Source of the DNA: a bacterium | GTDB lineage: Bacteria > Myxococcota_A > Bradymonadia > UBA7976 > UBA1532 | Assembly (NCBI GenBank): GCA_030426085.1 | Contig: JAUHYW010000001.1 | Span: 62,001-126,000 of the forward strand | Length of the DNA stretch: 64,000 nt | Direction: 5' to 3' | Shown: positions 1 to 64,000 of the stretch, one piece after another | Layout of the letters: each line of letters opens with the position of its first letter | How positions within the stretch are numbered: position 1 is the first letter of the stretch | The notes under the pieces: generated by a model | The model's database searches: none | The model's input: only the letters and a program-made list of their open reading frames with translations | What the model was told of the DNA's origin: nothing | Translations under genes and position numbers: made by a program

Positions 1-249
1 GTCGCCGGTCTGCACCAGCACCGCGCGGCCCCCGATCCACGCATCGGCGGTGTCGATCAGCCCGGCGAGGCGCAGGACGGCCCGGGTCGCGTCGAGGTCG
101 CCGTGCAGATCACCCACGGCGACCACCCGCTCGGCGGCGGGCAGAGTCCAGGGGTCGACCCGCGGCGGATCGGCCGGCGCGGCGCGCTCGGCGCAGGCCG
201 CGCCGGCGGTGACGGTGACGAGCAGGAGGGTCAGGGCGCGCAGTGTCAT
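1..249 (-). CDS. calcineurin-like metallophosphatase, N-terminal part (cut by window edge)
   Basis: Read on the minus strand from the ATG at 249; only the first 83 codons are inside the window. The protein begins with a hydrophobic signal-like segment ending in an Ala/Cys region (TAGAACAE), so it is probably exported. The first phosphoesterase signature follows (GDLHGDLDAT, then VLVQTGD), which carries metal-binding Asp and His residues of the calcineurin-like superfamily. The spacing resembles bacterial Shewanella-type PPP phosphatases. It is the last visible gene of the five-gene minus-strand operon, starting 8 bp after the radical-SAM gene ends. Substrate unknown; the C-terminal half is not visible. 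Confidence 0.75.
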   Translation of the reverse strand, partial: MTLRALTLLLVTVTAGAACAERAAPADPPRVDPWTLPAAERVVAVGDLHGDLDATRAVLRLAGLIDTADAWIGGRAVLVQTGD

Positions 250-257
250 GGTGAACC

Positions 258-1337
258 TCACAGCAAGATGCCATCCCACGGCTGCCAGGTGCTCGACAGC
301 GTGGTGTCGGGGTGGAAGACGAGCTCGTGCACCACCGGCTGCGCCCGCCGCTCGGCGTCGCGCTGCACGTCGGCCAGATCGGCGCCCTCGAAGCACACCC
401 GCATCGGCCCCCGGGGCCCGGCGAAGCGATAGACCTCGACGTAGTAGTAATAGCCGAGGACCTGGCGCACGAAGGTGAAGCGATCGTGCCCCGGGGCGCC
501 GTCCGATGGGTGGATGGCCTCCAGGATGGGGCGCATCGACGCCCGGTGACGATCGCTGTAGCGGGTGATGTGATTGCGCTGCACGGTGGCCGGATCGTAG
601 CGCATGAGCTGGCGGAAGATGACATCCTCGACGCCCCACGCCGCGGCCTGCTCGAGGTAGCGCAGGCAGCCGTCGAGGTCGTCGATCCGCCCGGTCAGCA
701 GCGCGCACGACAGCCGGACCCGCACCCCCGCGTCGGCGCAGCGCCGGGCGACCTCGGCCAGCCCGGCGTCGGGGATGGGCCCGTCGACGCCCATGATGCG
801 CTGGTTGATCGCGAAGTCGGGGTGCGCCCGGCTGATGTTGAGGTGCTCCAGGCCCGCGGCGAGCACCCGGTCGAGCACGTCGCCCCCGCCCGGCAGGGGG
901 CGCAGCAGGCCGCTGGCGTTGGTGGTCATCGTGCGCTTGCGCGCGCCCCGCCGGGCGAGCAGATCCACGATGCCCGGCAGGCGGGGGTCGATGCTCGGCT
1001 CGCCGCCGGTGATCGAGACCGACGGATCCACCGGGGTCACCGCGTCGAGGGCCGCCTCGAGGCGGGCGAAGTAGCGCCCGTCGTCGGGCTCGACCCGCCG
1101 CTGGTCGAGCAGCTCGAGCCCACGGCTCAGCGGGCGCAGCTCCTCGACGCAGAACGGGCAGCGGGCGTTGCACGTCTGGGCGCTGTACACCGAGAAGTTG
1201 GCGTTGCGGTACACCCGGTGGGTGCGATCGCCGATGCGCACCGGCACCGTGCCGGCCCCGGTCGCGGTGCGATCCAGATCGAAGGCGCCCCGGGGGTCGG
1301 CGCGCCACCCGGGCTCGAAGGGGCGCGGCGGGCTCAT
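258..1337 (-). CDS. radical SAM protein (stand-alone)
   Basis: 359 aa. The cluster-binding motif is CNARCPFC (Cys56, Cys60, Cys63; the CxxxCxxC of radical SAM enzymes), followed by the SAM-binding SITGGEPSI. It therefore should bind a 4Fe-4S cluster and cleave S-adenosylmethionine. Length and the loose C-terminus, without an obvious extra Cys-rich SPASM cluster, are typical of MoaA/pyruvate-formate-lyase-activating-like members. The start ATG overlaps the stop of the upstream fusion gene by 4 bp, so the two are translationally coupled. Substrate unknown. The operon, with a second radical SAM domain fused to an adenylate-forming domain, suggests a two-step modification of a peptide or small molecule; that is inference. 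Confidence 0.85.
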   Translation of the reverse strand: MSPPRPFEPGWRADPRGAFDLDRTATGAGTVPVRIGDRTHRVYRNANFSVYSAQTCNARCPFCVEELRPLSRGLELLDQRRVEPDDGRYFARLEAALDAVTPVDPSVSITGGEPSIDPRLPGIVDLLARRGARKRTMTTNASGLLRPLPGGGDVLDRVLAAGLEHLNISRAHPDFAINQRIMGVDGPIPDAGLAEVARRCADAGVRVRLSCALLTGRIDDLDGCLRYLEQAAAWGVEDVIFRQLMRYDPATVQRNHITRYSDRHRASMRPILEAIHPSDGAPGHDRFTFVRQVLGYYYYVEVYRFAGPRGPMRVCFEGADLADVQRDAERRAQPVVHELVFHPDTTLSSTWQPWDGILL

Positions 1338-3343
1338 GGCAGGCGCCCCATCGCTTCGCTGCGGCCGATCAAGTCGGTGCCCCAGTCGGCGCCGTCGGGG
1401 TTGATCAGCGCGAAGTCGGTGCCCGCCAGGAAGGGCCGCTCGAGGCTCTCGTCGCCCGCCGCCTTGCCATAGCGTTGCAGCCAGAAGTCATTGGTGTATG
1501 GCATCAGGCCCGCGTCGGCCACCGCCGCCCGGACCCAGGCGTCGGCGTCCTCTGCCGCCGGCCGGCGGCGCAGGTTGATCACCAGATCGACGCCCGGAGT
1601 GGCTGCGGTGGCATCGGCCAGCGCCCGGATGCCATCCAGATGGGTCGGGTCGCGCTCGATCAGGTGGTGGTTGACCGAGACCTTCACCGTGAGCGGCCGG
1701 GGCCAGCGCTCGAGCCAGCGGGCCAGCGCCGCCGGCCGCCGGGGCAGCCGCACGCCGTTGGTGCACAGCACGTAGCGTCGGCAGCGCCCGGTCGCCTCGG
1801 CCAGCGCGACGAGGTCGAGCAGCCGGGGGTGCAGCGTCGGCTCGCCGCCCTCCAACTGGAGTTCGAAGGGGCCTTCGGCGGGCAGGGCGCCGCGGAACGC
1901 GGCCTCGTCGATCCAGGTCGACCGCTCGGGGCCGCTGTGGGTGCTGCACCAGGGGCACGCCCGGTTGCAGGCGTTGGTCAGCGCCACGTAGATCCGGCGG
2001 GGGCGGCCGGCGACCGGCGCGTCGTGGTTGCCGGCGGCGCGGGCGTCGAGCACGGCGCCGAGCGGCACGAACGGCGTCGGCTTGACCCCCGGCGCCCGCA
2101 GCGGCCGCTCGACCCGATGAGCCGCGAGGGTCATCCGCGCGCCGGCCAGGGCCGACAGGCGGTTGGCCAGCGCCTCGACCTCATCCGGGATCAGGGCCCG
2201 CGGGGCGAGGTACTCCAGGCGCGCCCGGTCGGGGGCGGTCTGGCTCACCCGGTACTGGCGCAGCGGCAGGCGGGCGAGGCTCGGGGCCAGCCCGGCGGGG
2301 TCGAACGGCCCGTCGGGGCCGGCGAAGCGCTGGGCCACCCGGCCGGTGAAGCCCGCGATGGCCGGCGCTCGCAGCGGCCCGCCGGGGGCGTCGACCACCC
2401 GCCCCAGGTCGCCGATCGCGTAGCGGATCAACGGCATCAGCGGGTTGCGCAGATCGGTCACCAGCAGCGTCGCCGCGCCGTCGGGCAGGCGGTGCGTCTC
2501 GACGAAGACGTAGGGGGTCAGCACCCGCCAGCGGCCGTCGGGATCGGCCAGCGCCATCGGGCCCAGCTCCTGCGCCGAGTAGTACTCGACCACCGGGCAG
2601 CCCAGGTGCCGCCGCAGATCGGAGGCGAGGGCCGGAGGCATCGCGAACGCGCTCGACAGCACGAGGCCCGGCGGGCGGGGCAGGTCGACGTCGAGCAGCG
2701 CCGCCAGCGAGTCGGGGTCGCCGGTGATCACCGCCGGGGCGAGGCGGCGCAGGGCCCGGCGCCAGCCGGGGGCGATGACCGTGAGCTTGCGGAACCGGGT
2801 GCCGTGGAACAGCGGCATCCAGGCGCCGTAGGCCGGGGAGTGCCCCAGGGCGTCGAGCAGGGCGATGCCCCCGCCGCCGGGGCGCGGTCGGCGGGGCGCG
2901 CGGTGCAGGGCCAGCGCCAGATCGACCATCGGCAGGAAGCTGTGATAGGCCGCCGCGCTCATGAGGTAGCGCACCGGCTCGCCGGTGCTGCCGCTCGTAA
3001 GGCCTTCGTAGGCGTCGTCCAGCGTCGCCCGGTCGACGCCCACCGCCCGCATCGCCCGGCCGTGGGCCTGCACGTCAGCCCGGGTCGTGATCGGCAGGCG
3101 GCCCCAGATCGCCGGGTCGTCCAGCCGGTGGCGCCCGACCCCCAGCGCGGCGAGGCGGGCCTGCCAGAAGGGCACCCGATCCCAGGCGTGGCGCAGCAGC
3201 GCGCCCCGGTCGGGGGCGTGGGGCCGGCGGCGCAGCTCGAACAGCGCCCGCCGCCAGCCGCGCAGCGTCGGAGCCAGCGCCCGGAGCTGATGCAGGTAGC
3301 GGGTGCGGACCTGGGGCGCGTAGGGGTCCGGCAGGCGGCTCAT
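1334..3343 (-). CDS. PaaK-like adenylate-forming domain fused to a radical SAM domain
   Basis: 669 aa from the ATG at 3343, which overlaps the preceding stop by 4 bp. Residues about 1-420 look like the phenylacetate-CoA ligase/CapK family of adenylate-forming enzymes: phosphate loop LTSGSTGEP (115-123), EYYSAQELG (253-261) and RYAIGDLG (307-314). Residues about 450-669 are a second enzyme: IYVALTNACNRACPWC gives radical SAM cysteines 459, 463 and 466, followed by LQLEGGEPTLH. Activating a carboxylate as an acyl-adenylate and radical chemistry on the same chain is an unusual combination. I know of no characterised enzyme with this fusion, so the product is unknown. Both halves look complete, with their key motifs present. 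Confidence 0.85.
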   Translation of the reverse strand: MSRLPDPYAPQVRTRYLHQLRALAPTLRGWRRALFELRRRPHAPDRGALLRHAWDRVPFWQARLAALGVGRHRLDDPAIWGRLPITTRADVQAHGRAMRAVGVDRATLDDAYEGLTSGSTGEPVRYLMSAAAYHSFLPMVDLALALHRAPRRPRPGGGGIALLDALGHSPAYGAWMPLFHGTRFRKLTVIAPGWRRALRRLAPAVITGDPDSLAALLDVDLPRPPGLVLSSAFAMPPALASDLRRHLGCPVVEYYSAQELGPMALADPDGRWRVLTPYVFVETHRLPDGAATLLVTDLRNPLMPLIRYAIGDLGRVVDAPGGPLRAPAIAGFTGRVAQRFAGPDGPFDPAGLAPSLARLPLRQYRVSQTAPDRARLEYLAPRALIPDEVEALANRLSALAGARMTLAAHRVERPLRAPGVKPTPFVPLGAVLDARAAGNHDAPVAGRPRRIYVALTNACNRACPWCSTHSGPERSTWIDEAAFRGALPAEGPFELQLEGGEPTLHPRLLDLVALAEATGRCRRYVLCTNGVRLPRRPAALARWLERWPRPLTVKVSVNHHLIERDPTHLDGIRALADATAATPGVDLVINLRRRPAAEDADAWVRAAVADAGLMPYTNDFWLQRYGKAAGDESLERPFLAGTDFALINPDGADWGTDLIGRSEAMGRLP

Positions 3344-4287
3344 TCCCGGCGCCCCGAGGCGTAGGCCCGCGCCGCCTCCGCCCGCCGCTTGCGCTCGGCG
3401 GCCAGGACCTCGTCGGCGGCGGCTTCGGCCCGGCGCATGACCTCCAGCGCCCGCTCGTCGGCCCGGATGCGGCGCCAGTCGAGCCGGACCAGCGCCGCGG
3501 CCGAGATCAGCGGCGGTTCGACCCCGTCGGCCGCGACCGGGCAGCCGACGAACCACGCCCAGCGGCGCAGGAGCTCGGCCCGGCGGTCGGCCTCGGCGCT
3601 CAGCAGCGGCGGGTCGAGCGACGGCCCCAGCGCCTCGACGAAGGTGATCCAGGTGGCCCCGAACGCCCGCCGAGAGGGGACCTCGACCCCCAGCGCGGCG
3701 TCGGCCAGGGCGGTGATGCGGCCCATGCCGTGGGCCAGCGAGGCGCGCAGCGGCGGCTCGAGGATCGCCGGACCGATCCAATCGGCGAGCGCCCGCCCGG
3801 CCGGGGTGAGGCCGTCGATGATCGAGGCCCCGTCGGCGATCGCCAGATCGGTTAGGGCGCTCGCCGTCAGCGGGCGGTCCCGGGGGCCGGCCAGGCGCCG
3901 CAGCGCCGCCGGCAGATCGAGCGGCGGCCCCGGCTCGCCGTCGTCCAGGCCGGCCAGCCGGGGGAAGTGCGCGATGCGGCCGGCGAGGCGATCGGCCAGC
4001 CGGTGGGGGCCGACCTCGGGCCCCTCGACGAGCCCTCGACGGGTCAGCCGCTGCACCGCGCCGCTCACCGCGCGCAGGCCGCCCTTCATGCTCTTCGGGC
4101 GGGGGGAGGCCGCGACGAAGGCCGCCAGATCGGTGCGCGAGAGGGGCCCGTAGATCGCCAGCGCCCGGATCAGCAGCGCCTCGAGCGGGTCGCCGATCAT
4201 CAAGCCGACCTCGGCCAGCCCCGCGTCCGCCGGGCGGGCCGGTTGCAGGCGGGTGAGCAGCCGATCGAGGGCGTCGCCGATCCTCAC
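3340..4287 (-). CDS. conserved hypothetical protein, paralogous to its upstream neighbour
   Basis: 315 aa from a GTG that overlaps the preceding stop (GTGA). Not recognised. The C-terminal half contains EVPSRRAFG, then AELLRRWAWF, CPVAADGVEPP and a charged helical tail (VRLDWRRIRADERALE). The upstream protein has the same blocks in the same order (EVPSMRAA, EELLRRWA, a PP segment, ERLDYARIRAEEQRLE), so the two are distant paralogues. The N-terminal part (LIRALAIYGPLSRTDLAAF, then RLTRRGLVEG) resembles a winged-helix in spacing, but that is only an impression. No signal peptide or membrane segment is seen. Probably a cytoplasmic partner of the radical SAM enzymes. Confidence 0.75.
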   Translation of the reverse strand: MRIGDALDRLLTRLQPARPADAGLAEVGLMIGDPLEALLIRALAIYGPLSRTDLAAFVAASPRPKSMKGGLRAVSGAVQRLTRRGLVEGPEVGPHRLADRLAGRIAHFPRLAGLDDGEPGPPLDLPAALRRLAGPRDRPLTASALTDLAIADGASIIDGLTPAGRALADWIGPAILEPPLRASLAHGMGRITALADAALGVEVPSRRAFGATWITFVEALGPSLDPPLLSAEADRRAELLRRWAWFVGCPVAADGVEPPLISAAALVRLDWRRIRADERALEVMRRAEAAADEVLAAERKRRAEAARAYASGRRE

Positions 4288-4841
4288 AGCGGGCCGCCCG
4301 CGGCGACTTTGGCCAACGCCGCCCGGCGGGCCTCGGCGACGGCGCGCTCGTCTTCGAGGCGCTGTTCCTCGGCCCGTATGCGGGCGTAGTCCAGCCGCTC
4401 CAGCACCCGGGTCGCGCGATCGGGCGGCTCGGGTGCGTCGGCGACCCGCAGCGGCGCGTCGATCTGGGCCGCCCACCGCCGCAGCAGCTCCTCCTGGCGC
4501 AAAGGGTGGGCCCGGACGACCGCCGGCGGCAGCCGCTCGGCCAGGGCCGCGGCCGCGTCGACGAAGGCCGCCGGACCCCGGCCCCCGGCGGCGGCCCGCA
4601 TCGAGGGCACCTCGCGGGCGGTGGCCACCAGCAGGCCCAGCAGGCCCCGGGCCTCGGGGCCCAGCGCGCCGAACGGCAGGACCAGATCGAGCGGATCGGG
4701 CTCGACCTCGGGGTGCAGATCCCGGTAGAGGTCGGCGTGCCACGCGAGCAGCAGCCGATCGGGGGCCGGCGGTCGGGCCGCGACGAGGGCCAGCGCCGCC
4801 CGGGCGGCGTCGAGGTCGAGCGGAGGGGATCGGTCGGACAT
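4284..4841 (-). CDS. conserved hypothetical protein, first gene of the radical-SAM operon
   Basis: 185 aa from the ATG at 4841 (MSDRSPPLDLD). An upstream in-frame extension exists but has non-coding-like composition. Not recognised by family. It is Ala/Arg/Leu-rich and mostly helical. Its C-terminal 90 residues match the order of motifs in the next protein (EVPS, ELLRRWA, RLDYARIRAEEQ), suggesting duplication followed by divergence. It may form a heteromer with that protein. The 4-bp overlap with the next gene indicates coupled translation. The 262-bp gap upstream is divergent from the sulfite-reduction genes and probably holds promoters for both directions, though I could not identify one with confidence. 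Confidence 0.7.
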   Translation of the reverse strand: MSDRSPPLDLDAARAALALVAARPPAPDRLLLAWHADLYRDLHPEVEPDPLDLVLPFGALGPEARGLLGLLVATAREVPSMRAAAGGRGPAAFVDAAAALAERLPPAVVRAHPLRQEELLRRWAAQIDAPLRVADAPEPPDRATRVLERLDYARIRAEEQRLEDERAVAEARRAALAKVAAGGPL

Positions 4842-5103
4842 CGGCCGCCAGGATAGCCGGTTCGGGGGCCGCTCCACGAGGGGGCCGGGCCCGATCGGGG
4901 CGGCGGGTGAAGCCGAATTCCGACCAGATGCATCGGAATATCGCCGCGCATCGGCTGGGGACGATCGCCGGCGAGCGGTTCGAATGCGGCGGCGCTCTAT
5001 GATTTCACTTTTGATTCCAGTGCGATGCGTGTCGTGTGCAGCCGGGCTTGCAACCATCGGCGGCTTCGCCTCAAATACGCATCGATTCGGTAGGAGTTCA
5101 GCG

Positions 5104-5493
5104 ATGGCCCAGTACGTCATCACCGCGAACCGCGTCCTCGACGGGGCGGTCGTCTACGTCGCCGACGGGCGGCGCTGGACGACCCGGCTGGTCGAGGCCC
5201 GGCCCTTCGCCGCTCGGAAGGCGGGCGACGACGACCTCGCCTGGGCCCGGACCCGGGAGGCGTTCGCCTGCGATCCGCACCTGATCAAGGTCGCCCTCGG
5301 CGACGCCGGCCCGGTCGCGCTGGACACCAAGCAGCGCATCCGGGCCGCCGGCCCCGAGGTGATGCTGGCCGCGCTCGGCTTCCTCGACGCCCGCCCCGAC
5401 GCCCGCCACATCCACAAGGCCGAGCTGCCCGACGATACCCCGCCGGCCGAGGCCGTGCCCGAGGCGCCCCCGCCCGCCGATCAGAGAGTCTGA
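5104..5493 (+). CDS. DUF2849 family protein, upstream of sulfite reductase
   Basis: 129 aa. Start ATG at 5104 preceded by TAGGAG (8 bp spacing); a longer in-frame ORF exists upstream but lacks a good ribosome site. The N-terminus MAQYVITANRVLDGAVVYVA and the following GRRWT segment are typical of DUF2849 proteins, small proteins of unknown biochemical role that sit directly before cysI in many alphaproteobacteria. One base separates it from cysI. By context it assists sulfite reduction or its regulation. The Pro/Ala-rich C-terminal tail (about residues 105-129) is likely disordered. Confidence 0.8.
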   Translation: MAQYVITANRVLDGAVVYVADGRRWTTRLVEARPFAARKAGDDDLAWARTREAFACDPHLIKVALGDAGPVALDTKQRIRAAGPEVMLAALGFLDARPDARHIHKAELPDDTPPAEAVPEAPPPADQRV

Positions 5494-5494
5494 G

Positions 5495-7150
5495 ATGTAC
5501 CGCTACGACGCCCACGATCAGCGCATGGTCGAGCAGCGCGCCGCCCAGTTCCGCTCGCAGGTGCTGCGCCGGCTGGCCGGCGACATCACCGAGGACGAGT
5601 TCAAGCCGCTGCGCCTGCAGAACGGCCTGTACATGCAGCTCCACGCCTACATGCTGCGGGTCGCGGTGCCCTACGGCCTGCTCTCGGCGGCCCAGATGCG
5701 GCAGCTCGCCCACATCGCCCGCACCTGGGACAAGGGCTACGGCCACTTCACCACCCGCCAGAACATCCAGTTCAACTGGCCCGATCTGAAGGACGTGCCG
5801 GCCATCCTCGACGCCCTGGCCGAGGTGCAGATGCACGCCATCCAGACCAGCGGCAACTGCGTGCGCAACGTCACCAGCGACCCGTTCGCCGGGGTCGCCC
5901 CCGACGAGGTCGCCGACCCCCGGCCGTACTGCGAGATGCTGCGGCAGTGGTCGACCTTCCACCCCGAGTTCGCCGCGCTGCCCCGCAAGTTCAAGATCGC
6001 GGTGACCGGCGCGAAGGCCGATCGGGCGGCGGTGGCCTACCACGACATCGGCCTGCGCATCGTCGAGGCGCCCGACGGCGGGCGGGCGATCCAGGTGCTG
6101 GTGGGCGGCGGCATGGGGCGCACGCCGATGATCGGCAAGGTCATCCGCGAGCATCTGCCCGAGGCCGATCTGCTGACCTACGTCGAGGCGATCCTGCGCG
6201 TCTACAACCGCTTCGGGCGCCGGGACAACAAGTACAAGGCCCGCATCAAGATCCTCGTCGACGCGATGGGCGCCGAGGCGTTCGGCGCGGCGGTCGAAGA
6301 AGAGTGGGCCCTGATCGCCGACTCGGGGCTGAAGCTCGACGCCGACGAGCTGGGCCGGGTGAGGGCGCACTTCGCGCCGCCGCCGTACGCCGCGCTCGAC
6401 GATGACCCGGCGGCGCTCGAGGCGCCGACGCTGATGGATCCCGAGTTCAAGCGGTGGGTCGAGGGCAACGTCTTCCCCCACCGGCAGCCGGGCTATCGCA
6501 TCGTGGTGCTGTCGCTCAAGAACGGCGAGCTGCCGCCGGGGGACGCGACCCACACCCAGATGGACGCGGTGGCCGACATCGCCGAGGACTTCAGCTTCGG
6601 GCGGGTCGTGGTGACCCATCGCCAGAACCTGGTGCTGCCCGACGTCGAGCAGCGCCGGCTGCACGGGCTGTGGCGCAAGCTGCGGGCGCTGGGCTTCGCG
6701 ACCCCCAACGTCGAGAAGGTCACCGACGTGATCTGCTGCCCGGGGCTGGACTATTGCAGCCTGGCCAACGCCCGGTCGATCCCGGTGGCCCAGGACATCA
6801 GCCGGCGCATGGCCGACCTCGAGGCGCTGTTCGACCTCGGCGACATCCACCTCAACATCTCGGGCTGCATCAACGCCTGCGGTCACCACCACGTCGGCCA
6901 CATCGGCATCCTCGGCATCAACAAGAGCGGCGAGGAGTATTACCAGCTCATGATCGGCGGCTCGAACGCCGACGACGCCTCGCTGGGGCAGGTGGTCGGG
7001 CGATCCTTCGCCCGGGAGGACATCGTCGACGCCGTCGAGACGGTGCTGCGGACCTACGTCGAGCGGCGGACCGACGCCGAGCGCTTCCTCGACACCGCCC
7101 GTCGCATCGGCCTCGACCCGTTCAAGGAGGCGCTCTATGGCGACGCCTGA
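5495..7150 (+). CDS. cysI: sulfite/nitrite reductase hemoprotein subunit
   Basis: 551 aa, the usual length for the siroheme/4Fe-4S reductase family. The cluster and siroheme cysteines are visible as CCPGLDYC (CxxxxxC) and, about 40 residues later, NISGCINACGHHH (CxxxC). The N-terminal ferredoxin-like half has the family's YGHFTTRQNIQ stretch. It should perform the six-electron reduction of sulfite to sulfide for cysteine synthesis. DUF2849 before it and DUF934 after it mark it as assimilatory sulfite rather than nitrite reductase. No cysH (PAPS reductase), cysN/D or flavoprotein partner is in the window, so the electron donor and the earlier steps are encoded elsewhere. Confidence 0.93.
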   Translation: MYRYDAHDQRMVEQRAAQFRSQVLRRLAGDITEDEFKPLRLQNGLYMQLHAYMLRVAVPYGLLSAAQMRQLAHIARTWDKGYGHFTTRQNIQFNWPDLKDVPAILDALAEVQMHAIQTSGNCVRNVTSDPFAGVAPDEVADPRPYCEMLRQWSTFHPEFAALPRKFKIAVTGAKADRAAVAYHDIGLRIVEAPDGGRAIQVLVGGGMGRTPMIGKVIREHLPEADLLTYVEAILRVYNRFGRRDNKYKARIKILVDAMGAEAFGAAVEEEWALIADSGLKLDADELGRVRAHFAPPPYAALDDDPAALEAPTLMDPEFKRWVEGNVFPHRQPGYRIVVLSLKNGELPPGDATHTQMDAVADIAEDFSFGRVVVTHRQNLVLPDVEQRRLHGLWRKLRALGFATPNVEKVTDVICCPGLDYCSLANARSIPVAQDISRRMADLEALFDLGDIHLNISGCINACGHHHVGHIGILGINKSGEEYYQLMIGGSNADDASLGQVVGRSFAREDIVDAVETVLRTYVERRTDAERFLDTARRIGLDPFKEALYGDA

Positions 7151-7661
7151 TCCGCAGCGGGAGCTCATCCGGGCCCCGGCCGGCGGGGCCCCCCGGGTCG
7201 TGCAGGACGCCTGCGCCCACCTCGGCGACGACGACGCGATGCCGCTCGCCGGGCCGGTCACCGTGAGCTGGAGCCGCTGGCGCGCCGAGCGCCAGGCGCT
7301 GGCGGCCCGGGGCGAGGTCGGGGTGCGCCTGCCCAACGACCTCGAGCCGGGCGAGGTGGCCCCGCTGCTCGACGGCGCGGCGCGGGTGACCATCGACTTC
7401 CCGAACTTCAAGGACGGGCGGGGCTACTCGCTGGCCCGGCTGCTGCGCGAGCGCCACGGCTACGCTGGCGAGCTGCGGGCGGTGGGCGACGTGCTGCGGG
7501 ATCAGCTCCGGGCCATGCGGCGCTGTGGCTTCGACGCGTTCGAGATGAAGCCGGGCAAGGATCCCCACGACGGGCTGGCGGCCTTCACCGAGTTCGACGA
7601 GTCCTATCAGCCGGCGGCCGACGAGGCGCTGCCCCTCTGGCGCCGGGTGAGCCGGGGCTGA
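7137..7661 (+). CDS. DUF934 family sulfite-reduction protein
   Basis: 174 aa, starting inside the end of cysI (14-bp overlap). The central motif FPNFKDGRGYSLARLLRER, then ELRAVGDVLRDQL and RRCGFDAFE, is the hallmark of DUF934 proteins. These are almost always encoded beside sulfite reductase and are annotated as probably involved in sulfite reduction. No catalytic mechanism is established. Gene order DUF2849-cysI-DUF934 is the alphaproteobacterial arrangement; the usual cysH between or after them is missing here. Confidence 0.85.
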   Translation: MATPDPQRELIRAPAGGAPRVVQDACAHLGDDDAMPLAGPVTVSWSRWRAERQALAARGEVGVRLPNDLEPGEVAPLLDGAARVTIDFPNFKDGRGYSLARLLRERHGYAGELRAVGDVLRDQLRAMRRCGFDAFEMKPGKDPHDGLAAFTEFDESYQPAADEALPLWRRVSRG

Positions 7662-7745
7662 GCATCACGACATGAGCCCGGTGTGCGCGGGCGGAGCATG
7701 ACCGTCGCGGGTGTCCCGGGCGGCTCATCGGGGAGGGGGAGTCCC

Positions 7746-8591
7746 ATGCTGCTGTCCTCGATCGATGTTCGGCGGTGCGCCGGGGCGCTCGGCGCCGAGA
7801 TCACCGGCCTCGACCTGAGCGCGCCCACCGACGGGACCATCGCCGCGCTCGAGGCGCTGCTCGCCGAGCATCAGGTGCTCTTCTTCCGCGACCAGCGGCT
7901 CGACCCGGCCCGGCAGGCGGCCCTGGGGCGGCGCTTCGGCGCGCTCCAGATCCACCCGGCCTACCCCCACCCGCCGGAGTCGGACGCGGTGGCCATCCTG
8001 GAGCACACCGCCGAGAAGCCCTCGCTCATCGAGGAGTGGCACACCGACATGACCTTCGGGCCCAGGCCGCCGCTGGGATCGATCCTGCAAGCCTACGTGG
8101 TGCCCGAGGTGGGGGGCGATACGCTCTTCGCCAGCATGACCGCGGCCTACGCCGGCCTGTCGGATGGCATGAAGCGCTACCTCGAGCCGCTCGAGGCGGT
8201 GCACAGCTTCGCCCACGGCTTCCGCCACAGCCTCGCCCGGCCCGAGGGGCACACGCTGCATCAGGCCGTGCGGGACAACCCGCCGACGACCCACCCGGTC
8301 ATCCGGGTGCACCCGGTCAGCGGCGCGCGGTGCATCTTCGTCAACCCGCTGTTCACGACCCACATCGTGGGGGTACCCGAGGCCGAGAGCCGGGCCATCC
8401 TGCGCTTCTTGTGGGCCCACGCGGTCTCGCCGGAGTACACGGTGCGCTTCGCCTGGAGCCCGCGGGCGATCGCCTTCTGGGACAACCGGGCCACACAGCA
8501 TCGGCCGGTCAACGACCATGGTCGCCAGCATCGGCTGATGCATCGGGTGACCATCGACGGTGACCGGCCGGTGGGGGTGTCGGCGCAGTAG
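7746..8591 (+). CDS. TauD/TfdA family Fe(II)/2-oxoglutarate dioxygenase
   Basis: 281 aa from the ATG at 7746, which has a strong purine-rich site (GGGGAGGGGGAG) just upstream; the in-frame ORF runs 63 nt further but without such a site. The iron ligands are visible: WHTD (His99, Asp101) and the distal His in TQHRPVND, followed by the Arg that binds 2-oxoglutarate. The size equals that of taurine dioxygenase, and IEEWHTDMTF and FWDNRATQHRP match the TauD pattern. Substrate is uncertain (taurine, other alkylsulfonates or a sulfate ester). Lying 84 bp after the sulfite-reduction genes, release of sulfite from an organosulfur compound is a reasonable inference. Confidence 0.85.
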   Translation: MLLSSIDVRRCAGALGAEITGLDLSAPTDGTIAALEALLAEHQVLFFRDQRLDPARQAALGRRFGALQIHPAYPHPPESDAVAILEHTAEKPSLIEEWHTDMTFGPRPPLGSILQAYVVPEVGGDTLFASMTAAYAGLSDGMKRYLEPLEAVHSFAHGFRHSLARPEGHTLHQAVRDNPPTTHPVIRVHPVSGARCIFVNPLFTTHIVGVPEAESRAILRFLWAHAVSPEYTVRFAWSPRAIAFWDNRATQHRPVNDHGRQHRLMHRVTIDGDRPVGVSAQ

Positions 8592-8615
8592 CGCGGTGGG
8601 GCAGGGCGCGCGGCG

Positions 8616-9206
8616 TCAGAGCTTCACCGCGATGTCCACCCGACGCTCGAGCGGCCAGTGGTCGGGATCGGCCCGGGCGGCCCGCTCGCCGCGGGCCTCC
8701 ACCGCGATGCGCTCGTCGGCCACGCCCTCGGCCCGCAACAGGCGGGCGACCTGCCGGGCCCGGCGCTCGGCGAGCTTGGCGTTGTATTCGCCGTCGCCCC
8801 ACGGATCGGTGTGCCCGATGAGGACCACCTCGGCCGCCTGCAACGGGCCCTCGCCCAGGCACTCGCCCAGCCGGCGGATGTGAGCGGTTGCCTCGGGGGT
8901 CGGCTCGACGCTGTCGAAGCGGAACATGGGGGTCGGCATCGCCACCGGCCCGCAGCGCTCGATGACGAGGGGGTCGATGTTCAGCTCGACCAGCGTCAGC
9001 GCCGCCTCGTCGGGCGGCTCGATCGCCTCCCGCTCGGGCGGGGGCATCTCCTCGTGCTGCACCGGCGGCTGCATCTCGCTGAGGCCGGTGCGCGGCAACT
9101 CCTGATCGGTGTCGGGCTTGGGGGTGGCCGCGGTGCACGCGCTCAGGGCGAGGGCCGCCGCGGCGAGCGCGAGCCCGGTCGGGCGGGGTCGGAGGTCGTG
9201 GGTCAT
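8616..9206 (-). CDS. OmpA-family peptidoglycan-associated lipoprotein
   Basis: 196 aa. A signal peptide ends in the lipobox LSAC, so the mature protein is a lipoprotein. A Pro/Glu-rich linker follows. The C-terminal 110 residues form an OmpA-like domain: FRFDSVEPTPEA, VVLIGHTDPWGDGEYN, LAERRARQVARLL and the final ERRVDI. These include the Asp and Arg that bind meso-diaminopimelate in this family. It probably tethers the outer membrane to peptidoglycan. It stands 48 bp downstream of the baeRF gene on the same strand. Confidence 0.88.
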   Translation of the reverse strand: MTHDLRPRPTGLALAAAALALSACTAATPKPDTDQELPRTGLSEMQPPVQHEEMPPPEREAIEPPDEAALTLVELNIDPLVIERCGPVAMPTPMFRFDSVEPTPEATAHIRRLGECLGEGPLQAAEVVLIGHTDPWGDGEYNAKLAERRARQVARLLRAEGVADERIAVEARGERAARADPDHWPLERRVDIAVKL

Positions 9207-9254
9207 GGGTGTCTCCTTTCGAGATCGGTGACGAGATGGGGTGGAACGGCGCGC

Positions 9255-10340
9255 TCAGTAGCGCATCACCGCTTCGAAGGTGCGGTCGCCGGGCAGCATG
9301 GGCTGATCGACCTCGAACACCCGGCCGCCCTTGATCCACGTCTCCCGGGCCAGGGTCTCGATGCGCGCCGGATCGGCGTCGATCGCGTCGGTCAGGTACA
9401 GCGCCTCGACCCGCCCCGCGCGGGCAGCGTCGATCGCGTCGTCCAGATCGTGAGTCGCCTTGCCCTTGCTCTCGAGCCCCTCGATCGCGCCGAGGTGTCT
9501 CATGCGCCGGGCCCGGATGACCGGCTCGGCGACGGCCCAGCTCTTCTCGTGCAGGTCATCGGCCTCGAAGCGGCCCGGCGCGCCGTGGATCCAATCGGCG
9601 CACAGCCGGTTCCAGTCGCAGACCTTGCGGAAGAGGCCCACGTTGTTCTCGGTGCCGGCCAGCACCACCGGGGCGTCGGGATCCATCGCCGCGGGCAGAG
9701 TGCGGGCGACCCAGGCGGCGTACTTGCGCAGCTCGCCGTCCTCTTTGGTCTCGCCGGCGCCCTGGCCGTGGAAGACCGCCGCCTGCCCCGGGCCGTTGCC
9801 GCTGTGATGCTGGACGTGCGGGCCGCTCAGGCGGTGTCCCACCACGTCGGCGAGGCAGGTGGGGGTGTCTTCGGGCAGGATGACCGGCCGCAGCTCGTAG
9901 CGGGTGCCGACGTACAGGTTCACCGTCTCCTGGCCGAACTCGACGACGTGGAACCGCCCGTCGAAGTCGACGAGGGGCAGGACCGGCCGCACGACGAAGG
10001 CCGGCCCGATGTGGGCCGAGGTCTCGACCGGCACCGGCAGGGCGTGGGCCGAGGTGCGCTCCCGGCCGCGGTAGACCGCCAGGCCGTGATCCTGGTGCTG
10101 CCAGAACTCGTGGTCGTCCCGCATCCGGATCAGGGGCGCGAGCAGCGCTGATCGGGTCGACTCGTCGATGTCGTCCCGCTCGGCGAGGCGCCGCTCGACC
10201 TCGCGCACGAGGTTGCCGAAGCGGATGGGGTTCTGCTGCACTTCCCGCCCCGCGCGCACCGTGGGCAGGTACAGCGAGATCGCCGGGCCCTGCGTATCGG
10301 TCATCAGCGCGTCGAGGTCCTCTCTACGGATCGGCTTCAT
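9255..10340 (-). CDS. baeRF-type protein (bacterial eRF1/Pelota-like domain)
   Basis: 361 aa. The N-terminus MKPIRREDLDAL, then PAISLYLPT and AGREVQQNPIRFGNL, followed by RYELRPVIL and VVLAGTENN, is the pattern of the bacterial archaeo-eukaryotic release-factor (baeRF) families. These carry eRF1/Pelota-like domains of uncertain function, suggested to act on stalled ribosomes or in stress. A His-rich loop (GPHVQHHSGNG) precedes the third part. I cannot assign the exact baeRF subfamily. It diverges from the 165-aa gene on the plus strand across a 271-bp gap in which I see no clear promoter. Confidence 0.75.
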   Translation of the reverse strand: MKPIRREDLDALMTDTQGPAISLYLPTVRAGREVQQNPIRFGNLVREVERRLAERDDIDESTRSALLAPLIRMRDDHEFWQHQDHGLAVYRGRERTSAHALPVPVETSAHIGPAFVVRPVLPLVDFDGRFHVVEFGQETVNLYVGTRYELRPVILPEDTPTCLADVVGHRLSGPHVQHHSGNGPGQAAVFHGQGAGETKEDGELRKYAAWVARTLPAAMDPDAPVVLAGTENNVGLFRKVCDWNRLCADWIHGAPGRFEADDLHEKSWAVAEPVIRARRMRHLGAIEGLESKGKATHDLDDAIDAARAGRVEALYLTDAIDADPARIETLARETWIKGGRVFEVDQPMLPGDRTFEAVMRY

Positions 10341-10611
10341 CGGAACTCCAGGTCGGTGGTGTCATGCCGGATGGCTCCCTGACACTCAATGCAGAGGGCA
10401 TGCCGTGTCGGATCCGGGCCGGATCCGGGGCCGTGGGCGCGGTCGAGCGAAGGGTGGACGGGGCAGAACGCCTCGATGCGCCTGCCTTCGGGGCGATTCC
10501 CCCCTGTCATCGGGCGAGCCGACGGCCCCGGGCGCTCGATCGGGGGTGGCATATGACATGCAGTCCACAGCCGACGACGCGAACCCACGACCCGACCGAC
10601 CAGGAGCGATC

Positions 10612-11109
10612 ATGACCGCAGCCATCACCGCCACTTTCAGCAGTTCGACCCACGCCGAGGCCGCGCTCGAGGCGCTCTACGATGCCGGGTTCATCGACGG
10701 GGCGGGCGTGTGGAGCAGCCGCGAGCCGCAGCCCACCATCGAGGTGCGGGGGTCGATCGCGACGGTCGAGACGGCCACCGCCATCATCCAGGACCACCGC
10801 CCGATGAGCCTCGAGGAGGCGTGCCAGTCGATGCCCCTGCGGGGGTACGAGGTCGGATCTTCGGCCCACACCCAGAACAAGAAGACCGCCGCGGAGCAAT
10901 GGCGCGCCCGACGGGCGGAGGCGGCCAGCGACCCCCAGGCGTGGGCCGAGGCGCGCCGCGCGGTGCGCTTCGGCGGCCAGCGCCCCGGGCGGGATGGGTT
11001 CGGCGGCCAGACCGGCACCCGCCTCGGCAGCTCGATGCGCGATCGCTACGTCGCCGTCCGCGACGACCAGGGGCCGCGCACGCTCACCAATGGGGGCGAC
11101 GCCGACTGA
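10612..11109 (+). CDS. uncharacterised 165-aa protein
   Basis: ATG at 10612 with CAGGAG 6 bp upstream. A much longer in-frame ORF extends to 10168 but is antisense to the baeRF gene. The N-terminal 70 residues (ITATFSSSTHAEAALEALYDAGF, shown as its first part ITATFSSSTHAEAA) suggest a small alpha/beta fold like proteins that bind a ligand near a membrane or stress partner. The C-terminal half is polar and Arg/Gly-rich. Family not recognised. Divergent transcription from the baeRF gene hints at a shared stress-related role, but this is weak. Confidence 0.6.
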   Translation: MTAAITATFSSSTHAEAALEALYDAGFIDGAGVWSSREPQPTIEVRGSIATVETATAIIQDHRPMSLEEACQSMPLRGYEVGSSAHTQNKKTAAEQWRARRAEAASDPQAWAEARRAVRFGGQRPGRDGFGGQTGTRLGSSMRDRYVAVRDDQGPRTLTNGGDAD

Positions 11110-11130
11110 CGGCCCTCGGACCCACCCCGC

Positions 11131-12465
11131 TCAGTCCAGCTCGATGCACGCGATGCGGGCCCCGCCCTCGCCGTAATCGTGGATGACCATCGAGGTGCCC
11201 TCGGGGCGGACCAGCACCGGCAGGGTCGCCGACTGCAACCCGTCACCGCTGGCGTCGGTCTCGATGTCCAACCACAGCTCGTTCGTCTCGACCGCGCCCT
11301 CGATCCCGGGGTCGATCTTGTAGTGCCCGCCACCGGCCTGCACCGCGCAGCTGTACGTGTGCAGGTGCACCGGATAGCGCTGCCCGGGGCGCGCGCCCTG
11401 GATCCCGATCAGCCCCTGCGTCGTGCCGTCGAGGCGCCGGATGAGCTGCCCTTCGCCCATCAGCCCGCCATAGCCCTGCTCGACCCCCGCCGGCAACAAC
11501 ACCGAGCGGCCCCGGGTCTCGAGGGGCCCGAAGTCCCGCCGCACCAGCGTGGCGCAGCCCACCTTGGGCGCCGCGCCGCCCGCCTGCCGATGGATCACGA
11601 TCGACTGAGCCGACGCCCGGGCGGCGTGCGGGCTGTCGAGCACCGCGGTGGCCCGCCCGTCGGGGCCGGGGGTCACCGCGGGCCACAGCTCGTTCTCGGC
11701 GAGCGTCTCGGCGATGGTGGGGTCGATCTTGTAGTGCCCGCCGGCGTCGGCGACGTGGCACGGCAGCGCGTGCACGTGGGCCCCGTAGCCCTGGTCGGGG
11801 CGCAGGCCGCTGACGTCGAGCTCGATCCGGGTGCCGCCGGGCGTCACCTCGATCGTGGCGCTGCCCCCGATGGTGCCGTCGGCGACCGAGGCCGACGCGA
11901 ACGGGGCGAAGCCGCCGGTGGCGCTCCAGGTGTCGGATCCGGGCGCCTGCAGATCGGCGCAGGCCATCTCGGCAGAGTTGGCCATCGGATCGTGGATCAC
12001 CACCGACTGCGCGTCCCCCCGGGCGGCGTGGGGGGTCGCGACCGCGCCCCGCCCGACGCCGTATTCGTCGGCCACGAGCACCGGCCAGATCTCGTTGTCG
12101 GCCGAGACCCCGTCCACGGTCGGATCGAGCTTGTAGTGCGGCCCGCCGAGGGAGATGGCGCAGGGGAAGGCGTGCACGTGGGCCCCGTACTCGACCCCCG
12201 GGGCGAGCCCGTCGACGTAGAGCTGGACCTCGGTGGTGCCGTCGCCCCGGCGCACGAGCTGCGCTCGACCGCCGATGCCGACGTAGTCGCCGAAGCCCGC
12301 GAAGCGGCCGGCGAGCAGGGCGTCGATCGGTCGATCGGCGAGCGGGGGAGGCTCGATGGTGTAGCCGGCCGGGGGCTCGGGCGGGGGATCTTCGGCGCCG
12401 TCACAGGCGAGGGCGCCGAGGGCGCAGGCGAGGCACAGCGGCAGTTTCAGGGCCCGTCCGATCAT
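11131..12465 (-). CDS. lipoprotein of three tandem Cu/Zn-superoxide-dismutase-like domains
   Basis: 444 aa from the ATG at 12465. A signal peptide ends near the lipobox ALAC. Three repeats of about 130 residues follow. Each contains a His-x-His motif (GAHVHAFPC, GAHVHALPC, PVHLHTYSC), then GGPHYKLDP/GGHYKIDP/GGHYKIDP, then a C-terminal (S)VVIH ... ACADL-type end (SVVIHD/ACADL, SIVIHR/GCATL, SMVIHD/ACIEL). These correspond to the HxH, GGHFNP and MVH...ACG motifs of Cu/Zn SOD, so copper ligands seem largely retained. The electrostatic-loop spacing is shorter than in classical SOD. It could be a periplasmic or surface copper-binding or SOD-like protein. Activity is unproven. Confidence 0.8.
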   Translation of the reverse strand: MIGRALKLPLCLACALGALACDGAEDPPPEPPAGYTIEPPPLADRPIDALLAGRFAGFGDYVGIGGRAQLVRRGDGTTEVQLYVDGLAPGVEYGAHVHAFPCAISLGGPHYKLDPTVDGVSADNEIWPVLVADEYGVGRGAVATPHAARGDAQSVVIHDPMANSAEMACADLQAPGSDTWSATGGFAPFASASVADGTIGGSATIEVTPGGTRIELDVSGLRPDQGYGAHVHALPCHVADAGGHYKIDPTIAETLAENELWPAVTPGPDGRATAVLDSPHAARASAQSIVIHRQAGGAAPKVGCATLVRRDFGPLETRGRSVLLPAGVEQGYGGLMGEGQLIRRLDGTTQGLIGIQGARPGQRYPVHLHTYSCAVQAGGGHYKIDPGIEGAVETNELWLDIETDASGDGLQSATLPVLVRPEGTSMVIHDYGEGGARIACIELD

Positions 12466-12553
12466 CACGGCCTCCTCACGGTGATCGTTTGTAGCACGGA
12501 CGGGGGGTCGGGGGATCCCCTCGGCGGGGCCCGGGGGCGCGACGGGCCGGGCT

Positions 12554-13180
12554 TCAGCGGCCGGGGATGCCCCCGGTGACGGCCGCCGCGGGCAGGTCGC
12601 CCCGGGTCCACAGGGTGCGCTCGACGAAGACATCGAACCACCGCTCGAGGCGGGCCTGCACCGCCGGGCCCTCGAGCGCGCCCAGGGCTCGGGCGATGGC
12701 CTCGAAGGTGGCGATGCGGTCGGGGTCGGGGTGGCTGCGCAGCCGATAGCGGGAGGGCGGCCCCGGCGGCAGGCGCACCTTGGCCGCGTCGCGCAGGGCC
12801 GGCACCCGCTGCACCAGCTTGCGGGCCTGGCGCCAGTTGCCGTCGGGCACCAGCAGGGTCACCGGGCGGGGGTCGGCCGGCGCGGGCGCCAGGACCGGGG
12901 CCCCGGGCAGGGGATAGAGCAGGCACACCCGGCGGGCGGGGTCGACCAGCCCCTCGGGGTCGAGCGGCGCGCCCGGCCGCCCCCGCACCCGCAGCTCGGC
13001 CCCCCGGAGCGTCAGCGGCGCGAGCCGGCCGGAGTTGCTGCTGCGCCCGCTCTCGGCGACGTGCTGCACGATGATGACCCGGGTTCGCACCGGCAGCGGC
13101 GTGACCAGCGGACACATGCACAGCGCGGTGTGCAGCGCGCAGGCCGGGCAGCGGGGCAGGGTGGGGGTCGAGCGGGCCAC
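12554..13180 (-). CDS. DTW-domain tRNA-uridine aminocarboxypropyltransferase
   Basis: 208 aa if it starts at the GTG at 13180; an in-frame TTG at 13216 would add 12 residues, and neither start has a clear ribosome site. The N-terminal zinc-knuckle-like cluster CPACALHTALCMC and the core VPDGNWRQARKL (the family's D-[T/N]-W motif) identify a DTW protein. The family transfers the 3-amino-3-carboxypropyl group of SAM to tRNA uridine (acp3U, as TapT/TuaA). HVAESGRSSNSGRL is also typical. It probably acts alone; the neighbours are unrelated. Confidence 0.85.
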   Translation of the reverse strand: MARSTPTLPRCPACALHTALCMCPLVTPLPVRTRVIIVQHVAESGRSSNSGRLAPLTLRGAELRVRGRPGAPLDPEGLVDPARRVCLLYPLPGAPVLAPAPADPRPVTLLVPDGNWRQARKLVQRVPALRDAAKVRLPPGPPSRYRLRSHPDPDRIATFEAIARALGALEGPAVQARLERWFDVFVERTLWTRGDLPAAAVTGGIPGR

Positions 13181-13237
13181 GGCGGGCAGGTAGCAAGTCG
13201 CCCGCGGCCGGCGCAAGGGCGATCGCGGGGGCGCGGG

Positions 13238-14254
13238 TCAGGGCGCGACGAGCGCGTCGACCGCCGGACGCAGCAGGCTGCCGGGGGCCCGGGCGCGGAA
13301 GGCGTCGGCCGCGCGGCGGGCTTCGGCCGGGCGATCGGCGGCCAGCAGCCAGCGGATGCGCAGCAGGGCCCGCTCGTCGGCCAGCCGGCCGGCGGGGAAG
13401 CGGCGGCGGTGGGCGTCGAGCGCGCGCCGGGCGGCAGGCAGATCGGCGGCTTCGAGCCCGTGCAGCGCGTCGAGCAAAAGGCCGCGTTCGGCGGCGAGCG
13501 CGGTGTCCGCGGTGGGCGCGTCGGCTCGGGGGTCGGGGGCTGGGGCCGGCGCTGGAGCCGGGGCCGGGGTCGGAGGGGGATCGATCACAGCGGGGCGCGC
13601 CGCGGCGGCCGGCGCCGGGGCCGGCGCGCGCTCGCGGATCGAGCGGGTGGTCGGCCTGCGCCGGGAGGGGCGGGGCTCGGCGTGAGACCGTGGGGTCCGG
13701 GCCGGCCGGGGTGGCTGCTCGTCCGATTCGAGGGCCCCCCGCAGATCCCCGGGATCCGAGCCGCCGACCGGCGCGGTCGACGACGCCGACCCACGCGCCG
13801 GCGCCGTGGGGGCCAGTGTCGGGGGCCCTTCGTCCGCCTGCGACGGCGGGTCGATCCGGGCCTCGGCCTGCGCCGCGGGCGGCGCCTCGTCTACTCCGCT
13901 CAGGCCCAGCCAGATCCCGCCGGCCAGCCCCACCGCCAGCAGCCCGGCCAGGGCCACCGCCCACGCCGATCCGCCGGTCGCCACCGCCACGCTCGCGGTC
14001 CCCGCGGCGCCCGCCGACGCCCCCGCGCCGGTGGACGCCGCGCCGGTGGACGCCGTCCCGCTGGATGTCGCCGGGGCCCCCGCGCTCAGCGGGTCGCCGG
14101 TGGGCGTCGGGGCCGCGCCGATCGTCGCCGCGACCCGGGCCAGGACCCGATCCCGGGCGTCCGCGGGCGCCGTCGGCGGGGTCCGGGCCGCGTCGAAGAG
14201 CGCCTGGAGCTCGGGGTCGGGCGGCTCGGGCCATCGCTGTCGATCGTCGGTCAT
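13238..14254 (-). CDS. probable ECF anti-sigma/membrane regulator with TPR-like C-terminus
   Basis: 338 aa from the ATG at 14254, overlapping the sigma-factor stop by 4 bp. The N-terminal 60 residues are polar and presumably cytoplasmic (PEPPDPELQALFDAARTPP), but lack the HxxxCxxC zinc motif of classical anti-sigma factors. One hydrophobic membrane segment follows (WAVALAGLLAVGLAGG, about residues 98-116). Then comes a long Pro/Ala/Arg-rich linker with AP repeats, and a C-terminal helical region (ERGLLLDALHGLEAADL, then ARRALDAHRRRF) that reads like two TPR-type hairpins. Coupling to the ECF gene argues for an anti-sigma role; that is inference from position and topology. Confidence 0.7.
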   Translation of the reverse strand: MTDDRQRWPEPPDPELQALFDAARTPPTAPADARDRVLARVAATIGAAPTPTGDPLSAGAPATSSGTASTGAASTGAGASAGAAGTASVAVATGGSAWAVALAGLLAVGLAGGIWLGLSGVDEAPPAAQAEARIDPPSQADEGPPTLAPTAPARGSASSTAPVGGSDPGDLRGALESDEQPPRPARTPRSHAEPRPSRRRPTTRSIRERAPAPAPAAAARPAVIDPPPTPAPAPAPAPAPDPRADAPTADTALAAERGLLLDALHGLEAADLPAARRALDAHRRRFPAGRLADERALLRIRWLLAADRPAEARRAADAFRARAPGSLLRPAVDALVAP

Positions 14255-14781
14255 GCCGCTCCCCTGATCAGGGTCAGTCGTCGCACGGCCGCCCGGAAGC
14301 GGGCCCGGGCGGTGCGCAGCCGGGAGTAGACGGTGTTGAGCGGGATCGCCAGCGCCTCGGCCGCCTCGGGCCCACTCGCCCCGTCGATGTCGCACAGCAC
14401 CAGCACCGCCCGCCGGTCGAGGTCGAGCTCGGCCAGCGCTTCTTCGACCAGCGCCCGGGCCTCGCGGGCGGCGAGCACCTCGTCGGGCCCCGGGGCGCGG
14501 GTCGTGCGGTCGAGGCCGGCCCGCGCGTCGAGCTGCTCCCGGCGGTGGTGGGCCCGGCGCCGGGTGTCGGCCGCGACCCGCCAGGCGATGCCGCCCAGCC
14601 AGGCCCGCGCCGAGCGCTCGGGGTCGAACTCGGCCAGCTTGCGGTGCACGACGACGAATACGTCGTGGGCCGCGTCCTCCAGCTCGCGCTCGGCGACGCC
14701 GAAGCGGCGCAGCGTGTGCCACACATGGTCGAAGTAGCGCTCGTAGAGCAGGCGGAAGGTGGGCTCGGGCATCTCGATCAT
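14251..14781 (-). CDS. ECF-family RNA polymerase sigma factor
   Basis: 176 aa from the ATG at 14781 (MIEMPEPTFRLLYERYFDHV). Region 2 is seen as LYERYFDHVWHTLRRFG, ELEDAAHDVFVVVHRKL and RSARAWLGGIAWRVAADTRR. Region 4 is seen as LAELDLDRRAVLVLCDIDG, then EAAEALAIPLNTVYSRL, a helix-turn-helix for the -35 element. It directs transcription of a small regulon, presumably envelope-related. It is followed by its likely membrane regulator and diverges from an exported-protein gene at 14900, a set that recurs in Polyangia. Confidence 0.9.
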   Translation of the reverse strand: MIEMPEPTFRLLYERYFDHVWHTLRRFGVAERELEDAAHDVFVVVHRKLAEFDPERSARAWLGGIAWRVAADTRRRAHHRREQLDARAGLDRTTRAPGPDEVLAAREARALVEEALAELDLDRRAVLVLCDIDGASGPEAAEALAIPLNTVYSRLRTARARFRAAVRRLTLIRGAA

Positions 14782-14899
14782 GACTTGGGGGCAGCGTGCC
14801 CGATCCGTCGGAGAAAATCGCCCGCCGGTCGCCGCGCCCGCCGATTGCGCGGGGCCGGCGGGTGTGTGAGCCTCGGGCGGGCCCGATCCCGGAGGCGAC

Positions 14900-15796
14900 G
14901 TGGACCGCATCGCGCACACCCCGGCCCGGCCGCGCGCCGCGCTCGTCGGCGTCGCGCTCGCCTTGTGCCTGGCCTCGGCCGCCGAGGCGGTGACCCTGCG
15001 CTACGCCGCGCCCGACGGCTGCCCGGCGCCGGCCGCGCTGCGGGCCGCGGTGTCCGAGGCGCTCGGCGGGGTCGATCCCCCCGGCACGCTGGTGGTCGAG
15101 GTGGCCGCCGATCGACGCTCGGCCCGCATCGGGCTGCTCGGATCGGACGGGCGGATGCTGGGCCGGCGCACGGTGACCTCGCCGGTGGCCGATTGCGCCG
15201 CGCTCGTCCGGGCGGCGGGCCTCATCGGCGGGCTCGCCCTGGCGCCGCTGGCCGCGCCCGCGCCGGATCCGGAGTCGATCGTCACCGCGCCCGCTTCACC
15301 GCCCGCCGCGCCCCCGAGCCCGATCGCGTGGGGCGGCGCGGTCGGCCTCGGCGTGGCCCTCGCGCTGCAACCGGGCGCGGCGCTGGCGCTCGACGGCGGG
15401 CTGCGGGTGAGCCGCGGGGCGTGGGCCGGGGTCTTCGGGATCGCGCTGGCCGGCGCCCCGGCGTGGGCCGACGGCGAGGCGGGCGGCGGGCGGGTGCGCA
15501 GCGGACGCCTGGTCGGCGCGCTGCGGGCGTGCGGCGCCCGGTGGGGGCTCGAGGCGTGCCTCGGCGCGCTGGCCGGGGTCGAGGCCCATCAGGGCGCGGC
15601 CTTCGCCCGCGATCGGCGCAGCGCGGGCCCCTGGCTGGCGGGCAGCCTGCGGGTCGAGTGGCGGGTCTTCGGGCGCTGGGGCCCTCGGGTCGAGATCGTG
15701 GCCCCGGTGGGGCGGGTGACGCTCACGGTGGACGGCGAGCCGGCGTGGACGACGCCCGCGGTCGGCGGCGCGCTGGGGTTGGGCGCGGTCTTCTGA
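14900..15796 (+). CDS. exported protein, possible outer-membrane component of the ECF locus
   Basis: 298 aa from a GTG at 14900. A signal peptide (AALVGVALALCLASAAEA) is followed by a Cys-containing N-terminal domain of about 100 residues (PDGCPAPAALRAAV ... CAALVRAAGLIGG). After a short Pro/Ala linker comes a glycine/alanine-rich region with alternating hydrophobic residues (WGGAVGLGVALALQPG, LGGALGLGAVF) consistent with a small beta-barrel. The last residue is Phe, as in many outer-membrane proteins. Family not recognised. It diverges from the sigma factor by 118 bp and is a plausible target or sensor of that system. Confidence 0.7.
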   Translation: MDRIAHTPARPRAALVGVALALCLASAAEAVTLRYAAPDGCPAPAALRAAVSEALGGVDPPGTLVVEVAADRRSARIGLLGSDGRMLGRRTVTSPVADCAALVRAAGLIGGLALAPLAAPAPDPESIVTAPASPPAAPPSPIAWGGAVGLGVALALQPGAALALDGGLRVSRGAWAGVFGIALAGAPAWADGEAGGGRVRSGRLVGALRACGARWGLEACLGALAGVEAHQGAAFARDRRSAGPWLAGSLRVEWRVFGRWGPRVEIVAPVGRVTLTVDGEPAWTTPAVGGALGLGAVF

Positions 15797-15829
15797 GCGG
15801 GCTGTGGCGCAGGCTGCGGGCGGGGCCCG

Positions 15830-16405
15830 TCAGAAGTTGCCCCGCAGGCCGACGCACAGCGGCACGGTGTGCATGTTGGCGGTGATGTCGTCGCCGTAGG
15901 TGGTGGTGGTGTACCACCCGAGGTGGCTGTAGACGCTGACCGCGTCGTTGATGGCGTAGCTGCCGCCGAAGCCGAAGCGCAGGCTCCAGCCGAAGCGGGT
16001 GTCGTCCGAGCCGCCCTGGCTGTCGTCGACCGAGGTCCACATGCTCGGGCCGCCGGCGAGGAAGGCGTCGAAGGTGACCTTGTCGACGATGGGGAACGCC
16101 ATGCGCACCCGCAGGTGGGGGCTGAGCACCAGCCGGCGGGACTTGGCGCCATCGGCCTTCATCCAGACGAACATCACCTCGCCCCCGAAGCCGACGACGT
16201 CGCCCAGCTTCTGCTCGACCCAGGGCACGAGGCCGAAGCTGGTGTTGGTGTCGCCTTCGAAGGTGCCGTTGCCGGTGTCGACGTCGACGCTCCCGGGGAA
16301 GCCGAGCATGCCCTCCACTCCCCCGACGTACTTGTTTTCGGCCAGCGCCGGGGCGGCGAGGAAGGTGACGAGCAGGGCGGCGGTCAGAGCGTGGCGGTGG
16401 CGCAT
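15830..16405 (-). CDS. outer-membrane beta-barrel protein
   Basis: 191 aa from the ATG at 16405. Signal peptide TAALLVTFLAAPALAENKY with an Ala-Leu-Ala cleavage site. The mature part alternates polar and hydrophobic residues, with a barrel-type pattern (FGLVPWVEQKLGDVVGFGGE, FGWSLRFGFGGSYAI, HLGWYTTTTYG), and ends in the C-terminal aromatic LRGNF expected of BAM substrates. Length suggests about 8 strands. No ligand can be predicted. It converges with the preceding exported-protein gene, 33 bp apart. Confidence 0.78.
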   Translation of the reverse strand: MRHRHALTAALLVTFLAAPALAENKYVGGVEGMLGFPGSVDVDTGNGTFEGDTNTSFGLVPWVEQKLGDVVGFGGEVMFVWMKADGAKSRRLVLSPHLRVRMAFPIVDKVTFDAFLAGGPSMWTSVDDSQGGSDDTRFGWSLRFGFGGSYAINDAVSVYSHLGWYTTTTYGDDITANMHTVPLCVGLRGNF

Positions 16406-16617
16406 AGTCGGCTCCTGTGAGTGTCGTGGTCGATATAGCAGGTGGCGGCGGTCGTGGGGAAGCGAGGGCTGGTCGGGGAACATCTCGGGCGTCCTCGGGG
16501 TGGCGGTGGGGCGACGTCGACGGAATCGTCGCCTGCGGTTTTGGCGAACGGCACGAGCGCTCTGATATTCTGTGCGCCTTTCGCGTGCCCCGGTCACACC
16601 CGATCGGGGAAATCGTG

Positions 16618-17826
16618 ATGATCGAGGACGGTGCCGTGAAGCGAGTCGGAGTGTGGTTGGTGGGGGCCCGAGGCAGCATCTCGGCCACCGTGGTCGCGGG
16701 TCACGCGGCCCTCGTCGGCGGTGACGCGTCGCCGGTGGGGCTGGTCACGGCCCGGGCGCCGTTCGTCGAGGCCGATCTGCCGACGCTCGATCGGTTGGTC
16801 TTCGGCGGCCACGAGATCCGGGCCGGCGCGCTGCTCGACGAGGCCCGGGCGGTGCTCGACGGCTGCGGGCTGCCGGGCATGGCCGATCGCTACGCGTCGG
16901 CGCTCGAGGCGACCGACGGCCGCATCCGGCCGGGGGTCGTGCGCGGCGGGGGCCCGGCGATCGACGGGCTGGCCACCGAGCGGGTCGGGGCGGCGTCCGA
17001 CGCCGAGGCGGTCGCCGCCATCCGGGCCGACATCGACGCGTTCGCCGCGGCCACCGGCGCGGCGCACGTCGTGGTGGTCAACGTCGCCAGCACCGAGCCC
17101 GCGCCCCGGCCCCACCCGAGCTGGGAGGATCTCGACGCGCTCGACGGGGCGATGAAGGGCCCGGCCTCGATCCTGCCGCCCAGCGCCCTCTACGCCTACG
17201 CGGCCCTCGACGGGGGCCACGCCTACGTCAACTTCACCCCCAGCGTCGGCTCCCGGATCCCGGCCCTGTGCCAGCTCGCCGAGCGGCGGGGCGCGGCGCA
17301 CGCCGGCAGCGACGGCAAGACCGGCGAGACGCTGGTCAAGTCGGTGCTGTCCGAGCTGTTCGTGCGGCGCAACCTGCATGTGCTCTCGTGGTTCGGGCAG
17401 AACATCCTGGGCAATATGGACGGGGCCATCCTCGACAACCCGGACAACAAGGCGACCAAGCTGCACAGCAAGGATCACCTGCTGGCCCGCATCCTGGGGC
17501 CGCACGTCGAGAGCCGGGTGGGCATCGACTACGTGCGCAGCCTGGGCGAGACCAAGATCGCCTGGGATCACATCCACTTCGAGGGCTTCCTCGGCGGCCG
17601 CATGAGCCTCCAGTTCACCTGGAGCGGGGTCGATTCGCTGCTCGCCGCCCCGCTCGTGCTCGATCTGGTGCGGCTGGTGGCCTTCGCCGCCGCGCGGGGC
17701 GAGTCGGGGGTGCTCGGCGCGCTGGGGCCATTCTTCAAGGATCCGATGGGCACCGACGAGCAGCGCCTGATCGCCCAGGACGACGCGATGGTGGCCTGGC
17801 TGCGCGACCCGGAAGGGGCCCGGTGA
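16618..17826 (+). CDS. inositol-3-phosphate synthase family protein
   Basis: 402 aa. The NAD-binding N-terminus is GVWLVGARGSISATVVAG. The catalytic region shows GSDGKTGETLVKSVL, NLHVLSWFGQNILGNMDG and NKATKLHSKDHLL, typical of myo-inositol-1-phosphate synthase. The family converts glucose-6-phosphate to inositol-3-phosphate. The gene overlaps the next one, a UbiA prenyltransferase, by 3 bp (GTGA). That pairing is known in actinobacteria and myxobacteria, often in Ebo-type clusters, and suggests a lipid or polyol-derived product rather than general inositol supply. A GTG three bases earlier is an alternative start. Weak promoter-like boxes lie at 16541 and 16566, with 19-bp spacing. Confidence 0.88.
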   Translation: MIEDGAVKRVGVWLVGARGSISATVVAGHAALVGGDASPVGLVTARAPFVEADLPTLDRLVFGGHEIRAGALLDEARAVLDGCGLPGMADRYASALEATDGRIRPGVVRGGGPAIDGLATERVGAASDAEAVAAIRADIDAFAAATGAAHVVVVNVASTEPAPRPHPSWEDLDALDGAMKGPASILPPSALYAYAALDGGHAYVNFTPSVGSRIPALCQLAERRGAAHAGSDGKTGETLVKSVLSELFVRRNLHVLSWFGQNILGNMDGAILDNPDNKATKLHSKDHLLARILGPHVESRVGIDYVRSLGETKIAWDHIHFEGFLGGRMSLQFTWSGVDSLLAAPLVLDLVRLVAFAAARGESGVLGALGPFFKDPMGTDEQRLIAQDDAMVAWLRDPEGAR

Positions 17827-18695
17827 GGGCCTGGCTCGAGCTGATCCGGCTGCCGGCGGTGTTCACCGCCCCGGCCGACGTGCTGGCCGGCCTCGCGCTG
17901 GCCGGGCTGGCGGGGGTCACGGCCGATCCGCTGACCATCGGGGCTCTGGTTCTGGCGAGCGCAGCGATCTACTGCGCGGGCATGGCGGCCAACGACCTGT
18001 TCGACGCCGAGGTCGACGCCCGCGAGCGCCCGGGGCGGCCCATCCCCTCGGGGCGGGTGTCGAAGGGCGGCGCCTGGGGGCTCGTGCTGGGCTTGCAGGC
18101 GGCGGCGCTGGGCATCGCGCTGACGGTGGGCCCGGCGACGCTGGCCGCGGTCGGCTTCACCATCCTGGCGACCTACCTCTACGACGCCGGGCTCAAGGAC
18201 GGCGTGATGGGGCCGGCGGCGATGGGGCTGTGCCGCTACGGCAACGCGCTCGTCGGGCTGTCGGTGGTGGGCTTCGACGTGCCCGGGGCGCTGCTGGCGG
18301 TGCCCCTGGGCACGCTGTTTTATGTGACCGCGCTGACGTTCACCTCGCGCTACGAGGTCGACGGGGCCACCCGGGGGCAGCTCGGGGGGCCGTTCGCCGG
18401 CATGCTGATCGGGGCGGTCGTCCCGGCGATCTGGGCGCTGTGGGGGCCCCTGCCCCACGGGTGGGCCGCCGCGGCGGTCGCGGCGCCGCTGATCTGGCTC
18501 CTGCGGCCGATGCGCCGGGCGTGGGCCGCGCCGGCCGCCGGCTCCATCCGGGGGGTCGTGATGGCCGGCATCTTCGGCATCGCGCTGGTGAACGGGGTGA
18601 TCGCCCTGGCCGCGGGCGGCTGGTGGCAGGCGGCGGTGATCGTGGGCCTGCTGGTGCCCGGTCGGCTGGTGGGGCGCTGGTTCTACGCGACCTGA
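17823..18695 (+). CDS. UbiA-family prenyltransferase (SCO3242/EboC-like)
   Basis: 290 aa from a GTG overlapping the previous stop. Seven to nine hydrophobic segments are visible. The first Asp-rich motif is NDLFDAEVDARERPGRPIPSG, abbreviated NDLFDAEVD, followed by RPIPSGRVS; the second is YDAGLKD. Both are needed for Mg2+/prenyl-diphosphate binding in the UbiA family. It attaches an isoprenoid chain to an acceptor in the membrane. Coupling to the inositol-phosphate synthase gene makes a polyol phosphate or derived headgroup a candidate acceptor; this is inference. Confidence 0.87.
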   Translation: MRAWLELIRLPAVFTAPADVLAGLALAGLAGVTADPLTIGALVLASAAIYCAGMAANDLFDAEVDARERPGRPIPSGRVSKGGAWGLVLGLQAAALGIALTVGPATLAAVGFTILATYLYDAGLKDGVMGPAAMGLCRYGNALVGLSVVGFDVPGALLAVPLGTLFYVTALTFTSRYEVDGATRGQLGGPFAGMLIGAVVPAIWALWGPLPHGWAAAAVAAPLIWLLRPMRRAWAAPAAGSIRGVVMAGIFGIALVNGVIALAAGGWWQAAVIVGLLVPGRLVGRWFYAT

Positions 18696-18699
18696 GCGG

Positions 18700-19686
18700 T
18701 CACGGCGTCGCGGGCGCGGGCGGCATCGCGGGCGCCCCGGGCACGTCGGGCTTCTTGCCCGGCTCGACCTTCGGCGGCTCGTAGCCGAACACCGCGATGC
18801 TCAGCTTGACCGGGGTCCCGTTGGGCGGGATCTCGCCAGTGTACACCTCGTAGCCCTGAGCGTCCCCCCGATACGGGTTGCCCGCATCGTCGCCGATGGT
18901 GATCACCGCGTTGCGGTCGGGGATGAGCGAGATGACGCTGCGCTCGTTGTCGGCCACATAGCGCCCGTTCCAGAACTGGCTGCCCTCGAAGTACCACGCC
19001 TGCGGTTCGGGCGCGGCCTTGGTCTTGCGGTCGTAGAGCCACACCACCGCGTCGCCGGTCTTCGCCTCGCCGCTCTTCGGATCGGTCCATTGCATCGACA
19101 GGGCCACCCGGCCGCCCTCGCGGACGACCTTCGGTACCTCGTAGGGGTCGTCCGGCTTGTTGTACTGCCGCGGCTCGAGGCCGATGAGCAGCAGCCCGAG
19201 GTGCACGTGGCTCGGCTCGGCGAGCGCCTCGAGCACCGACTCGTGCAGCTTGCCGTGGGTGCCGACCGCCACGTACTCCAGGATGCCCTCCTGCATGTTG
19301 ATCCGGGTGGGGATCTCGAGGCGCCGGGCGAGCCGGTCGACGAGCACCGCGCCCACCCGCAGCCGATAGGCGTCGAGGCGCTTGATCGGCGGCGCGCCGG
19401 GCTGCTGCACCGGCTCGCCTTTCTCGGCGGCGGTGGACAGCCGGCGCAGGTCCTCGGCGTCCCGGGGCTCGCCCTCGGGCCGGGGCGGCTCGGCCGGCGG
19501 CGGGGGGATGACGTTGATCGCCGCGGTGGGGTGGCGCCGCATGGCGCTCTGGTCGAGCCGCTCGGCGTCGGGGCCGGCGTCGGGGATCGCCGCGTCGAAC
19601 TTCTTCGGGGTGATCGGCGAGCGGCCTTCGGTGCAGCCGACGAGCGCGATCAGGGCCAGGCAGGCGTGGGGCAGTCGGGGGCTCAT
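18700..19686 (-). CDS. YdjY-domain lipoprotein
   Basis: 328 aa from the ATG at 19686, overlapping the methyltransferase stop by 4 bp. A signal peptide with lipobox (ALVGC) is followed by an Asp/Pro-rich linker (residues about 20-110). The central segment RINMQEGILEYVAVG, HESVLEAL and HVHLGLLLIGLEP is the YdjY pattern. The later VVWLYDRKT and YFEGSQFWNGRYVAD fit the rest of that domain. YdjY proteins are of unknown function and are common in Myxococcota and Planctomycetota. The C-terminus is a Pro-rich tail, EPGKKPDVPGAPAMPPAP. Confidence 0.8.
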   Translation of the reverse strand: MSPRLPHACLALIALVGCTEGRSPITPKKFDAAIPDAGPDAERLDQSAMRRHPTAAINVIPPPPAEPPRPEGEPRDAEDLRRLSTAAEKGEPVQQPGAPPIKRLDAYRLRVGAVLVDRLARRLEIPTRINMQEGILEYVAVGTHGKLHESVLEALAEPSHVHLGLLLIGLEPRQYNKPDDPYEVPKVVREGGRVALSMQWTDPKSGEAKTGDAVVWLYDRKTKAAPEPQAWYFEGSQFWNGRYVADNERSVISLIPDRNAVITIGDDAGNPYRGDAQGYEVYTGEIPPNGTPVKLSIAVFGYEPPKVEPGKKPDVPGAPAMPPAPATP

Positions 19687-20687
19687 CGGCGCTTCTCCGC
19701 CCGGATCACGGTGTAGTTGATGGGGGCCGGCAGCCGGGTGGTCCCCACGACGTCGCACCCGACGGCGTCGAGCCACGCCCGCTGCTCGGCGACGGTGTGA
19801 CACCGGCCGTCGTGGGCCATCACCCGCATGTTGAGCGCGAACATCGCCCCGAAGACCGGCCCCGCGCGGTCGTCGTCGAGCATCACGTCGCTGATGTAGA
19901 GCGCGCCGCCCGGCTCGAGCGCGGCGGCGGTCCGGGTCAGGATCTGCTTCACCCCGTCGGGCTGCTCCCGATGCAGCACCCCCGAGATGAGCGCGCAGTC
20001 GTAGCTGCCCGGCAGGTCGTCGGCGTAGTAGTCGAAGCCGGTGCAGGCGACCCGCTCGCCGGCGCCCATCGAGGCCACGATCTGCCGCGAGAACCGCACC
20101 ACGCCGGGCAGGTCGAGCACCTCGGCCTTCAGCCCGTCGAAGCGTTGGGTCAGCAGGGCGCTGTAGGTGCCCGGCCCGCCGCCGACGTCGGCCAGCCGCT
20201 CGCGCCCGGCGAGGTCGATGACCGAGGCCACCGCCCGCCCGACCCCCAGGGCCCGATGGTGCATGCCGTAGACGAAGTTGCGGGTCCGGGCCTCGTCGTC
20301 GCCGAGGTAGGCGTCGGGCGCGGCGTGGGCCCGGCCGGCGCGCACGACCGCGTCGAGGTCGCCCCACAGCGGGTAGTTGTCGCCGTTGTAGCGCAAGGCC
20401 GGGCCGAGGAACCCCGGGCGCCCGTCGACCAGCCACGCGTCGGCCAGTGGGCGGTTGGCGTAGCCCGCGGGTGACTTCTCGATCAGGTCCATGGCCGACA
20501 GCGCCGTCAGCAACGCGTCGGTGGCGGCCGGGTCGCTCTCGAGGGCGTCGGCGACGGCCGCGGCGCTCATCGGCCCGTCGGCCAGGGCGGTGAACAGGTC
20601 GAGGCGCACCGCGGCGATCAGGGCGGCGCTGCCCCAGTAGGCGGTGGCGATCTCGATCAGGGGGGCGGGATCGGGCGGCGCTTTCAT
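19683..20687 (-). CDS. SAM-dependent O-methyltransferase (class I, acetylserotonin-OMT-like)
   Basis: 334 aa from the ATG at 20687 (MKAPPDPAPLIEIATAYWGS). The N-terminal winged-helix dimerisation domain reads AALIAAVRLDLFTALADG, then AVADALESDPAATDALL. The SAM site is ERLADVGGGPGTYSALL, with DLPGVV and LISGVLHRE downstream, and GALYISDVMLDDD is the post-motif. The family methylates small aromatic or polyketide hydroxyls. Substrate unknown. Pairing with a lipoprotein gene gives no metabolic clue. Confidence 0.85.
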   Translation of the reverse strand: MKAPPDPAPLIEIATAYWGSAALIAAVRLDLFTALADGPMSAAAVADALESDPAATDALLTALSAMDLIEKSPAGYANRPLADAWLVDGRPGFLGPALRYNGDNYPLWGDLDAVVRAGRAHAAPDAYLGDDEARTRNFVYGMHHRALGVGRAVASVIDLAGRERLADVGGGPGTYSALLTQRFDGLKAEVLDLPGVVRFSRQIVASMGAGERVACTGFDYYADDLPGSYDCALISGVLHREQPDGVKQILTRTAAALEPGGALYISDVMLDDDRAGPVFGAMFALNMRVMAHDGRCHTVAEQRAWLDAVGCDVVGTTRLPAPINYTVIRAEKRR

Positions 20688-20867
20688 CGGGTCGTCCTCG
20701 GGGCGTGGTCGACGCGATGCTACGCCGCCCGACGGCGGGTCACAAGCCGGCCGGGGTGATGCCCGCATGCGGTGGGGTTCGGGCTGGGGGCGCCGGCCCG
20801 ACAAACCGGTTGTATTGGTCGATCTCGTGGTGTTGAATTCGTGCGGATCGGCCGAGGAGTGTCAGGG

Positions 20868-21629
20868 GTGGTCTGGCGGAGATTGTTGAGAGGGTGGTCT
20901 TCGCAGACGTCGACCACCACCGAGGAGGCGCCCGAAGAGAAGAGTGGGGACGCGGTCACTCCCGAGGCCGACCCGACCGTCGAGGCCCCGGCAGCTTCGG
21001 GCGCGTCCACCTCGACGGCGCCCGCCGCGAGCCCCCGCTTCGGCGGCTTCTCGTTCGAGGCCCCCCGCCCCGCGCCGAGCGCCACCGTCGAGGCCCCGGC
21101 CCCCGCCGCCGAGCGCAGCCCCACCGCCGACGTCGCCGCCGCCGTGCGCCGCAAGGCCCGTCGGGGCGCCCGGGTGGCCGAGCGCGGCGTCGGTCCGGTG
21201 ATGGTGCCCAGCCTGCGGGAGCAGGCGCTGGTCTACCGCCTCGCCGCCGAGACCCGGGCCCGCGCCGAGCCGGGCACCAGCCTCGAGCTGTGGCAGGTCT
21301 ACCTCGAGCTGTGCCCCACCGACGCCGGGGCGTGGTTCCTCTACGGCCAGAGCCTGCTCGTCGCGGGGCAGGCCGACGCCGCCGAGCAGGCGTTCGTCGA
21401 GACCCGGCGCCACGATCCGACCCACGGGCTGGCCGCTGGCGCGCTGGGCTTCATCGCCGCCGGCCGGGGCGAGCGCGACGAGGCCTTGCGCCACTACCGC
21501 GACGCGGTGGCCCTGCGCCCCGAGTGCCTCGACATGCTCGGAGCCCTCGCCGCCGCTCAGGAGGCCGCCGGTCGGGCCACCGAGGCCGCCGCGACCCGGG
21601 CCCGCATCGCCCGCATCACCGACGCCTGA
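20868..21629 (+). CDS. TPR-repeat protein
   Basis: 253 aa. I chose the GTG at 20868 because GAGGAG lies 8 bp upstream; GTG codons at 20841 and 20859 are alternatives. The N-terminal 100 residues are low-complexity Ala/Pro/Thr/Glu. TPR-type helices follow: LELWQVYLELCPTDAGAWFL, AGQADAAEQAFVETRRHDP and GERDEALRHYRDAVALRPE. No signal peptide was seen. It lies 32 bp upstream of the TPR/CHAT-like gene and is presumably co-transcribed as a scaffold partner. Confidence 0.78.
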   Translation: MVWRRLLRGWSSQTSTTTEEAPEEKSGDAVTPEADPTVEAPAASGASTSTAPAASPRFGGFSFEAPRPAPSATVEAPAPAAERSPTADVAAAVRRKARRGARVAERGVGPVMVPSLREQALVYRLAAETRARAEPGTSLELWQVYLELCPTDAGAWFLYGQSLLVAGQADAAEQAFVETRRHDPTHGLAAGALGFIAAGRGERDEALRHYRDAVALRPECLDMLGALAAAQEAAGRATEAAATRARIARITDA

Positions 21630-21661
21630 CGCCGCCCGCCACCCTTCGCCGAGGAGCGATC

Positions 21662-24643
21662 GTGGATCTGTCCACCATCGAAGCCCACAAGGCGCTCGCG
21701 ATCGACGCCTTCCGCCGGGGGGCGTTGGCCGAGGCCGACGCGCTCTACGCCGAGCTCGAGCCGCAATACGCCCGCCACCGGGCCGACGATGCCCTCGTCG
21801 GCCTGCGCTTCAACCGCCTGCTGGTGGCGCTCGAGCGCGGCGACCGGGCGGGCTCGGCGGCGCTGATGGACCGGCTGGCCGAGGGCCTGTGGACCGCCGA
21901 CCCGCCCTCGCCGATGGTCGAAGAGGTGGCGACCCGCATCTGCCGGCTCTTCGCCGAGCCGTTCCCGGGGGTCGACCACGAGGCCACCGCGGCGCTGGTC
22001 ACCATCGCCGCCGAGCGGGCCCGGGCTTCGGCGCCCCGTCGGGCCGAGGCCGTCGACCTCGACGCGCTGCCGGCCCCCGACGCGCTGGCCCGCCTGCACC
22101 CGGCCGAGGCGGCGGTCATCGTGCTCGACCTGGCCGACGTGCTGCGGGGCCGCCCCGGCTGCCCGCCCTGGCTGCGGGCGGTGCAGCGCACCTTCGGCGA
22201 GCCGACCCCGCTCGATCCTCGGGTCTCGACGACCATCCGCCGGGCCTCCCGCGAGCTGGACGACGACGACGTCTTCCACGGCTACCTGTCGCTGGTCGAC
22301 GCCTTCGCCGACGCCTTCGCCTGCCAGCCGGCCGTCGCCGCCGAGCTGGCGGTGGGCCTGGACTGGCTCGAGGCCCGGGGCCTGCCCGAGCGGCTGCGCT
22401 ACACCCCCAGCCTGCCCGAAGAGCGGCGGCTGGCCCTGACGATCGAGATGCACGGGCAGCTCGCCTCGGCTCTGGTGGGCGAGAGCGGGGCCGAGCGGCT
22501 GGCCATCGCCCAGTGGCGGCGGGTCTCGGTGCTGGCCGACACCTGGGTCACCCGAGTCGAGGGGCGCCGGTCCCGCGGCGGCGGCCGGGCGGGGGACGCC
22601 GAGCAGGACGCGCTCATCGGCATCTGGCGCAGCCGGGCGGCCCGGGTGCTCGGTGATCTGGAGTCCGCGGCGACGGCTCTGGCCCGCAACGTGGCCCGCG
22701 CCCGGCGGCAGGCGTTCGCGACCCCCTACGTGGCGGCGCTGATCCTGCGCGAAGCGGCCGACGTCGCCGAGCGCTCGGACGATCGGGTGGGCGCGGCCCG
22801 GCTCTATGGCGAGGCGGCCCAGACCGCGGCGCCCGGGGCGGGCGAGGTGGCCGACGTGCACGCCCGCACCCGGCTGGTCGAAGAGGCGGTCGACGAGGCG
22901 GCCCGGCTGGCCCTGGCCGCCGAGGCGCTCGCCGGCCGGGCCCGGACGCTGCCCGACGACGAGGTGGGCCGGGCGGAGGGCGACCGGCTGATCGAGACGG
23001 CGCGGGTCATCCTGACGCTGGCCCGGCCCCGCCTCGATCCGGACCTCTGCACCCGGGCCGCGCTGTGGGTCGAGCTGACCGGTGCCCGGCGGGGGGATCC
23101 CGCCGCGGCGCTGCGCGCGCTCGAGGCCGCCCGGGCGATCGACGACCGCCCGGGGGTGGCGCTCGCCCTGCTCTTCCGCGGGCTGCACGCCCACCGGGGC
23201 GGGGCGGCCGACGGCGCCGGGCGCGCGGTGCTCGAGACGCTGGCCTCGGCCGCGGTCGCCGCCCGGGCCTCGGCGGCGGGCGCGGTGCGCCGGTCGGTCG
23301 AGACGGCGGTGGCGGTCGTGCATCAGGCGCGGGCCGACAAGGCCGATCCGGCCCGCATCGAGATCCACCTGCGCCGGGCGGCCGAGGCGGCCGAGGGTCC
23401 GGCCCTGGCCGAGCGGGCCGGCACGCTGGACTGCCTGCTGCCGGCCGAGCCGACGTTCGACCTCGAGGCGGCCATCGGGCGGCTGGTGGACGAGGGCAAC
23501 GCGGCCCTGGCCCGCCGCCTGTGCGCCGCCGCCCGCCGCCGGGACCACCGCATCCCGGTCTCGACCTCGGCCGGGCCCGCGGCCGATGCGGTGCGTATGG
23601 CGTTGCAGCGGCGCTTCGCGACCCGCTGGCTCGACGAGGGCCCGGTGGAGCCGATGGCCGACATCCGCGAGCGGGTCGACGCCTCCCGCCCGGCGCCCGA
23701 CTGGTCGCTGCGCACCCCCCGGGTGGGCGAGGCCCGCATCGAGTTCCGGGTGTTCGAGGCGTGGACCGCGGTGTTCGTCGTGACCGGGCAGGGGGTGCGC
23801 ATGCACCGCTGGACCGCCGGTCGCCCAGCCCTCGCCCGGCGGGTCGACGCGGTGCGCAGCAGCCTTGCGGCCGACGTCGACGCCCGCTTCCTCGACGAGG
23901 CGACGGCTGCGTGGCGGGCCTTGATCGAGCCGCTGCTCTACGATCTGGACGGCGTCGAGCGGCTGGTCGTGGTGCCCGACGGCCCGCTGGCCGCGCTGCC
24001 GTTCTCGCTGCTGTGGGGCGGATCGTTCCTCGCCGAGTACTTCGATCTGGCCATCGCCCGCCCCGCGGCGCCGCCCGCGTTCGCCGCCGACACCCCGGTG
24101 GCCCAGCCGACGGCCCTGATCGTGGGCGACGCGGCGACGACCCGCGACCTCCAGATCAGTACGCTGGCCTCAGCCGGCGGCCTGCTGTCGGTCGACACCC
24201 GCCACGGTGAGGATCTCGAGCCGGGCGATCTATCCGGCGCCCTGGCCGGGGGACGGCTGGTGCACCTCGTCGGTGAGCTGGGCCCCGGCGCGGCGGTGGC
24301 GCTCATCGACGAAGAGGTGCCGATCAGCGCCTCCCACATCGCCGAGGCGCTGGGCGCCGGGGGCACGGTCTGCGCGACGGTCATGGGCCCGGTGGACGGG
24401 CCCGACGGCGCGGCGGTGGTGGGCTCGCTGCTCGCCGGCGTGCGCGGCGGCGTGCTGGCCCGGCGCTGGGCCGCCGACGACGATCGGCAGTTCCTGCTGC
24501 TGTTCCTGCGCCGGGCGGCCTCGGCCACCGACGCCCGGGCCCTCGTCGCCGCGCTCGGCGAGGCCCGGCGGGACGCCATCGCCCACCACATCTCGCCCCG
24601 GGCGTGGGGTGCTTACGAGCTGTATCTGCCGGAGGGGTGCTGA
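21662..24643 (+). CDS. large helical-repeat protein with a CHAT-like (caspase-fold) C-terminus
   Basis: 993 aa from a GTG at 21662. Residues 1 to about 680 are Ala/Arg/Leu-rich helical repeats (start MDLSTIEAHKALAIDAFRRG, abbreviated STIEAHKALAIDA) resembling degenerate TPRs. From about residue 700 the chain reads like a CHAT protease: AWRALIEPLLYDL, RLVVVPDGPLAALPFSLLW, FLAEYFDLAIA, RLVHLVGELG and GTVCATVMG. In active CHAT domains the histidine lies in HxxxHG; here the second position is Glu (HLVGEL). The Cys segment is kept as VCATVMG. It is therefore probably a non-catalytic or altered CHAT relative. It is convergent with a Ser/Thr kinase gene, 19 bp apart. Confidence 0.78.
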   Translation: MDLSTIEAHKALAIDAFRRGALAEADALYAELEPQYARHRADDALVGLRFNRLLVALERGDRAGSAALMDRLAEGLWTADPPSPMVEEVATRICRLFAEPFPGVDHEATAALVTIAAERARASAPRRAEAVDLDALPAPDALARLHPAEAAVIVLDLADVLRGRPGCPPWLRAVQRTFGEPTPLDPRVSTTIRRASRELDDDDVFHGYLSLVDAFADAFACQPAVAAELAVGLDWLEARGLPERLRYTPSLPEERRLALTIEMHGQLASALVGESGAERLAIAQWRRVSVLADTWVTRVEGRRSRGGGRAGDAEQDALIGIWRSRAARVLGDLESAATALARNVARARRQAFATPYVAALILREAADVAERSDDRVGAARLYGEAAQTAAPGAGEVADVHARTRLVEEAVDEAARLALAAEALAGRARTLPDDEVGRAEGDRLIETARVILTLARPRLDPDLCTRAALWVELTGARRGDPAAALRALEAARAIDDRPGVALALLFRGLHAHRGGAADGAGRAVLETLASAAVAARASAAGAVRRSVETAVAVVHQARADKADPARIEIHLRRAAEAAEGPALAERAGTLDCLLPAEPTFDLEAAIGRLVDEGNAALARRLCAAARRRDHRIPVSTSAGPAADAVRMALQRRFATRWLDEGPVEPMADIRERVDASRPAPDWSLRTPRVGEARIEFRVFEAWTAVFVVTGQGVRMHRWTAGRPALARRVDAVRSSLAADVDARFLDEATAAWRALIEPLLYDLDGVERLVVVPDGPLAALPFSLLWGGSFLAEYFDLAIARPAAPPAFAADTPVAQPTALIVGDAATTRDLQISTLASAGGLLSVDTRHGEDLEPGDLSGALAGGRLVHLVGELGPGAAVALIDEEVPISASHIAEALGAGGTVCATVMGPVDGPDGAAVVGSLLAGVRGGVLARRWAADDDRQFLLLFLRRAASATDARALVAALGEARRDAIAHHISPRAWGAYELYLPEGC

Positions 24644-24662
24644 CGCGGGACGCCGGGCGGCG

Positions 24663-25988
<1,326 letters not shown>

Positions 25989-26168
25989 ATCTCGGCGGGT
26001 CACTCTCTGGGCTGAAACGCGCACGGGGGCGGGGCCCGTGCGGGCGACGGTCGCGAACATAGCAGTTGGTCAGGGGGCCCGCAAGCTTGCCGACCGGCCC
26101 CCGGCGGCGGCCCCGGCGGGCGCCCGATCGGGCCCGGCAGGCTCCGGATCGGGGTAATTCATTGCCCT

Positions 26169-26197
26169 TTGAATCTGGTCTGAGGGTCGAGTAAGGT
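26169..26197 (+). promoter_or_regulatory. possible sigma-70-type promoter upstream of the 142-aa lipoprotein gene
   Basis: TTGAAT at 26169-26174 and TAAGGT at 26192-26197, separated by 17 bp, in the only AT-richer part of a 251-bp gap between the divergent kinase and lipoprotein genes. Match to consensus is moderate (-35) and poor (-10). Confidence 0.3.
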
Positions 26198-26239
26198 GCG
26201 TCACCTCGCCACGCCACCGGCCGGAGGAAGACGAAACCC

Positions 26240-26668
26240 ATGGTGCGCAAGCTCTTCTCGCTGCTGCTCGCGGTCGGTCTGACCGCGCAGATCGGGTGCT
26301 ACAACACCTACAACGTCACGCTCGACGAGCTGGCCAAAGCCCAGGAAGGCGGCAGCGCGGGCACGGTGAAGATCACCACCGAGGAGGGCGAGGAGGTGGT
26401 GGTCACCCAGAACACCAAGCTGGGGATCACCGACTCCAGCGGCGACTACCTCGCCATCTCGCCGTTCAACTTCACCCTCACCGCCGGCCAGCTCGTCGCG
26501 CCCGACGAAGATCTGCTCATCGGCCGCGACGCCATCCAGACCGGCAACGTCAAGGTCGTCAGCGGCGGCAAGACGGTGCTGATCGTGGCCCTGGGCCTCG
26601 GCGCCGTCGTCGGCGGCGCGCTCGTGGTCCTGCTGACGGCGGACGAAGAGAAGGGCTTCGGCGAGTAG
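26240..26668 (+). CDS. small lipoprotein with C-terminal membrane segment
   Basis: 142 aa. A signal peptide (LFSLLLAVGLTAQIGC) ends in the lipobox QIGC. The mature part has a beta-rich middle (GTVKITTEEGEEVVV, NTKLGITDSSGDYLAI) and a strongly hydrophobic stretch near the C-terminus (VLIVALGLGAVVGGALVVLLT), followed by DEEKGFGE. A lipoprotein that also carries a C-terminal helix is typical of small Myxococcota proteins of unknown role. Family not recognised. The next gene starts 31 bp later on the same strand. Confidence 0.75.
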   Translation: MVRKLFSLLLAVGLTAQIGCYNTYNVTLDELAKAQEGGSAGTVKITTEEGEEVVVTQNTKLGITDSSGDYLAISPFNFTLTAGQLVAPDEDLLIGRDAIQTGNVKVVSGGKTVLIVALGLGAVVGGALVVLLTADEEKGFGE

Positions 26669-26699
26669 GGCCCCGATGGGCCGAACACGGAGTGGTCCG

Positions 26700-29600
26700 A
26701 TGGGCCGCCCACACCCTCTGCGCGCTGCGCCTGCCCTCCACCCGGTGGGCTCACCCCTCCCCATCCATCGACGTCTGCCCGCGCTCGCCTGCGCCCTCAC
26801 CGCGCTGGGCTTCTGCGCGGGGCCCCTCGGCTGCGATGACGACGCCGCCCCCGTCATCCGCGAGGTCGATCGGCTGCGCTCCACCGATGACCCGGCGGGG
26901 CCCTACAGCGTCGCGGCCCGGATCACCCCGGGCGACGGGGCCCTGACGGTCGCCCTGCTCTACACCACCGCCGCGCTCGACCCGCTCGGCGCGCCCTGCG
27001 TCGACGGGCCGCCGCCCAGGCCGCCTCGGGGTCCCGGGGTGGGGGACGGCGGCCTCGCCGACGGCCGGTTCGATGGGGGTGTGCTCGACGGTGGCCCGCC
27101 CGACGGCGGCTCACCCGACGCCCCGGACGCTGGCCCGGCCCGGGATGGCGGCTCACCCGACGCACCGGATGCTGGCCCGGCCCGGGACGCGCCGGCCCCC
27201 TGCCATCGGATCGCCCTGCGCCCTGCCGGCGGGAGCTGGCGGGCCGACTTCGACCCCGGGCCGATCCTGCTCGGGGCCCGCGTCCTCTATCGCCTGATCG
27301 CGGTCGACGAGGACGGCGACCGGGCCGTCTGGCCGGAGGAGGGCCCGGCCGCGTTCGACGTGGCCCCGTTCGCGCCGCTGGTCATCGATCAGCTCGCCCC
27401 CACCACCGGCCCGGCCATCGGCGGCACCGAGGTCCTGCTGCGCGGCGAGGGCTTCGGGCCCGGGCTCACCGTGCGCTTCGCCGGTCGCCCGGCGGCGGTG
27501 CGCGTCGAGTCGCCCCGGCTGGCGATCATCGCCACGCCCGGGGGCGCGCCGGGGGTCGTCGAGGTCGAGGTCGAGCGCATCGACCGCCGGGTGCGCTTGC
27601 CCGGCGCCTTCACCTACACCCCGCCGCCGGCCATCGACCGGGTCGACCCCGGCGAGGCGTCGGCCGACACCCCGCTGCTCCTGATCGTCGACGGCGAACG
27701 CTTCGAGCCCGGGTCGCAGATCCGCATCGGCGTGCGCGCCCCGGAGCCGGTCCTGCACGTCGAGCCGACCCGCGTCGTGGCCGACGTGGCGCCCCACCCG
27801 GCGGGCACCGTCGACGTGGCCATCGTCGACCCCTACGGGCAGGAGGCCGTCGCGCCGAGCGCCCTGGTCCTGCGCCCGCCGCCCCGCCTGGACGCGCTCG
27901 ACCCCGCGCAGGGCCCCGACAGCGGCAACACCCCCCTGCGGTTGACCGGCGCCGACTTCCGCCGGCCGGTCGCCGTGTGGTTCGGCGAGCGCCGGGCGGC
28001 CACCGTCAACTTCATCGACGCCGGGACCGTCGCCGCCCGCAGCCCGGTGCACCCCGCGGGCGATGTCGACGTGACGATCTACAACCCCGACGGCCAGTCG
28101 GCGACCCTGCCCGGCGGCTGGCGCTTCATCGGCTCCCCTGTCGTCGATCGGATCGATCCGGACGTCGTCGGGCGCTGCGGCGGGGCGGTGGCCACGCTCT
28201 TCGGGCGCAACTTCGACCCCGACATGCGGGTCCGGATCGACGGGGTCGAGGCCGAGGTGCTCGAGGTCGCCGAGGACGGCACCGAGGCCCGCGTCCGCCT
28301 GCCCCGGGGCGACGTCGGGCCCGCCCGGATCGAGGTCACCGGGGTCGACGGGCGCGTCTTCCGCAGCGATGAGCTGATCGCGTTCGACCGCCGACCCATC
28401 ATCCGCTCGGTCGAGCCGAGCCGCGTCCCCATCTGGGGCCAGGACGACGTCGTGGTGCGCGGGGCCGACCTCGACGCCGTCGCCGCGGTGCAGATCGGGG
28501 AGCGGGCCGCCCCCGGCTTCGAGATCGTGCCGGGCGAAGACCCGTGCGACGGTCGGCTCCTGGTGGACACGCCCCCCGGGGAGGACGGGCCGGCCGAGCT
28601 GCGGCTGGACGACGCGCTCGGCGAGGCCGCTCGCCTGCCGGACGGGTTGACCTATGTCGCGCCGCGCATCGAGCCCGCCACCGGCCTCCAGCCGGGCTAC
28701 ACCAACGCGACGCTCGCCGGGGTGGGCCTCGTGGCTGATCTGGCCTTCACCATCGGCGGCCGGGCGCCGCGGGCGGTCGAGCGCGTCAGCGACGAGCTGT
28801 GGCGCGTCGTGACCCCGTCCGGTGAGCCGGGGGCGGCCCCGCTGCGCTTCGCCCTCGCCCGCAGCGGGCGCAGCGCCACCGTCGAGCCGGGCTTCGTCTA
28901 CACCGTCTTCCGCGATCGCACCGCGGGCCGCCTGACGGCCCCGGGCGACTGCAACGACGTCTCGGTGGCCGATCTGGACGGCGACGGGCGGCCGGATGTC
29001 ATCGGCGCGTTCGGCGGCATGGGCGCGGTCGAGCCCACCGTGCAGCCGCCGGCGGTCTTCCTCAACCGCGGCGGGCGCTTCGACCGACGCCCGCTCGACC
29101 CCTCGGGCAACGGCATCAACGCCCGGCTGGGCGACGTGGACGGCGACGGCGCCCTCGACGCGCTCTTCGCCAACCTCTCGGGCCCCGAGAACCGCCTGTT
29201 CCTCGGCGACGGAGCCGGCGGCTTCCGCCTCGACCCCCGCTTCCCGGGCACCGACTCGAGCTACGACGCCGACTTCGTCGACGTGGACGGCGACGGGGAT
29301 CTCGACGTCTTCTCGCTGCGCATCGGCTCGCCCCAGGGGGGCAACGCCAACGGCCCGGAGCAGCTCTGGCTCAATCAGGGCGGGCGCTTCGTCGACGCCT
29401 CCGACCGGCTGCCCTTCGACCCCGGCGACGTGCACGACCACGACTTCGACCACGGCGACCTCGACGGCGACGGCCGGCCCGACATCGTGATCGTCGTCGA
29501 CAACCTGTCGGAGAACTTCGCCACCGCCCGCAGCCGGCTGTGGATGAACCGGGGCGACGGCCGCTTCGAACTGCGGGACAGCCCGTTCAACGACGTGCGC

Positions 29601-30068
29601 GGCGACTGGCTCGACGTGAAGCTCGTCGACCTCGACGGCGACGGCGACCTCGACGTCGTGATGCCCCAGGACTACCTCGAGGGCTTCTCGCTGCCCGGCA
29701 CCCCGCCGGTGGCGCTGTACTTCAACGATGGCGACGCCGGCTTCGTCGCGGCCCACGAGCGCATCCGGGGCATGCCCCGCCTGCCGGCCTACGAGGCGGT
29801 GCCGGTCGACCTCGACGCCGACGGCGACCTCGACCTGCTCATCGCGGTCTACGGCATCCTCTACGGCGACGGCACCATCGAGCCCTTCGGCAGCGTGCTG
29901 CTGCTCAACGACGGCACCGCCCGCTGGTTCGAGGCCAGCTCGGCCTTCGTCGACCTGCCCGTCATCGCCAGCGCCAACTACGCCGTCGCCGACTTCGACG
30001 GCGACGGCGACCTCGACCTCTTCGAGTGCGCCGCCCGGGGTCAATCGCGCCTCTGGATCAGGGACTGA
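26700..30068 (+). CDS. large surface lipoprotein with IPT/TIG domains and FG-GAP/VCBS-type calcium repeats
   Basis: 1122 aa from the ATG at 26700 (CGGAG 7-8 bp upstream; ATG 26676 or GTG 26745 are alternatives). The signal peptide ends in lipobox PLGC. A Gly/Asp/Pro-rich linker contains a duplicated 14-residue unit. Several IPT/TIG immunoglobulin-like domains follow (repeated pattern: IDRVDP, GG or DTPL, then GxxFxPG, e.g. LAPTTGPAIGGTEVLLRGEG). The C-terminal third has FG-GAP/VCBS blades with repeated calcium loops: DLDGDGRPDV, DVDGDGALDA, DVDGDGDLDV, DLDGDGDLDV and DFDGDGDLDL. It probably forms a beta-propeller on the cell surface for adhesion or binding. No catalytic motif was seen. Confidence 0.85.
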   Translation: MGRPHPLRAAPALHPVGSPLPIHRRLPALACALTALGFCAGPLGCDDDAAPVIREVDRLRSTDDPAGPYSVAARITPGDGALTVALLYTTAALDPLGAPCVDGPPPRPPRGPGVGDGGLADGRFDGGVLDGGPPDGGSPDAPDAGPARDGGSPDAPDAGPARDAPAPCHRIALRPAGGSWRADFDPGPILLGARVLYRLIAVDEDGDRAVWPEEGPAAFDVAPFAPLVIDQLAPTTGPAIGGTEVLLRGEGFGPGLTVRFAGRPAAVRVESPRLAIIATPGGAPGVVEVEVERIDRRVRLPGAFTYTPPPAIDRVDPGEASADTPLLLIVDGERFEPGSQIRIGVRAPEPVLHVEPTRVVADVAPHPAGTVDVAIVDPYGQEAVAPSALVLRPPPRLDALDPAQGPDSGNTPLRLTGADFRRPVAVWFGERRAATVNFIDAGTVAARSPVHPAGDVDVTIYNPDGQSATLPGGWRFIGSPVVDRIDPDVVGRCGGAVATLFGRNFDPDMRVRIDGVEAEVLEVAEDGTEARVRLPRGDVGPARIEVTGVDGRVFRSDELIAFDRRPIIRSVEPSRVPIWGQDDVVVRGADLDAVAAVQIGERAAPGFEIVPGEDPCDGRLLVDTPPGEDGPAELRLDDALGEAARLPDGLTYVAPRIEPATGLQPGYTNATLAGVGLVADLAFTIGGRAPRAVERVSDELWRVVTPSGEPGAAPLRFALARSGRSATVEPGFVYTVFRDRTAGRLTAPGDCNDVSVADLDGDGRPDVIGAFGGMGAVEPTVQPPAVFLNRGGRFDRRPLDPSGNGINARLGDVDGDGALDALFANLSGPENRLFLGDGAGGFRLDPRFPGTDSSYDADFVDVDGDGDLDVFSLRIGSPQGGNANGPEQLWLNQGGRFVDASDRLPFDPGDVHDHDFDHGDLDGDGRPDIVIVVDNLSENFATARSRLWMNRGDGRFELRDSPFNDVRGDWLDVKLVDLDGDGDLDVVMPQDYLEGFSLPGTPPVALYFNDGDAGFVAAHERIRGMPRLPAYEAVPVDLDADGDLDLLIAVYGILYGDGTIEPFGSVLLLNDGTARWFEASSAFVDLPVIASANYAVADFDGDGDLDLFECAARGQSRLWIRD
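27102..27185 (+). repeat. tandem duplication of a 42-bp unit inside the IPT lipoprotein linker
   Basis: Two adjacent 42-bp copies (27102-27143 and 27144-27185) differing at three bases. Each encodes the 14 residues DGGSPDAPDAGPAR. The unit is in frame and lies in the disordered linker between lipobox and first Ig-like domain, so copy number could vary without harm. Confidence 0.9.
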
Positions 30069-30162
30069 GGGCCACGGGCCCCGGGGTCTCGGGTGCTTGT
30101 GAGGTCGCCTGCGCGTTGGTAGAACAGGACACCCGGCCCACTGCCGGCCAGAGGAGAACCCC

Positions 30163-31413
30163 GTGAACGAGCTGCCGACGACCCAGGAAGGCCGCGAACG
30201 CGCCCTGCGGGTCTGCCTCGCCCGCATGCGCCGGGCGCCCCTCGACTTCAAGCTGCGGGTCGAGGCCGGTGAGCTGCTCGTCGCCCTCGGAGAGCAGCCC
30301 CGCGGTATCCGCGTCCTGCGGAGCTGCGCCGACTACTTCACCCTCGCCGGCTTCCCCGCCCGCGCGCTGTGGGCCTTGCAGCTCCTCGAGCTGCACGGGG
30401 CCGACGAGGCGGTGGTCGAGCGGGGCCACAACCTGCTCGCCAAGCACTACGCCCGCCGGGTGGGCCGGGAGTGGGGCCCGGCGATCTACGAGATGCCGAT
30501 GCGGCCGGCCCTGCGCCTCGAGCTCGACGAGCTGCCGGCCAGCCTCGAGGGGGTGATGGCCGAGGTCGATCGGCGGGCGACCGACATCATCCGGGGGGTC
30601 AACTTCCCCGACAAGCTGCCCCGGTTCCCGCTGCTCGGGCAGCTCGACGAGGCGCCGTTCTCGACCGTGGCCCGGGCGATGCGCCTGCGCCGGGTCGACG
30701 ACGGGGTCGCCCTCGTCGAAGAGGGTCAGCCGGGCAAGTCGGTGCACATCGTGGTGATGGGCCGGGCGCGGGTGATCAAGCACCACCCCGACGGCCGCAT
30801 CTCCAAGCTGGCCACGCTCGACGAGGGCGACATCTTCGGCGAGATGGCCCTCATCACCGAGTCGCCCCGGGTCGCGACGGTCGTGGCCGAAGGCCGGGTC
30901 GACGCATTCGAACTGCCCCGCTCGGTGCTCGACGACCTCGGCCCCGACGCCGACACGCTGCAGAGCGTGCTCACCCGGCACGTCTCCGATCGCATGGTCA
31001 ACAACCTCATCAACCTCTCGCCGGTGTTCAAGGGGCTGTCCCGGCGCCAGCGCACGAGCCTGATGGAGCGCTTCGAGTCGCGCCTCTTCGAGGCCGACGC
31101 CGACATCATCCGCGAAGGCGAGCCGAGCGGGGGCCTGTTCGTGATCCTCGACGGCATGGTGAAGGTGGTCCGGCGCCACGACGGCGAGCTGCGCACGCTC
31201 AACCTGCTGCGCGAAGGCGACCTGATGGGTGAGATCTCGCTCATCCACAACTCGGCGGCCACGGCGACCTGCACCGCCACCCGGCGTACGATGGCGCTGT
31301 TCCTCTCGCGCAAGGACTTCGACCAGGCCGCCCGCGACTTCCCCGGCATGCGCGAGCGCATCAGCCAGCTCGGCGAGATCCGGCTGCTGGACAACATCTA
31401 CACGCTCGCCTGA
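30163..31413 (+). CDS. protein with two cyclic-nucleotide-binding (CAP_ED) domains
   Basis: 416 aa from a GTG with AGAGGAG upstream. The N-terminal 110 residues are a helical, TPR-like part (FKLRVEAGELLVALGEQPRG). Two cNMP-binding domains follow. The first (about 165-285) has LVEEGQPGKSVHIVVMGRAR and GDIFGEMALITESPRVATV; the second (about 290-405) has DIIREGEPSGGLFVILDG and GDLMGEISLIHNSAATATC. The phosphate-binding cassette GE(M/I)(A/S)LI is present in both, each with an Arg or Ala after it. No helix-turn-helix was seen, so it is a signalling protein rather than a transcription factor. Confidence 0.87.
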   Translation: MNELPTTQEGRERALRVCLARMRRAPLDFKLRVEAGELLVALGEQPRGIRVLRSCADYFTLAGFPARALWALQLLELHGADEAVVERGHNLLAKHYARRVGREWGPAIYEMPMRPALRLELDELPASLEGVMAEVDRRATDIIRGVNFPDKLPRFPLLGQLDEAPFSTVARAMRLRRVDDGVALVEEGQPGKSVHIVVMGRARVIKHHPDGRISKLATLDEGDIFGEMALITESPRVATVVAEGRVDAFELPRSVLDDLGPDADTLQSVLTRHVSDRMVNNLINLSPVFKGLSRRQRTSLMERFESRLFEADADIIREGEPSGGLFVILDGMVKVVRRHDGELRTLNLLREGDLMGEISLIHNSAATATCTATRRTMALFLSRKDFDQAARDFPGMRERISQLGEIRLLDNIYTLA

Positions 31414-31471
31414 GCGCCCCGCGAAATCGACCGCGGGCGGCGCCCGTGCTCCGATTCACCTCGGAGCCACC

Positions 31472-32157
31472 GTGAGCAACCCGACCCCCGACGCCCATCA
31501 CATGACCGCCGCGGTCCGCCGCAAAGGCGCCCGCACCCGGCGGCAGCACGGGCTCTTCAACCGTTGGGACCCGGCAAGAAACAGCTCGGGGCTGCGGCCG
31601 CCATCTCGACCCCCATTCGCCGCTTACCTCCTCGCGCACTTCCTCGACGCGCCCCCTGGTGCGCTCGCCCTTCGGGCTGCGCGCCGGGCCTACGCCCCGT
31701 CGGGTCGCGGGCTTGGCCCCCTTCGTCGTGCGCTGCGGGGGCGCTGGCGACTGGGGGCCGATCTGGCGCCCTCGCCTGGCCGAGTTGTTTCTTGCCGGGC
31801 CCTGACGTGCGCGCGCTGCAAGGCCCCCGGGCCGACCGCATCCGGTCCCGCATCGACGAGATCGACGCCCTGCTCGCCCGGGACACCCGGGTCGAGAAGG
31901 CGCCGGTCTGGCGGGGCGGCGAGCGGGTGGGCACGACCGAGCGGGCGCTGCCGCTCCTGCCCTCGGAGCGCGCGCTGCACATGGCCCGCCGTCGCCGGCT
32001 GCGGGAGAGCCTCGACGCGCTCGCCCCGCCCGAGCTGAGGCGGGACTTCCTGGCGATGCTGCCGGGCTACGCCGAGCAGCACGGCTTCGATCGGGAGATT
32101 ATGCTGGCGGTGGGGGTCCCGGCGCGCGACCTCGACGAGGCTGGCATCGCCGACTGA
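31472..32157 (+). pseudogene. small hypothetical gene interrupted by a 230-bp inserted element
   Basis: Two parts of one reading frame can be recovered. From the GTG at 31472 (MSNPTPDAHHMTAAVRRKGA) it reads 33 codons to GAC at 31568-31570. The second part resumes at GTG 31807 (VRALQGPRADRIRSRIDEID) and runs to the stop at 32157. Removing 31571-31806 joins them as GLFNRWD-VRALQGPRADR and gives a 149-aa protein with good coding character. The intervening DNA shifts the frame by two bases. Alternatively a shorter protein may still be made from 31807 or from the TTG at 31564. Function unknown; the second half is Arg/Leu-rich and helical, ending AVGVPARDLDEAGIAD. Confidence 0.6.
31570..31799. mobile_element. 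MITE-like element with 20-bp terminal inverted repeats
   Basis: Left end CCCGGCAAGAAACAGCTCGG (31570-31589) and right end CCGAGTTGTTTCTTGCCGGG (31780-31799) are inverted copies with one mismatch. The 190 bp between them has no credible ORF but contains short palindromes (e.g. GCGCTCGCCCTTCGGGCTGCGC region near 31659). GAC occurs just outside both ends (31568-31570, 31804-31806) and could be a 3-bp target duplication. No transposase is present, so movement would need an enzyme encoded elsewhere. I saw no second copy in the window. It splits a small gene. Confidence 0.6.
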
Positions 32158-32187
32158 GATCGGCCGCCGGTATGAAGAGGGGAGGGG

Positions 32188-32215
32188 ACCGGCGGGATCG
32201 GGTGACCCCGCCGGT
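32188..32215. terminator. 9-bp perfect hairpin between convergent genes
   Basis: ACCGGCGGG (32188-32196) pairs perfectly with CCCGCCGGT (32207-32215) around a 10-nt loop. It sits between the end of the interrupted gene (32157) and the end of the metalloprotease gene (32230, minus strand). There is no T-tract on either side, so it is a possible but unproven bidirectional terminator. Confidence 0.4.
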
Positions 32216-32229
32216 GTCTCAGGGGCGTC

Positions 32230-35200
32230 TCAGAGGCTGCCGATACCCAGCAGATCCGAGATGTAGACCAGGTTCGACAGGCGGTCTTCCTGCGACGTCA
32301 TCCGGTTCTGCAGGCGGGACAGCTTGAGGTCGGCCTCGTCCCGCGACATGCCGTCGGGCAGCACGTAGCTCGGATCCTCGTCATGCCGGTCGATGGCCGT
32401 GGCGAGCTCCATGTACTGCGCCCGCAGCAGGTTGCACCGGTTGATGGCCTGCACCGCGACGCTGGGCAGGTTGTCGATGCGGGCCGCAGCGAAGCGGCGG
32501 TGGGTCAGCGGGCTGATGCACTCGGCGACGTCCTGCGCCGGGATGTGGCTGATGTCGAAGCCGGTCTGACCCCCGATCTCGAACACTCGGGCCGAGTTGG
32601 TGAAGGTCAGGTCGAAGTACACCGGCGTATCGATCATCGCGTAGATGATGGAGTAGATGTTCACCTGCGTCGAGGCGCCGGGCTCGACCGGGCGACCGAC
32701 CGGCTCGTCCTCGATCAGCTCCACCTCGGCGTCGAAGAAGCTGCCGTCCCAGAAGGTGCGCTCGATCAGCCGGATCTCCTCGCCGCCGTCCTGCGCCGGC
32801 ACCTTCTGGAAGTGCATCGGCTTGCGGTTGAAGTCGCCGGCCATGTACGTGCCGAGCAGGTCGATGTAGGCCCCGGGGAAGAAGTCGTAGAAGTTGAGCT
32901 GGAACCGCTCGTCGGTTGCGCCGGCGTCGACGCCCCAGTCGCGGCGGGTCAGGGTCTCGATGGCGGCGATCTTGTCGTAGAACACGCCGACGTACGACAG
33001 CCGCTCCACGCCGAAGTAGCCGTCCTCGTAGCTCGAGTACAGCGGCTTGCCGAGGCCCAGCGGGATGTTGATGACCTCGTCCCCGGTGATCGCGTCGTCG
33101 ACCAGGTTCTCCTCGAGGTTGGTGTAGACCTGAAGGTCCTTGTCCCACTCGTAGGAGCCCGACTCGGGCTGGGCCAGCACGTTGCCCAGGAAGTCGAAGC
33201 CGGTCACCGTCGCCCGCATCATGTCGTAGAAGCCGCCCGGGCCGTCGTTGTTGAGGAAGCCCGGCTCGTAGAAGTACTTGTACAGCATCGACTGCATCTG
33301 GTCGCCGATGACCGAGAAGTAGCGGTTGAAGACGCGGCTGAAGTAGCTCCAGGTCTGGAAGCTCGCCCGGTAGCGACGGAAGTTGTTGAAGACGAACATG
33401 CGCTCGTAGGCGTCGATCATGCTGCGCACGATCTCCTCCGAGCTCTCGCCCTCGTCGAAGCGGTTGCAGAACGGCTGATCGGACACCCGGTCATCGCTGC
33501 AGAAGGCCTGCCGCGGGTTGTACCGGCCCGACGACTTCTCGTCCTCGTCCCAGTTCGAGCAGAACGAGGCGCCGAGGCTCTGGCTGAAGCGGCAGGTCTG
33601 GCCGCTGCTCGCCGAGGGGCAGTCGGCGTTCTGGTTGCACAGCTCACCGCCGGCGTACCACCGGACGTGGGTCCGGTCGTGCAGCGGGTGCACGCCCGCG
33701 TCGGGGCTGGTGTTGACGCAGTCCTCGGGGCGGGTCCCGGTGCAGTTCACCCGGTCGACGAGGCCGGCGTAGAGGAAGCGCATGGCGGCCCGGTCGTAGC
33801 TGCCGAGGCCCTGCCAGTCGCCGTAGTAGGCGGCGTGGTAGTCCATGATCGAGCTGTACTTGTACAGCCGCGAGCCGTTGGACTCCTCGATCTCGCGCAG
33901 CAGCATCCGGTCGCGGGCCCACTGCTCGTAGCGCTCGTTGAACTGCGCCTCGGTCTCGTCGTTGTCCCGGAACGGATCGAGGTCGGCCGGCGCCGGGCGC
34001 CCGTACTCTTCCTCGAACTCGGTGCGCGAGCGCATCTTGATGTCCCAGTACTCGGGGAAGTAGTTGGCCCGGTCGAACGACGCGATGAAGTTGTGGCGCA
34101 GGCCCATGTTGTGGCCGAGCTCGTGCAGGGTGACCGCCTTGAAGGCGTTGACCCGCAGCACGTGCAGCAGCTCCTCGCGGCTCAGATCCATGTGCTGCTG
34201 CACGAAGTGCCACAGCCCGTTGTCGGTGAAGAGGTAGTCGGCGGGCTCGGCGGCCCGGGCCGACAGCGCGTCGATGCGCTTGCGCAGCCGGTCGACCCCG
34301 TTGCCCCCGGGCGGGGCGAGGGGGTCGACGAGCGCCAGCTCCTCGTCGGTCAGCTCGGCGCCCGAGGTCGCCAGGCCGCCCGAGATCTCATAGGCGAGCT
34401 GGTCGGGCACCATCGCCCGCGACAGCCCCGCCTGGCGCAGCTTCTCACGGCGGGTGTGCAGCGTGCCCCGGAACTGCTTCAGCTCGTCGAAGTTGGCCTT
34501 GATCTCGGCCATGCGCTCCGAGCCGGCCATGTTGGCGAACTGCTGCATCGAGCCGGTCAGCGCGGTCACCGGGGTGGTCGGCCCCTGCTTGTAGCCCTGG
34601 GCCTGCATGATCTCGAGCGTGCGCTTGCCGCGCAGGAACTCGTTCTCGTTGATGGCCTGGCAGCCGTTGGGCAGCGTCTCGCCCTCGAGCGCGCGGTTGG
34701 CGCACTCGATGTCGATCATGTCGGCGACGCGGGTCTCGAGGAAGTCGAAGCAGCCGGCGCCGTAGACGTAGGCCACGGCGTTGATCAGCTCACCGGTCTC
34801 GGGGTCGTTGGCCGGGCCGCCGACGCCGCAGGGCTGCCCCTGGCCCGGATCCTCGATGAAGGCGATGAAGTTGTAGCGCAGGTCGCCGAGGAACTGCTCC
34901 CCGGTGTTCTGGCGCAACTCGAAGGCGCACTCGCCCTCCATGCGCCAGCCGCGGTCGGTCGGCGAGCACTGGTCGGCGGGGGTGCCGCCCTCGCACACCA
35001 CCCGGCAGGTCTCGGTGAGGTCGACGCCGGGCTTGATGCCGTTGAACGCGTCGTTCCACTCCTTGGCGATCTCGAAGGCGGCCGGGATCAGGTCGGCGGG
35101 GAAGGTGCGGTTGAGGTAGTAGACGATCGGCTCGATCTCCCGATCCCGCAGGGGGATGGGGGTGCACTCGCCCTCGGCGTTGCAGGTCTTGGTCTGCTTC

Positions 35201-36234
35201 CACATCTTGAAGCGGGTGCCGAGGTACTGCTTGAAGTCGGTCTCACCGCGGCCGTTGATGTAGGTCCGCTTGATGACCCGCCACACGCCGACCCGCTCGA
35301 ACAGCTCGTCGGGGTAGTACAGCGGCTCGTAGGCTTCCTCCGGGGCGCGGTCGGGCACCCGCACGAACGAGTAGCGCATGCCGAGCTGCGAGTTGGTGCA
35401 CGCCGGGCCCGACCCGTAGATCGAGGTGAAGAAGCAGCCATAGACCGCCCCGTAGCCCTCGCCGGGGTCGATGGTCATGCGCTCGGTGAACATGATCCGA
35501 TCGTTCTCGATGATCGGCGGCAGGTAGCCCTCTTCGCACTGGCTGTAGTCGGTCGAGCCATCCTCCCGCTTCACGCGGCAGTCGCCGTCCCGCTCTTGCA
35601 CGTAGTACTGCGCGACCGGGGCGCCGACCCAGCCCAGGGCAGCCTGGGAGTAGAGGTTGAGGTCGACGTTGGCCACGTTCTGGTTGGCCCAGTCGATGCG
35701 GATGTAGTCCCGCTCGTACCAGTGCCGGTCCGAGGTGTTCTCGACGATGACGTTCGACTGCTCACCGGTCGCCGAGTTGTACTGGCGGATGACGTCGATG
35801 TGTTTGATCGAGTAGGCCGCGACCGGGTGGGTGCACGGGAACAGCTCCCCGTTGTCGGCGTCGGCCCGGGCCTCGGCCTTGTCCCGGTTCTCCTCGTCGC
35901 CTTCGGTGCGGCCGTTGCTGTTGCCGCCCAGGATGATCTCGTCGACCCGGCAGGCGTAGAGGAGGTCCTCCTCCATGTGCCACCGGATCTTGTAGGCGGG
36001 AAAGTCCTCGCCCCCGATGTGGTACTCCTGCCGATCCCCGATGAACGAGCCCGACGCTTCGTAGGGCACGTCGACCACCGTCCGGGCGAAGTACCACTCC
36101 CCCTGGAAAAGGTCCTTGTTGATCAGGTTCGGCTGCGTGCGATCGATGTCCGCCACGGGATCGGCGCAACCGCCGAGCCACATGGACGCACCGAGGGTCA
36201 GCAGCAGGCCACCCCTGAGGCCAGTCAACCTCAT
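32230..36234 (-). CDS. very large zinc metalloprotease lipoprotein
   Basis: 1334 aa. The signal peptide ends in the lipobox LGGC (MRLTGLRGGLLLTLGA start). The zinc site is HELGHNMGLRHNF (about residues 703-715), the HExGHxxGxxH pattern of metzincins, with Glu as the catalytic base. The N-terminal 650 residues include several Cys-rich stretches (CRVVCEGGTPADQC, CNAEGECTP) and are probably non-catalytic beta-rich domains. The C-terminal 500 residues contain further Cys motifs (CNQNADCPSASSGQTC) and end in a helical segment. It likely works at the cell surface in digesting prey or matrix protein. Proteins of this size and layout are frequent in Myxococcota. It stands alone. Confidence 0.85.
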   Translation of the reverse strand: MRLTGLRGGLLLTLGASMWLGGCADPVADIDRTQPNLINKDLFQGEWYFARTVVDVPYEASGSFIGDRQEYHIGGEDFPAYKIRWHMEEDLLYACRVDEIILGGNSNGRTEGDEENRDKAEARADADNGELFPCTHPVAAYSIKHIDVIRQYNSATGEQSNVIVENTSDRHWYERDYIRIDWANQNVANVDLNLYSQAALGWVGAPVAQYYVQERDGDCRVKREDGSTDYSQCEEGYLPPIIENDRIMFTERMTIDPGEGYGAVYGCFFTSIYGSGPACTNSQLGMRYSFVRVPDRAPEEAYEPLYYPDELFERVGVWRVIKRTYINGRGETDFKQYLGTRFKMWKQTKTCNAEGECTPIPLRDREIEPIVYYLNRTFPADLIPAAFEIAKEWNDAFNGIKPGVDLTETCRVVCEGGTPADQCSPTDRGWRMEGECAFELRQNTGEQFLGDLRYNFIAFIEDPGQGQPCGVGGPANDPETGELINAVAYVYGAGCFDFLETRVADMIDIECANRALEGETLPNGCQAINENEFLRGKRTLEIMQAQGYKQGPTTPVTALTGSMQQFANMAGSERMAEIKANFDELKQFRGTLHTRREKLRQAGLSRAMVPDQLAYEISGGLATSGAELTDEELALVDPLAPPGGNGVDRLRKRIDALSARAAEPADYLFTDNGLWHFVQQHMDLSREELLHVLRVNAFKAVTLHELGHNMGLRHNFIASFDRANYFPEYWDIKMRSRTEFEEEYGRPAPADLDPFRDNDETEAQFNERYEQWARDRMLLREIEESNGSRLYKYSSIMDYHAAYYGDWQGLGSYDRAAMRFLYAGLVDRVNCTGTRPEDCVNTSPDAGVHPLHDRTHVRWYAGGELCNQNADCPSASSGQTCRFSQSLGASFCSNWDEDEKSSGRYNPRQAFCSDDRVSDQPFCNRFDEGESSEEIVRSMIDAYERMFVFNNFRRYRASFQTWSYFSRVFNRYFSVIGDQMQSMLYKYFYEPGFLNNDGPGGFYDMMRATVTGFDFLGNVLAQPESGSYEWDKDLQVYTNLEENLVDDAITGDEVINIPLGLGKPLYSSYEDGYFGVERLSYVGVFYDKIAAIETLTRRDWGVDAGATDERFQLNFYDFFPGAYIDLLGTYMAGDFNRKPMHFQKVPAQDGGEEIRLIERTFWDGSFFDAEVELIEDEPVGRPVEPGASTQVNIYSIIYAMIDTPVYFDLTFTNSARVFEIGGQTGFDISHIPAQDVAECISPLTHRRFAAARIDNLPSVAVQAINRCNLLRAQYMELATAIDRHDEDPSYVLPDGMSRDEADLKLSRLQNRMTSQEDRLSNLVYISDLLGIGSL

Positions 36235-36447
36235 GTCATCCTCCGGAATGCGGTCCTCGCGCCAGCCGCGACCGCGCTATGGATGTGTGTGCCGGCCAGC
36301 GACCGACGTACGACCAATCGGGTTTATCGGGGCTGTCGGCGTGCTGTCAAGCGCGCACACGCCCCGCCCGGTCGGTTGGACGTACGGGTCGAACCGATGG
36401 TGATGTCGAAAAAAACGGCCGTCGGTGAAATACGGCGGGCCCGGTCG

Positions 36448-36705
36448 TCAATCGGCGGCGAGCAGGGCGTCGAGCTCGCCGCTGCGATCGAGCGCGCGCA
36501 GCTCGGTGAAGCCCCCGATCGAGCGATCGCCGACGAAGATCTGAGGCACGGTGCGCTGGCCGCTGGTCTCGACGAGCCACCGCCTCTGATCGGGATCGTC
36601 GGAGACGTCGATCTCCTCGAACGACACGCCCTTCTTGCTCAGCAGGCGCTTGGCGGCGAAGCAGTAGCCGCAGATGCGCGTGGTGTAGACCCGGACCGGA
36701 ATCAT
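36448..36705 (-). CDS. glutaredoxin
   Basis: 85 aa from the ATG at 36705 (MIPVRVYTTRICGYC); a TTG six bases earlier could also serve. The active site is CGYC, a variant of the CPYC dithiol motif. TVPQIFVGDRSIGGFTEL carries the cis-Pro and the glutathione-binding GG. It reduces disulfides with glutathione. It diverges from the FHA gene; the promoter of the latter lies in the gap. Confidence 0.92.
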   Translation of the reverse strand: MIPVRVYTTRICGYCFAAKRLLSKKGVSFEEIDVSDDPDQRRWLVETSGQRTVPQIFVGDRSIGGFTELRALDRSGELDALLAAD

Positions 36706-36729
36706 GCTCAACTCCCGCGAGGGCCCCGC

Positions 36730-36758
36730 TTGTTCGGTCGAGGGGGGCCCTCTATATA
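36730..36758 (+). promoter_or_regulatory. sigma-70-type promoter of the FHA/coiled-coil gene
   Basis: TTGTTC (36730-36735) and TATATA (36753-36758) with the ideal 17-bp spacing, in otherwise GC-rich DNA. Transcription would start about 36765, some 25 nt before the TTG start codon at 36791. That places the coding start there rather than at upstream in-frame codons. Confidence 0.6.
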
Positions 36759-36790
36759 GTTCAGGTACGCGGCGACAGGTGGAGCCCCGA

Positions 36791-38191
36791 TTGGCCCGGC
36801 TTCTCTACAACGACCTCGGCGGTCGGCAGCAGGCTCTGGAACTCGACTCCGGTCGCCAGCAGGTCGTGCTGGGGCGGCAGTCCGACTGCGACATCATCGT
36901 GCACGACACCAGCGTCTCGCGTCGCCACTGCGTCATCGTGCCAGGGGACGACGGGTTCTCGGTCGTCGACCTGGGATCGGCCAACGGCACCCTGGTCAAC
37001 GACGTGCGCATCACCCGCCGCCGGCTCGTCGACGGCGACGTCATCAGATGCGGGATCTACTCGGTTCGGTTCGTCGATCCCCCCGACGCGCCCCAGCCGG
37101 TCCAGATGACGCTGCGTGATCGCTACCGACGCCGCGCGGGAGATGGGGGCCTGCGGGCCCGCGCGGAGCGCCTCCAGGCCCTCAACGAGAGCCAGTCGGC
37201 CCGCCTGGTGCAACTCCAGGACGAGCTGACCCGCGTCGACGGGCAGCGGGTGACGGCGCTCGAGCGGGCGGCCCGCAGCGAGGCCGATCTGCTCGCCGCC
37301 GGTCAGCAGATCCGGGAGATGCAGGCCCGTGCCCGGCAGCTCGCGGCCGCGTTGAAGTACCGCGAGGGGGGCGCCGTGTTCGAGCCCGTCCCGCCCCCGC
37401 CGCCACCACCGGACGGGCTCGACGGGCCGCCGGCCGGCCTCGGATCGGGCGCCACCGACGTCACCGAGGCTCGCCTGGTCGCCCGCAACCGCGCCTTGCG
37501 GGCGACGATCGCCCAGCTCGAAGGCGCGCTGGCCGCCGAGGACGCCTACAGCCGCTCGGCCACGCTCGCGCCGGCCGTCGACCGCTGGCGCGCCGTCGCC
37601 GCCGAACGCCGAGCGCTGGCCGACGCCCGCCGCCGGGCCGACGAGGCCGACGCCCGGGCCCGCGCCGCGCAATCCGAGGCGGCCGCTCTGCGTCAGGCGC
37701 TCGCCGACGCGCGGCGAAGCGATCCGGCGCGGGGCTCGAGCCGCGACGCCGACGCCGAATCGAAGCGCCTCCGCGGGCGGGTGATCGAGCTCGAGCGGCA
37801 GAACGCCGCCCTGCGCGCGCGGCCCGATGCGGCGGGAGACGACGCGCCGCCGGGCCTCGCGGGCGGCCGCCGATCGGGCTTGCTGTCGGGCCTCGGCGGC
37901 CTGGGGCGCACGGCGTCCGAAGGCGAGCTGGGGAACCGCTCGCTCAGCGCGCGCCTCTCGCAGCTCAACCGGAGGTCGGAAGAGGTCGACAAGCTGCGCG
38001 CGCGCGTCGGCGAGTTGCAGCAGGCGGCCGCCGAGCGCGACGCGCTGCACGCGCAGGCTCGTCGAGCGGCCGGCGTGCTCGTCGAGCGCCTCGAACGGCA
38101 GCGGGACACCTCGGGCTTGACCGGCATGGCCGCCGTCCAGCTCGCGGAGCTGGTGGATCTCGCCACGATGATCCGCGACAGCCTGGGGTGA
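36791..38191 (+). CDS. FHA-domain protein with long coiled coil
   Basis: 466 aa from the TTG at 36791 (MARLLYNDLGGRQQALEL), with GGTGGAG upstream. The FHA domain spans about 15-100: VVLGRQSDCDIIVHD, TSVSRRHCVIVP and LGSANGTLVNDVRI, with the conserved GR, SRRH and NG of phosphothreonine-binding FHA folds. The rest is Ala/Arg/Glu-rich coiled coil (heptads from about 115), broken by a Pro-rich segment (PPPPPPPDGLDGPP). It probably reads Ser/Thr-kinase signals and acts as a scaffold. The two neighbouring downstream genes are separated by a promoter-length gap (274 bp). Confidence 0.87.
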   Translation: MARLLYNDLGGRQQALELDSGRQQVVLGRQSDCDIIVHDTSVSRRHCVIVPGDDGFSVVDLGSANGTLVNDVRITRRRLVDGDVIRCGIYSVRFVDPPDAPQPVQMTLRDRYRRRAGDGGLRARAERLQALNESQSARLVQLQDELTRVDGQRVTALERAARSEADLLAAGQQIREMQARARQLAAALKYREGGAVFEPVPPPPPPPDGLDGPPAGLGSGATDVTEARLVARNRALRATIAQLEGALAAEDAYSRSATLAPAVDRWRAVAAERRALADARRRADEADARARAAQSEAAALRQALADARRSDPARGSSRDADAESKRLRGRVIELERQNAALRARPDAAGDDAPPGLAGGRRSGLLSGLGGLGRTASEGELGNRSLSARLSQLNRRSEEVDKLRARVGELQQAAAERDALHAQARRAAGVLVERLERQRDTSGLTGMAAVQLAELVDLATMIRDSLG

Positions 38192-38465
38192 GGGCGCCTC
38201 ACCGGGCCACCCGATCACCGCCATTCGAATCGAACCGCCACCGGGGGGATCTCCACGGCATCAGTACGGGTGAGGCAGATCGCCTGCCGACGACGCGATG
38301 AGGGGGGGTCATGCCAGCCTCCGCGGACGGGCTCGCCGTCGCGCCCGCTTCCCGGCTTCAGTGGTTTGCGCCCGAGGTCGATGATCTGAGACGATGCCCG
38401 AGTACGGCGCCTGCCCGGCGCCCGCGACGCTCATCGGCCGATGCGACCCGATGAGGAGGTACACG

Positions 38466-38639
38466 ATGCTGGATGCATACATCATCGAGCAGATCCGCAA
38501 ACGGGACGAAGAGCGCCGCCGGATCTACGACCGGCCGGCCATCGAACTCCCGCTCGAGCCGCTCCGACCACCGGAGAGAGAGCCCGAGGCGGATGATGAG
38601 CCCCCCGAGCCACGGCGGGTGATCATCATCGACCTCTGA
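38466..38639 (+). CDS. 57-aa conserved small protein
   Basis: ATG at 38466 with a very strong site (GAGGAGGT, 5 bp spacing). The sequence starts MLDAYIIEQIRKRDEERR and ends in VIIIDL, with a Pro/Glu-rich middle (EPLRPPEREPEADDEPPEP). The N-terminal helix MLDAYIIEQIRKR resembles short proteins common in Myxococcota genomes whose function is unknown. Strong translation signals and a downstream terminator cluster suggest a real, well-expressed monocistronic gene. Confidence 0.7.
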   Translation: MLDAYIIEQIRKRDEERRRIYDRPAIELPLEPLRPPEREPEADDEPPEPRRVIIIDL

Positions 38640-38668
38640 ATCGCGCGCCTCTGTATCCGAGCGCGAAG

Positions 38669-38752
38669 AGAGCCGGCCCCCTGGGGGGTCGGCTCTTCTG
38701 CTTTCGAAGGCCGCATTCGAAAGCAGAACGGCCGGCTCCGAGGAGCCGGCCG
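38669..38752. terminator. cluster of three hairpins between convergent genes
   Basis: Three inverted repeats in 84 bp. First: AGAGCCG...GGCTCT around 38670-38696 with GCCCCC/GGGGGT inside. Second: TCTGCTTTCGAA (38697-38708) with TTCGAAAGCAGA (38716-38727), a perfect 12-bp stem and 7-nt loop. Third: CGGCCGGCTCC (38729-38739) with GGAGCCGGCCG (38742-38752), a perfect 11-bp stem. They lie between the 57-aa gene and the AgmX/PglI-type gene, which end facing each other, so bidirectional termination is likely. Confidence 0.75.
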
Positions 38753-38779
38753 TCGATGCGCCCGTTCAGACCGTCGACC

Positions 38780-40096
38780 TCAGAGGCCGGCGTTGAACAC
38801 GAACGGGAACTTGATCTGGCACATGCCGCCCTCGGGCTTGGGGAAGCGCCAGCGCTTCACCTGACGGCTCATGCAGCCCTCGACGGTCTTGTTGCCGAGA
38901 GTGCTGTTCTCGACGAGCACCTTGCCCACCTTGCCGTCGAGCATGATGCGCCACGACAGGGTGACCTTGCCCTGCAACTCCGGGTTGCGGGCCAGCTCCT
39001 TCTCGTAGCAGTACTGGATGCCACGACGACGGGCGTTGACCACCCGGGTGATGTCCTTCTCCTTGCAGAAGCCGGCCACCGCGCCCTTGCCGGTGCGCAC
39101 CCGCACCTTCTTCTTGCGCTTCTTCTTGCCACCGAGGCTGGCCTTGGTGCCCCGGCCGCCGCCGGTGTCGATGCGGCCCATGCCGTGGATGCGGCCGAAA
39201 CCCTCGCCGCCGCCGCCGCCGCCGGTGCCGCGCAGGCCCATGCCGCCGGTGCCCTGACCCACGATCAAGCTGTCGCCGGCCCCGGCCATCGCCGCGTTGA
39301 GCTTGCTGTCGAAGCCGGTCTTGTCGCCGAAGACGTTCTGCAGCGGCCCGCGGCCGAGCAGATCCGAGCCGAGGGCCTTGTGGATGCCGACGTCCTTGAC
39401 CTTGTCGACCAGCTCGCCGTCGGCCTTGGGCACCTTCGACTTCTCGATCTTGTCCTCTTCGCCGAACTTGCCCTCTTCGCCGCCGGCCTTCTTGCCGACA
39501 TCCTCGTCGATGGCCTCTTCCTCTTCTTCCTCTTCGATCTCGGGCAGGGGCTCCTCGACGATGACCTTCATGAAGCGGTCGCTGAGGTCGAGCTCGGCGA
39601 AGACGGGCTCGTCGCTCCAGAAGAAGAAGGCCGCGATGAGGAAGCCGAGGTGCAGCACGACCGCGACGAGCAGCGAGCCGAGCACCGAGGTCTCGAGGGT
39701 GCCCCACAGCGGGCGCTTGGGGATGCGGTCGGGGGGGGCGACGAACTGGAAGAAGACCGAGAGCTGCTCGTCGATGTCGAGCACGCCCCAGTCCTTGCCG
39801 CCGACGGAGATGCTGTTGCCGCGGGCCTTGCGCGCCGCCGCGAGCGTCTCTTCGTCGCCGCCGGCGAGGCGCAGGCGGCCCTGCATGTCGCCGGTGGGGT
39901 TGAGGGAGAAGCCGTTGGGTTCGGGGCTGAAGAGGACGTGCGCGTCACCGACGCCGGCGAGATCGGGCACCACGAGGGTGTTCGACTTGTTCTCGCCGAT
40001 CGTGACCGGCTTGCGCGAGTCGACGATCTTTTCGGAGATCAGAGTGTCGTGCCAGAGCACGGCCACTCGCATGTAAGCGAGGTTCTGGGCGCTCAA
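38780..40096 (-). CDS. AgmX/PglI-type envelope protein (FHA-like N-terminus, TonB-like C-terminus)
   Basis: 438 aa from the TTG at 40096, with GGAGG 8 bp upstream; upstream in-frame codons have non-coding composition. N-terminal 130 residues resemble an FHA-like fold (KPVTIGENKSNTLVV, DAHVLFSPEPNG). A membrane helix follows (LGSLLVAVVLHLGFLIAAFFF, about 150-170), then an acidic stretch (PEIEEEEEEEAIDED), a Gly-rich segment with KKKRKKK, and a C-terminal AgmX/PglI domain: GFCKEKDITRVVN, IQYCYEKELARNPEL, GCMSRQVKRWRFPKPEGG. This architecture belongs to the energy-transducing gliding/transport proteins (GltJ/GltG-like) of myxobacteria. It presumably spans the periplasm with a TonB-like end. Confidence 0.85.
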   Translation of the reverse strand: MSAQNLAYMRVAVLWHDTLISEKIVDSRKPVTIGENKSNTLVVPDLAGVGDAHVLFSPEPNGFSLNPTGDMQGRLRLAGGDEETLAAARKARGNSISVGGKDWGVLDIDEQLSVFFQFVAPPDRIPKRPLWGTLETSVLGSLLVAVVLHLGFLIAAFFFWSDEPVFAELDLSDRFMKVIVEEPLPEIEEEEEEEAIDEDVGKKAGGEEGKFGEEDKIEKSKVPKADGELVDKVKDVGIHKALGSDLLGRGPLQNVFGDKTGFDSKLNAAMAGAGDSLIVGQGTGGMGLRGTGGGGGGEGFGRIHGMGRIDTGGGRGTKASLGGKKKRKKKVRVRTGKGAVAGFCKEKDITRVVNARRRGIQYCYEKELARNPELQGKVTLSWRIMLDGKVGKVLVENSTLGNKTVEGCMSRQVKRWRFPKPEGGMCQIKFPFVFNAGL

Positions 40097-40242
40097 GTCG
40101 ATTTCCTCCGCGTGAGCCAGGCGGACCCGCCGGCCGCGTTCTGCGCCCGGGCGGGGCCGGGGCAGGAAAAATTCAACGCAGGTTAGCGGCGAGGCCCCCA
40201 CCGGTCAAGCGCCGTACGCGGCGGGCGGTGGGGGATCGTCGC

Positions 40243-40270
40243 TTGACCCGGCGCCGGGGGCGGGTACACA
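40243..40270 (+). promoter_or_regulatory. possible promoter of the pseudoprotease-tilS operon
   Basis: TTGACC (40243-40248) and TACACA (40265-40270), 16-bp spacing, about 110 bp upstream of the ATG at 40382. The -35 box is near-consensus; the -10 box is weaker. Confidence 0.4.
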
Positions 40271-40381
40271 GTCGGGCCCGGGCCGGTGGACGTGGCTCTC
40301 GACAACCACGTCGCCCCGAGGTTCCCGGAATCTGACGGCGGACGGAGTCTGCCAGCCCGAATCGCCCGGTCGGAGTGCAGA

Positions 40382-41155
40382 ATGTTGCACCGCACGCACG
40401 ACCCGCTCCCCGCGCGCCGCATGGCGTGGGCGGTGTTCTGCGGGCTGCTGGGGCTGCTCGTGCTGCCGCCGGGGCTGTCCGGGTCGGCTTCGGCCGGGCC
40501 CGACGAGACGCCCACCATCACCGCGGCCGATCTGCCCGGCCCGATCGACGACCCGTTCACCGCCGCCGAGCGGGAGCGCCTGCGCGCGCGGGTGCGGCCG
40601 CTGACAGTCGTCGTCCGGCGGTCGGGCGCGCTGCCGCCGGGCATGTGGGCCCCGGGCGGCGCGCAGACCGAGTCCCACGGCCTGTGGCACTCGGCGGGGC
40701 GGGTCGTGACCGCGTCGGCGGCGGTGGACGGATGGCCCGGGTCCCGCCGGGACCGCATCGAGGTCGAGCTGTCCGACGGCCGACGCTTCGAGGCGGCGGT
40801 GGGGGTCACCGAAGCCGCGCTGGGCCTGGCGGTGCTCGACGTGCCCCGGCTGCCGGCGCCGCCAGAAACACCCGACGCGGGCGGCCCCGACGCGATGGTC
40901 TCGATGGGCCGCCCGTTGTACGCCGCCGACGCCACCGGTCTGCTGCACCGGCTCGTCGTGCAGCGACGCGGCGTCGGCCAGCACGCGTATTATTGGCGCT
41001 TGCTCGGCCGGGTCGCTCCGGGCACGCCCCTCTTCGACCCCACCGGTCGGGCGGTCACGCTCGCCGGCCGGGACACCGACGACGGCGGGGCCACGCTGGC
41101 GCTGCCGGCGAAGGCGCTCCGGGCTCTCCTCGAACGTGATGACTGGATCCGGTGA
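40382..41155 (+). CDS. exported trypsin-fold protein lacking the catalytic triad (pseudoprotease)
   Basis: 257 aa from the ATG at 40382. A membrane/signal segment (WAVFCGLLGLLVLPPGLSG) is followed by a chymotrypsin/HtrA-like fold: HSAGRVVTASAAVDGWPG stands where HtrA has G-x-VLTNxHVV, VTEAALGLAVLDV stands for DPxxDLAVLKV, and PGTPLFDPTGRAVTLAG stands for GNSGGPLxxxxGxVVG. The His, Asp and Ser positions are Ala, Leu and a PGT segment, so it should not cleave peptides. It may bind peptides or act as a chaperone. It overlaps tilS by 20 bp. Confidence 0.7.
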   Translation: MLHRTHDPLPARRMAWAVFCGLLGLLVLPPGLSGSASAGPDETPTITAADLPGPIDDPFTAAERERLRARVRPLTVVVRRSGALPPGMWAPGGAQTESHGLWHSAGRVVTASAAVDGWPGSRRDRIEVELSDGRRFEAAVGVTEAALGLAVLDVPRLPAPPETPDAGGPDAMVSMGRPLYAADATGLLHRLVVQRRGVGQHAYYWRLLGRVAPGTPLFDPTGRAVTLAGRDTDDGGATLALPAKALRALLERDDWIR

Positions 41156-42548
41156 ACCGACGGCGCCGCTCGCGGCGCTCGAAGCGGCGCGGACGGACGG
41201 CCACTTGCCGGCAGGCGCGTCGATCCTTATCGCCCTCAGCGGTGGGCGGGATTCGGCCAGCCTGCTGCACGCGCTGCACCGCGTCGGCGGGTGGCGGCTC
41301 TCGGCCCTGACGGTCGACCATGGACTGCACCCCGACGCGCCGGCCCACGCGCGCCGGGCGCTGGCCTTCGCCCGGCGGCTCGGCGTTCCGGCGGCCTCGG
41401 TCGCGGTCGACGCCCGGTCCACCGATGGTCTGGGCCCCGAAGCGGCCGCCCGTCGGGCCCGCTATCACGCGCTGGCGGCCCACGCCGACGCCATCGGGGC
41501 CGAGCGCATCGTCACCGCCCACACCGCCGACGATCAGGCCGAGACCCTCGTCATGCGCCTGGGCGAAGGGACCGGCCTCCGGGGGTTGGGCGGCATCCCC
41601 ACTCAGCGCGGGCGCTATGTGCGGCCCTGGCTCGGCGTCAGCCGGCGGGCCGTCGCCGACTACGCCCGGATCCACCGCATCCCTCACGTCGACGACCCCA
41701 CGAACGCCGATCGCCGCTTTCTGCGCAACGCTGTGCGCCATCGGGTCCTGCCGGCGATGGACGGCTGCTTCGACACCGGCTGGGTCGAGCGCGCCGCCGA
41801 CACGGCGCAGAGGGCGCAGGGGGCGCAGGCCTTGCTGAGCTGGTTTCTCGGGCGGGCACCCGAGATCGTGACGATCGCCGCGGACGGCGTGCGGGTGAGG
41901 CTCGATCAGCTCGGAGAGCTGCCCCCGGATGGCCGCGCCGCGCTGATCGACTACGCGCTCGACGGCGCGCTCGCGCGCTGGGCCCCGGGCCATCGCCGAC
42001 GCCGCGCGCTGCACGTCGGGCGGGTCGCGTCGCTGCGCCCTGGGCAGAGCTGTGGGCTGCCCGGCGATCTGGCCGCCCGGCGCCACGGCGAGCACCTGCA
42101 TATATATATCGTCTCGTCGGCGCCCGAGCGGCCCCCTCCTTCGCCGGTCGAGGCGGCCGGGCGGCACCGGTGGGGCGCGTGGCGTTTCGACGTGACGCCG
42201 GGTACATGGACCGGGCCCGGCCCGGGCGTCGCGTTGACCCGCTCAGGGGCGCCGCTGCCGTGGACCATCCGCCCGGTGCGCAGCGGCGAGCGGCTGCGTC
42301 CGAGGGGGGCGCCGGGCCACAAGCCCATCCGCCGGCTGTGGTCCGATCGAGGCGTCGCGCCCGGGCTGCGCGGGGCGTTGCCGGTCATCGAGAGCGGCGG
42401 GCGCGTCGTCTGGGCCGCCGGGCTGCGGGCGGCGGAGCAGGTGCGGGCGACGCCCGGCGCTGCGGTGTGGTGGGTGACCGTGCGGCCCCCGCCCGAGGCC
42501 CGATGGGCGGCGCGGGGGGCGGCCGCCGACGCGGCGCACGATGAGTGA
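41136..42548 (+). CDS. tilS: tRNA(Ile)-lysidine synthase
   Basis: 470 aa from the GTG at 41136 (ATG at 41139 is equivalent). The PP-loop ATP-pyrophosphatase motif is [15 protein letters not shown] (SGGRDS at 35-40), followed by LTVDHGLHP and [15 protein letters not shown], then [13 protein letters not shown]. It modifies C34 of tRNA-Ile(CAU) to lysidine, essential for AUA decoding. The C-terminal domain is long and less conserved. The start lies inside the end of the pseudoprotease gene. Confidence 0.9.
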
Positions 42549-42624
42549 ATCGATCGGGCCGCTCGCGGCGTCACACCTGGACATCAGGGCCCTCGGGGCG
42601 GCCCCGTCCGCCGGTGGCGCGGTG

Positions 42625-42652
42625 TTGCGAGTCTCACGGAACGCGTGATACT
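42625..42652 (+). promoter_or_regulatory. possible ftsH promoter
   Basis: TTGCGA (42625-42630) and GATACT (42647-42652) with a 16-bp spacer, about 58 bp before the ftsH start at 42710. The 161-bp gap after tilS otherwise holds nothing recognisable. Confidence 0.4.
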
Positions 42653-42709
42653 TTCCCGCACTGCGCCGCCGCGCAGCTTCATTCATCCGTGCCCCATCGA
42701 GGACGCGAA

Positions 42710-44668
<1,959 letters not shown>

Positions 44669-44761
44669 GCGCGATGTAGCACGACGTCACGGGTCGACTC
44701 GGCGGGGTCGGCCGGCTGTGTTCGATGTCGGGCCACCCGGGGTGGCCGAGGTACGGCGACC

Positions 44762-45637
44762 ATGCACTGGCGGTTCGGTCGACATGGGTTCACGTGGCGC
44801 GGCGCGCCGCGCGCGCCCGTGAGCGAGGGGCCGCTGCTGATGGGGGTGCTCAACGTCACCCCCGACTCCTTCTCCGACGGCGGGCGCTTCGACGGGGCGC
44901 AGGCCGCCGTCGCGCACGGGCGGGCCATGTGCGCGGCCGGCGCCCGCATCATCGACATCGGCGGTGAGTCCTCCCGGCCGGGCGCCGAGCCGGTGCCGGC
45001 CGAGGTCGAGCTGCGGCGGGTGCTGCCGGTGATCGAGGGCCTGCGGGCGGCCTCCGACGTCTGCATCTCGATCGACACCACCAAGGCCGCCGTCGCCCGG
45101 GCCGCGCTCGACGCGGGGGCCGACGTCGTCAACGACATCTCGGCGATGACCGCCGACCCCGAGATGCCGGCGCTGATCGCCGAGCGCGGGGCCGGGGCGG
45201 TGTTGATGCACATGCGCGGCCGCCCGAAGACGATGCAGCGGGGCGACCTGCGGTCGAGCGACATCGTCGGCGAGGTCGCGGGCTACCTCGCCGAGCGGGT
45301 CGAGGCGCTGTGCGCGGCGGGCGTCGACCGGGCCGCCATCTGCGTCGACCCCGGCATCGGCTTCGGCAAGACGGTCGATCAGAACCTCGAGTTGGTGGCC
45401 GGCCTCGACCGGCTGGCCGACCTCGACCGCCCGATCCTGCTCGGGGTCTCCCGCAAGTCGTTCATCGGCGCGGTCACCGATCGCCCGGTCGACGGCCGCC
45501 TCTTCGGCACCGCCGCCGCCTGCGCGATCGGAGCCTGGCTCGGGGCGCACGTCCTGCGGGTGCACGACATCGGCGAGATGCGGGACGTGGTTCGGATGAC
45601 GGCCGCCCTGGCCGCCGCGCGGGGGAGGGTCGGATGA
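44762..45637 (+). CDS. folP: dihydropteroate synthase
   Basis: 291 aa. Motifs: MGVLNVTPDSFSDGGRF (pterin site), IIDIGGESSRPGAEPV, ISIDTTKAAVA, DVVNDISAMTADPEM, and the C-terminal LGVSRKSFIGAV and RVHDIGEM. It joins the dihydropterin pyrophosphate to p-aminobenzoate in folate synthesis. It overlaps cdaA by 4 bp (ATGA), as is usual in this folP-cdaA-cdaR-glmM arrangement. Confidence 0.95.
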   Translation: MHWRFGRHGFTWRGAPRAPVSEGPLLMGVLNVTPDSFSDGGRFDGAQAAVAHGRAMCAAGARIIDIGGESSRPGAEPVPAEVELRRVLPVIEGLRAASDVCISIDTTKAAVARAALDAGADVVNDISAMTADPEMPALIAERGAGAVLMHMRGRPKTMQRGDLRSSDIVGEVAGYLAERVEALCAAGVDRAAICVDPGIGFGKTVDQNLELVAGLDRLADLDRPILLGVSRKSFIGAVTDRPVDGRLFGTAAACAIGAWLGAHVLRVHDIGEMRDVVRMTAALAAARGRVG

Positions 45638-46503
45638 ACGACTGGTCCCTGCACGCCCTCGTATCGTCCTTCTTCGACATCGCGATCATCTACTACCTGA
45701 TCTATCGGGTGCTGTTGATCATCAAGGGCACCCGGGCGGTGCCGATGCTCATCGGCCTGACCGCGATCGCGCTGATGTACGGGCTCAGCCAGGAAGGCTA
45801 CCTCGACCTGCCGACCTTCAACTGGCTGCTCGAGCAGTTCATCGGCAACGTGCTCATCATCATCGTGGTGCTCTTCCAGTCCGACATCCGCCGGGCGCTG
45901 GCCTCGTTCGGTCGGGCCCAGATCCTCAGCTCGTTCCGCTCGGGCGCGGGGGCGCAGTTCATCGACGAGCTGGTCAAGGCCACCACCTCGCTGGCCGACC
46001 GGCGCATCGGCGCCCTGATCGTCGTCGAGCGGGAGGCCGACCTGTCGCCCTACCTCGAAGAGAGCACCCGCATCGAGGCCAAACTGTCCAAGGAGCTGCT
46101 CTACAGCCTCTTCGTGCCCGAGCGGCAGAACCCGCTGCACGACGGGGCGGTGGTGGTGCGCAACGGGCGCATCCAGGCGGCGGGGGTCTTCCTGCCGATG
46201 AGCGTCAACCCGAACATCGACCGGGCGCTGGGCACCCGCCACCGGGCCGCGCTCGGCTTGTCCGAAGAGACCGACGCGGCGGTGATCGTCGTCAGCGAGG
46301 AGCGGGGCGCGGTGTCGCTGGCCCACGAGGGCGATCTGGCCCCCGACCTCTCGCCGGGCGAGCTGCGCGAGACCCTGACGACGCTCCTGATCAAGCGTCC
46401 GACGCGCCTCTTCCGCCGTGATCGGGGCCTGGTCCACGTCTCCCGGGCCCCCGAGGCCCAGCCGCCGGAGGACGCGGCCAAGCACAGCGAGCCGGCCGGC
46501 TGA
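45634..46503 (+). CDS. cdaA: diadenylate cyclase CdaA (c-di-AMP synthase)
   Basis: 289 aa. Three N-terminal membrane helices (IIYYLIYRVLLIIKG, VPMLIGLTAIALMYG, NVLIIIVVLFQ) precede the DAC domain. Its signature motifs are NPLHDGAVVVRNG (DGA at about 170) and GTRHRAALGLSEETDA (RHR at about 203). It makes c-di-AMP from two ATP, a regulator of cell-wall and osmotic homeostasis. Coupled by overlap to folP and, by one base, to cdaR. Confidence 0.95.
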   Translation: MNDWSLHALVSSFFDIAIIYYLIYRVLLIIKGTRAVPMLIGLTAIALMYGLSQEGYLDLPTFNWLLEQFIGNVLIIIVVLFQSDIRRALASFGRAQILSSFRSGAGAQFIDELVKATTSLADRRIGALIVVEREADLSPYLEESTRIEAKLSKELLYSLFVPERQNPLHDGAVVVRNGRIQAAGVFLPMSVNPNIDRALGTRHRAALGLSEETDAAVIVVSEERGAVSLAHEGDLAPDLSPGELRETLTTLLIKRPTRLFRRDRGLVHVSRAPEAQPPEDAAKHSEPAG

Positions 46504-47528
46504 TGGGTGCTCTGCTCCGCCGAATCTTCCTCGAGAACTTCGTGCTCAAGGCCCTCGCCCTGGCACTGGCGGTCAGCCTCGTGCTGGTCAAGCGCGAAGA
46601 TCAGACGACCGTGGTGACCATCAGCGTGCGGGTCCGGGTGACCCACCCCGAGAACCGGGTGCTGACCAGCCCCCCGGTGGACAAGGTCAAGATCACCGTC
46701 GAAGGCAAGTACAACCGGCTGCGGCAGTTCGAGGCGGACAACGTGGCCGCGGTCGACGTGAACCTGTCGGGCTACGAAGAGGGGCAGGTGACCTTCGACC
46801 CCGAGCTGTTCCGGCTGCCGCCCGACCTCGAGGTCCGGGCGGTGCGTCCGGCGGCGATGCTGGTGCGCTTCGAGAACCGGGTACAGCGCACCATCCCGGT
46901 CGAGGCGGCCCTGGAGGGCGAGGCGCAGACCGGCTATCGGCTGACCCAGGTGACCGTCGAGCCGCCGGCGGTGACGGTCGAGGGCGCCGAGTCGGTCGTG
47001 CGGGCCCTCGAACGCATCGAGACCGAGCGCATCTCGCTGGTCGGCCGCAACCAGACGACGGTGCTGGCGGTCTCGCTTCAGCCGCCGCCGGCCTACGCCG
47101 GCTATCGCGAGCGGGGCCGGCGCTACGAGGTCACCGCGGTCATCGAAGAGAAGCGCAGCACCCGCATGATCGCGGGGGTGCAGGTCGAGGTCCGCGATCT
47201 GCCCGACGGCACCCCGGGCTACGAGGTCAGCCCGGCGGCGGTCGACGTGACGCTCAACGGCCCGGTCGGCCTGCTGACGGCGCTCGAGCCCGAAGAGCTC
47301 TCGGCCTTCGTCAGCGCCGCGGGGCTGGGCCCGAACAACGTGTATACCCGGGCGGTGCGGCTCGACCCGTACGAGGGGCTGGTGGTGTCGGACATCGAGC
47401 CGACCCAGGTGACCCTGGTGCGGCTGCCTCCGCCCCGGCCGCCGCCCGACGCGGGCCCATCCGACGCGGGCCCGCCCGACGCCGCGCCCGGCGGGCGCAA
47501 CGGCAAGAAGAAGCCCGACGAGAAGTGA
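46503..47528 (+). CDS. cdaR: CdaA regulator, YbbR-repeat protein
   Basis: 341 aa. One N-terminal membrane helix (NFVLKALALALAVSLVLV) anchors it. YbbR repeats follow, each of about 80 residues with the VxVEGxxxxLxxF... pattern (VDKVKITVEGKYNRLRQF, then VEPPAVTVEGAESVV, then VSPAAVDVTLNGPV). The C-terminus is Pro/Ala/Asp-rich (PPPDAGPSDAGPPDAAPGG). It presumably modulates the cyclase encoded just before it. Confidence 0.9.
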   Translation: MGALLRRIFLENFVLKALALALAVSLVLVKREDQTTVVTISVRVRVTHPENRVLTSPPVDKVKITVEGKYNRLRQFEADNVAAVDVNLSGYEEGQVTFDPELFRLPPDLEVRAVRPAAMLVRFENRVQRTIPVEAALEGEAQTGYRLTQVTVEPPAVTVEGAESVVRALERIETERISLVGRNQTTVLAVSLQPPPAYAGYRERGRRYEVTAVIEEKRSTRMIAGVQVEVRDLPDGTPGYEVSPAAVDVTLNGPVGLLTALEPEELSAFVSAAGLGPNNVYTRAVRLDPYEGLVVSDIEPTQVTLVRLPPPRPPPDAGPSDAGPPDAAPGGRNGKKKPDEK

Positions 47529-47565
47529 CGACCCGGCGCCGGGCGCCGGGCCGAGTGGAGGGGAC

Positions 47566-48930
47566 TTGAGCCAAGGCAAGCGCAAGCTGTTCGGCACCGA
47601 CGGGGTGCGAGGGCTGGCCAATCGACATCCGATCACCGCCGGCATGGCGCTGCGGCTGGGGCGGGCCATCGGCTACCGCCTGCGGGCCGTGCACCGCCGG
47701 CCGAAGGTGCTCATCGGCAAGGACACCCGGCTGTCGGGCTACATGATCGAGACCGCCCTGGCGAGCGGGCTGGTCTCGGTCGGGGCCGACGTGCACCTGT
47801 GCGGACCGCTGCCGACCCCGGGCATCGCCTTCCTCACCGCGGGCATGCGCTGCGACGCGGGGGTGGTCATCTCGGCCAGCCACAACCCCTACGAAGACAA
47901 CGGGATCAAGCTCTTCGCCCGCGACGGCTACAAGCTGCCCGACGACGAAGAGCTGGCGCTCGAACAGGTGCTCGAGAGCGAGGAGCTGACGCAGTTCCGC
48001 CCGACCGGCACCGACATCGGCCGGGCGTGGCGCATCGACGACGCCGCCGGGCGGTACTCGGTCTTCGCCAAGAGCGCCTTCCCCAAGGCGAGCACGCTCG
48101 AAGGCTACAAGGTCGTCGTCGACTGTGCCCACGGCGCCGGCTATCGGGTCGCGCCCGAGGTCTTCCACGAGCTGGGCGCCGAGGTCATCCCCCTGGGGGT
48201 CAAGCCCGACGGCACCAACATCAACGCGGGGGTCGGCGCGCTGCACCCCGAGGTGGCCGCCGAGGCGGTGCGGGCCCACGGGGCCCACGTCGGGGTCGCG
48301 CTCGACGGGGACGCCGACCGGTGCATCCTCATCGACGAGGAGGGGCGGGTGGTCGACGGCGATCAGGTCCTGGCGCTGCTCGGGCGGCGGCTGATCGCCA
48401 AGGGCGAGCTGGCCGGCGACACCGTCGTCGCGACCGTCATGAGCAACCTCGGCCTCGACCGGGCGCTGCGCGAGGTCGGGGGCCGGGTCGTCCGGGTCGC
48501 GGTGGGTGATCGCTACGTCGTCGAGCGCATGCGGGCCGACGGGCTCGACCTCGGCGGCGAGCAGTCGGGGCACGTCATCTGGCGGGAGCACGCCACCACC
48601 GGCGACGGGCTGGTGACCGCGCTGGCCGTGCTGGGGGTGATGATCGAGCAGGGCGCCTCGCTGGGCGAGCTGGCCGGCTGCATGACCCGCTTCCCCCAGG
48701 TGCTCGAGAACGTGGCGGTGTCCCGCAAGCCGCCGCTGGACGAGCTGGACGAGGTGCAGACCGTCATCGCCGCCGTCGCCGCCGAGCTGGGCGCCGACGG
48801 GCGGGTGCTGGTGCGTTACTCGGGCACCCAGAACCTGGCCCGGGTCATGGTCGAAGGCCCCGAGCAGGGTCACATCGACGCCGCCGCGGGGCGCATCGCC
48901 GACGCGCTGCGGGCGGCGATCGGGGGCTGA
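47566..48930 (+). CDS. glmM: phosphoglucosamine mutase
   Basis: 454 aa from a TTG with GGAGGGGAC upstream. KLFGTDGVRGLANRHPIT opens the protein. The catalytic serine lies in VISASHNPYEDNG (about residue 103). The metal loop is ALDGDADRCILID, and GGEQSGHVIW and RYSGTQNLARVMVEG bind the sugar phosphate. It converts glucosamine-6-phosphate to -1-phosphate for peptidoglycan precursor synthesis. The operon position after cdaA-cdaR is canonical. Confidence 0.96.
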   Translation: MSQGKRKLFGTDGVRGLANRHPITAGMALRLGRAIGYRLRAVHRRPKVLIGKDTRLSGYMIETALASGLVSVGADVHLCGPLPTPGIAFLTAGMRCDAGVVISASHNPYEDNGIKLFARDGYKLPDDEELALEQVLESEELTQFRPTGTDIGRAWRIDDAAGRYSVFAKSAFPKASTLEGYKVVVDCAHGAGYRVAPEVFHELGAEVIPLGVKPDGTNINAGVGALHPEVAAEAVRAHGAHVGVALDGDADRCILIDEEGRVVDGDQVLALLGRRLIAKGELAGDTVVATVMSNLGLDRALREVGGRVVRVAVGDRYVVERMRADGLDLGGEQSGHVIWREHATTGDGLVTALAVLGVMIEQGASLGELAGCMTRFPQVLENVAVSRKPPLDELDEVQTVIAAVAAELGADGRVLVRYSGTQNLARVMVEGPEQGHIDAAAGRIADALRAAIGG

Positions 48931-48931
48931 G

Positions 48932-49669
48932 ATGGACGCGAGGCTGCACCTGGCGGTCGATGACGCGGCGGTGTTCCGCACCCTGGGCGACGGGGCCGGC
49001 CCCGAGCCGGCGACCCTGGGCATGCTCGCCGAGCTGGCCGGCGTCGACTGCGTCGCCTACGACCTGCGCGGCCCCAGCCGGGGGGTCGCCGAGCGCGACG
49101 TGCGGCTGCTGCGCGAGACGCTCGCCGGCCGGCTCGACGTGGCGCTGGCCCCCTCGCCCGACCTCATCGACCGGGCGTTCGACCTGCGCCCCGACCGGGT
49201 GACCCTGGTGCCCGAGCGGCGGGAGGGCGGGGCCGCGCTCGGCGGCCTCGACGCCCGGCTGCTGCGGGACGCCCTGCGCAAGCAGATCCTGCACCTGCGC
49301 GACGCCGACATCGAGGTCGCGGTGCAGGTCGAGCCCGAGCTGGAGCAGATCAAGGCCCTGCACCGCAGCGAGGCCGACGTCGCGGTGCTCTACGCCGGCA
49401 GCTACATGCAGGCCCGCACCGGCGCCGCCCGCCGGGTCGAAGAGACCCGCATCTCGGACGCCGCCGCGCTCGCCGGGCGGCTCAAGCTGCGGGTCGCCGT
49501 CGCCGGGGGCCTCGACCTCACCGCCGTCGAGGCCCTGGCCCGCATCGCCCGGGTCGAAGAGGTGCATGTGGGCCACGCTTGCCTCGCCCGGGCCATGCTG
49601 CGGGGCATCGACCGGGCCGTCGCCGACTTCGCCGCCGCCATCGAGCGCGGGCGCCGGCAGGCGTTCTGA
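48932..49669 (+). CDS. PdxJ-family protein that has lost the catalytic residues
   Basis: 245 aa, right after glmM, where pdxJ normally stands. It aligns along the whole PdxJ length: LAELAGVDCVAYDLR, ERDVRLLRETLAGRL, PDRVTLVPERREG, GGLDARLL, EVHVGHACLARAML. The active-site positions differ. HLRED reads DLRGP (His45 of E. coli to Asp), the LEMA glutamate reads VALA (Glu72 to Ala), NAGHGL reads AVAGGL (His193 to Gly), and the opening NIDHIATLR reads AVDDAAVFR. Pyridoxine-5'-phosphate synthase activity is therefore very unlikely. It may be structural or have gained another TIM-barrel function. E. coli numbering is from memory. Confidence 0.8.
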   Translation: MDARLHLAVDDAAVFRTLGDGAGPEPATLGMLAELAGVDCVAYDLRGPSRGVAERDVRLLRETLAGRLDVALAPSPDLIDRAFDLRPDRVTLVPERREGGAALGGLDARLLRDALRKQILHLRDADIEVAVQVEPELEQIKALHRSEADVAVLYAGSYMQARTGAARRVEETRISDAAALAGRLKLRVAVAGGLDLTAVEALARIARVEEVHVGHACLARAMLRGIDRAVADFAAAIERGRRQAF

Positions 49670-49671
49670 GC

Positions 49672-51231
49672 ATGCCCGACCGGCACCGCATCGTCCCGCC
49701 CGGTCGCCCCGCCGCCGACCGCATCCTCATGCCGGCCGAGATGGCCGCCGCCGACCGCCACGCCATCGAGCAGCTCGCCATCCCCGGCGTCGCGCTCATG
49801 GAGAACGCCAGCCGCCACGTCGCCCGGGCCCTCGCCGCCCGCTGCCCGCCCGGCGGGCGCGTCGCCGTCATCTGCGGCGGGGGCAACAACGGCGGAGACG
49901 GCTCCGGCGCCGCCCGGCACCTCGTCGCCTGGGGCCGCCCGGTCGAGCTGTGGCTGACTCGGGCCCCCGAGCGCTACGTCGGCGACGCCGCGACCAACCT
50001 CGACGCCTGCCGGCGCATCGGCCTGAAGCCGCACATCTGGTCCGACGACGGCTCGCCCGACCCCCAGCGATTCGCCTGGATCATCGACGCGGTGCTCGGC
50101 ACCGGCCTCAGCGGCGAGGTCCGGGGCGCCGCCGCCGACGCCATCCGCTGGATGAACCGGGCCACGGCGCCCGCGCTCGCGGTCGACATCCCCAGCGGCA
50201 TCGACGGGGCCACCGGCGCCGTCTGCGGCGTCGCCGTCGAGGCGGCGCACACGGTCACCTTCGCCACCAGCAAGCCCGGCCACTGGCTCTTCCCCGGCGC
50301 CGGCCGGCGGGGCACGCTCGAGATCGTCGACATCGGCATGCCCCCCGCGTGCATCGAGCGCACCCCGGCTCGCCGGTGGCTCATGGGCGACGCCGACCTC
50401 GCCCCGGCCCTCGCCGCCCGCCCCCGCGACGCCCACAAGGGCCGCCAGGGCCACGTCTACGTGCTCGGCGGCGCGCCCGGCCGCACCGGGGCCGTGCGCA
50501 TGTGCGCCGACGCCGCGATGCGGGCCGGGGCCGGGCTGGCCACCATCGGGGCCGCCCCCGACGCCGCCGCCGCGCTGGGCCCCGCGCTGTACGAGACCAT
50601 GGTCGAGGGCCTGCTCGACCGCAGCGCCGGCGCGATCACCAACCGCCTCGCCGACTTCGACGCCGTCGCCGTGGGCCCTGGCCTCGACCCGGATGACCGG
50701 GTCGGCGCCGTGCTGGCCGAGGCGCTGCCCGCCGTCGAGCGGCCGATGGTGATCGACGCCGACGGCCTCAACCACGCCGCCCGCCGCCCGGCCATCGCCC
50801 GCGGCCGGATCATCACCCCCCACCCGGGGGAGGCCGGCCGCCTGTTGGGATGCGCCACCGCCGAGATCCAGCGCGACCGCCTCGCCGCCGCCGCCGCGCT
50901 GGCCGAGGCCTTCGACGCCACCGTCGTGCTCAAGGGGGCCCACACGATCGTGCACGCCGCCGACGGCGTCGCCGTCTGCCCCGACGGCCACCCGGGCATG
51001 GCCACCGCCGGGGCGGGCGACGTGCTCACCGGGGTCATCGCCGCCCTGCTCGCCCGGGGCCTGCCGCCGGGGCCCGCCGCCCGGGCGGCCGTCCTGTGGC
51101 ACGCCCGGGCCGGCGCGCACGCCGCCCGATCGGGCGCGCATCACATGCTCGCCCGCGATATCATCTCCGGACTCGCCGCCGTCGAACGCGGAGCGGGCGA
51201 GGGTGGGGGAGATCACCGATGCGCAGGTTGA
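49672..51231 (+). CDS. nnr: bifunctional NAD(P)H-hydrate epimerase/dehydratase
   Basis: 519 aa. N-terminal epimerase (NnrE/YjeF-N): MENASRHVARAL, ICGGGNNGGDGSGAARHL, DAVLGTGLSGEVRG, AVDIPSGIDGATG. C-terminal ADP-dependent dehydratase (NnrD/YjeF-C): DAHKGRQGHVYVLGGAPG, ITPHPGEAGRLLG, VVLKGAHTIVHA, MATAGAGDVLTGVIAALLA. Together they repair damaged NADHX and NADPHX. The gene starts 2 bp after the PdxJ-like gene and overlaps the Sua5/YrdC gene by 13 bp. Confidence 0.93.
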   Translation: MPDRHRIVPPGRPAADRILMPAEMAAADRHAIEQLAIPGVALMENASRHVARALAARCPPGGRVAVICGGGNNGGDGSGAARHLVAWGRPVELWLTRAPERYVGDAATNLDACRRIGLKPHIWSDDGSPDPQRFAWIIDAVLGTGLSGEVRGAAADAIRWMNRATAPALAVDIPSGIDGATGAVCGVAVEAAHTVTFATSKPGHWLFPGAGRRGTLEIVDIGMPPACIERTPARRWLMGDADLAPALAARPRDAHKGRQGHVYVLGGAPGRTGAVRMCADAAMRAGAGLATIGAAPDAAAALGPALYETMVEGLLDRSAGAITNRLADFDAVAVGPGLDPDDRVGAVLAEALPAVERPMVIDADGLNHAARRPAIARGRIITPHPGEAGRLLGCATAEIQRDRLAAAAALAEAFDATVVLKGAHTIVHAADGVAVCPDGHPGMATAGAGDVLTGVIAALLARGLPPGPAARAAVLWHARAGAHAARSGAHHMLARDIISGLAAVERGAGEGGGDHRCAG

Positions 51232-51827
51232 CCGTCGAAGAGGGCGTCGCCCGGCTGAAGGCCGGAGGCGTGATCGTATTCCCCACCGAGACCAGCTACG
51301 GGGTCGGCTGCCGGGCCTACGACGCCGACGCGGTCGAGCGGGTCGTGCGGGCCAAGGGCCGCCCCGACGGCAAGCCGCTGCCCATCCTGCTGCCGTCGGT
51401 CGAGGCCCTGCACCAGAAGCGCCTCGAGACCCCGCTGCTCGCGCTGGCCGAAGCCTTCTGGCCCGGCCCGCTGACCCTCGTCGTGCCCGCCTTCCCCGGG
51501 CTGCCGGCCCCGATCACCGCCGACACCAACATGGTCGGGGTCCGGGTCTCGGCCCACCCCATCGCCCGGGCGCTGGTCCGAGGCCTGGGCGAGCCGCTCG
51601 TCGCCACCAGCGCCAACCGCAGCGGGCTGCCGGCCGCGGCCACCGCCGAGGCGTGCGAGGCGGCCGGGCTCGACGGAGTCGATGGGCTGGTCGACGGCGG
51701 CGCGCTGACCGGCGACGCCAGCACCGTCGTCGGCCTCGACCGGGGCCGGCTGACCATCTTCCGCGAAGGCCCCATCGACCGCGACGCGCTCGAGGCCATC
51801 TGGCGCCAATCCCGGGCCCACGACTGA
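51219..51827 (+). CDS. Sua5/YciO/YrdC-family threonylcarbamoyl-AMP synthase
   Basis: 202 aa from the ATG at 51219 inside the end of the nnr gene. VIVFPTETSYGVGCRAYD, AKGRPDGKPLPILLPS, AFWPGPLTLVVPAF, VGVRVSAHPIARALV and LVATSANRSGLP are the YrdC signature, including the KxR...SxN pattern. The length corresponds to the short TsaC form without the Sua5 C-terminal domain. It makes the L-threonylcarbamoyl-AMP used for t6A in tRNAs decoding ANN codons. Confidence 0.92.
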   Translation: MRRLTVEEGVARLKAGGVIVFPTETSYGVGCRAYDADAVERVVRAKGRPDGKPLPILLPSVEALHQKRLETPLLALAEAFWPGPLTLVVPAFPGLPAPITADTNMVGVRVSAHPIARALVRGLGEPLVATSANRSGLPAAATAEACEAAGLDGVDGLVDGGALTGDASTVVGLDRGRLTIFREGPIDRDALEAIWRQSRAHD

Positions 51828-51840
51828 CCCCTCACCGCCG

Positions 51841-52584
51841 TCAGCCCCCCATGCCCTCCGCCGCCGGCCCCTCGCCCCGGGACCGCCGCTCGGCCAGATA
51901 GCCCGCCAGATCGGGCCCGTCGACCGGCCACGGATCATCCAGCGACTCCAGCTCGGCCATGCGATCGACCCGGAACGTACGGTACGCCCGCCGCCGCTCG
52001 CACCACGCCGCCAACGTCCACGCCTGCCCCCAGAAGTGCAGCCCCAGCGGCCGCACCGTGCGCCGGCTGATCCGACCGTTGAGGGCGGTGTAGGCGAAGC
52101 GCAGCTTGCGGAGGTTGGCGATGGCCTCCCGCACCGGCTCCAGCCCGTCGCGCACCGTGCGGGCCCACTCGCCGCGGGGTGCGAACAGCCGGACGTGGGC
52201 CAGCACCGCCGCCGAGGTGTCGGGCATCACCGCCTCGATCTTCTCCAGAGCCCCGCAGGCCGCCGCGCCCAGCGTCGGATCGACCCACGCCGCCGCCATG
52301 CGCAGGCCGAGCACCAGCGCCTCGCACTCATCGTCCTCGAAGCGCAGCGGCGGCAGCAGCGCCTGTCGATCCAGCGCGTAGCCCTCACCCGGCAGGTTGC
52401 GGATGCGGACCCCGCCCGCGTCGAGGGCCTCGAGATCGCGATAGACCGTGCGCCGGGAGACCTCGAGCCGCCCGGCGATCTGCTCGATGGTCATCGAGCG
52501 GTGGTGTCGCAGCATCTCGACGATCTGGAGCAGCCGATCGGCCCGGCGCCGCGTCCCGCCGAGCCGCTGAAAGTCGAACGTCAT
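51841..52584 (-). CDS. WYL-domain transcriptional regulator
   Basis: 247 aa from the ATG at 52584 (MTFDFQRLGGTRRRADRL). A DeoR-like N-terminal helix-turn-helix (MTIEQIAGRLEVSRRTVYRD) is followed by the family's linker (GVRIRNLPGEGYAL), and the C-terminal WYL domain: FAYTALNGRISRRTVRPLGL, WTLAAWCERRRAYRTFRVDR. WYL regulators often sense small ligands or nucleotides in stress and defence. The target is unknown; it diverges from the MYXO-CTERM gene at 52789. Convergent with the Sua5/YrdC gene by 13 bp. Confidence 0.9.
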   Translation of the reverse strand: MTFDFQRLGGTRRRADRLLQIVEMLRHHRSMTIEQIAGRLEVSRRTVYRDLEALDAGGVRIRNLPGEGYALDRQALLPPLRFEDDECEALVLGLRMAAAWVDPTLGAAACGALEKIEAVMPDTSAAVLAHVRLFAPRGEWARTVRDGLEPVREAIANLRKLRFAYTALNGRISRRTVRPLGLHFWGQAWTLAAWCERRRAYRTFRVDRMAELESLDDPWPVDGPDLAGYLAERRSRGEGPAAEGMGG

Positions 52585-52788
52585 CCTGTCCCCGCTGAAC
52601 GGTCTCCGAGAGAGGGCTTCCGAAGGGACTAAGGATCGAGCGGGGCCGAATGCCCGGAAAAAGATGAAATCAGCCGCGAAGTCCACGCTCGGCGCGGCCT
52701 GCCTCCCCGAAAAATCACCTGCGGCTGTTGGATGGCCTCACCCGCCCGTCATGCGCGCCGAACCCCAGACATCGAACCGGGAGCCACC

Positions 52789-53322
52789 ATGACCACCGCG
52801 CACCTCACCGCCGCCCTCTTCTGCGCCGCCGCCCTCTTCTGCGCCGCGCCGGCCCACGCCGACGGCCTGCACTGCACGACGACCGTCCTCGACGCCGACT
52901 GCGACCCGCTGCCCGACGGCGCGGCCGTCGACGCCACGACCCTCTTCCGGATCGGGTGCAGCGCCAGCACCGTCGGCGGCGAAGACGGCCCCGACGTGAC
53001 CGACTTCGACCCCACCGCCGACGACCTCCGGATCATCACCGACGACCCCCTCGAAGACGCGCCGGTCGGGCTGCTGCCCGCCGAGATGTGCGGCGCGGCC
53101 GTCTTCGCCCTCGACGCCTGCCTCGAGACCGGCACCTACACCATCGCCCACGCCGACGACGGCACCGGCTGGCCCCCGTTCGAGGTGGTCGACGAGCGCT
53201 GCGCCGACGGCGCATCGGGCGGCTGCCAGCAGGCCCCCGGATCGGGCGCCCCGTGGCCCCTCCTCATCCTGTTCGTCGGTCTGCTGGCCCTCGGCCGGTG
53301 TACACCCGCCGACCGCCCTTGA
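52789..53322 (+). CDS. secreted protein with MYXO-CTERM-like sorting tail
   Basis: 177 aa from the ATG at 52789 (GGGAGCCACC upstream). Signal peptide: LTAALFCAAALFCAAPAHA. A short Cys-containing domain follows (HCTTTVLDADCDPLPDG, then MCGAAVFALDACLETG, then CADGASGGCQQAPG). The tail GGCQQAPGSGAPWPLLILFV, then GLLALGR, fits the MYXO-CTERM pattern: invariant Cys, Gly/Pro linker, hydrophobic helix, basic end. The last 59 bp overlap the 3' end of hutI on the other strand. Function unknown. Confidence 0.75.
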   Translation: MTTAHLTAALFCAAALFCAAPAHADGLHCTTTVLDADCDPLPDGAAVDATTLFRIGCSASTVGGEDGPDVTDFDPTADDLRIITDDPLEDAPVGLLPAEMCGAAVFALDACLETGTYTIAHADDGTGWPPFEVVDERCADGASGGCQQAPGSGAPWPLLILFVGLLALGRCTPADRP

Positions 53323-54493
53323 ACACCGCCCGGGTGGGCAGCATGCCGAAGTGATACGGCAGGTGGCGGTGGGTCGGCACGTCGAACACCGCCAGATCGG
53401 CCGGCCGCCCCACCGCGATGCGCCCGGCGACGGCCTCGCGCCCGACCGCCCGCGCCGCGTGGCGGGTCACCGCGTCGAGCACCTCGGCCGGGCTCAGCCC
53501 CAGCCGGCTCATGCCCAGGGTCAGCATCAGCAGCAGGTTGGTCGAGTGGCACGTGCCCGGGTTGCAGTCGGTCGACAGCGCCACCGGGACCCCCGCCGCG
53601 GCCAGCGCCCGGGCCGGCGCCCGATCGTCGCTGCCCAGGAACATCGCCGCCCCGGGCAGCAGCACCGCCACCGTGCCCGCCTTCGCCAGCGCCTCGATGC
53701 CGCCCCGGCTGACGTGCTCCAGGTGATCGGCGCTCACCGCGCCCACCGCCGCCGCCAGCTCGGCCCCGCCGCCCGGCGAGAGCTGATCGGCGTGCACCTT
53801 CGGCCGCAGCCCGTGGCGCAGCCCGGCCTCGAGGACCCGCCGCCCCTCGTCGACCGTGAACGCGCCTCTCTCCACGAACACATCGCAGAACTCGGCCAGC
53901 CCGGCCTCGGCCACCGCGGGGATCATCTCGCCCACCACCGCGTCGAGATACGCCGCCCGCTGCGTATCCGGCGGCACCGTGTGCGCCCCCAGGAACGTCG
54001 CCACCAGATCGACCGGGTGCTCGGCGTCCAGCCGGCGCACGACCTCCAGCATCTTGCGCTCGTCGGCCGCCGTCAGCCCGTAGCCGCTCTTGACCTCGGC
54101 CGTCGTCACCCCGCACCGCAGCAACTGATCGAGCCGGGGCCGGGCCAGCGCGACCAGCGTCTCGACCGAGGCGGCCCGCGTCGCGTGCATCGTGCGGGCG
54201 ATGCCCCCGCCCCGGCGGGCGATCTCGAGGTACGAAGCGCCGGTGGCCCGCTCGGCGTACTCCCCGGCCCGATCGCCAGCGAACACCAGGTGGGTGTGGG
54301 GATCGACCAGCCCCGGGGTCAGCAGCCCGCCGGCCACGTCGAACGTCTCGGCCGCCTCGGGCGCCTCGGCCGCCGGCCCGACGAAGGCGATCGTCCCCCC
54401 GCGCACCCCGACCGCGACCCCCGACCGCGCCGCGCCGTCGGTGAACACCTCGCCCGCGCCGACGAACAGCAGATCCACCCGCTCACCCCGCAT
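53264..54493 (-). CDS. hutI: imidazolonepropionase
   Basis: 409 aa from the ATG at 54493. Metal site DPHTHLVFAG (His66, His68), followed by GGGIARTMHATR, EVKSGYGLT, HADQLSPGGG and STDCNPGTCHSTNLLLML, all typical of HutI. It opens the imidazolone ring in histidine degradation. It begins 8 bp after hutH and is translated with it. The C-terminal 20 residues overlap the MYXO-CTERM gene and continue past the usual family end. No hutU or hutG is present. Confidence 0.93.
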   Translation of the reverse strand: MRGERVDLLFVGAGEVFTDGAARSGVAVGVRGGTIAFVGPAAEAPEAAETFDVAGGLLTPGLVDPHTHLVFAGDRAGEYAERATGASYLEIARRGGGIARTMHATRAASVETLVALARPRLDQLLRCGVTTAEVKSGYGLTAADERKMLEVVRRLDAEHPVDLVATFLGAHTVPPDTQRAAYLDAVVGEMIPAVAEAGLAEFCDVFVERGAFTVDEGRRVLEAGLRHGLRPKVHADQLSPGGGAELAAAVGAVSADHLEHVSRGGIEALAKAGTVAVLLPGAAMFLGSDDRAPARALAAAGVPVALSTDCNPGTCHSTNLLLMLTLGMSRLGLSPAEVLDAVTRHAARAVGREAVAGRIAVGRPADLAVFDVPTHRHLPYHFGMLPTRAVFKGGRRVYTGRGPADRRTG

Positions 54494-54501
54494 CGCAGCC
54501 C

Positions 54502-56046
<1,545 letters not shown>

Positions 56047-56133
56047 CGCGACTCCGGGGTGTCGTGCGGGTGACGCCCGATACTACTCCCCTCGGGGTTG
56101 CGGGCCCAACCCCCGATGCAGGACAACGGGGGC

Positions 56134-56829
56134 ATGAAGCCGACCGCCATCGACGCCTTACTCGTCTGCGCCGACGCCGACGCCTCCACCGCCGCCGCGC
56201 TGCACGCCCGCCTCGCCGCGGCCGGGATCACCCCGTGGTGCGCCGCGCGGGACCTCGTCCCCGGCGACACCTGGGACCGGGCCATCCCCGACGCCATCGC
56301 CCGCGCCCGCCTGCTCGTGGTGCTGGTCGGCCCATCGTGGCCCGCGCCCGGGGGAGGGGACGGCGACTGGTACGCCCACGAGCAGGTCGCGCTGGCCATC
56401 GACCACGCCCGCGACCGGGATCCACCGACGCGGGTGGTGCCGATCTGGCTCGACGGGGTGCCGCGGCGGCGGCTGCCCTACGGCCTGCGGCGGCTGGTGG
56501 CGATCGAGGCGGCGGCGTCCGACCTCGACGCGATGGCCGATGGCATCCAGCGGGCGCTGGCGGCCATGACGGGACAGACCCCGCCGCCCCGCCGACGGGA
56601 TCCCATCGCGCTCGATCCCATCGCGCTGCGGGGGCGGCTGGCCGAGCTGTTCCCATCGCGGGACGCGGCGGCGATGCTGTTGGACGACGCTGGCTTCACC
56701 GTCACCCGCTTCGACCTGGGCGGCGCCCCGATCAACCGCTGGTACAAGGCGCTGGCCGAGGTCCGCAAGCACCCCGACGGGCTCGGACGCCTCATCGCCG
56801 CGGCGAAGCGCCATGGGTATACGCTGTGA
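56134..56829 (+). CDS. TIR-domain effector with C-terminal EAD1-like adaptor domain
   Basis: 231 aa from the ATG at 56134; an ATG at 56116 is possible. The TIR domain spans about 5-130: AIDALLVCADADASTAAALH, AAGITPWCAARDLVPGDTW, AIARARLLVVLVGPSW, YAHEQVALAI and VVPIWLDG. The Glu in AHEQV (about residue 83) stands where TIR NADases have their catalytic Glu. The C-terminal 65 residues (LRGRLAELFPSRDAAAMLL, DDAGFTVTRFDLGG, INRWYKALAEVRKH) match the pattern of effector-associated domain 1: L-x3-L-x2-F-P, aliphatic, W, then LIxxA. It overlaps the next gene by 4 bp. Probably a signalling effector that degrades NAD or makes a nucleotide messenger, recruited through EAD-EAD contact. Confidence 0.85.
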   Translation: MKPTAIDALLVCADADASTAAALHARLAAAGITPWCAARDLVPGDTWDRAIPDAIARARLLVVLVGPSWPAPGGGDGDWYAHEQVALAIDHARDRDPPTRVVPIWLDGVPRRRLPYGLRRLVAIEAAASDLDAMADGIQRALAAMTGQTPPPRRRDPIALDPIALRGRLAELFPSRDAAAMLLDDAGFTVTRFDLGGAPINRWYKALAEVRKHPDGLGRLIAAAKRHGYTL

Positions 56830-59800
56830 TCGATCTGCCTGCCATCCGCCGCACGCTGTGCACATTCGTCACCGAGCCGGATGCCATCCGCCGGGTGTGC
56901 AACGACGCCCTCGCCCACCGCGTCGATGGCATCGACGCCCGCCTCGACTGGACCGGGCCCGCCGTCGAGATCTGGGCTCGCGCCCTGCGGGAGTTCGAGC
57001 GTCACACCGGCGCGATCGAGGCGCTGGTCGAGACGGTGCGCCGGGACTACGCCGACGCCTTCCCCGATGGCATCCCCCGCCGCGCGCCGAAGCCCCCGCC
57101 CTCCGACGCGCCCCGGGTCGCCGTCGTGGGCGTCGTCGCCGAGTTGGGCGGCACGCTGGACGCCATCGCCGCCCGCCTCGCCGATCTGCCGGGGCTGGCG
57201 ATCACCATCGCCGACGCCGCCGGCGCCGCGCCCGCCGCCGACTTCGTCATCGCGGTCATCGGCGCCCGCACCGGCGGCACGTCGACGCTGGCCGATGTCA
57301 TCGAGGGCGCCGGCTTGGTGTTGCTGTGGCAGATCGCGCGGTTGGAGCGGGTGCCCCGGGATGAGGCGAGGGCCGCCCTCGAGCTGCGCTATCACGAGCC
57401 GGCCGTGGACTTCGACTCGCCCCGCGCCGCCGCCGACCGCGCGCTGGAGGCCGTGCACCCCTTCTGGCAGGCCCGCCGCCCCCCGGCCCTGGCCGCCGAG
57501 GACGCCGTCGACCCCCCGCGCCTACGCGCCTGGGAGCGGGCGTGGCTCGCCGTGCGCGTCGAGCGGTGGCGCGTCGGCCGCTACAGCCCGCTGGCGTCCC
57601 GCAACCGCCGACACCGCCTCGAGCGGGCGGCGATCTACGTGCCGCTGCACGCCGACCCGCTCGACGCCCGCCTCGACGCCGACGGCGGGCTGACGCTGCC
57701 CGAGCCCTGCGATCCGCGTGAGGCCGATGGCATGGCGGGTATGCCCGGCCGCCGCGCCATGGGCGACGACGAGCCGACCCCGGCCCCGCTCGAAGCCGTG
57801 GCCTCGGCCGCCGCGCTGCCCCACCTCGTCATCGAGGGCGCGCCCGGCGCCGGCAAGACGGTGCTCTTGCAGCACATCGCCTACACCCTCGCCGCGCTGC
57901 ACCGCGACGAGGCCCCGCCCCGCCACCGCCTCGACCTCGACGCCCTGCGCGGCGGCGCGCTGCGCTGGCCGGTCCCGCTGCTGATCGAGGCCTCGGCGCT
58001 GGCCGGGTGCCGCGGCCTGGGCGACCTCACCGACCGCCTCACCGCCGCGATCCAGGCCGCCGTCGACCAGCCGGTCCCCGCCGCCGAGGTGCGGGCCGGC
58101 CTCGCCCGGGGGCGCTATCTCGTCCTCATCGACGCCCTCGACGAAGTGGGCGGCCAGGCCGCCCGGGACCGCCTCGCCGATCACCTCGCCGGCTGGGGCC
58201 GCACCGACCGGCGGGCGCGCGTCGTCCTGACCACCCGCCCCTCGGCGTGGCGCGGCTCGACCGCCTTCCCCCGCCCGCTGCGCCTCGTGCGGGCGGCGCC
58301 GATGAGCGTGCCCGAGGCCGACGCCCTGGTCGACCGCTGGGCCGAGGCCCAGGCCTTCGACGCGCCGTGGTCCGCCGGGGCCAAAGCCGGCCTGGCCGAC
58401 CTCGCCGCCCGCCACGGCGGCATGGACCCCCGCCAGAACCCGCTGCTGCTCGTCTGCGCGCTGGTCGTCTACGGCGGCCACGGCGGCCTGCCCGAGTCGC
58501 CGGCCCGGCTGTACGACCGCATCGTCGACATCCTGTGCGAGACCCGGGCGACGCAGGCCAGCGAGATCGAGCTGCGCCAGAGCCTCGAGGCGCTGTTCTT
58601 CGAGTTGCAGGCCCTGGGCGGCGCCCGCACCGCGACCCCGGTCGCCGAGGCCGCCCGCGCGCTGAACCGGGCGATGCCCAAGCGCTACCCCACGGTCGAC
58701 GCCGCCCGCGAGGCGCTCGACCTGCTCTACGAGTCGACCGGCCTCGTGCAGTTCGAGGAGGCCGGGCCGGGCACCGTCGTGCGGGCGTGGCACCGCAGCT
58801 TCCAGGAGTACTTCGCCGCCCGGGCCCTGGCCGACTGCGGGGACGCGGTCGAGCAGACCACCGCCCGACTCGTCACCGACGGGCGCGCCGCCGACCCCGA
58901 GTGGGAGGGGGTGATGCGCTTCGTCGCCGGGCTGCACGCCAACCGCGGCGACTGCGCGGCGCGGCACGTCGAGACGCTGCACGAAGAGGCGCAGGGGCAC
59001 CCTCGGCGGGGTCGGCTGCTGGGGCTGGCGGCGACGGCGCTGCGGGAGTACCGCGAGGCGTTCCCCGGGCATGCCTTGTATGACACTCTGCCGGGGGAGG
59101 TCATCGAGGCGTTCGAGGCCGATGGCATCGACTGGCCGCTGGCCGATCGCCTGCTGGCGCTGGAGGCGGTCGGCGCGCTGGGTGATCCCCGGCTCGATCG
59201 GCCGATGCTGGTGGCGGTCGAGGGCGGCGAGTTCACGATGGGCGGCGACGAGCGCGCCTTTCAGTCGGCGCCGGCCCATCGGGTGCGGGTCGGCGACTTC
59301 TACGCCGGCTGGCGGCCGGTGACGGTCGCCGACTTCGCGCCGTTCGTCGAGCGGGGGTGGGCTGACGATCGCTGGTGGGTGGCCGGCCGGGGCGAATTCG
59401 ACGGCGACGCGCCGGGTGACTGGCTGCTCCAGCTCCACCACCGCAGCCGGCCGGTGGTCGCGGTGAGCTGGTTCGCCGCCCGCGCGTTCTGCGCCTGGGC
59501 GACCGCCGAGGGGCGCGCCGCAGCGTGGGGCGGCCCGGCGGACGGCGTCATCGACCTGCCCGGCGAGGCCGAGTGGGAGTGGCTCGCCCGGGGATCCGAC
59601 GGCCGCGTCTTCCCCTGGGGCGACGCGCCGCCGGGCGATGGGGACGCGGCCCGCGCGGCGTACTCGTCGGGTCGGCTCGGCGAGGGCGAGCTGACGCTCG
59701 ACGCGGCTACGCCGGTCGGCGCGTTCCCCGGCGGCCGCCGGGGGCCCTTCGTCGACCTTGCCGGCAACGTCTGGGAGTGGTGCCTCGACGCGTGGCGCGA

Positions 59801-60008
59801 GCCGAGCGATGGCAGTTGGAAGACATCGCCCGGCGATGGCTCGGTGCACGAAGGTCCCCTGTCCGCTCTTCGTGTGTTGCGCGGGGGGTCGTGGTTCTAC
59901 CCGTCCCAGGACCTGCGCGCGGCGCACCGGGGCAGGGACGATCCCCGTGACCGGTACAGGGACGTCGGGTTCCGGGTGGTGTGTCGTGTGTCGCGCGAGC
60001 ACGGTTGA
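56826..60008 (+). CDS. EAD-like/NACHT NTPase/FGE-sulfatase (C-type-lectin fold) protein, DGR-diversified tail (copy A)
   Basis: 1060 aa from a GTG overlapping the TIR gene. N-terminal residues 1-85 are EAD1-like (EPDAIRRVCNDA, IDARLDWTG, AVEIWARALREFE, ALVETVRRDYADAF). Residues about 95-215 are an unassigned alpha/beta segment (VAVVGVVAELGG, DFVIAVIGARTGG). NACHT NTPase: Walker A GAPGAGKT (338-345), Walker B YLVLIDALDEVGG (431-443), HRSFQEYFAARAL in the helical part. The C-terminus, from about 794 (VEGGEFTMGG ... LPGEAEWEWLARG ... GNVWEWCLD), is an FGE fold but without the catalytic Cys pair. Residues 1024-1047 form the variable core. Likely a STAND receptor whose hypervariable end binds a ligand. 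Confidence 0.88.
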   Translation: MIDLPAIRRTLCTFVTEPDAIRRVCNDALAHRVDGIDARLDWTGPAVEIWARALREFERHTGAIEALVETVRRDYADAFPDGIPRRAPKPPPSDAPRVAVVGVVAELGGTLDAIAARLADLPGLAITIADAAGAAPAADFVIAVIGARTGGTSTLADVIEGAGLVLLWQIARLERVPRDEARAALELRYHEPAVDFDSPRAAADRALEAVHPFWQARRPPALAAEDAVDPPRLRAWERAWLAVRVERWRVGRYSPLASRNRRHRLERAAIYVPLHADPLDARLDADGGLTLPEPCDPREADGMAGMPGRRAMGDDEPTPAPLEAVASAAALPHLVIEGAPGAGKTVLLQHIAYTLAALHRDEAPPRHRLDLDALRGGALRWPVPLLIEASALAGCRGLGDLTDRLTAAIQAAVDQPVPAAEVRAGLARGRYLVLIDALDEVGGQAARDRLADHLAGWGRTDRRARVVLTTRPSAWRGSTAFPRPLRLVRAAPMSVPEADALVDRWAEAQAFDAPWSAGAKAGLADLAARHGGMDPRQNPLLLVCALVVYGGHGGLPESPARLYDRIVDILCETRATQASEIELRQSLEALFFELQALGGARTATPVAEAARALNRAMPKRYPTVDAAREALDLLYESTGLVQFEEAGPGTVVRAWHRSFQEYFAARALADCGDAVEQTTARLVTDGRAADPEWEGVMRFVAGLHANRGDCAARHVETLHEEAQGHPRRGRLLGLAATALREYREAFPGHALYDTLPGEVIEAFEADGIDWPLADRLLALEAVGALGDPRLDRPMLVAVEGGEFTMGGDERAFQSAPAHRVRVGDFYAGWRPVTVADFAPFVERGWADDRWWVAGRGEFDGDAPGDWLLQLHHRSRPVVAVSWFAARAFCAWATAEGRAAAWGGPADGVIDLPGEAEWEWLARGSDGRVFPWGDAPPGDGDAARAAYSSGRLGEGELTLDAATPVGAFPGGRRGPFVDLAGNVWEWCLDAWREPSDGSWKTSPGDGSVHEGPLSALRVLRGGSWFYPSQDLRAAHRGRDDPRDRYRDVGFRVVCRVSREHG

Positions 60009-60013
60009 GCCCT
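59858..60013 (+). other. DGR-type variable region A with invariant flanks
   Basis: 156-bp segment 91% identical to its inverted partner at 60958-61113. It has three parts: an identical 37-bp left flank (59858-59894), a 72-bp core (59895-59966) holding all 14 differences, and an identical 47-bp right flank (59967-60013) across the stop codon. In 10 of the 12 differing codons both copies have the form NNC; the other two are AGG/AGT and CGT/CGC. Codon use (CGT, TGT, TTG, GGT) is unlike the neighbouring coding DNA. All differing positions fit template adenines (AAC to NNC). The right flank is the expected IMH-type segment. Confidence 0.85.
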
Positions 60014-60036
60014 TTCCCCTTTCCCTTTGGGGGCCC
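60007..60036 (+). other. hairpin after variable region A
   Basis: GAGCCC (60007-60012) and GGGCCC (60031-60036) form a 6-bp stem with one mismatch and an 18-nt pyrimidine-rich loop, directly after the stop codon. The same geometry, with a perfect stem, follows variable region B. DGR targets typically have a hairpin or cruciform just downstream of the variable region. Confidence 0.5.
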
Positions 60037-60130
60037 GGCGACATCCGGCCACCTCCACGCCCGTCCCCCACCGTGCGCCCTCGGATTCCGCTCCCGGGCG
60101 ACCCCGAACCGATCCCCGGTGCGCAAAACA

Positions 60131-60513
60131 CCTGTCGAAGCCGGGTCGAGCCGATCGGGCGCGCGGCGAGGTCGCTTCGAAGGCGACCCGTGAACCGATC
60201 GCCGCTACGGAGAAGTACTTATCGGAGCCGGTTCAAACCGATCCGATACGCGGCGAGGTCGCTTCGAAGGCGACCCGCGAACCGATCTCCTATACGGGGG
60301 AGTCCCTATCGAAGCCGGTTCGAACCGATCCGACGCCGGCGAGGTCCCCTCGAAGGCGACCCGTGAACGATCTCCGATACGGGGGAATACCTATCGAAGC
60401 CGGTTCAAACCGATCCGGCGCGCGGCGAGGTCGCTTCGAGGGCGACCCGTGAGGCGATCGGCGATACGGGGAAGTGCCTATCGAAGCCGGGTCGAACCGA
60501 TCGGGCGCGCTGC
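60131..60513. repeat. tandem array of an 87-bp unit (about 4.4 copies)
   Basis: Units begin at 60131, 60218, 60305 (85 bp), 60390 and 60477 (partial). By eye neighbouring units are roughly 80% alike; the best-kept part is GGTCGCTTCGAAGGCGACC, itself a stem-loop (GGTCGC/GCGACC), and a second palindromic part around CCGGTTCGAACCG. Unit 3 lacks two bases, breaking any reading frame, and no ribosome site exists. I read it as non-coding, structured repeat DNA in the space between the two NACHT genes. With the next array it fills most of the 954-bp gap 60009-60962, which holds no credible gene. Confidence 0.85.
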
Positions 60514-60546
60514 CAGTCGACGGCGAGAGCCGATCGGCCCCGACGG

Positions 60547-60905
60547 TGATCGGTCTCCACCGGCCGCCGAGCGGCTCGCAGCCGATCGACGCGGCGCGCG
60601 CCCGGCGCGAGGGGCTGCCCGGCGGGCTCGCCGATCGGTCGCGGTCCGCCGCCGGGCGGCCGGGCCTGGACGACCGCGGCGCGGATCCGCTCACCGGGTC
60701 ACCCCCCGGCCGCCGCGATCGGTCGCGGCTCGCCGCCGAGCGGGTCGGGTGGAGTGTCCGCCGCGTGCCTGCGCTCCCGCAGCCCGCGCCCGGCCGCCGC
60801 GATCACCCACGCCCCGCCGCCGAGCGCGCCCCCGCGGCCCGCCGCAGGTCGGCGCGGCCTCCATCGGCGGTCGGCGCCCGCGCCGATCGGTCCGGCGGGC
60901 TGGGG
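60547..60905. repeat. degenerate tandem array of an 84-bp unit (about 4 copies)
   Basis: The anchor CGATC recurs exactly 84 bp apart at 60632, 60716, 60800 and 60884, with a related start at 60547. Units share GATCGGTC...CGCCGCCGAGCGG and an end GGCCGCCG. The array is more diverged than the 87-bp array and different in sequence. No ORF with coding character follows it. Confidence 0.65.
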
Positions 60906-60934
60906 CTGCCTCAATACGTCGACAATCGGCCGCC

Positions 60935-60964
60935 GAGCCCGAGAGGGCAAGGGGGCGAGGGCTC
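60935..60964 (-). other. hairpin after variable region B
   Basis: On the minus strand GAGCCC (60964-60959) pairs perfectly with GGGCTC (60940-60935) around an 18-nt loop, directly after the stop of the second NACHT gene. It mirrors the hairpin behind region A. Confidence 0.5.
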
Positions 60965-61113
60965 AACCGTGCTCGCGCGACACACGACACACCACCCGGA
61001 ACCCGATGAACCTGTCCCGGTAGCGGGGATCGTAACTGACCCGGAGCGCCGCGCGCAGGTACTGGGACGGGATGATCCACGACCCCCCGCGCAACACACG
61101 AAGAGCGGACAGG
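60958..61113 (-). other. DGR-type variable region B with invariant flanks
   Basis: The minus-strand counterpart of region A: identical left flank 61113-61077, core 61076-61005, identical right flank 61004-60958. Variable codons on the coding strand include ATC, ATC, TAC, CTC, GTC, TAC, TAC, GAC, TTC and ATC, where A has TTC, TAC, GAC, CAC, GGC, GAC, GAC, TAC, GAC and GTC. The encoded residues are I I, Y, L, V, S, Y, Y, D, F, I against F Y, D, H, G, R, D, D, Y, D, V. Confidence 0.85.
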
Positions 61114-63716
61114 TGGTCGTCCTCCCGCCGCGGGTCGGTCACCGCCGCCGGCCAGCCGGAGTAGTCGTCCGCCGCGATATCGAGGCACCACTCCCAGACG
61201 CCGCCGGCCATGTCCTCGACCCCGTCGGGCGTCGCTCCGGCGGGATGCGCGCCCACCAGGTGCAGGCCGCCGCTGCTCTTGCCATAGTTGGCCCGCTCGG
61301 TGCTCGGCGCGGCGTCGCCCCACGGGTAGCGCCGCCCCTCGGCGCCGCGGGCGGCGTACTCCCACTCGGCCTCGGTCGGCAGGTCGACCCGGCCGCCGGG
61401 CACGGGCAGCCCGCCGGCCGCGCCGAGCCACTCGGCGAAGGCCCGCGCGTCGCGCCAGTCGACGCCGGTCACCGGCTGCCGAGGCTGGTTGAGCTCGGGG
61501 TCGCTCCAATAGCTCGGTGCGTCGCGTCCGGTGGCCTCGACGAAGGCCCGATAGTCGTCGTTGGTCACCGGGTGCCGGCTCATCCAGTAGCCGCGGCTGA
61601 TCGTCACCCGCCGCGGCGGGCGCTCCCAAGGGTTGCTCTGCGGGTCGTACGCCGGGTGCTGCCGGTCGTCGCTCGAGCCCATCCAGAACGTGCCCCCCGG
61701 GATATGCACCCACTCGATCCCGGTCGGCCCCGACGCCTGACTCGGCGCCTCGCCCGCCGGTCGGAGCAGTGCCGCCGCCGCCGCCGCCACCCCGGGCTGC
61801 TCGGCGTCGACCCACGCCTCTGCGGCCGCCCGCACCTCGGGCGCCTCCCGCCCGCGGAACAGCCCCAGGATCGCCTGCACCTCGCCCGCATCGGACCCGC
61901 CGCCGAGCCAAGCGCCCAGCCGGCCCCACAGCCCCCGCGGCCGGCGCAGCGCGGGCAGAAACGGCGCCGGGTCGAGCTTCGGCGCCAGGGTGAACGCCTC
62001 CCGCAGCAGCTCGGCGTGGGCCGCCACCTGCCGCCGCTGCACCACCCGGGTCATGAACGGCCCATAGGCCGCCCGGTCCGACAGCGCCAGCATGATCACT
62101 TCCCGCCAGAAAGGCTCACCCACCCGGTCGGCCAGATCGCCGACCCGGTTCTCGTCGATGGCGTGCCGCGCCGCCAGATACTCCTGGAATGACAGGTGGA
62201 GGAACTCGTAGCGCTCTTCGTCGACCCCGCTGAACAAGCCACAGTCATCCCGGATGCGGGCCAGGAAGTCATCCAACGACAGGTCCAGCTCGGTCACCTG
62301 CCGATAGGGCGCGGCGATGATCTGTTTCAACTCGTCCCGGTGCACCGCCAGCGGCCGGGTCTCGTCGCCGGTCGCCGCCTCGGCCTGCCGCTCGTGCAGG
62401 GCCCAGGCGAGCGGCTTGAGGACCTCCCGGGCCGGCTTGTCGGGCACGCCCTGCCGCCCGCCCTGGGCGGCCCAGGTCTCGAGCAGGAACCCGATGCACT
62501 CGTCGTACAGATCGGCCCGCCGCTCGGGCAGGCGGTTGCCGGCGTAGTGCACGAGGCACAGCGTCGCCAGCATCAGCGGGTTCTGGATCATCTGCCGCAG
62601 GCGATAGCGGCGCTGCTTCTCGGGGTCGAGCAGCGTCCTGGCCAGCGCCTCGGCGCGGGCCTCGGCCTCTTCGGGCGAGGCGTGGTCCTGGCCGACGACG
62701 ACCGCGAAGTACCACCGCCGCACGTAGGCCCGCACCCGCGCCAGCGAGAGCCACGCGATGTGGGCCTCGACGAAGCTGCGCCCCGAGAGGCGGGCGCCGT
62801 CGCGCCACGCGGTGAAGCGGCAGGTGATTACGAACCGGCACCGGGGCCACTGGCCGATCTCGTCTTCGAGCCACGCGCTCACCGCCCGGCGGGTGTCCCG
62901 ATCGGGGACCTCGTCGAGCCCGTCGAGCAGGACCAGCAGCGGTAAATCACCGCTGGCGAGCGCCGTGGCCGCCGCGGACGATCCCTCGCGCATCACGGTC
63001 CGCCGGATGACATCGGCCAGCCCGCCCGGCGCCCGGTCGCCCTTCTCGACGGCCGCGCAGCGCAGCAGCACCGGCACCAGCCCCGGGGGCAGGCCGACCG
63101 CCTGCGATCCCTCGGCCCGCACCCGGCAGAAGAGGTGCTTGAGCAGGGTGGTCTTGCCCGCGCCCGGCTCGCCGACGAGCGCCAGCCCCCGCGCGCCGCG
63201 GCGCTCCATGTAGGCCAGCGCCCCGGGCAGGTCGAGCGGCTCGTCGACGCCATGGGCCGCCTCGGCCTCGGGGTCGTAGCGCATGGGGCGCAGCATGGGA
63301 TCGCGGCGCACGACGTGGGTCCGCAGGCTGACGAAGACCTCGTCCAGCGTCAGCCGCACCCGATCCTTGCGGCGATAGCCCAGCAGCCGCACCTGACGCA
63401 GCGCGCGCCACCGGGCCGACAGCCAGCGCTCGAGGGCCGCGTCGGCCTGCGGCGGGGGCGGCGCGAGCGATGGCGGGAAGGCGTCCGGGTAGTCTTTGCC
63501 GGCCCGGGTCCGCAGCCGGTGCAGGCCCACCGGCGACTTGCCCGCCTCGTCGCACACCCGCCACCAGACCACCGCCATCGGGCCGCTGAAGTCGATCCGG
63601 GCGACGGGCAGCCCCGCCTCGTCGGCCACCATCCGGGCGTCGTCGGGGCGCGTGTAGCAGTGGGTCAGCCGCTCGCGCAGCGTCAGCTCGGTGATGGGGA
63701 TGTCGCCGACCTTCAT
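60963..63716 (-). CDS. EAD1/NACHT NTPase/FGE-sulfatase protein, DGR-diversified tail (copy B)
   Basis: 917 aa from the ATG at 63716. The N-terminal EAD1 (about 10-80) reads LTLRERLTHCYTRPDDARMV, ADEAGLPVARIDFSG, VVWWRVCDEAG and LHRLRTRAGKDYPD. NACHT: Walker A GEPGAGKT (182-189), Walker B LLVLLDGLDEV (260-270), RFVITCRFTAWRDGA (sensor-1 Arg) and FLHLSFQEYLAARH. The FGE fold from about 665: WVHIPGGTFWMGSS, GYWMSRHPVTNDDYRAFV, LPTEAEWEYAARGAEG, GGVWEWCLD. Catalytic cysteines of formylglycine synthases are absent. Residues 881-904 are variable. Outside the shared tail it is clearly diverged from copy A, so the tails were homogenised separately from the rest. Confidence 0.9.
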   Translation of the reverse strand: MKVGDIPITELTLRERLTHCYTRPDDARMVADEAGLPVARIDFSGPMAVVWWRVCDEAGKSPVGLHRLRTRAGKDYPDAFPPSLAPPPPQADAALERWLSARWRALRQVRLLGYRRKDRVRLTLDEVFVSLRTHVVRRDPMLRPMRYDPEAEAAHGVDEPLDLPGALAYMERRGARGLALVGEPGAGKTTLLKHLFCRVRAEGSQAVGLPPGLVPVLLRCAAVEKGDRAPGGLADVIRRTVMREGSSAAATALASGDLPLLVLLDGLDEVPDRDTRRAVSAWLEDEIGQWPRCRFVITCRFTAWRDGARLSGRSFVEAHIAWLSLARVRAYVRRWYFAVVVGQDHASPEEAEARAEALARTLLDPEKQRRYRLRQMIQNPLMLATLCLVHYAGNRLPERRADLYDECIGFLLETWAAQGGRQGVPDKPAREVLKPLAWALHERQAEAATGDETRPLAVHRDELKQIIAAPYRQVTELDLSLDDFLARIRDDCGLFSGVDEERYEFLHLSFQEYLAARHAIDENRVGDLADRVGEPFWREVIMLALSDRAAYGPFMTRVVQRRQVAAHAELLREAFTLAPKLDPAPFLPALRRPRGLWGRLGAWLGGGSDAGEVQAILGLFRGREAPEVRAAAEAWVDAEQPGVAAAAAALLRPAGEAPSQASGPTGIEWVHIPGGTFWMGSSDDRQHPAYDPQSNPWERPPRRVTISRGYWMSRHPVTNDDYRAFVEATGRDAPSYWSDPELNQPRQPVTGVDWRDARAFAEWLGAAGGLPVPGGRVDLPTEAEWEYAARGAEGRRYPWGDAAPSTERANYGKSSGGLHLVGAHPAGATPDGVEDMAGGVWEWCLDIAADDYSGWPAAVTDPRREDDHLSALRVLRGGSWIIPSQYLRAALRVSYDPRYRDRFIGFRVVCRVSREHG

Positions 63717-63762
63717 CGGCGGGAGGATAGCCGACGGACGGATGGCTGCCCAGGCCCTGGTG

Positions 63763-63999
63763 TCACAGTCGGCGGCCGAGCAGGCGCATGACTTCGGCCA
63801 CGGTCTGGACGAGCCCGCAGCGCTCCAACGCATCGAGCAGCTCGCCCAACGTACGGGGCGGGTTGCGCAGCGCCGCAGCCTGCTCGTTGAGCGTCTGAAG
63901 CACGGCGCCCGGCGCGAGGTCGACGAGGTCGACGATGAAGTGATCCGGATGCAACGCCTCGATGCCCAGCGGCGCCACGACCCGGCTGGGGAAGTCCCG
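63763..63999 (-). CDS. PIN-domain protein, C-terminal part (cut by window edge)
   Basis: 79 codons including the stop are visible on the minus strand, entering from the window edge: RDFPSRVVAPLGIEALHPDH, then FIVDLVDLAPGAVLQTLNEQ and LGELLDALERCGLVQTVAEV. The pattern DFP...GIEA.HPD.F is the C-terminal part of the VapC-like PIN ribonuclease family, and the last PIN catalytic acid is expected upstream. It ends 46 bp before the second NACHT gene on the same strand, so it may be the first gene of that operon. A partner antitoxin, if any, is outside the window. Confidence 0.7.
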   Translation of the reverse strand, partial: RDFPSRVVAPLGIEALHPDHFIVDLVDLAPGAVLQTLNEQAAALRNPPRTLGELLDALERCGLVQTVAEVMRLLGRRL

Positions 64000-64000
64000 C

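Follow-up and report, generated by a model that had tools for sequence, protein, structure and literature searches.

A palindromic MITE-like element interrupts a small conserved gene and carries a central module shared with other MITE-like families

A small conserved gene in two parts

Near the middle of the window, the 64,000-bp stretch of contig JAUHYW010000001.1 analysed here, a small gene lies on the forward strand in two parts. The N-terminal part (31472–31564) begins with a GTG start codon and runs for 31 codons to the residues HGLFNR. It aligns to orthologues over residues 10–31, and 21 residues of it are 62% identical to the congener (E = 2.6e-6). The C-terminal part (31806–32157, TGA stop at 32155) is now out of the frame set by the start codon; its amino-acid identity is 68% to the congener and 53–60% to eight other orthologues. 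The gene is single-copy in the window's genome and belongs to a conserved family of about 149–150 residues. No Pfam or NCBIfam model matches this family, and the gene is lineage-specific.

A search with the C-terminal part identified nine uninterrupted orthologues across eight related genomes, including the syntenic locus of the congener, so an empty site exists; none of them contains the interrupting DNA as coding sequence. Across the insertion point all orthologues read FN[RK]Y[IL][RK][AS]L[QK]G. The gene upstream, of 416 residues, is 91% identical between the window and the congener, the gene downstream is 87% identical, and the same upstream gene adjoins eight of the nine orthologous loci. 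A first-pass annotation of the window had proposed that removing 31571–31806 would rejoin the two coding parts into a 149-aa frame. This excision does so, and removal of 31567–31805, as defined by the family alignment described below, restores a frame of 148 aa. The net addition, element plus duplication, is 239 bp within codons 31–32. Because 239 is 2 modulo 3, the gene is frameshifted by two bases, as had been claimed. Translation in the native frame enters the element and terminates after 188 aa.

The interrupted gene is less similar to its congener counterpart (68%) than its neighbours are (87–91%). In a relative rate comparison using eight outgroup sequences, we found no excess of change in the C-terminal part on the window lineage: 8–12 differences are specific to the window and 10–12 to the congener. 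As both lineages change at the same rate, the low identity is no proof of decay, and it is the reading frame alone that points to a loss of function. Perhaps the insertion is recent, or perhaps the gene still yields a shortened product.

The interrupting element and its family

The interruption is a palindromic MITE-like element of 236 bp (31567–31802, no strand assigned), delimited by comparison with other copies. The first-pass annotation had described a MITE-like element of 230 bp that splits a small gene; this was right in substance, with the size, ends and target duplication needing revision. The 20-bp terminal repeats that it reported, with one mismatch, are present at 31570–31589 and 31780–31799, where the chance expectation for such a pair is 0.05 in the window. 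Family alignment lengthens them to 23 bp with two mismatches in the window copy, placing the left repeat at 31567–31589 on the forward strand and the right repeat at 31780–31802 on the reverse strand. The element can fold back on itself over almost its full length (DNA fold z = −5.4).

At the junctions, the sequence reads CGTTG before the element and TGACGTG after it. The 3-bp flanks of the window copy, TTG (31564–31566) and TGA (31803–31805), neither assigned to a strand, thus differ from each other. Since orthologues encode Arg/Lys-Tyr-Ile/Leu at this point, the sequence before insertion would have been CGT-TAC-GTG with TTA as the target. Comparison with the family boundary and the orthologues suggests that the true target duplication is probably TTA, with one base since changed on each side. 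The trinucleotide GAC does occur at both ends (31568–31570 and 31804–31806), as previously noted, but it is not the target duplication, because family alignment places the first GAC in the terminal repeat.

The element is one of many. A search of its own assembly (10.1 Mb, 178 contigs) returned at least 51 matches, the best of them, at C170:7207–7444, being 97% identical, and pattern searches with the element ends gave at least 46 matches compared with one for a reversed control. The analysis covered 28 copies with paired ends, of which 23 come from this genome and five from the congener; copy numbers are lower bounds. Their sizes fall into discrete classes of 54–58, 69, 176–180 and 232–237 bp. 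Identical 3-bp flanks are found in 14 of the 28 copies (null 2.4%, p = 5e-16), and 33 of the 56 flanks are TNA (null 1.8%, p = 4e-43). The family therefore has what is expected of a MITE: terminal inverted repeats, a target-site duplication, dispersed copies without an internal transposase gene, and an empty site. The end of contig C160 and the start of contig C150 each break inside a copy of the element and their sequences overlap, so these contigs are probably adjacent in the genome.

The family appears to be confined to one genus. Element ends are present in two of 57 genomes of the class, both from this genus, and no terminal repeats were found outside it in the 57 genomes, in genome_contigs or in viral_contigs; plasmids and phages contain no similar DNA. 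In a collection of 85,000 species, which may omit the window's genome, the ends occur only in the uncultured MAG JAUHXC01 isolate 2_bin.46, at the same positions as in the congener. The MITE family itself is undescribed, but of an already known kind, and it is documented here in an uncultured lineage, together with a clean empty site.

Proposed transposition and alternative explanations

TNA targets are characteristic of the IS1031/ISL2-type elements of the IS5 family and of their MITEs. The present family shares with them the 3-bp TNA duplication and terminal repeats that start with GG. In contrast to those elements, no IS5-type transposase with the ends of the window element was found in the genus. 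The genus lacks the Pfam families DDE_Tnp_4 and DUF4096, no element ends lie near the three DDE_Tnp_1 genes of the window's own assembly, and unpaired terminal repeats, when followed, led only to truncated copies or contig ends. The autonomous parent suggested as a check by the first-pass annotation was thus not encountered by end patterns or beside the DDE_Tnp_1 genes of this genome, which is 95% complete and fragmented. All three DDE_Tnp_1 genes lie near contig starts, as collapsed insertion sequences would.

We conclude with high confidence that a non-autonomous palindromic MITE-like element, most likely mobilized in trans by an IS5-type transposase, frameshifted a small conserved gene. In the mechanism we propose, the 23-bp ends would be recognized by such an enzyme, or by one of a different type that shares its target rule. 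The transposase would cut with a 3-bp stagger at a TNA target and leave a 3-bp duplication; one copy would have entered codons 31–32 of the gene, adding the 239 bp that shift its frame. The 56-bp centre of the element, a dispersed two-hairpin unit of the genus, was probably gained separately.

Could the locus be explained in other ways? The strong folding of the element, and a dispersed hairpin core in which two pairs are changed on both sides, would also suit a conserved structured RNA or a REP/BIME-like repeat that was spread by other means, such as a RAYT enzyme. For the element as a whole we consider this very improbable: the 3-bp TNA duplications and long terminal repeats indicate a cut-and-paste DDE transposase, and Rfam has no match at the element. 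Such a reading may apply to the central module alone. Still harder to credit is an artefact of assembly or binning. The genome is split into 178 contigs, and repeats do break contigs, copies of the element standing at two contig ends. The insertion, however, is internal to a contig of 287 kb and has syntenic genes to its left and right, and its position and flanks agree with the TNA target rule of the family.

A different question, compatible with MITE insertion, is whether the gene is partly kept, with a shortened protein made from the GTG at 31807 or from within the element, which would supply expression signals. The downstream frame is open across the entire element and there is no decay against the outgroups. 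Open frames are, however, uninformative in a genome of 74% GC, the conserved N-terminal residues, about 30 in number, would be missing, and a search for a promoter-like site found none. We therefore regard a surviving product as unlikely, though less so than the two explanations above, and favour disruption of the gene by the MITE-like element.

Several known elements resemble this family. The Correia or NEMIS elements of Neisseria are short and non-coding, have terminal repeats of about 24 bp and a short target duplication, and disrupt genes; they occur with and without an internal sequence of about 50 bp (155 and 107 bp), which bears an IHF site, and they target TA (PMC2229807, PMC2649163). 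By description, our family is similar in its short non-coding form, repeat length, short target duplication, gene disruption and optional internal sequence, and differs in targeting TNA. ERIC sequences are likewise palindromic and MITE-like and are sometimes found at the 3' ends of genes (PMC2229807, PMC10969869), but they have 7-bp terminal repeats and TA at their ends (PMC2229807), whereas the present family has 23-bp repeats and its TNA target is often the stop codon itself.

Stop codons as landing sites

Seven of the 28 copies have a 3-bp flank that coincides exactly with the stop codon of a flanking gene, compared with 4% expected from the TNA sites of the window (p = 9e-5). For this count, an ORF was taken as a flanking gene if it spanned 150 codons or more and had coding-like codon use, as judged by a heuristic codon model trained on the window. 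TAA and TGA are TNA words, so insertion there regenerates the stop. The TNA rule makes stop codons frequent targets in a genome of 74% GC, and an insertion that duplicates the stop should cause little harm. Selection against insertions within genes probably adds to the excess.

A central module shared between families

Two copies, L003 and L005, match the window copy almost exactly except that 56–57 bp of its centre are missing from them. Alignment with these copies, together with the fold, delimits a two-hairpin module of 56 bp at 31664–31719 on the forward strand. In other subfamilies, copies of 177 and 234 bp differ in the same way at a site across the small apex hairpin, and the module there keeps its orientation; this placement would imply that it was gained more than once.

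The module contains a 32-bp hairpin core (31687–31718, forward strand) that recurs in two other MITE-like families and as stand-alone repeats in the genus. The core has at least 19 copies in this genome and at least 30 in that of the congener; 55 other genomes of the class gave no copy. A two-hairpin fold is seen in most copies. Two outer pairs are changed on both sides, giving modest support for a conserved hairpin.

The core is central in both of the other families. One has the ends CAGATCCCGGGGAAAGT and a CTAG target duplication, and measures 211–212 bp with the module (L185, L187 and L189 in this genome, L188 in the congener) and 155 bp without it (L192, L194, L196 and L200 in this genome, L203 and L209 in the congener). 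The other, with TACAG termini, has the ends ACAGCRGGCGAACACTGAA and perhaps a TA target; its copies are 204 bp with the module (L186, L190 and L191, all in the congener) and 161 bp without it (L195, L197, L199, L201 and L207 in the congener, L198 in this genome). Copies with and without the module at a fixed site exist in all three MITE-like families, whose ends are unrelated and whose target rules differ. Stand-alone copies of the core are clustered or arranged as inverted pairs (L164, L173, L175 and L178); in the stretches inspected, where ORFs were judged by codon use and by eye, no transposase gene was recognized between the clustered copies.

These observations raise the possibility, which we put forward tentatively, that the module of 43–57 bp moves independently, inserting at or close to the centre, the hairpin apex, of other palindromic elements. 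If mobile by itself, it would be a parasite of parasites, housed in the loops of palindromic elements. An optional centre is not in itself new, given the two forms of the Correia element. The internal 50 bp of that element is not reported from unrelated families in the literature examined, however, whereas the module described here is common to three. To our knowledge, based on a non-exhaustive search of open papers, no centre common to families with unrelated ends has been described. The shared module is the unusual part of this system, and its mechanism is putative. As a dispersed two-hairpin unit it resembles REP and REPIN sequences (PMC3116915, PMC2817692), but unlike them it sits within other elements at fixed sites.
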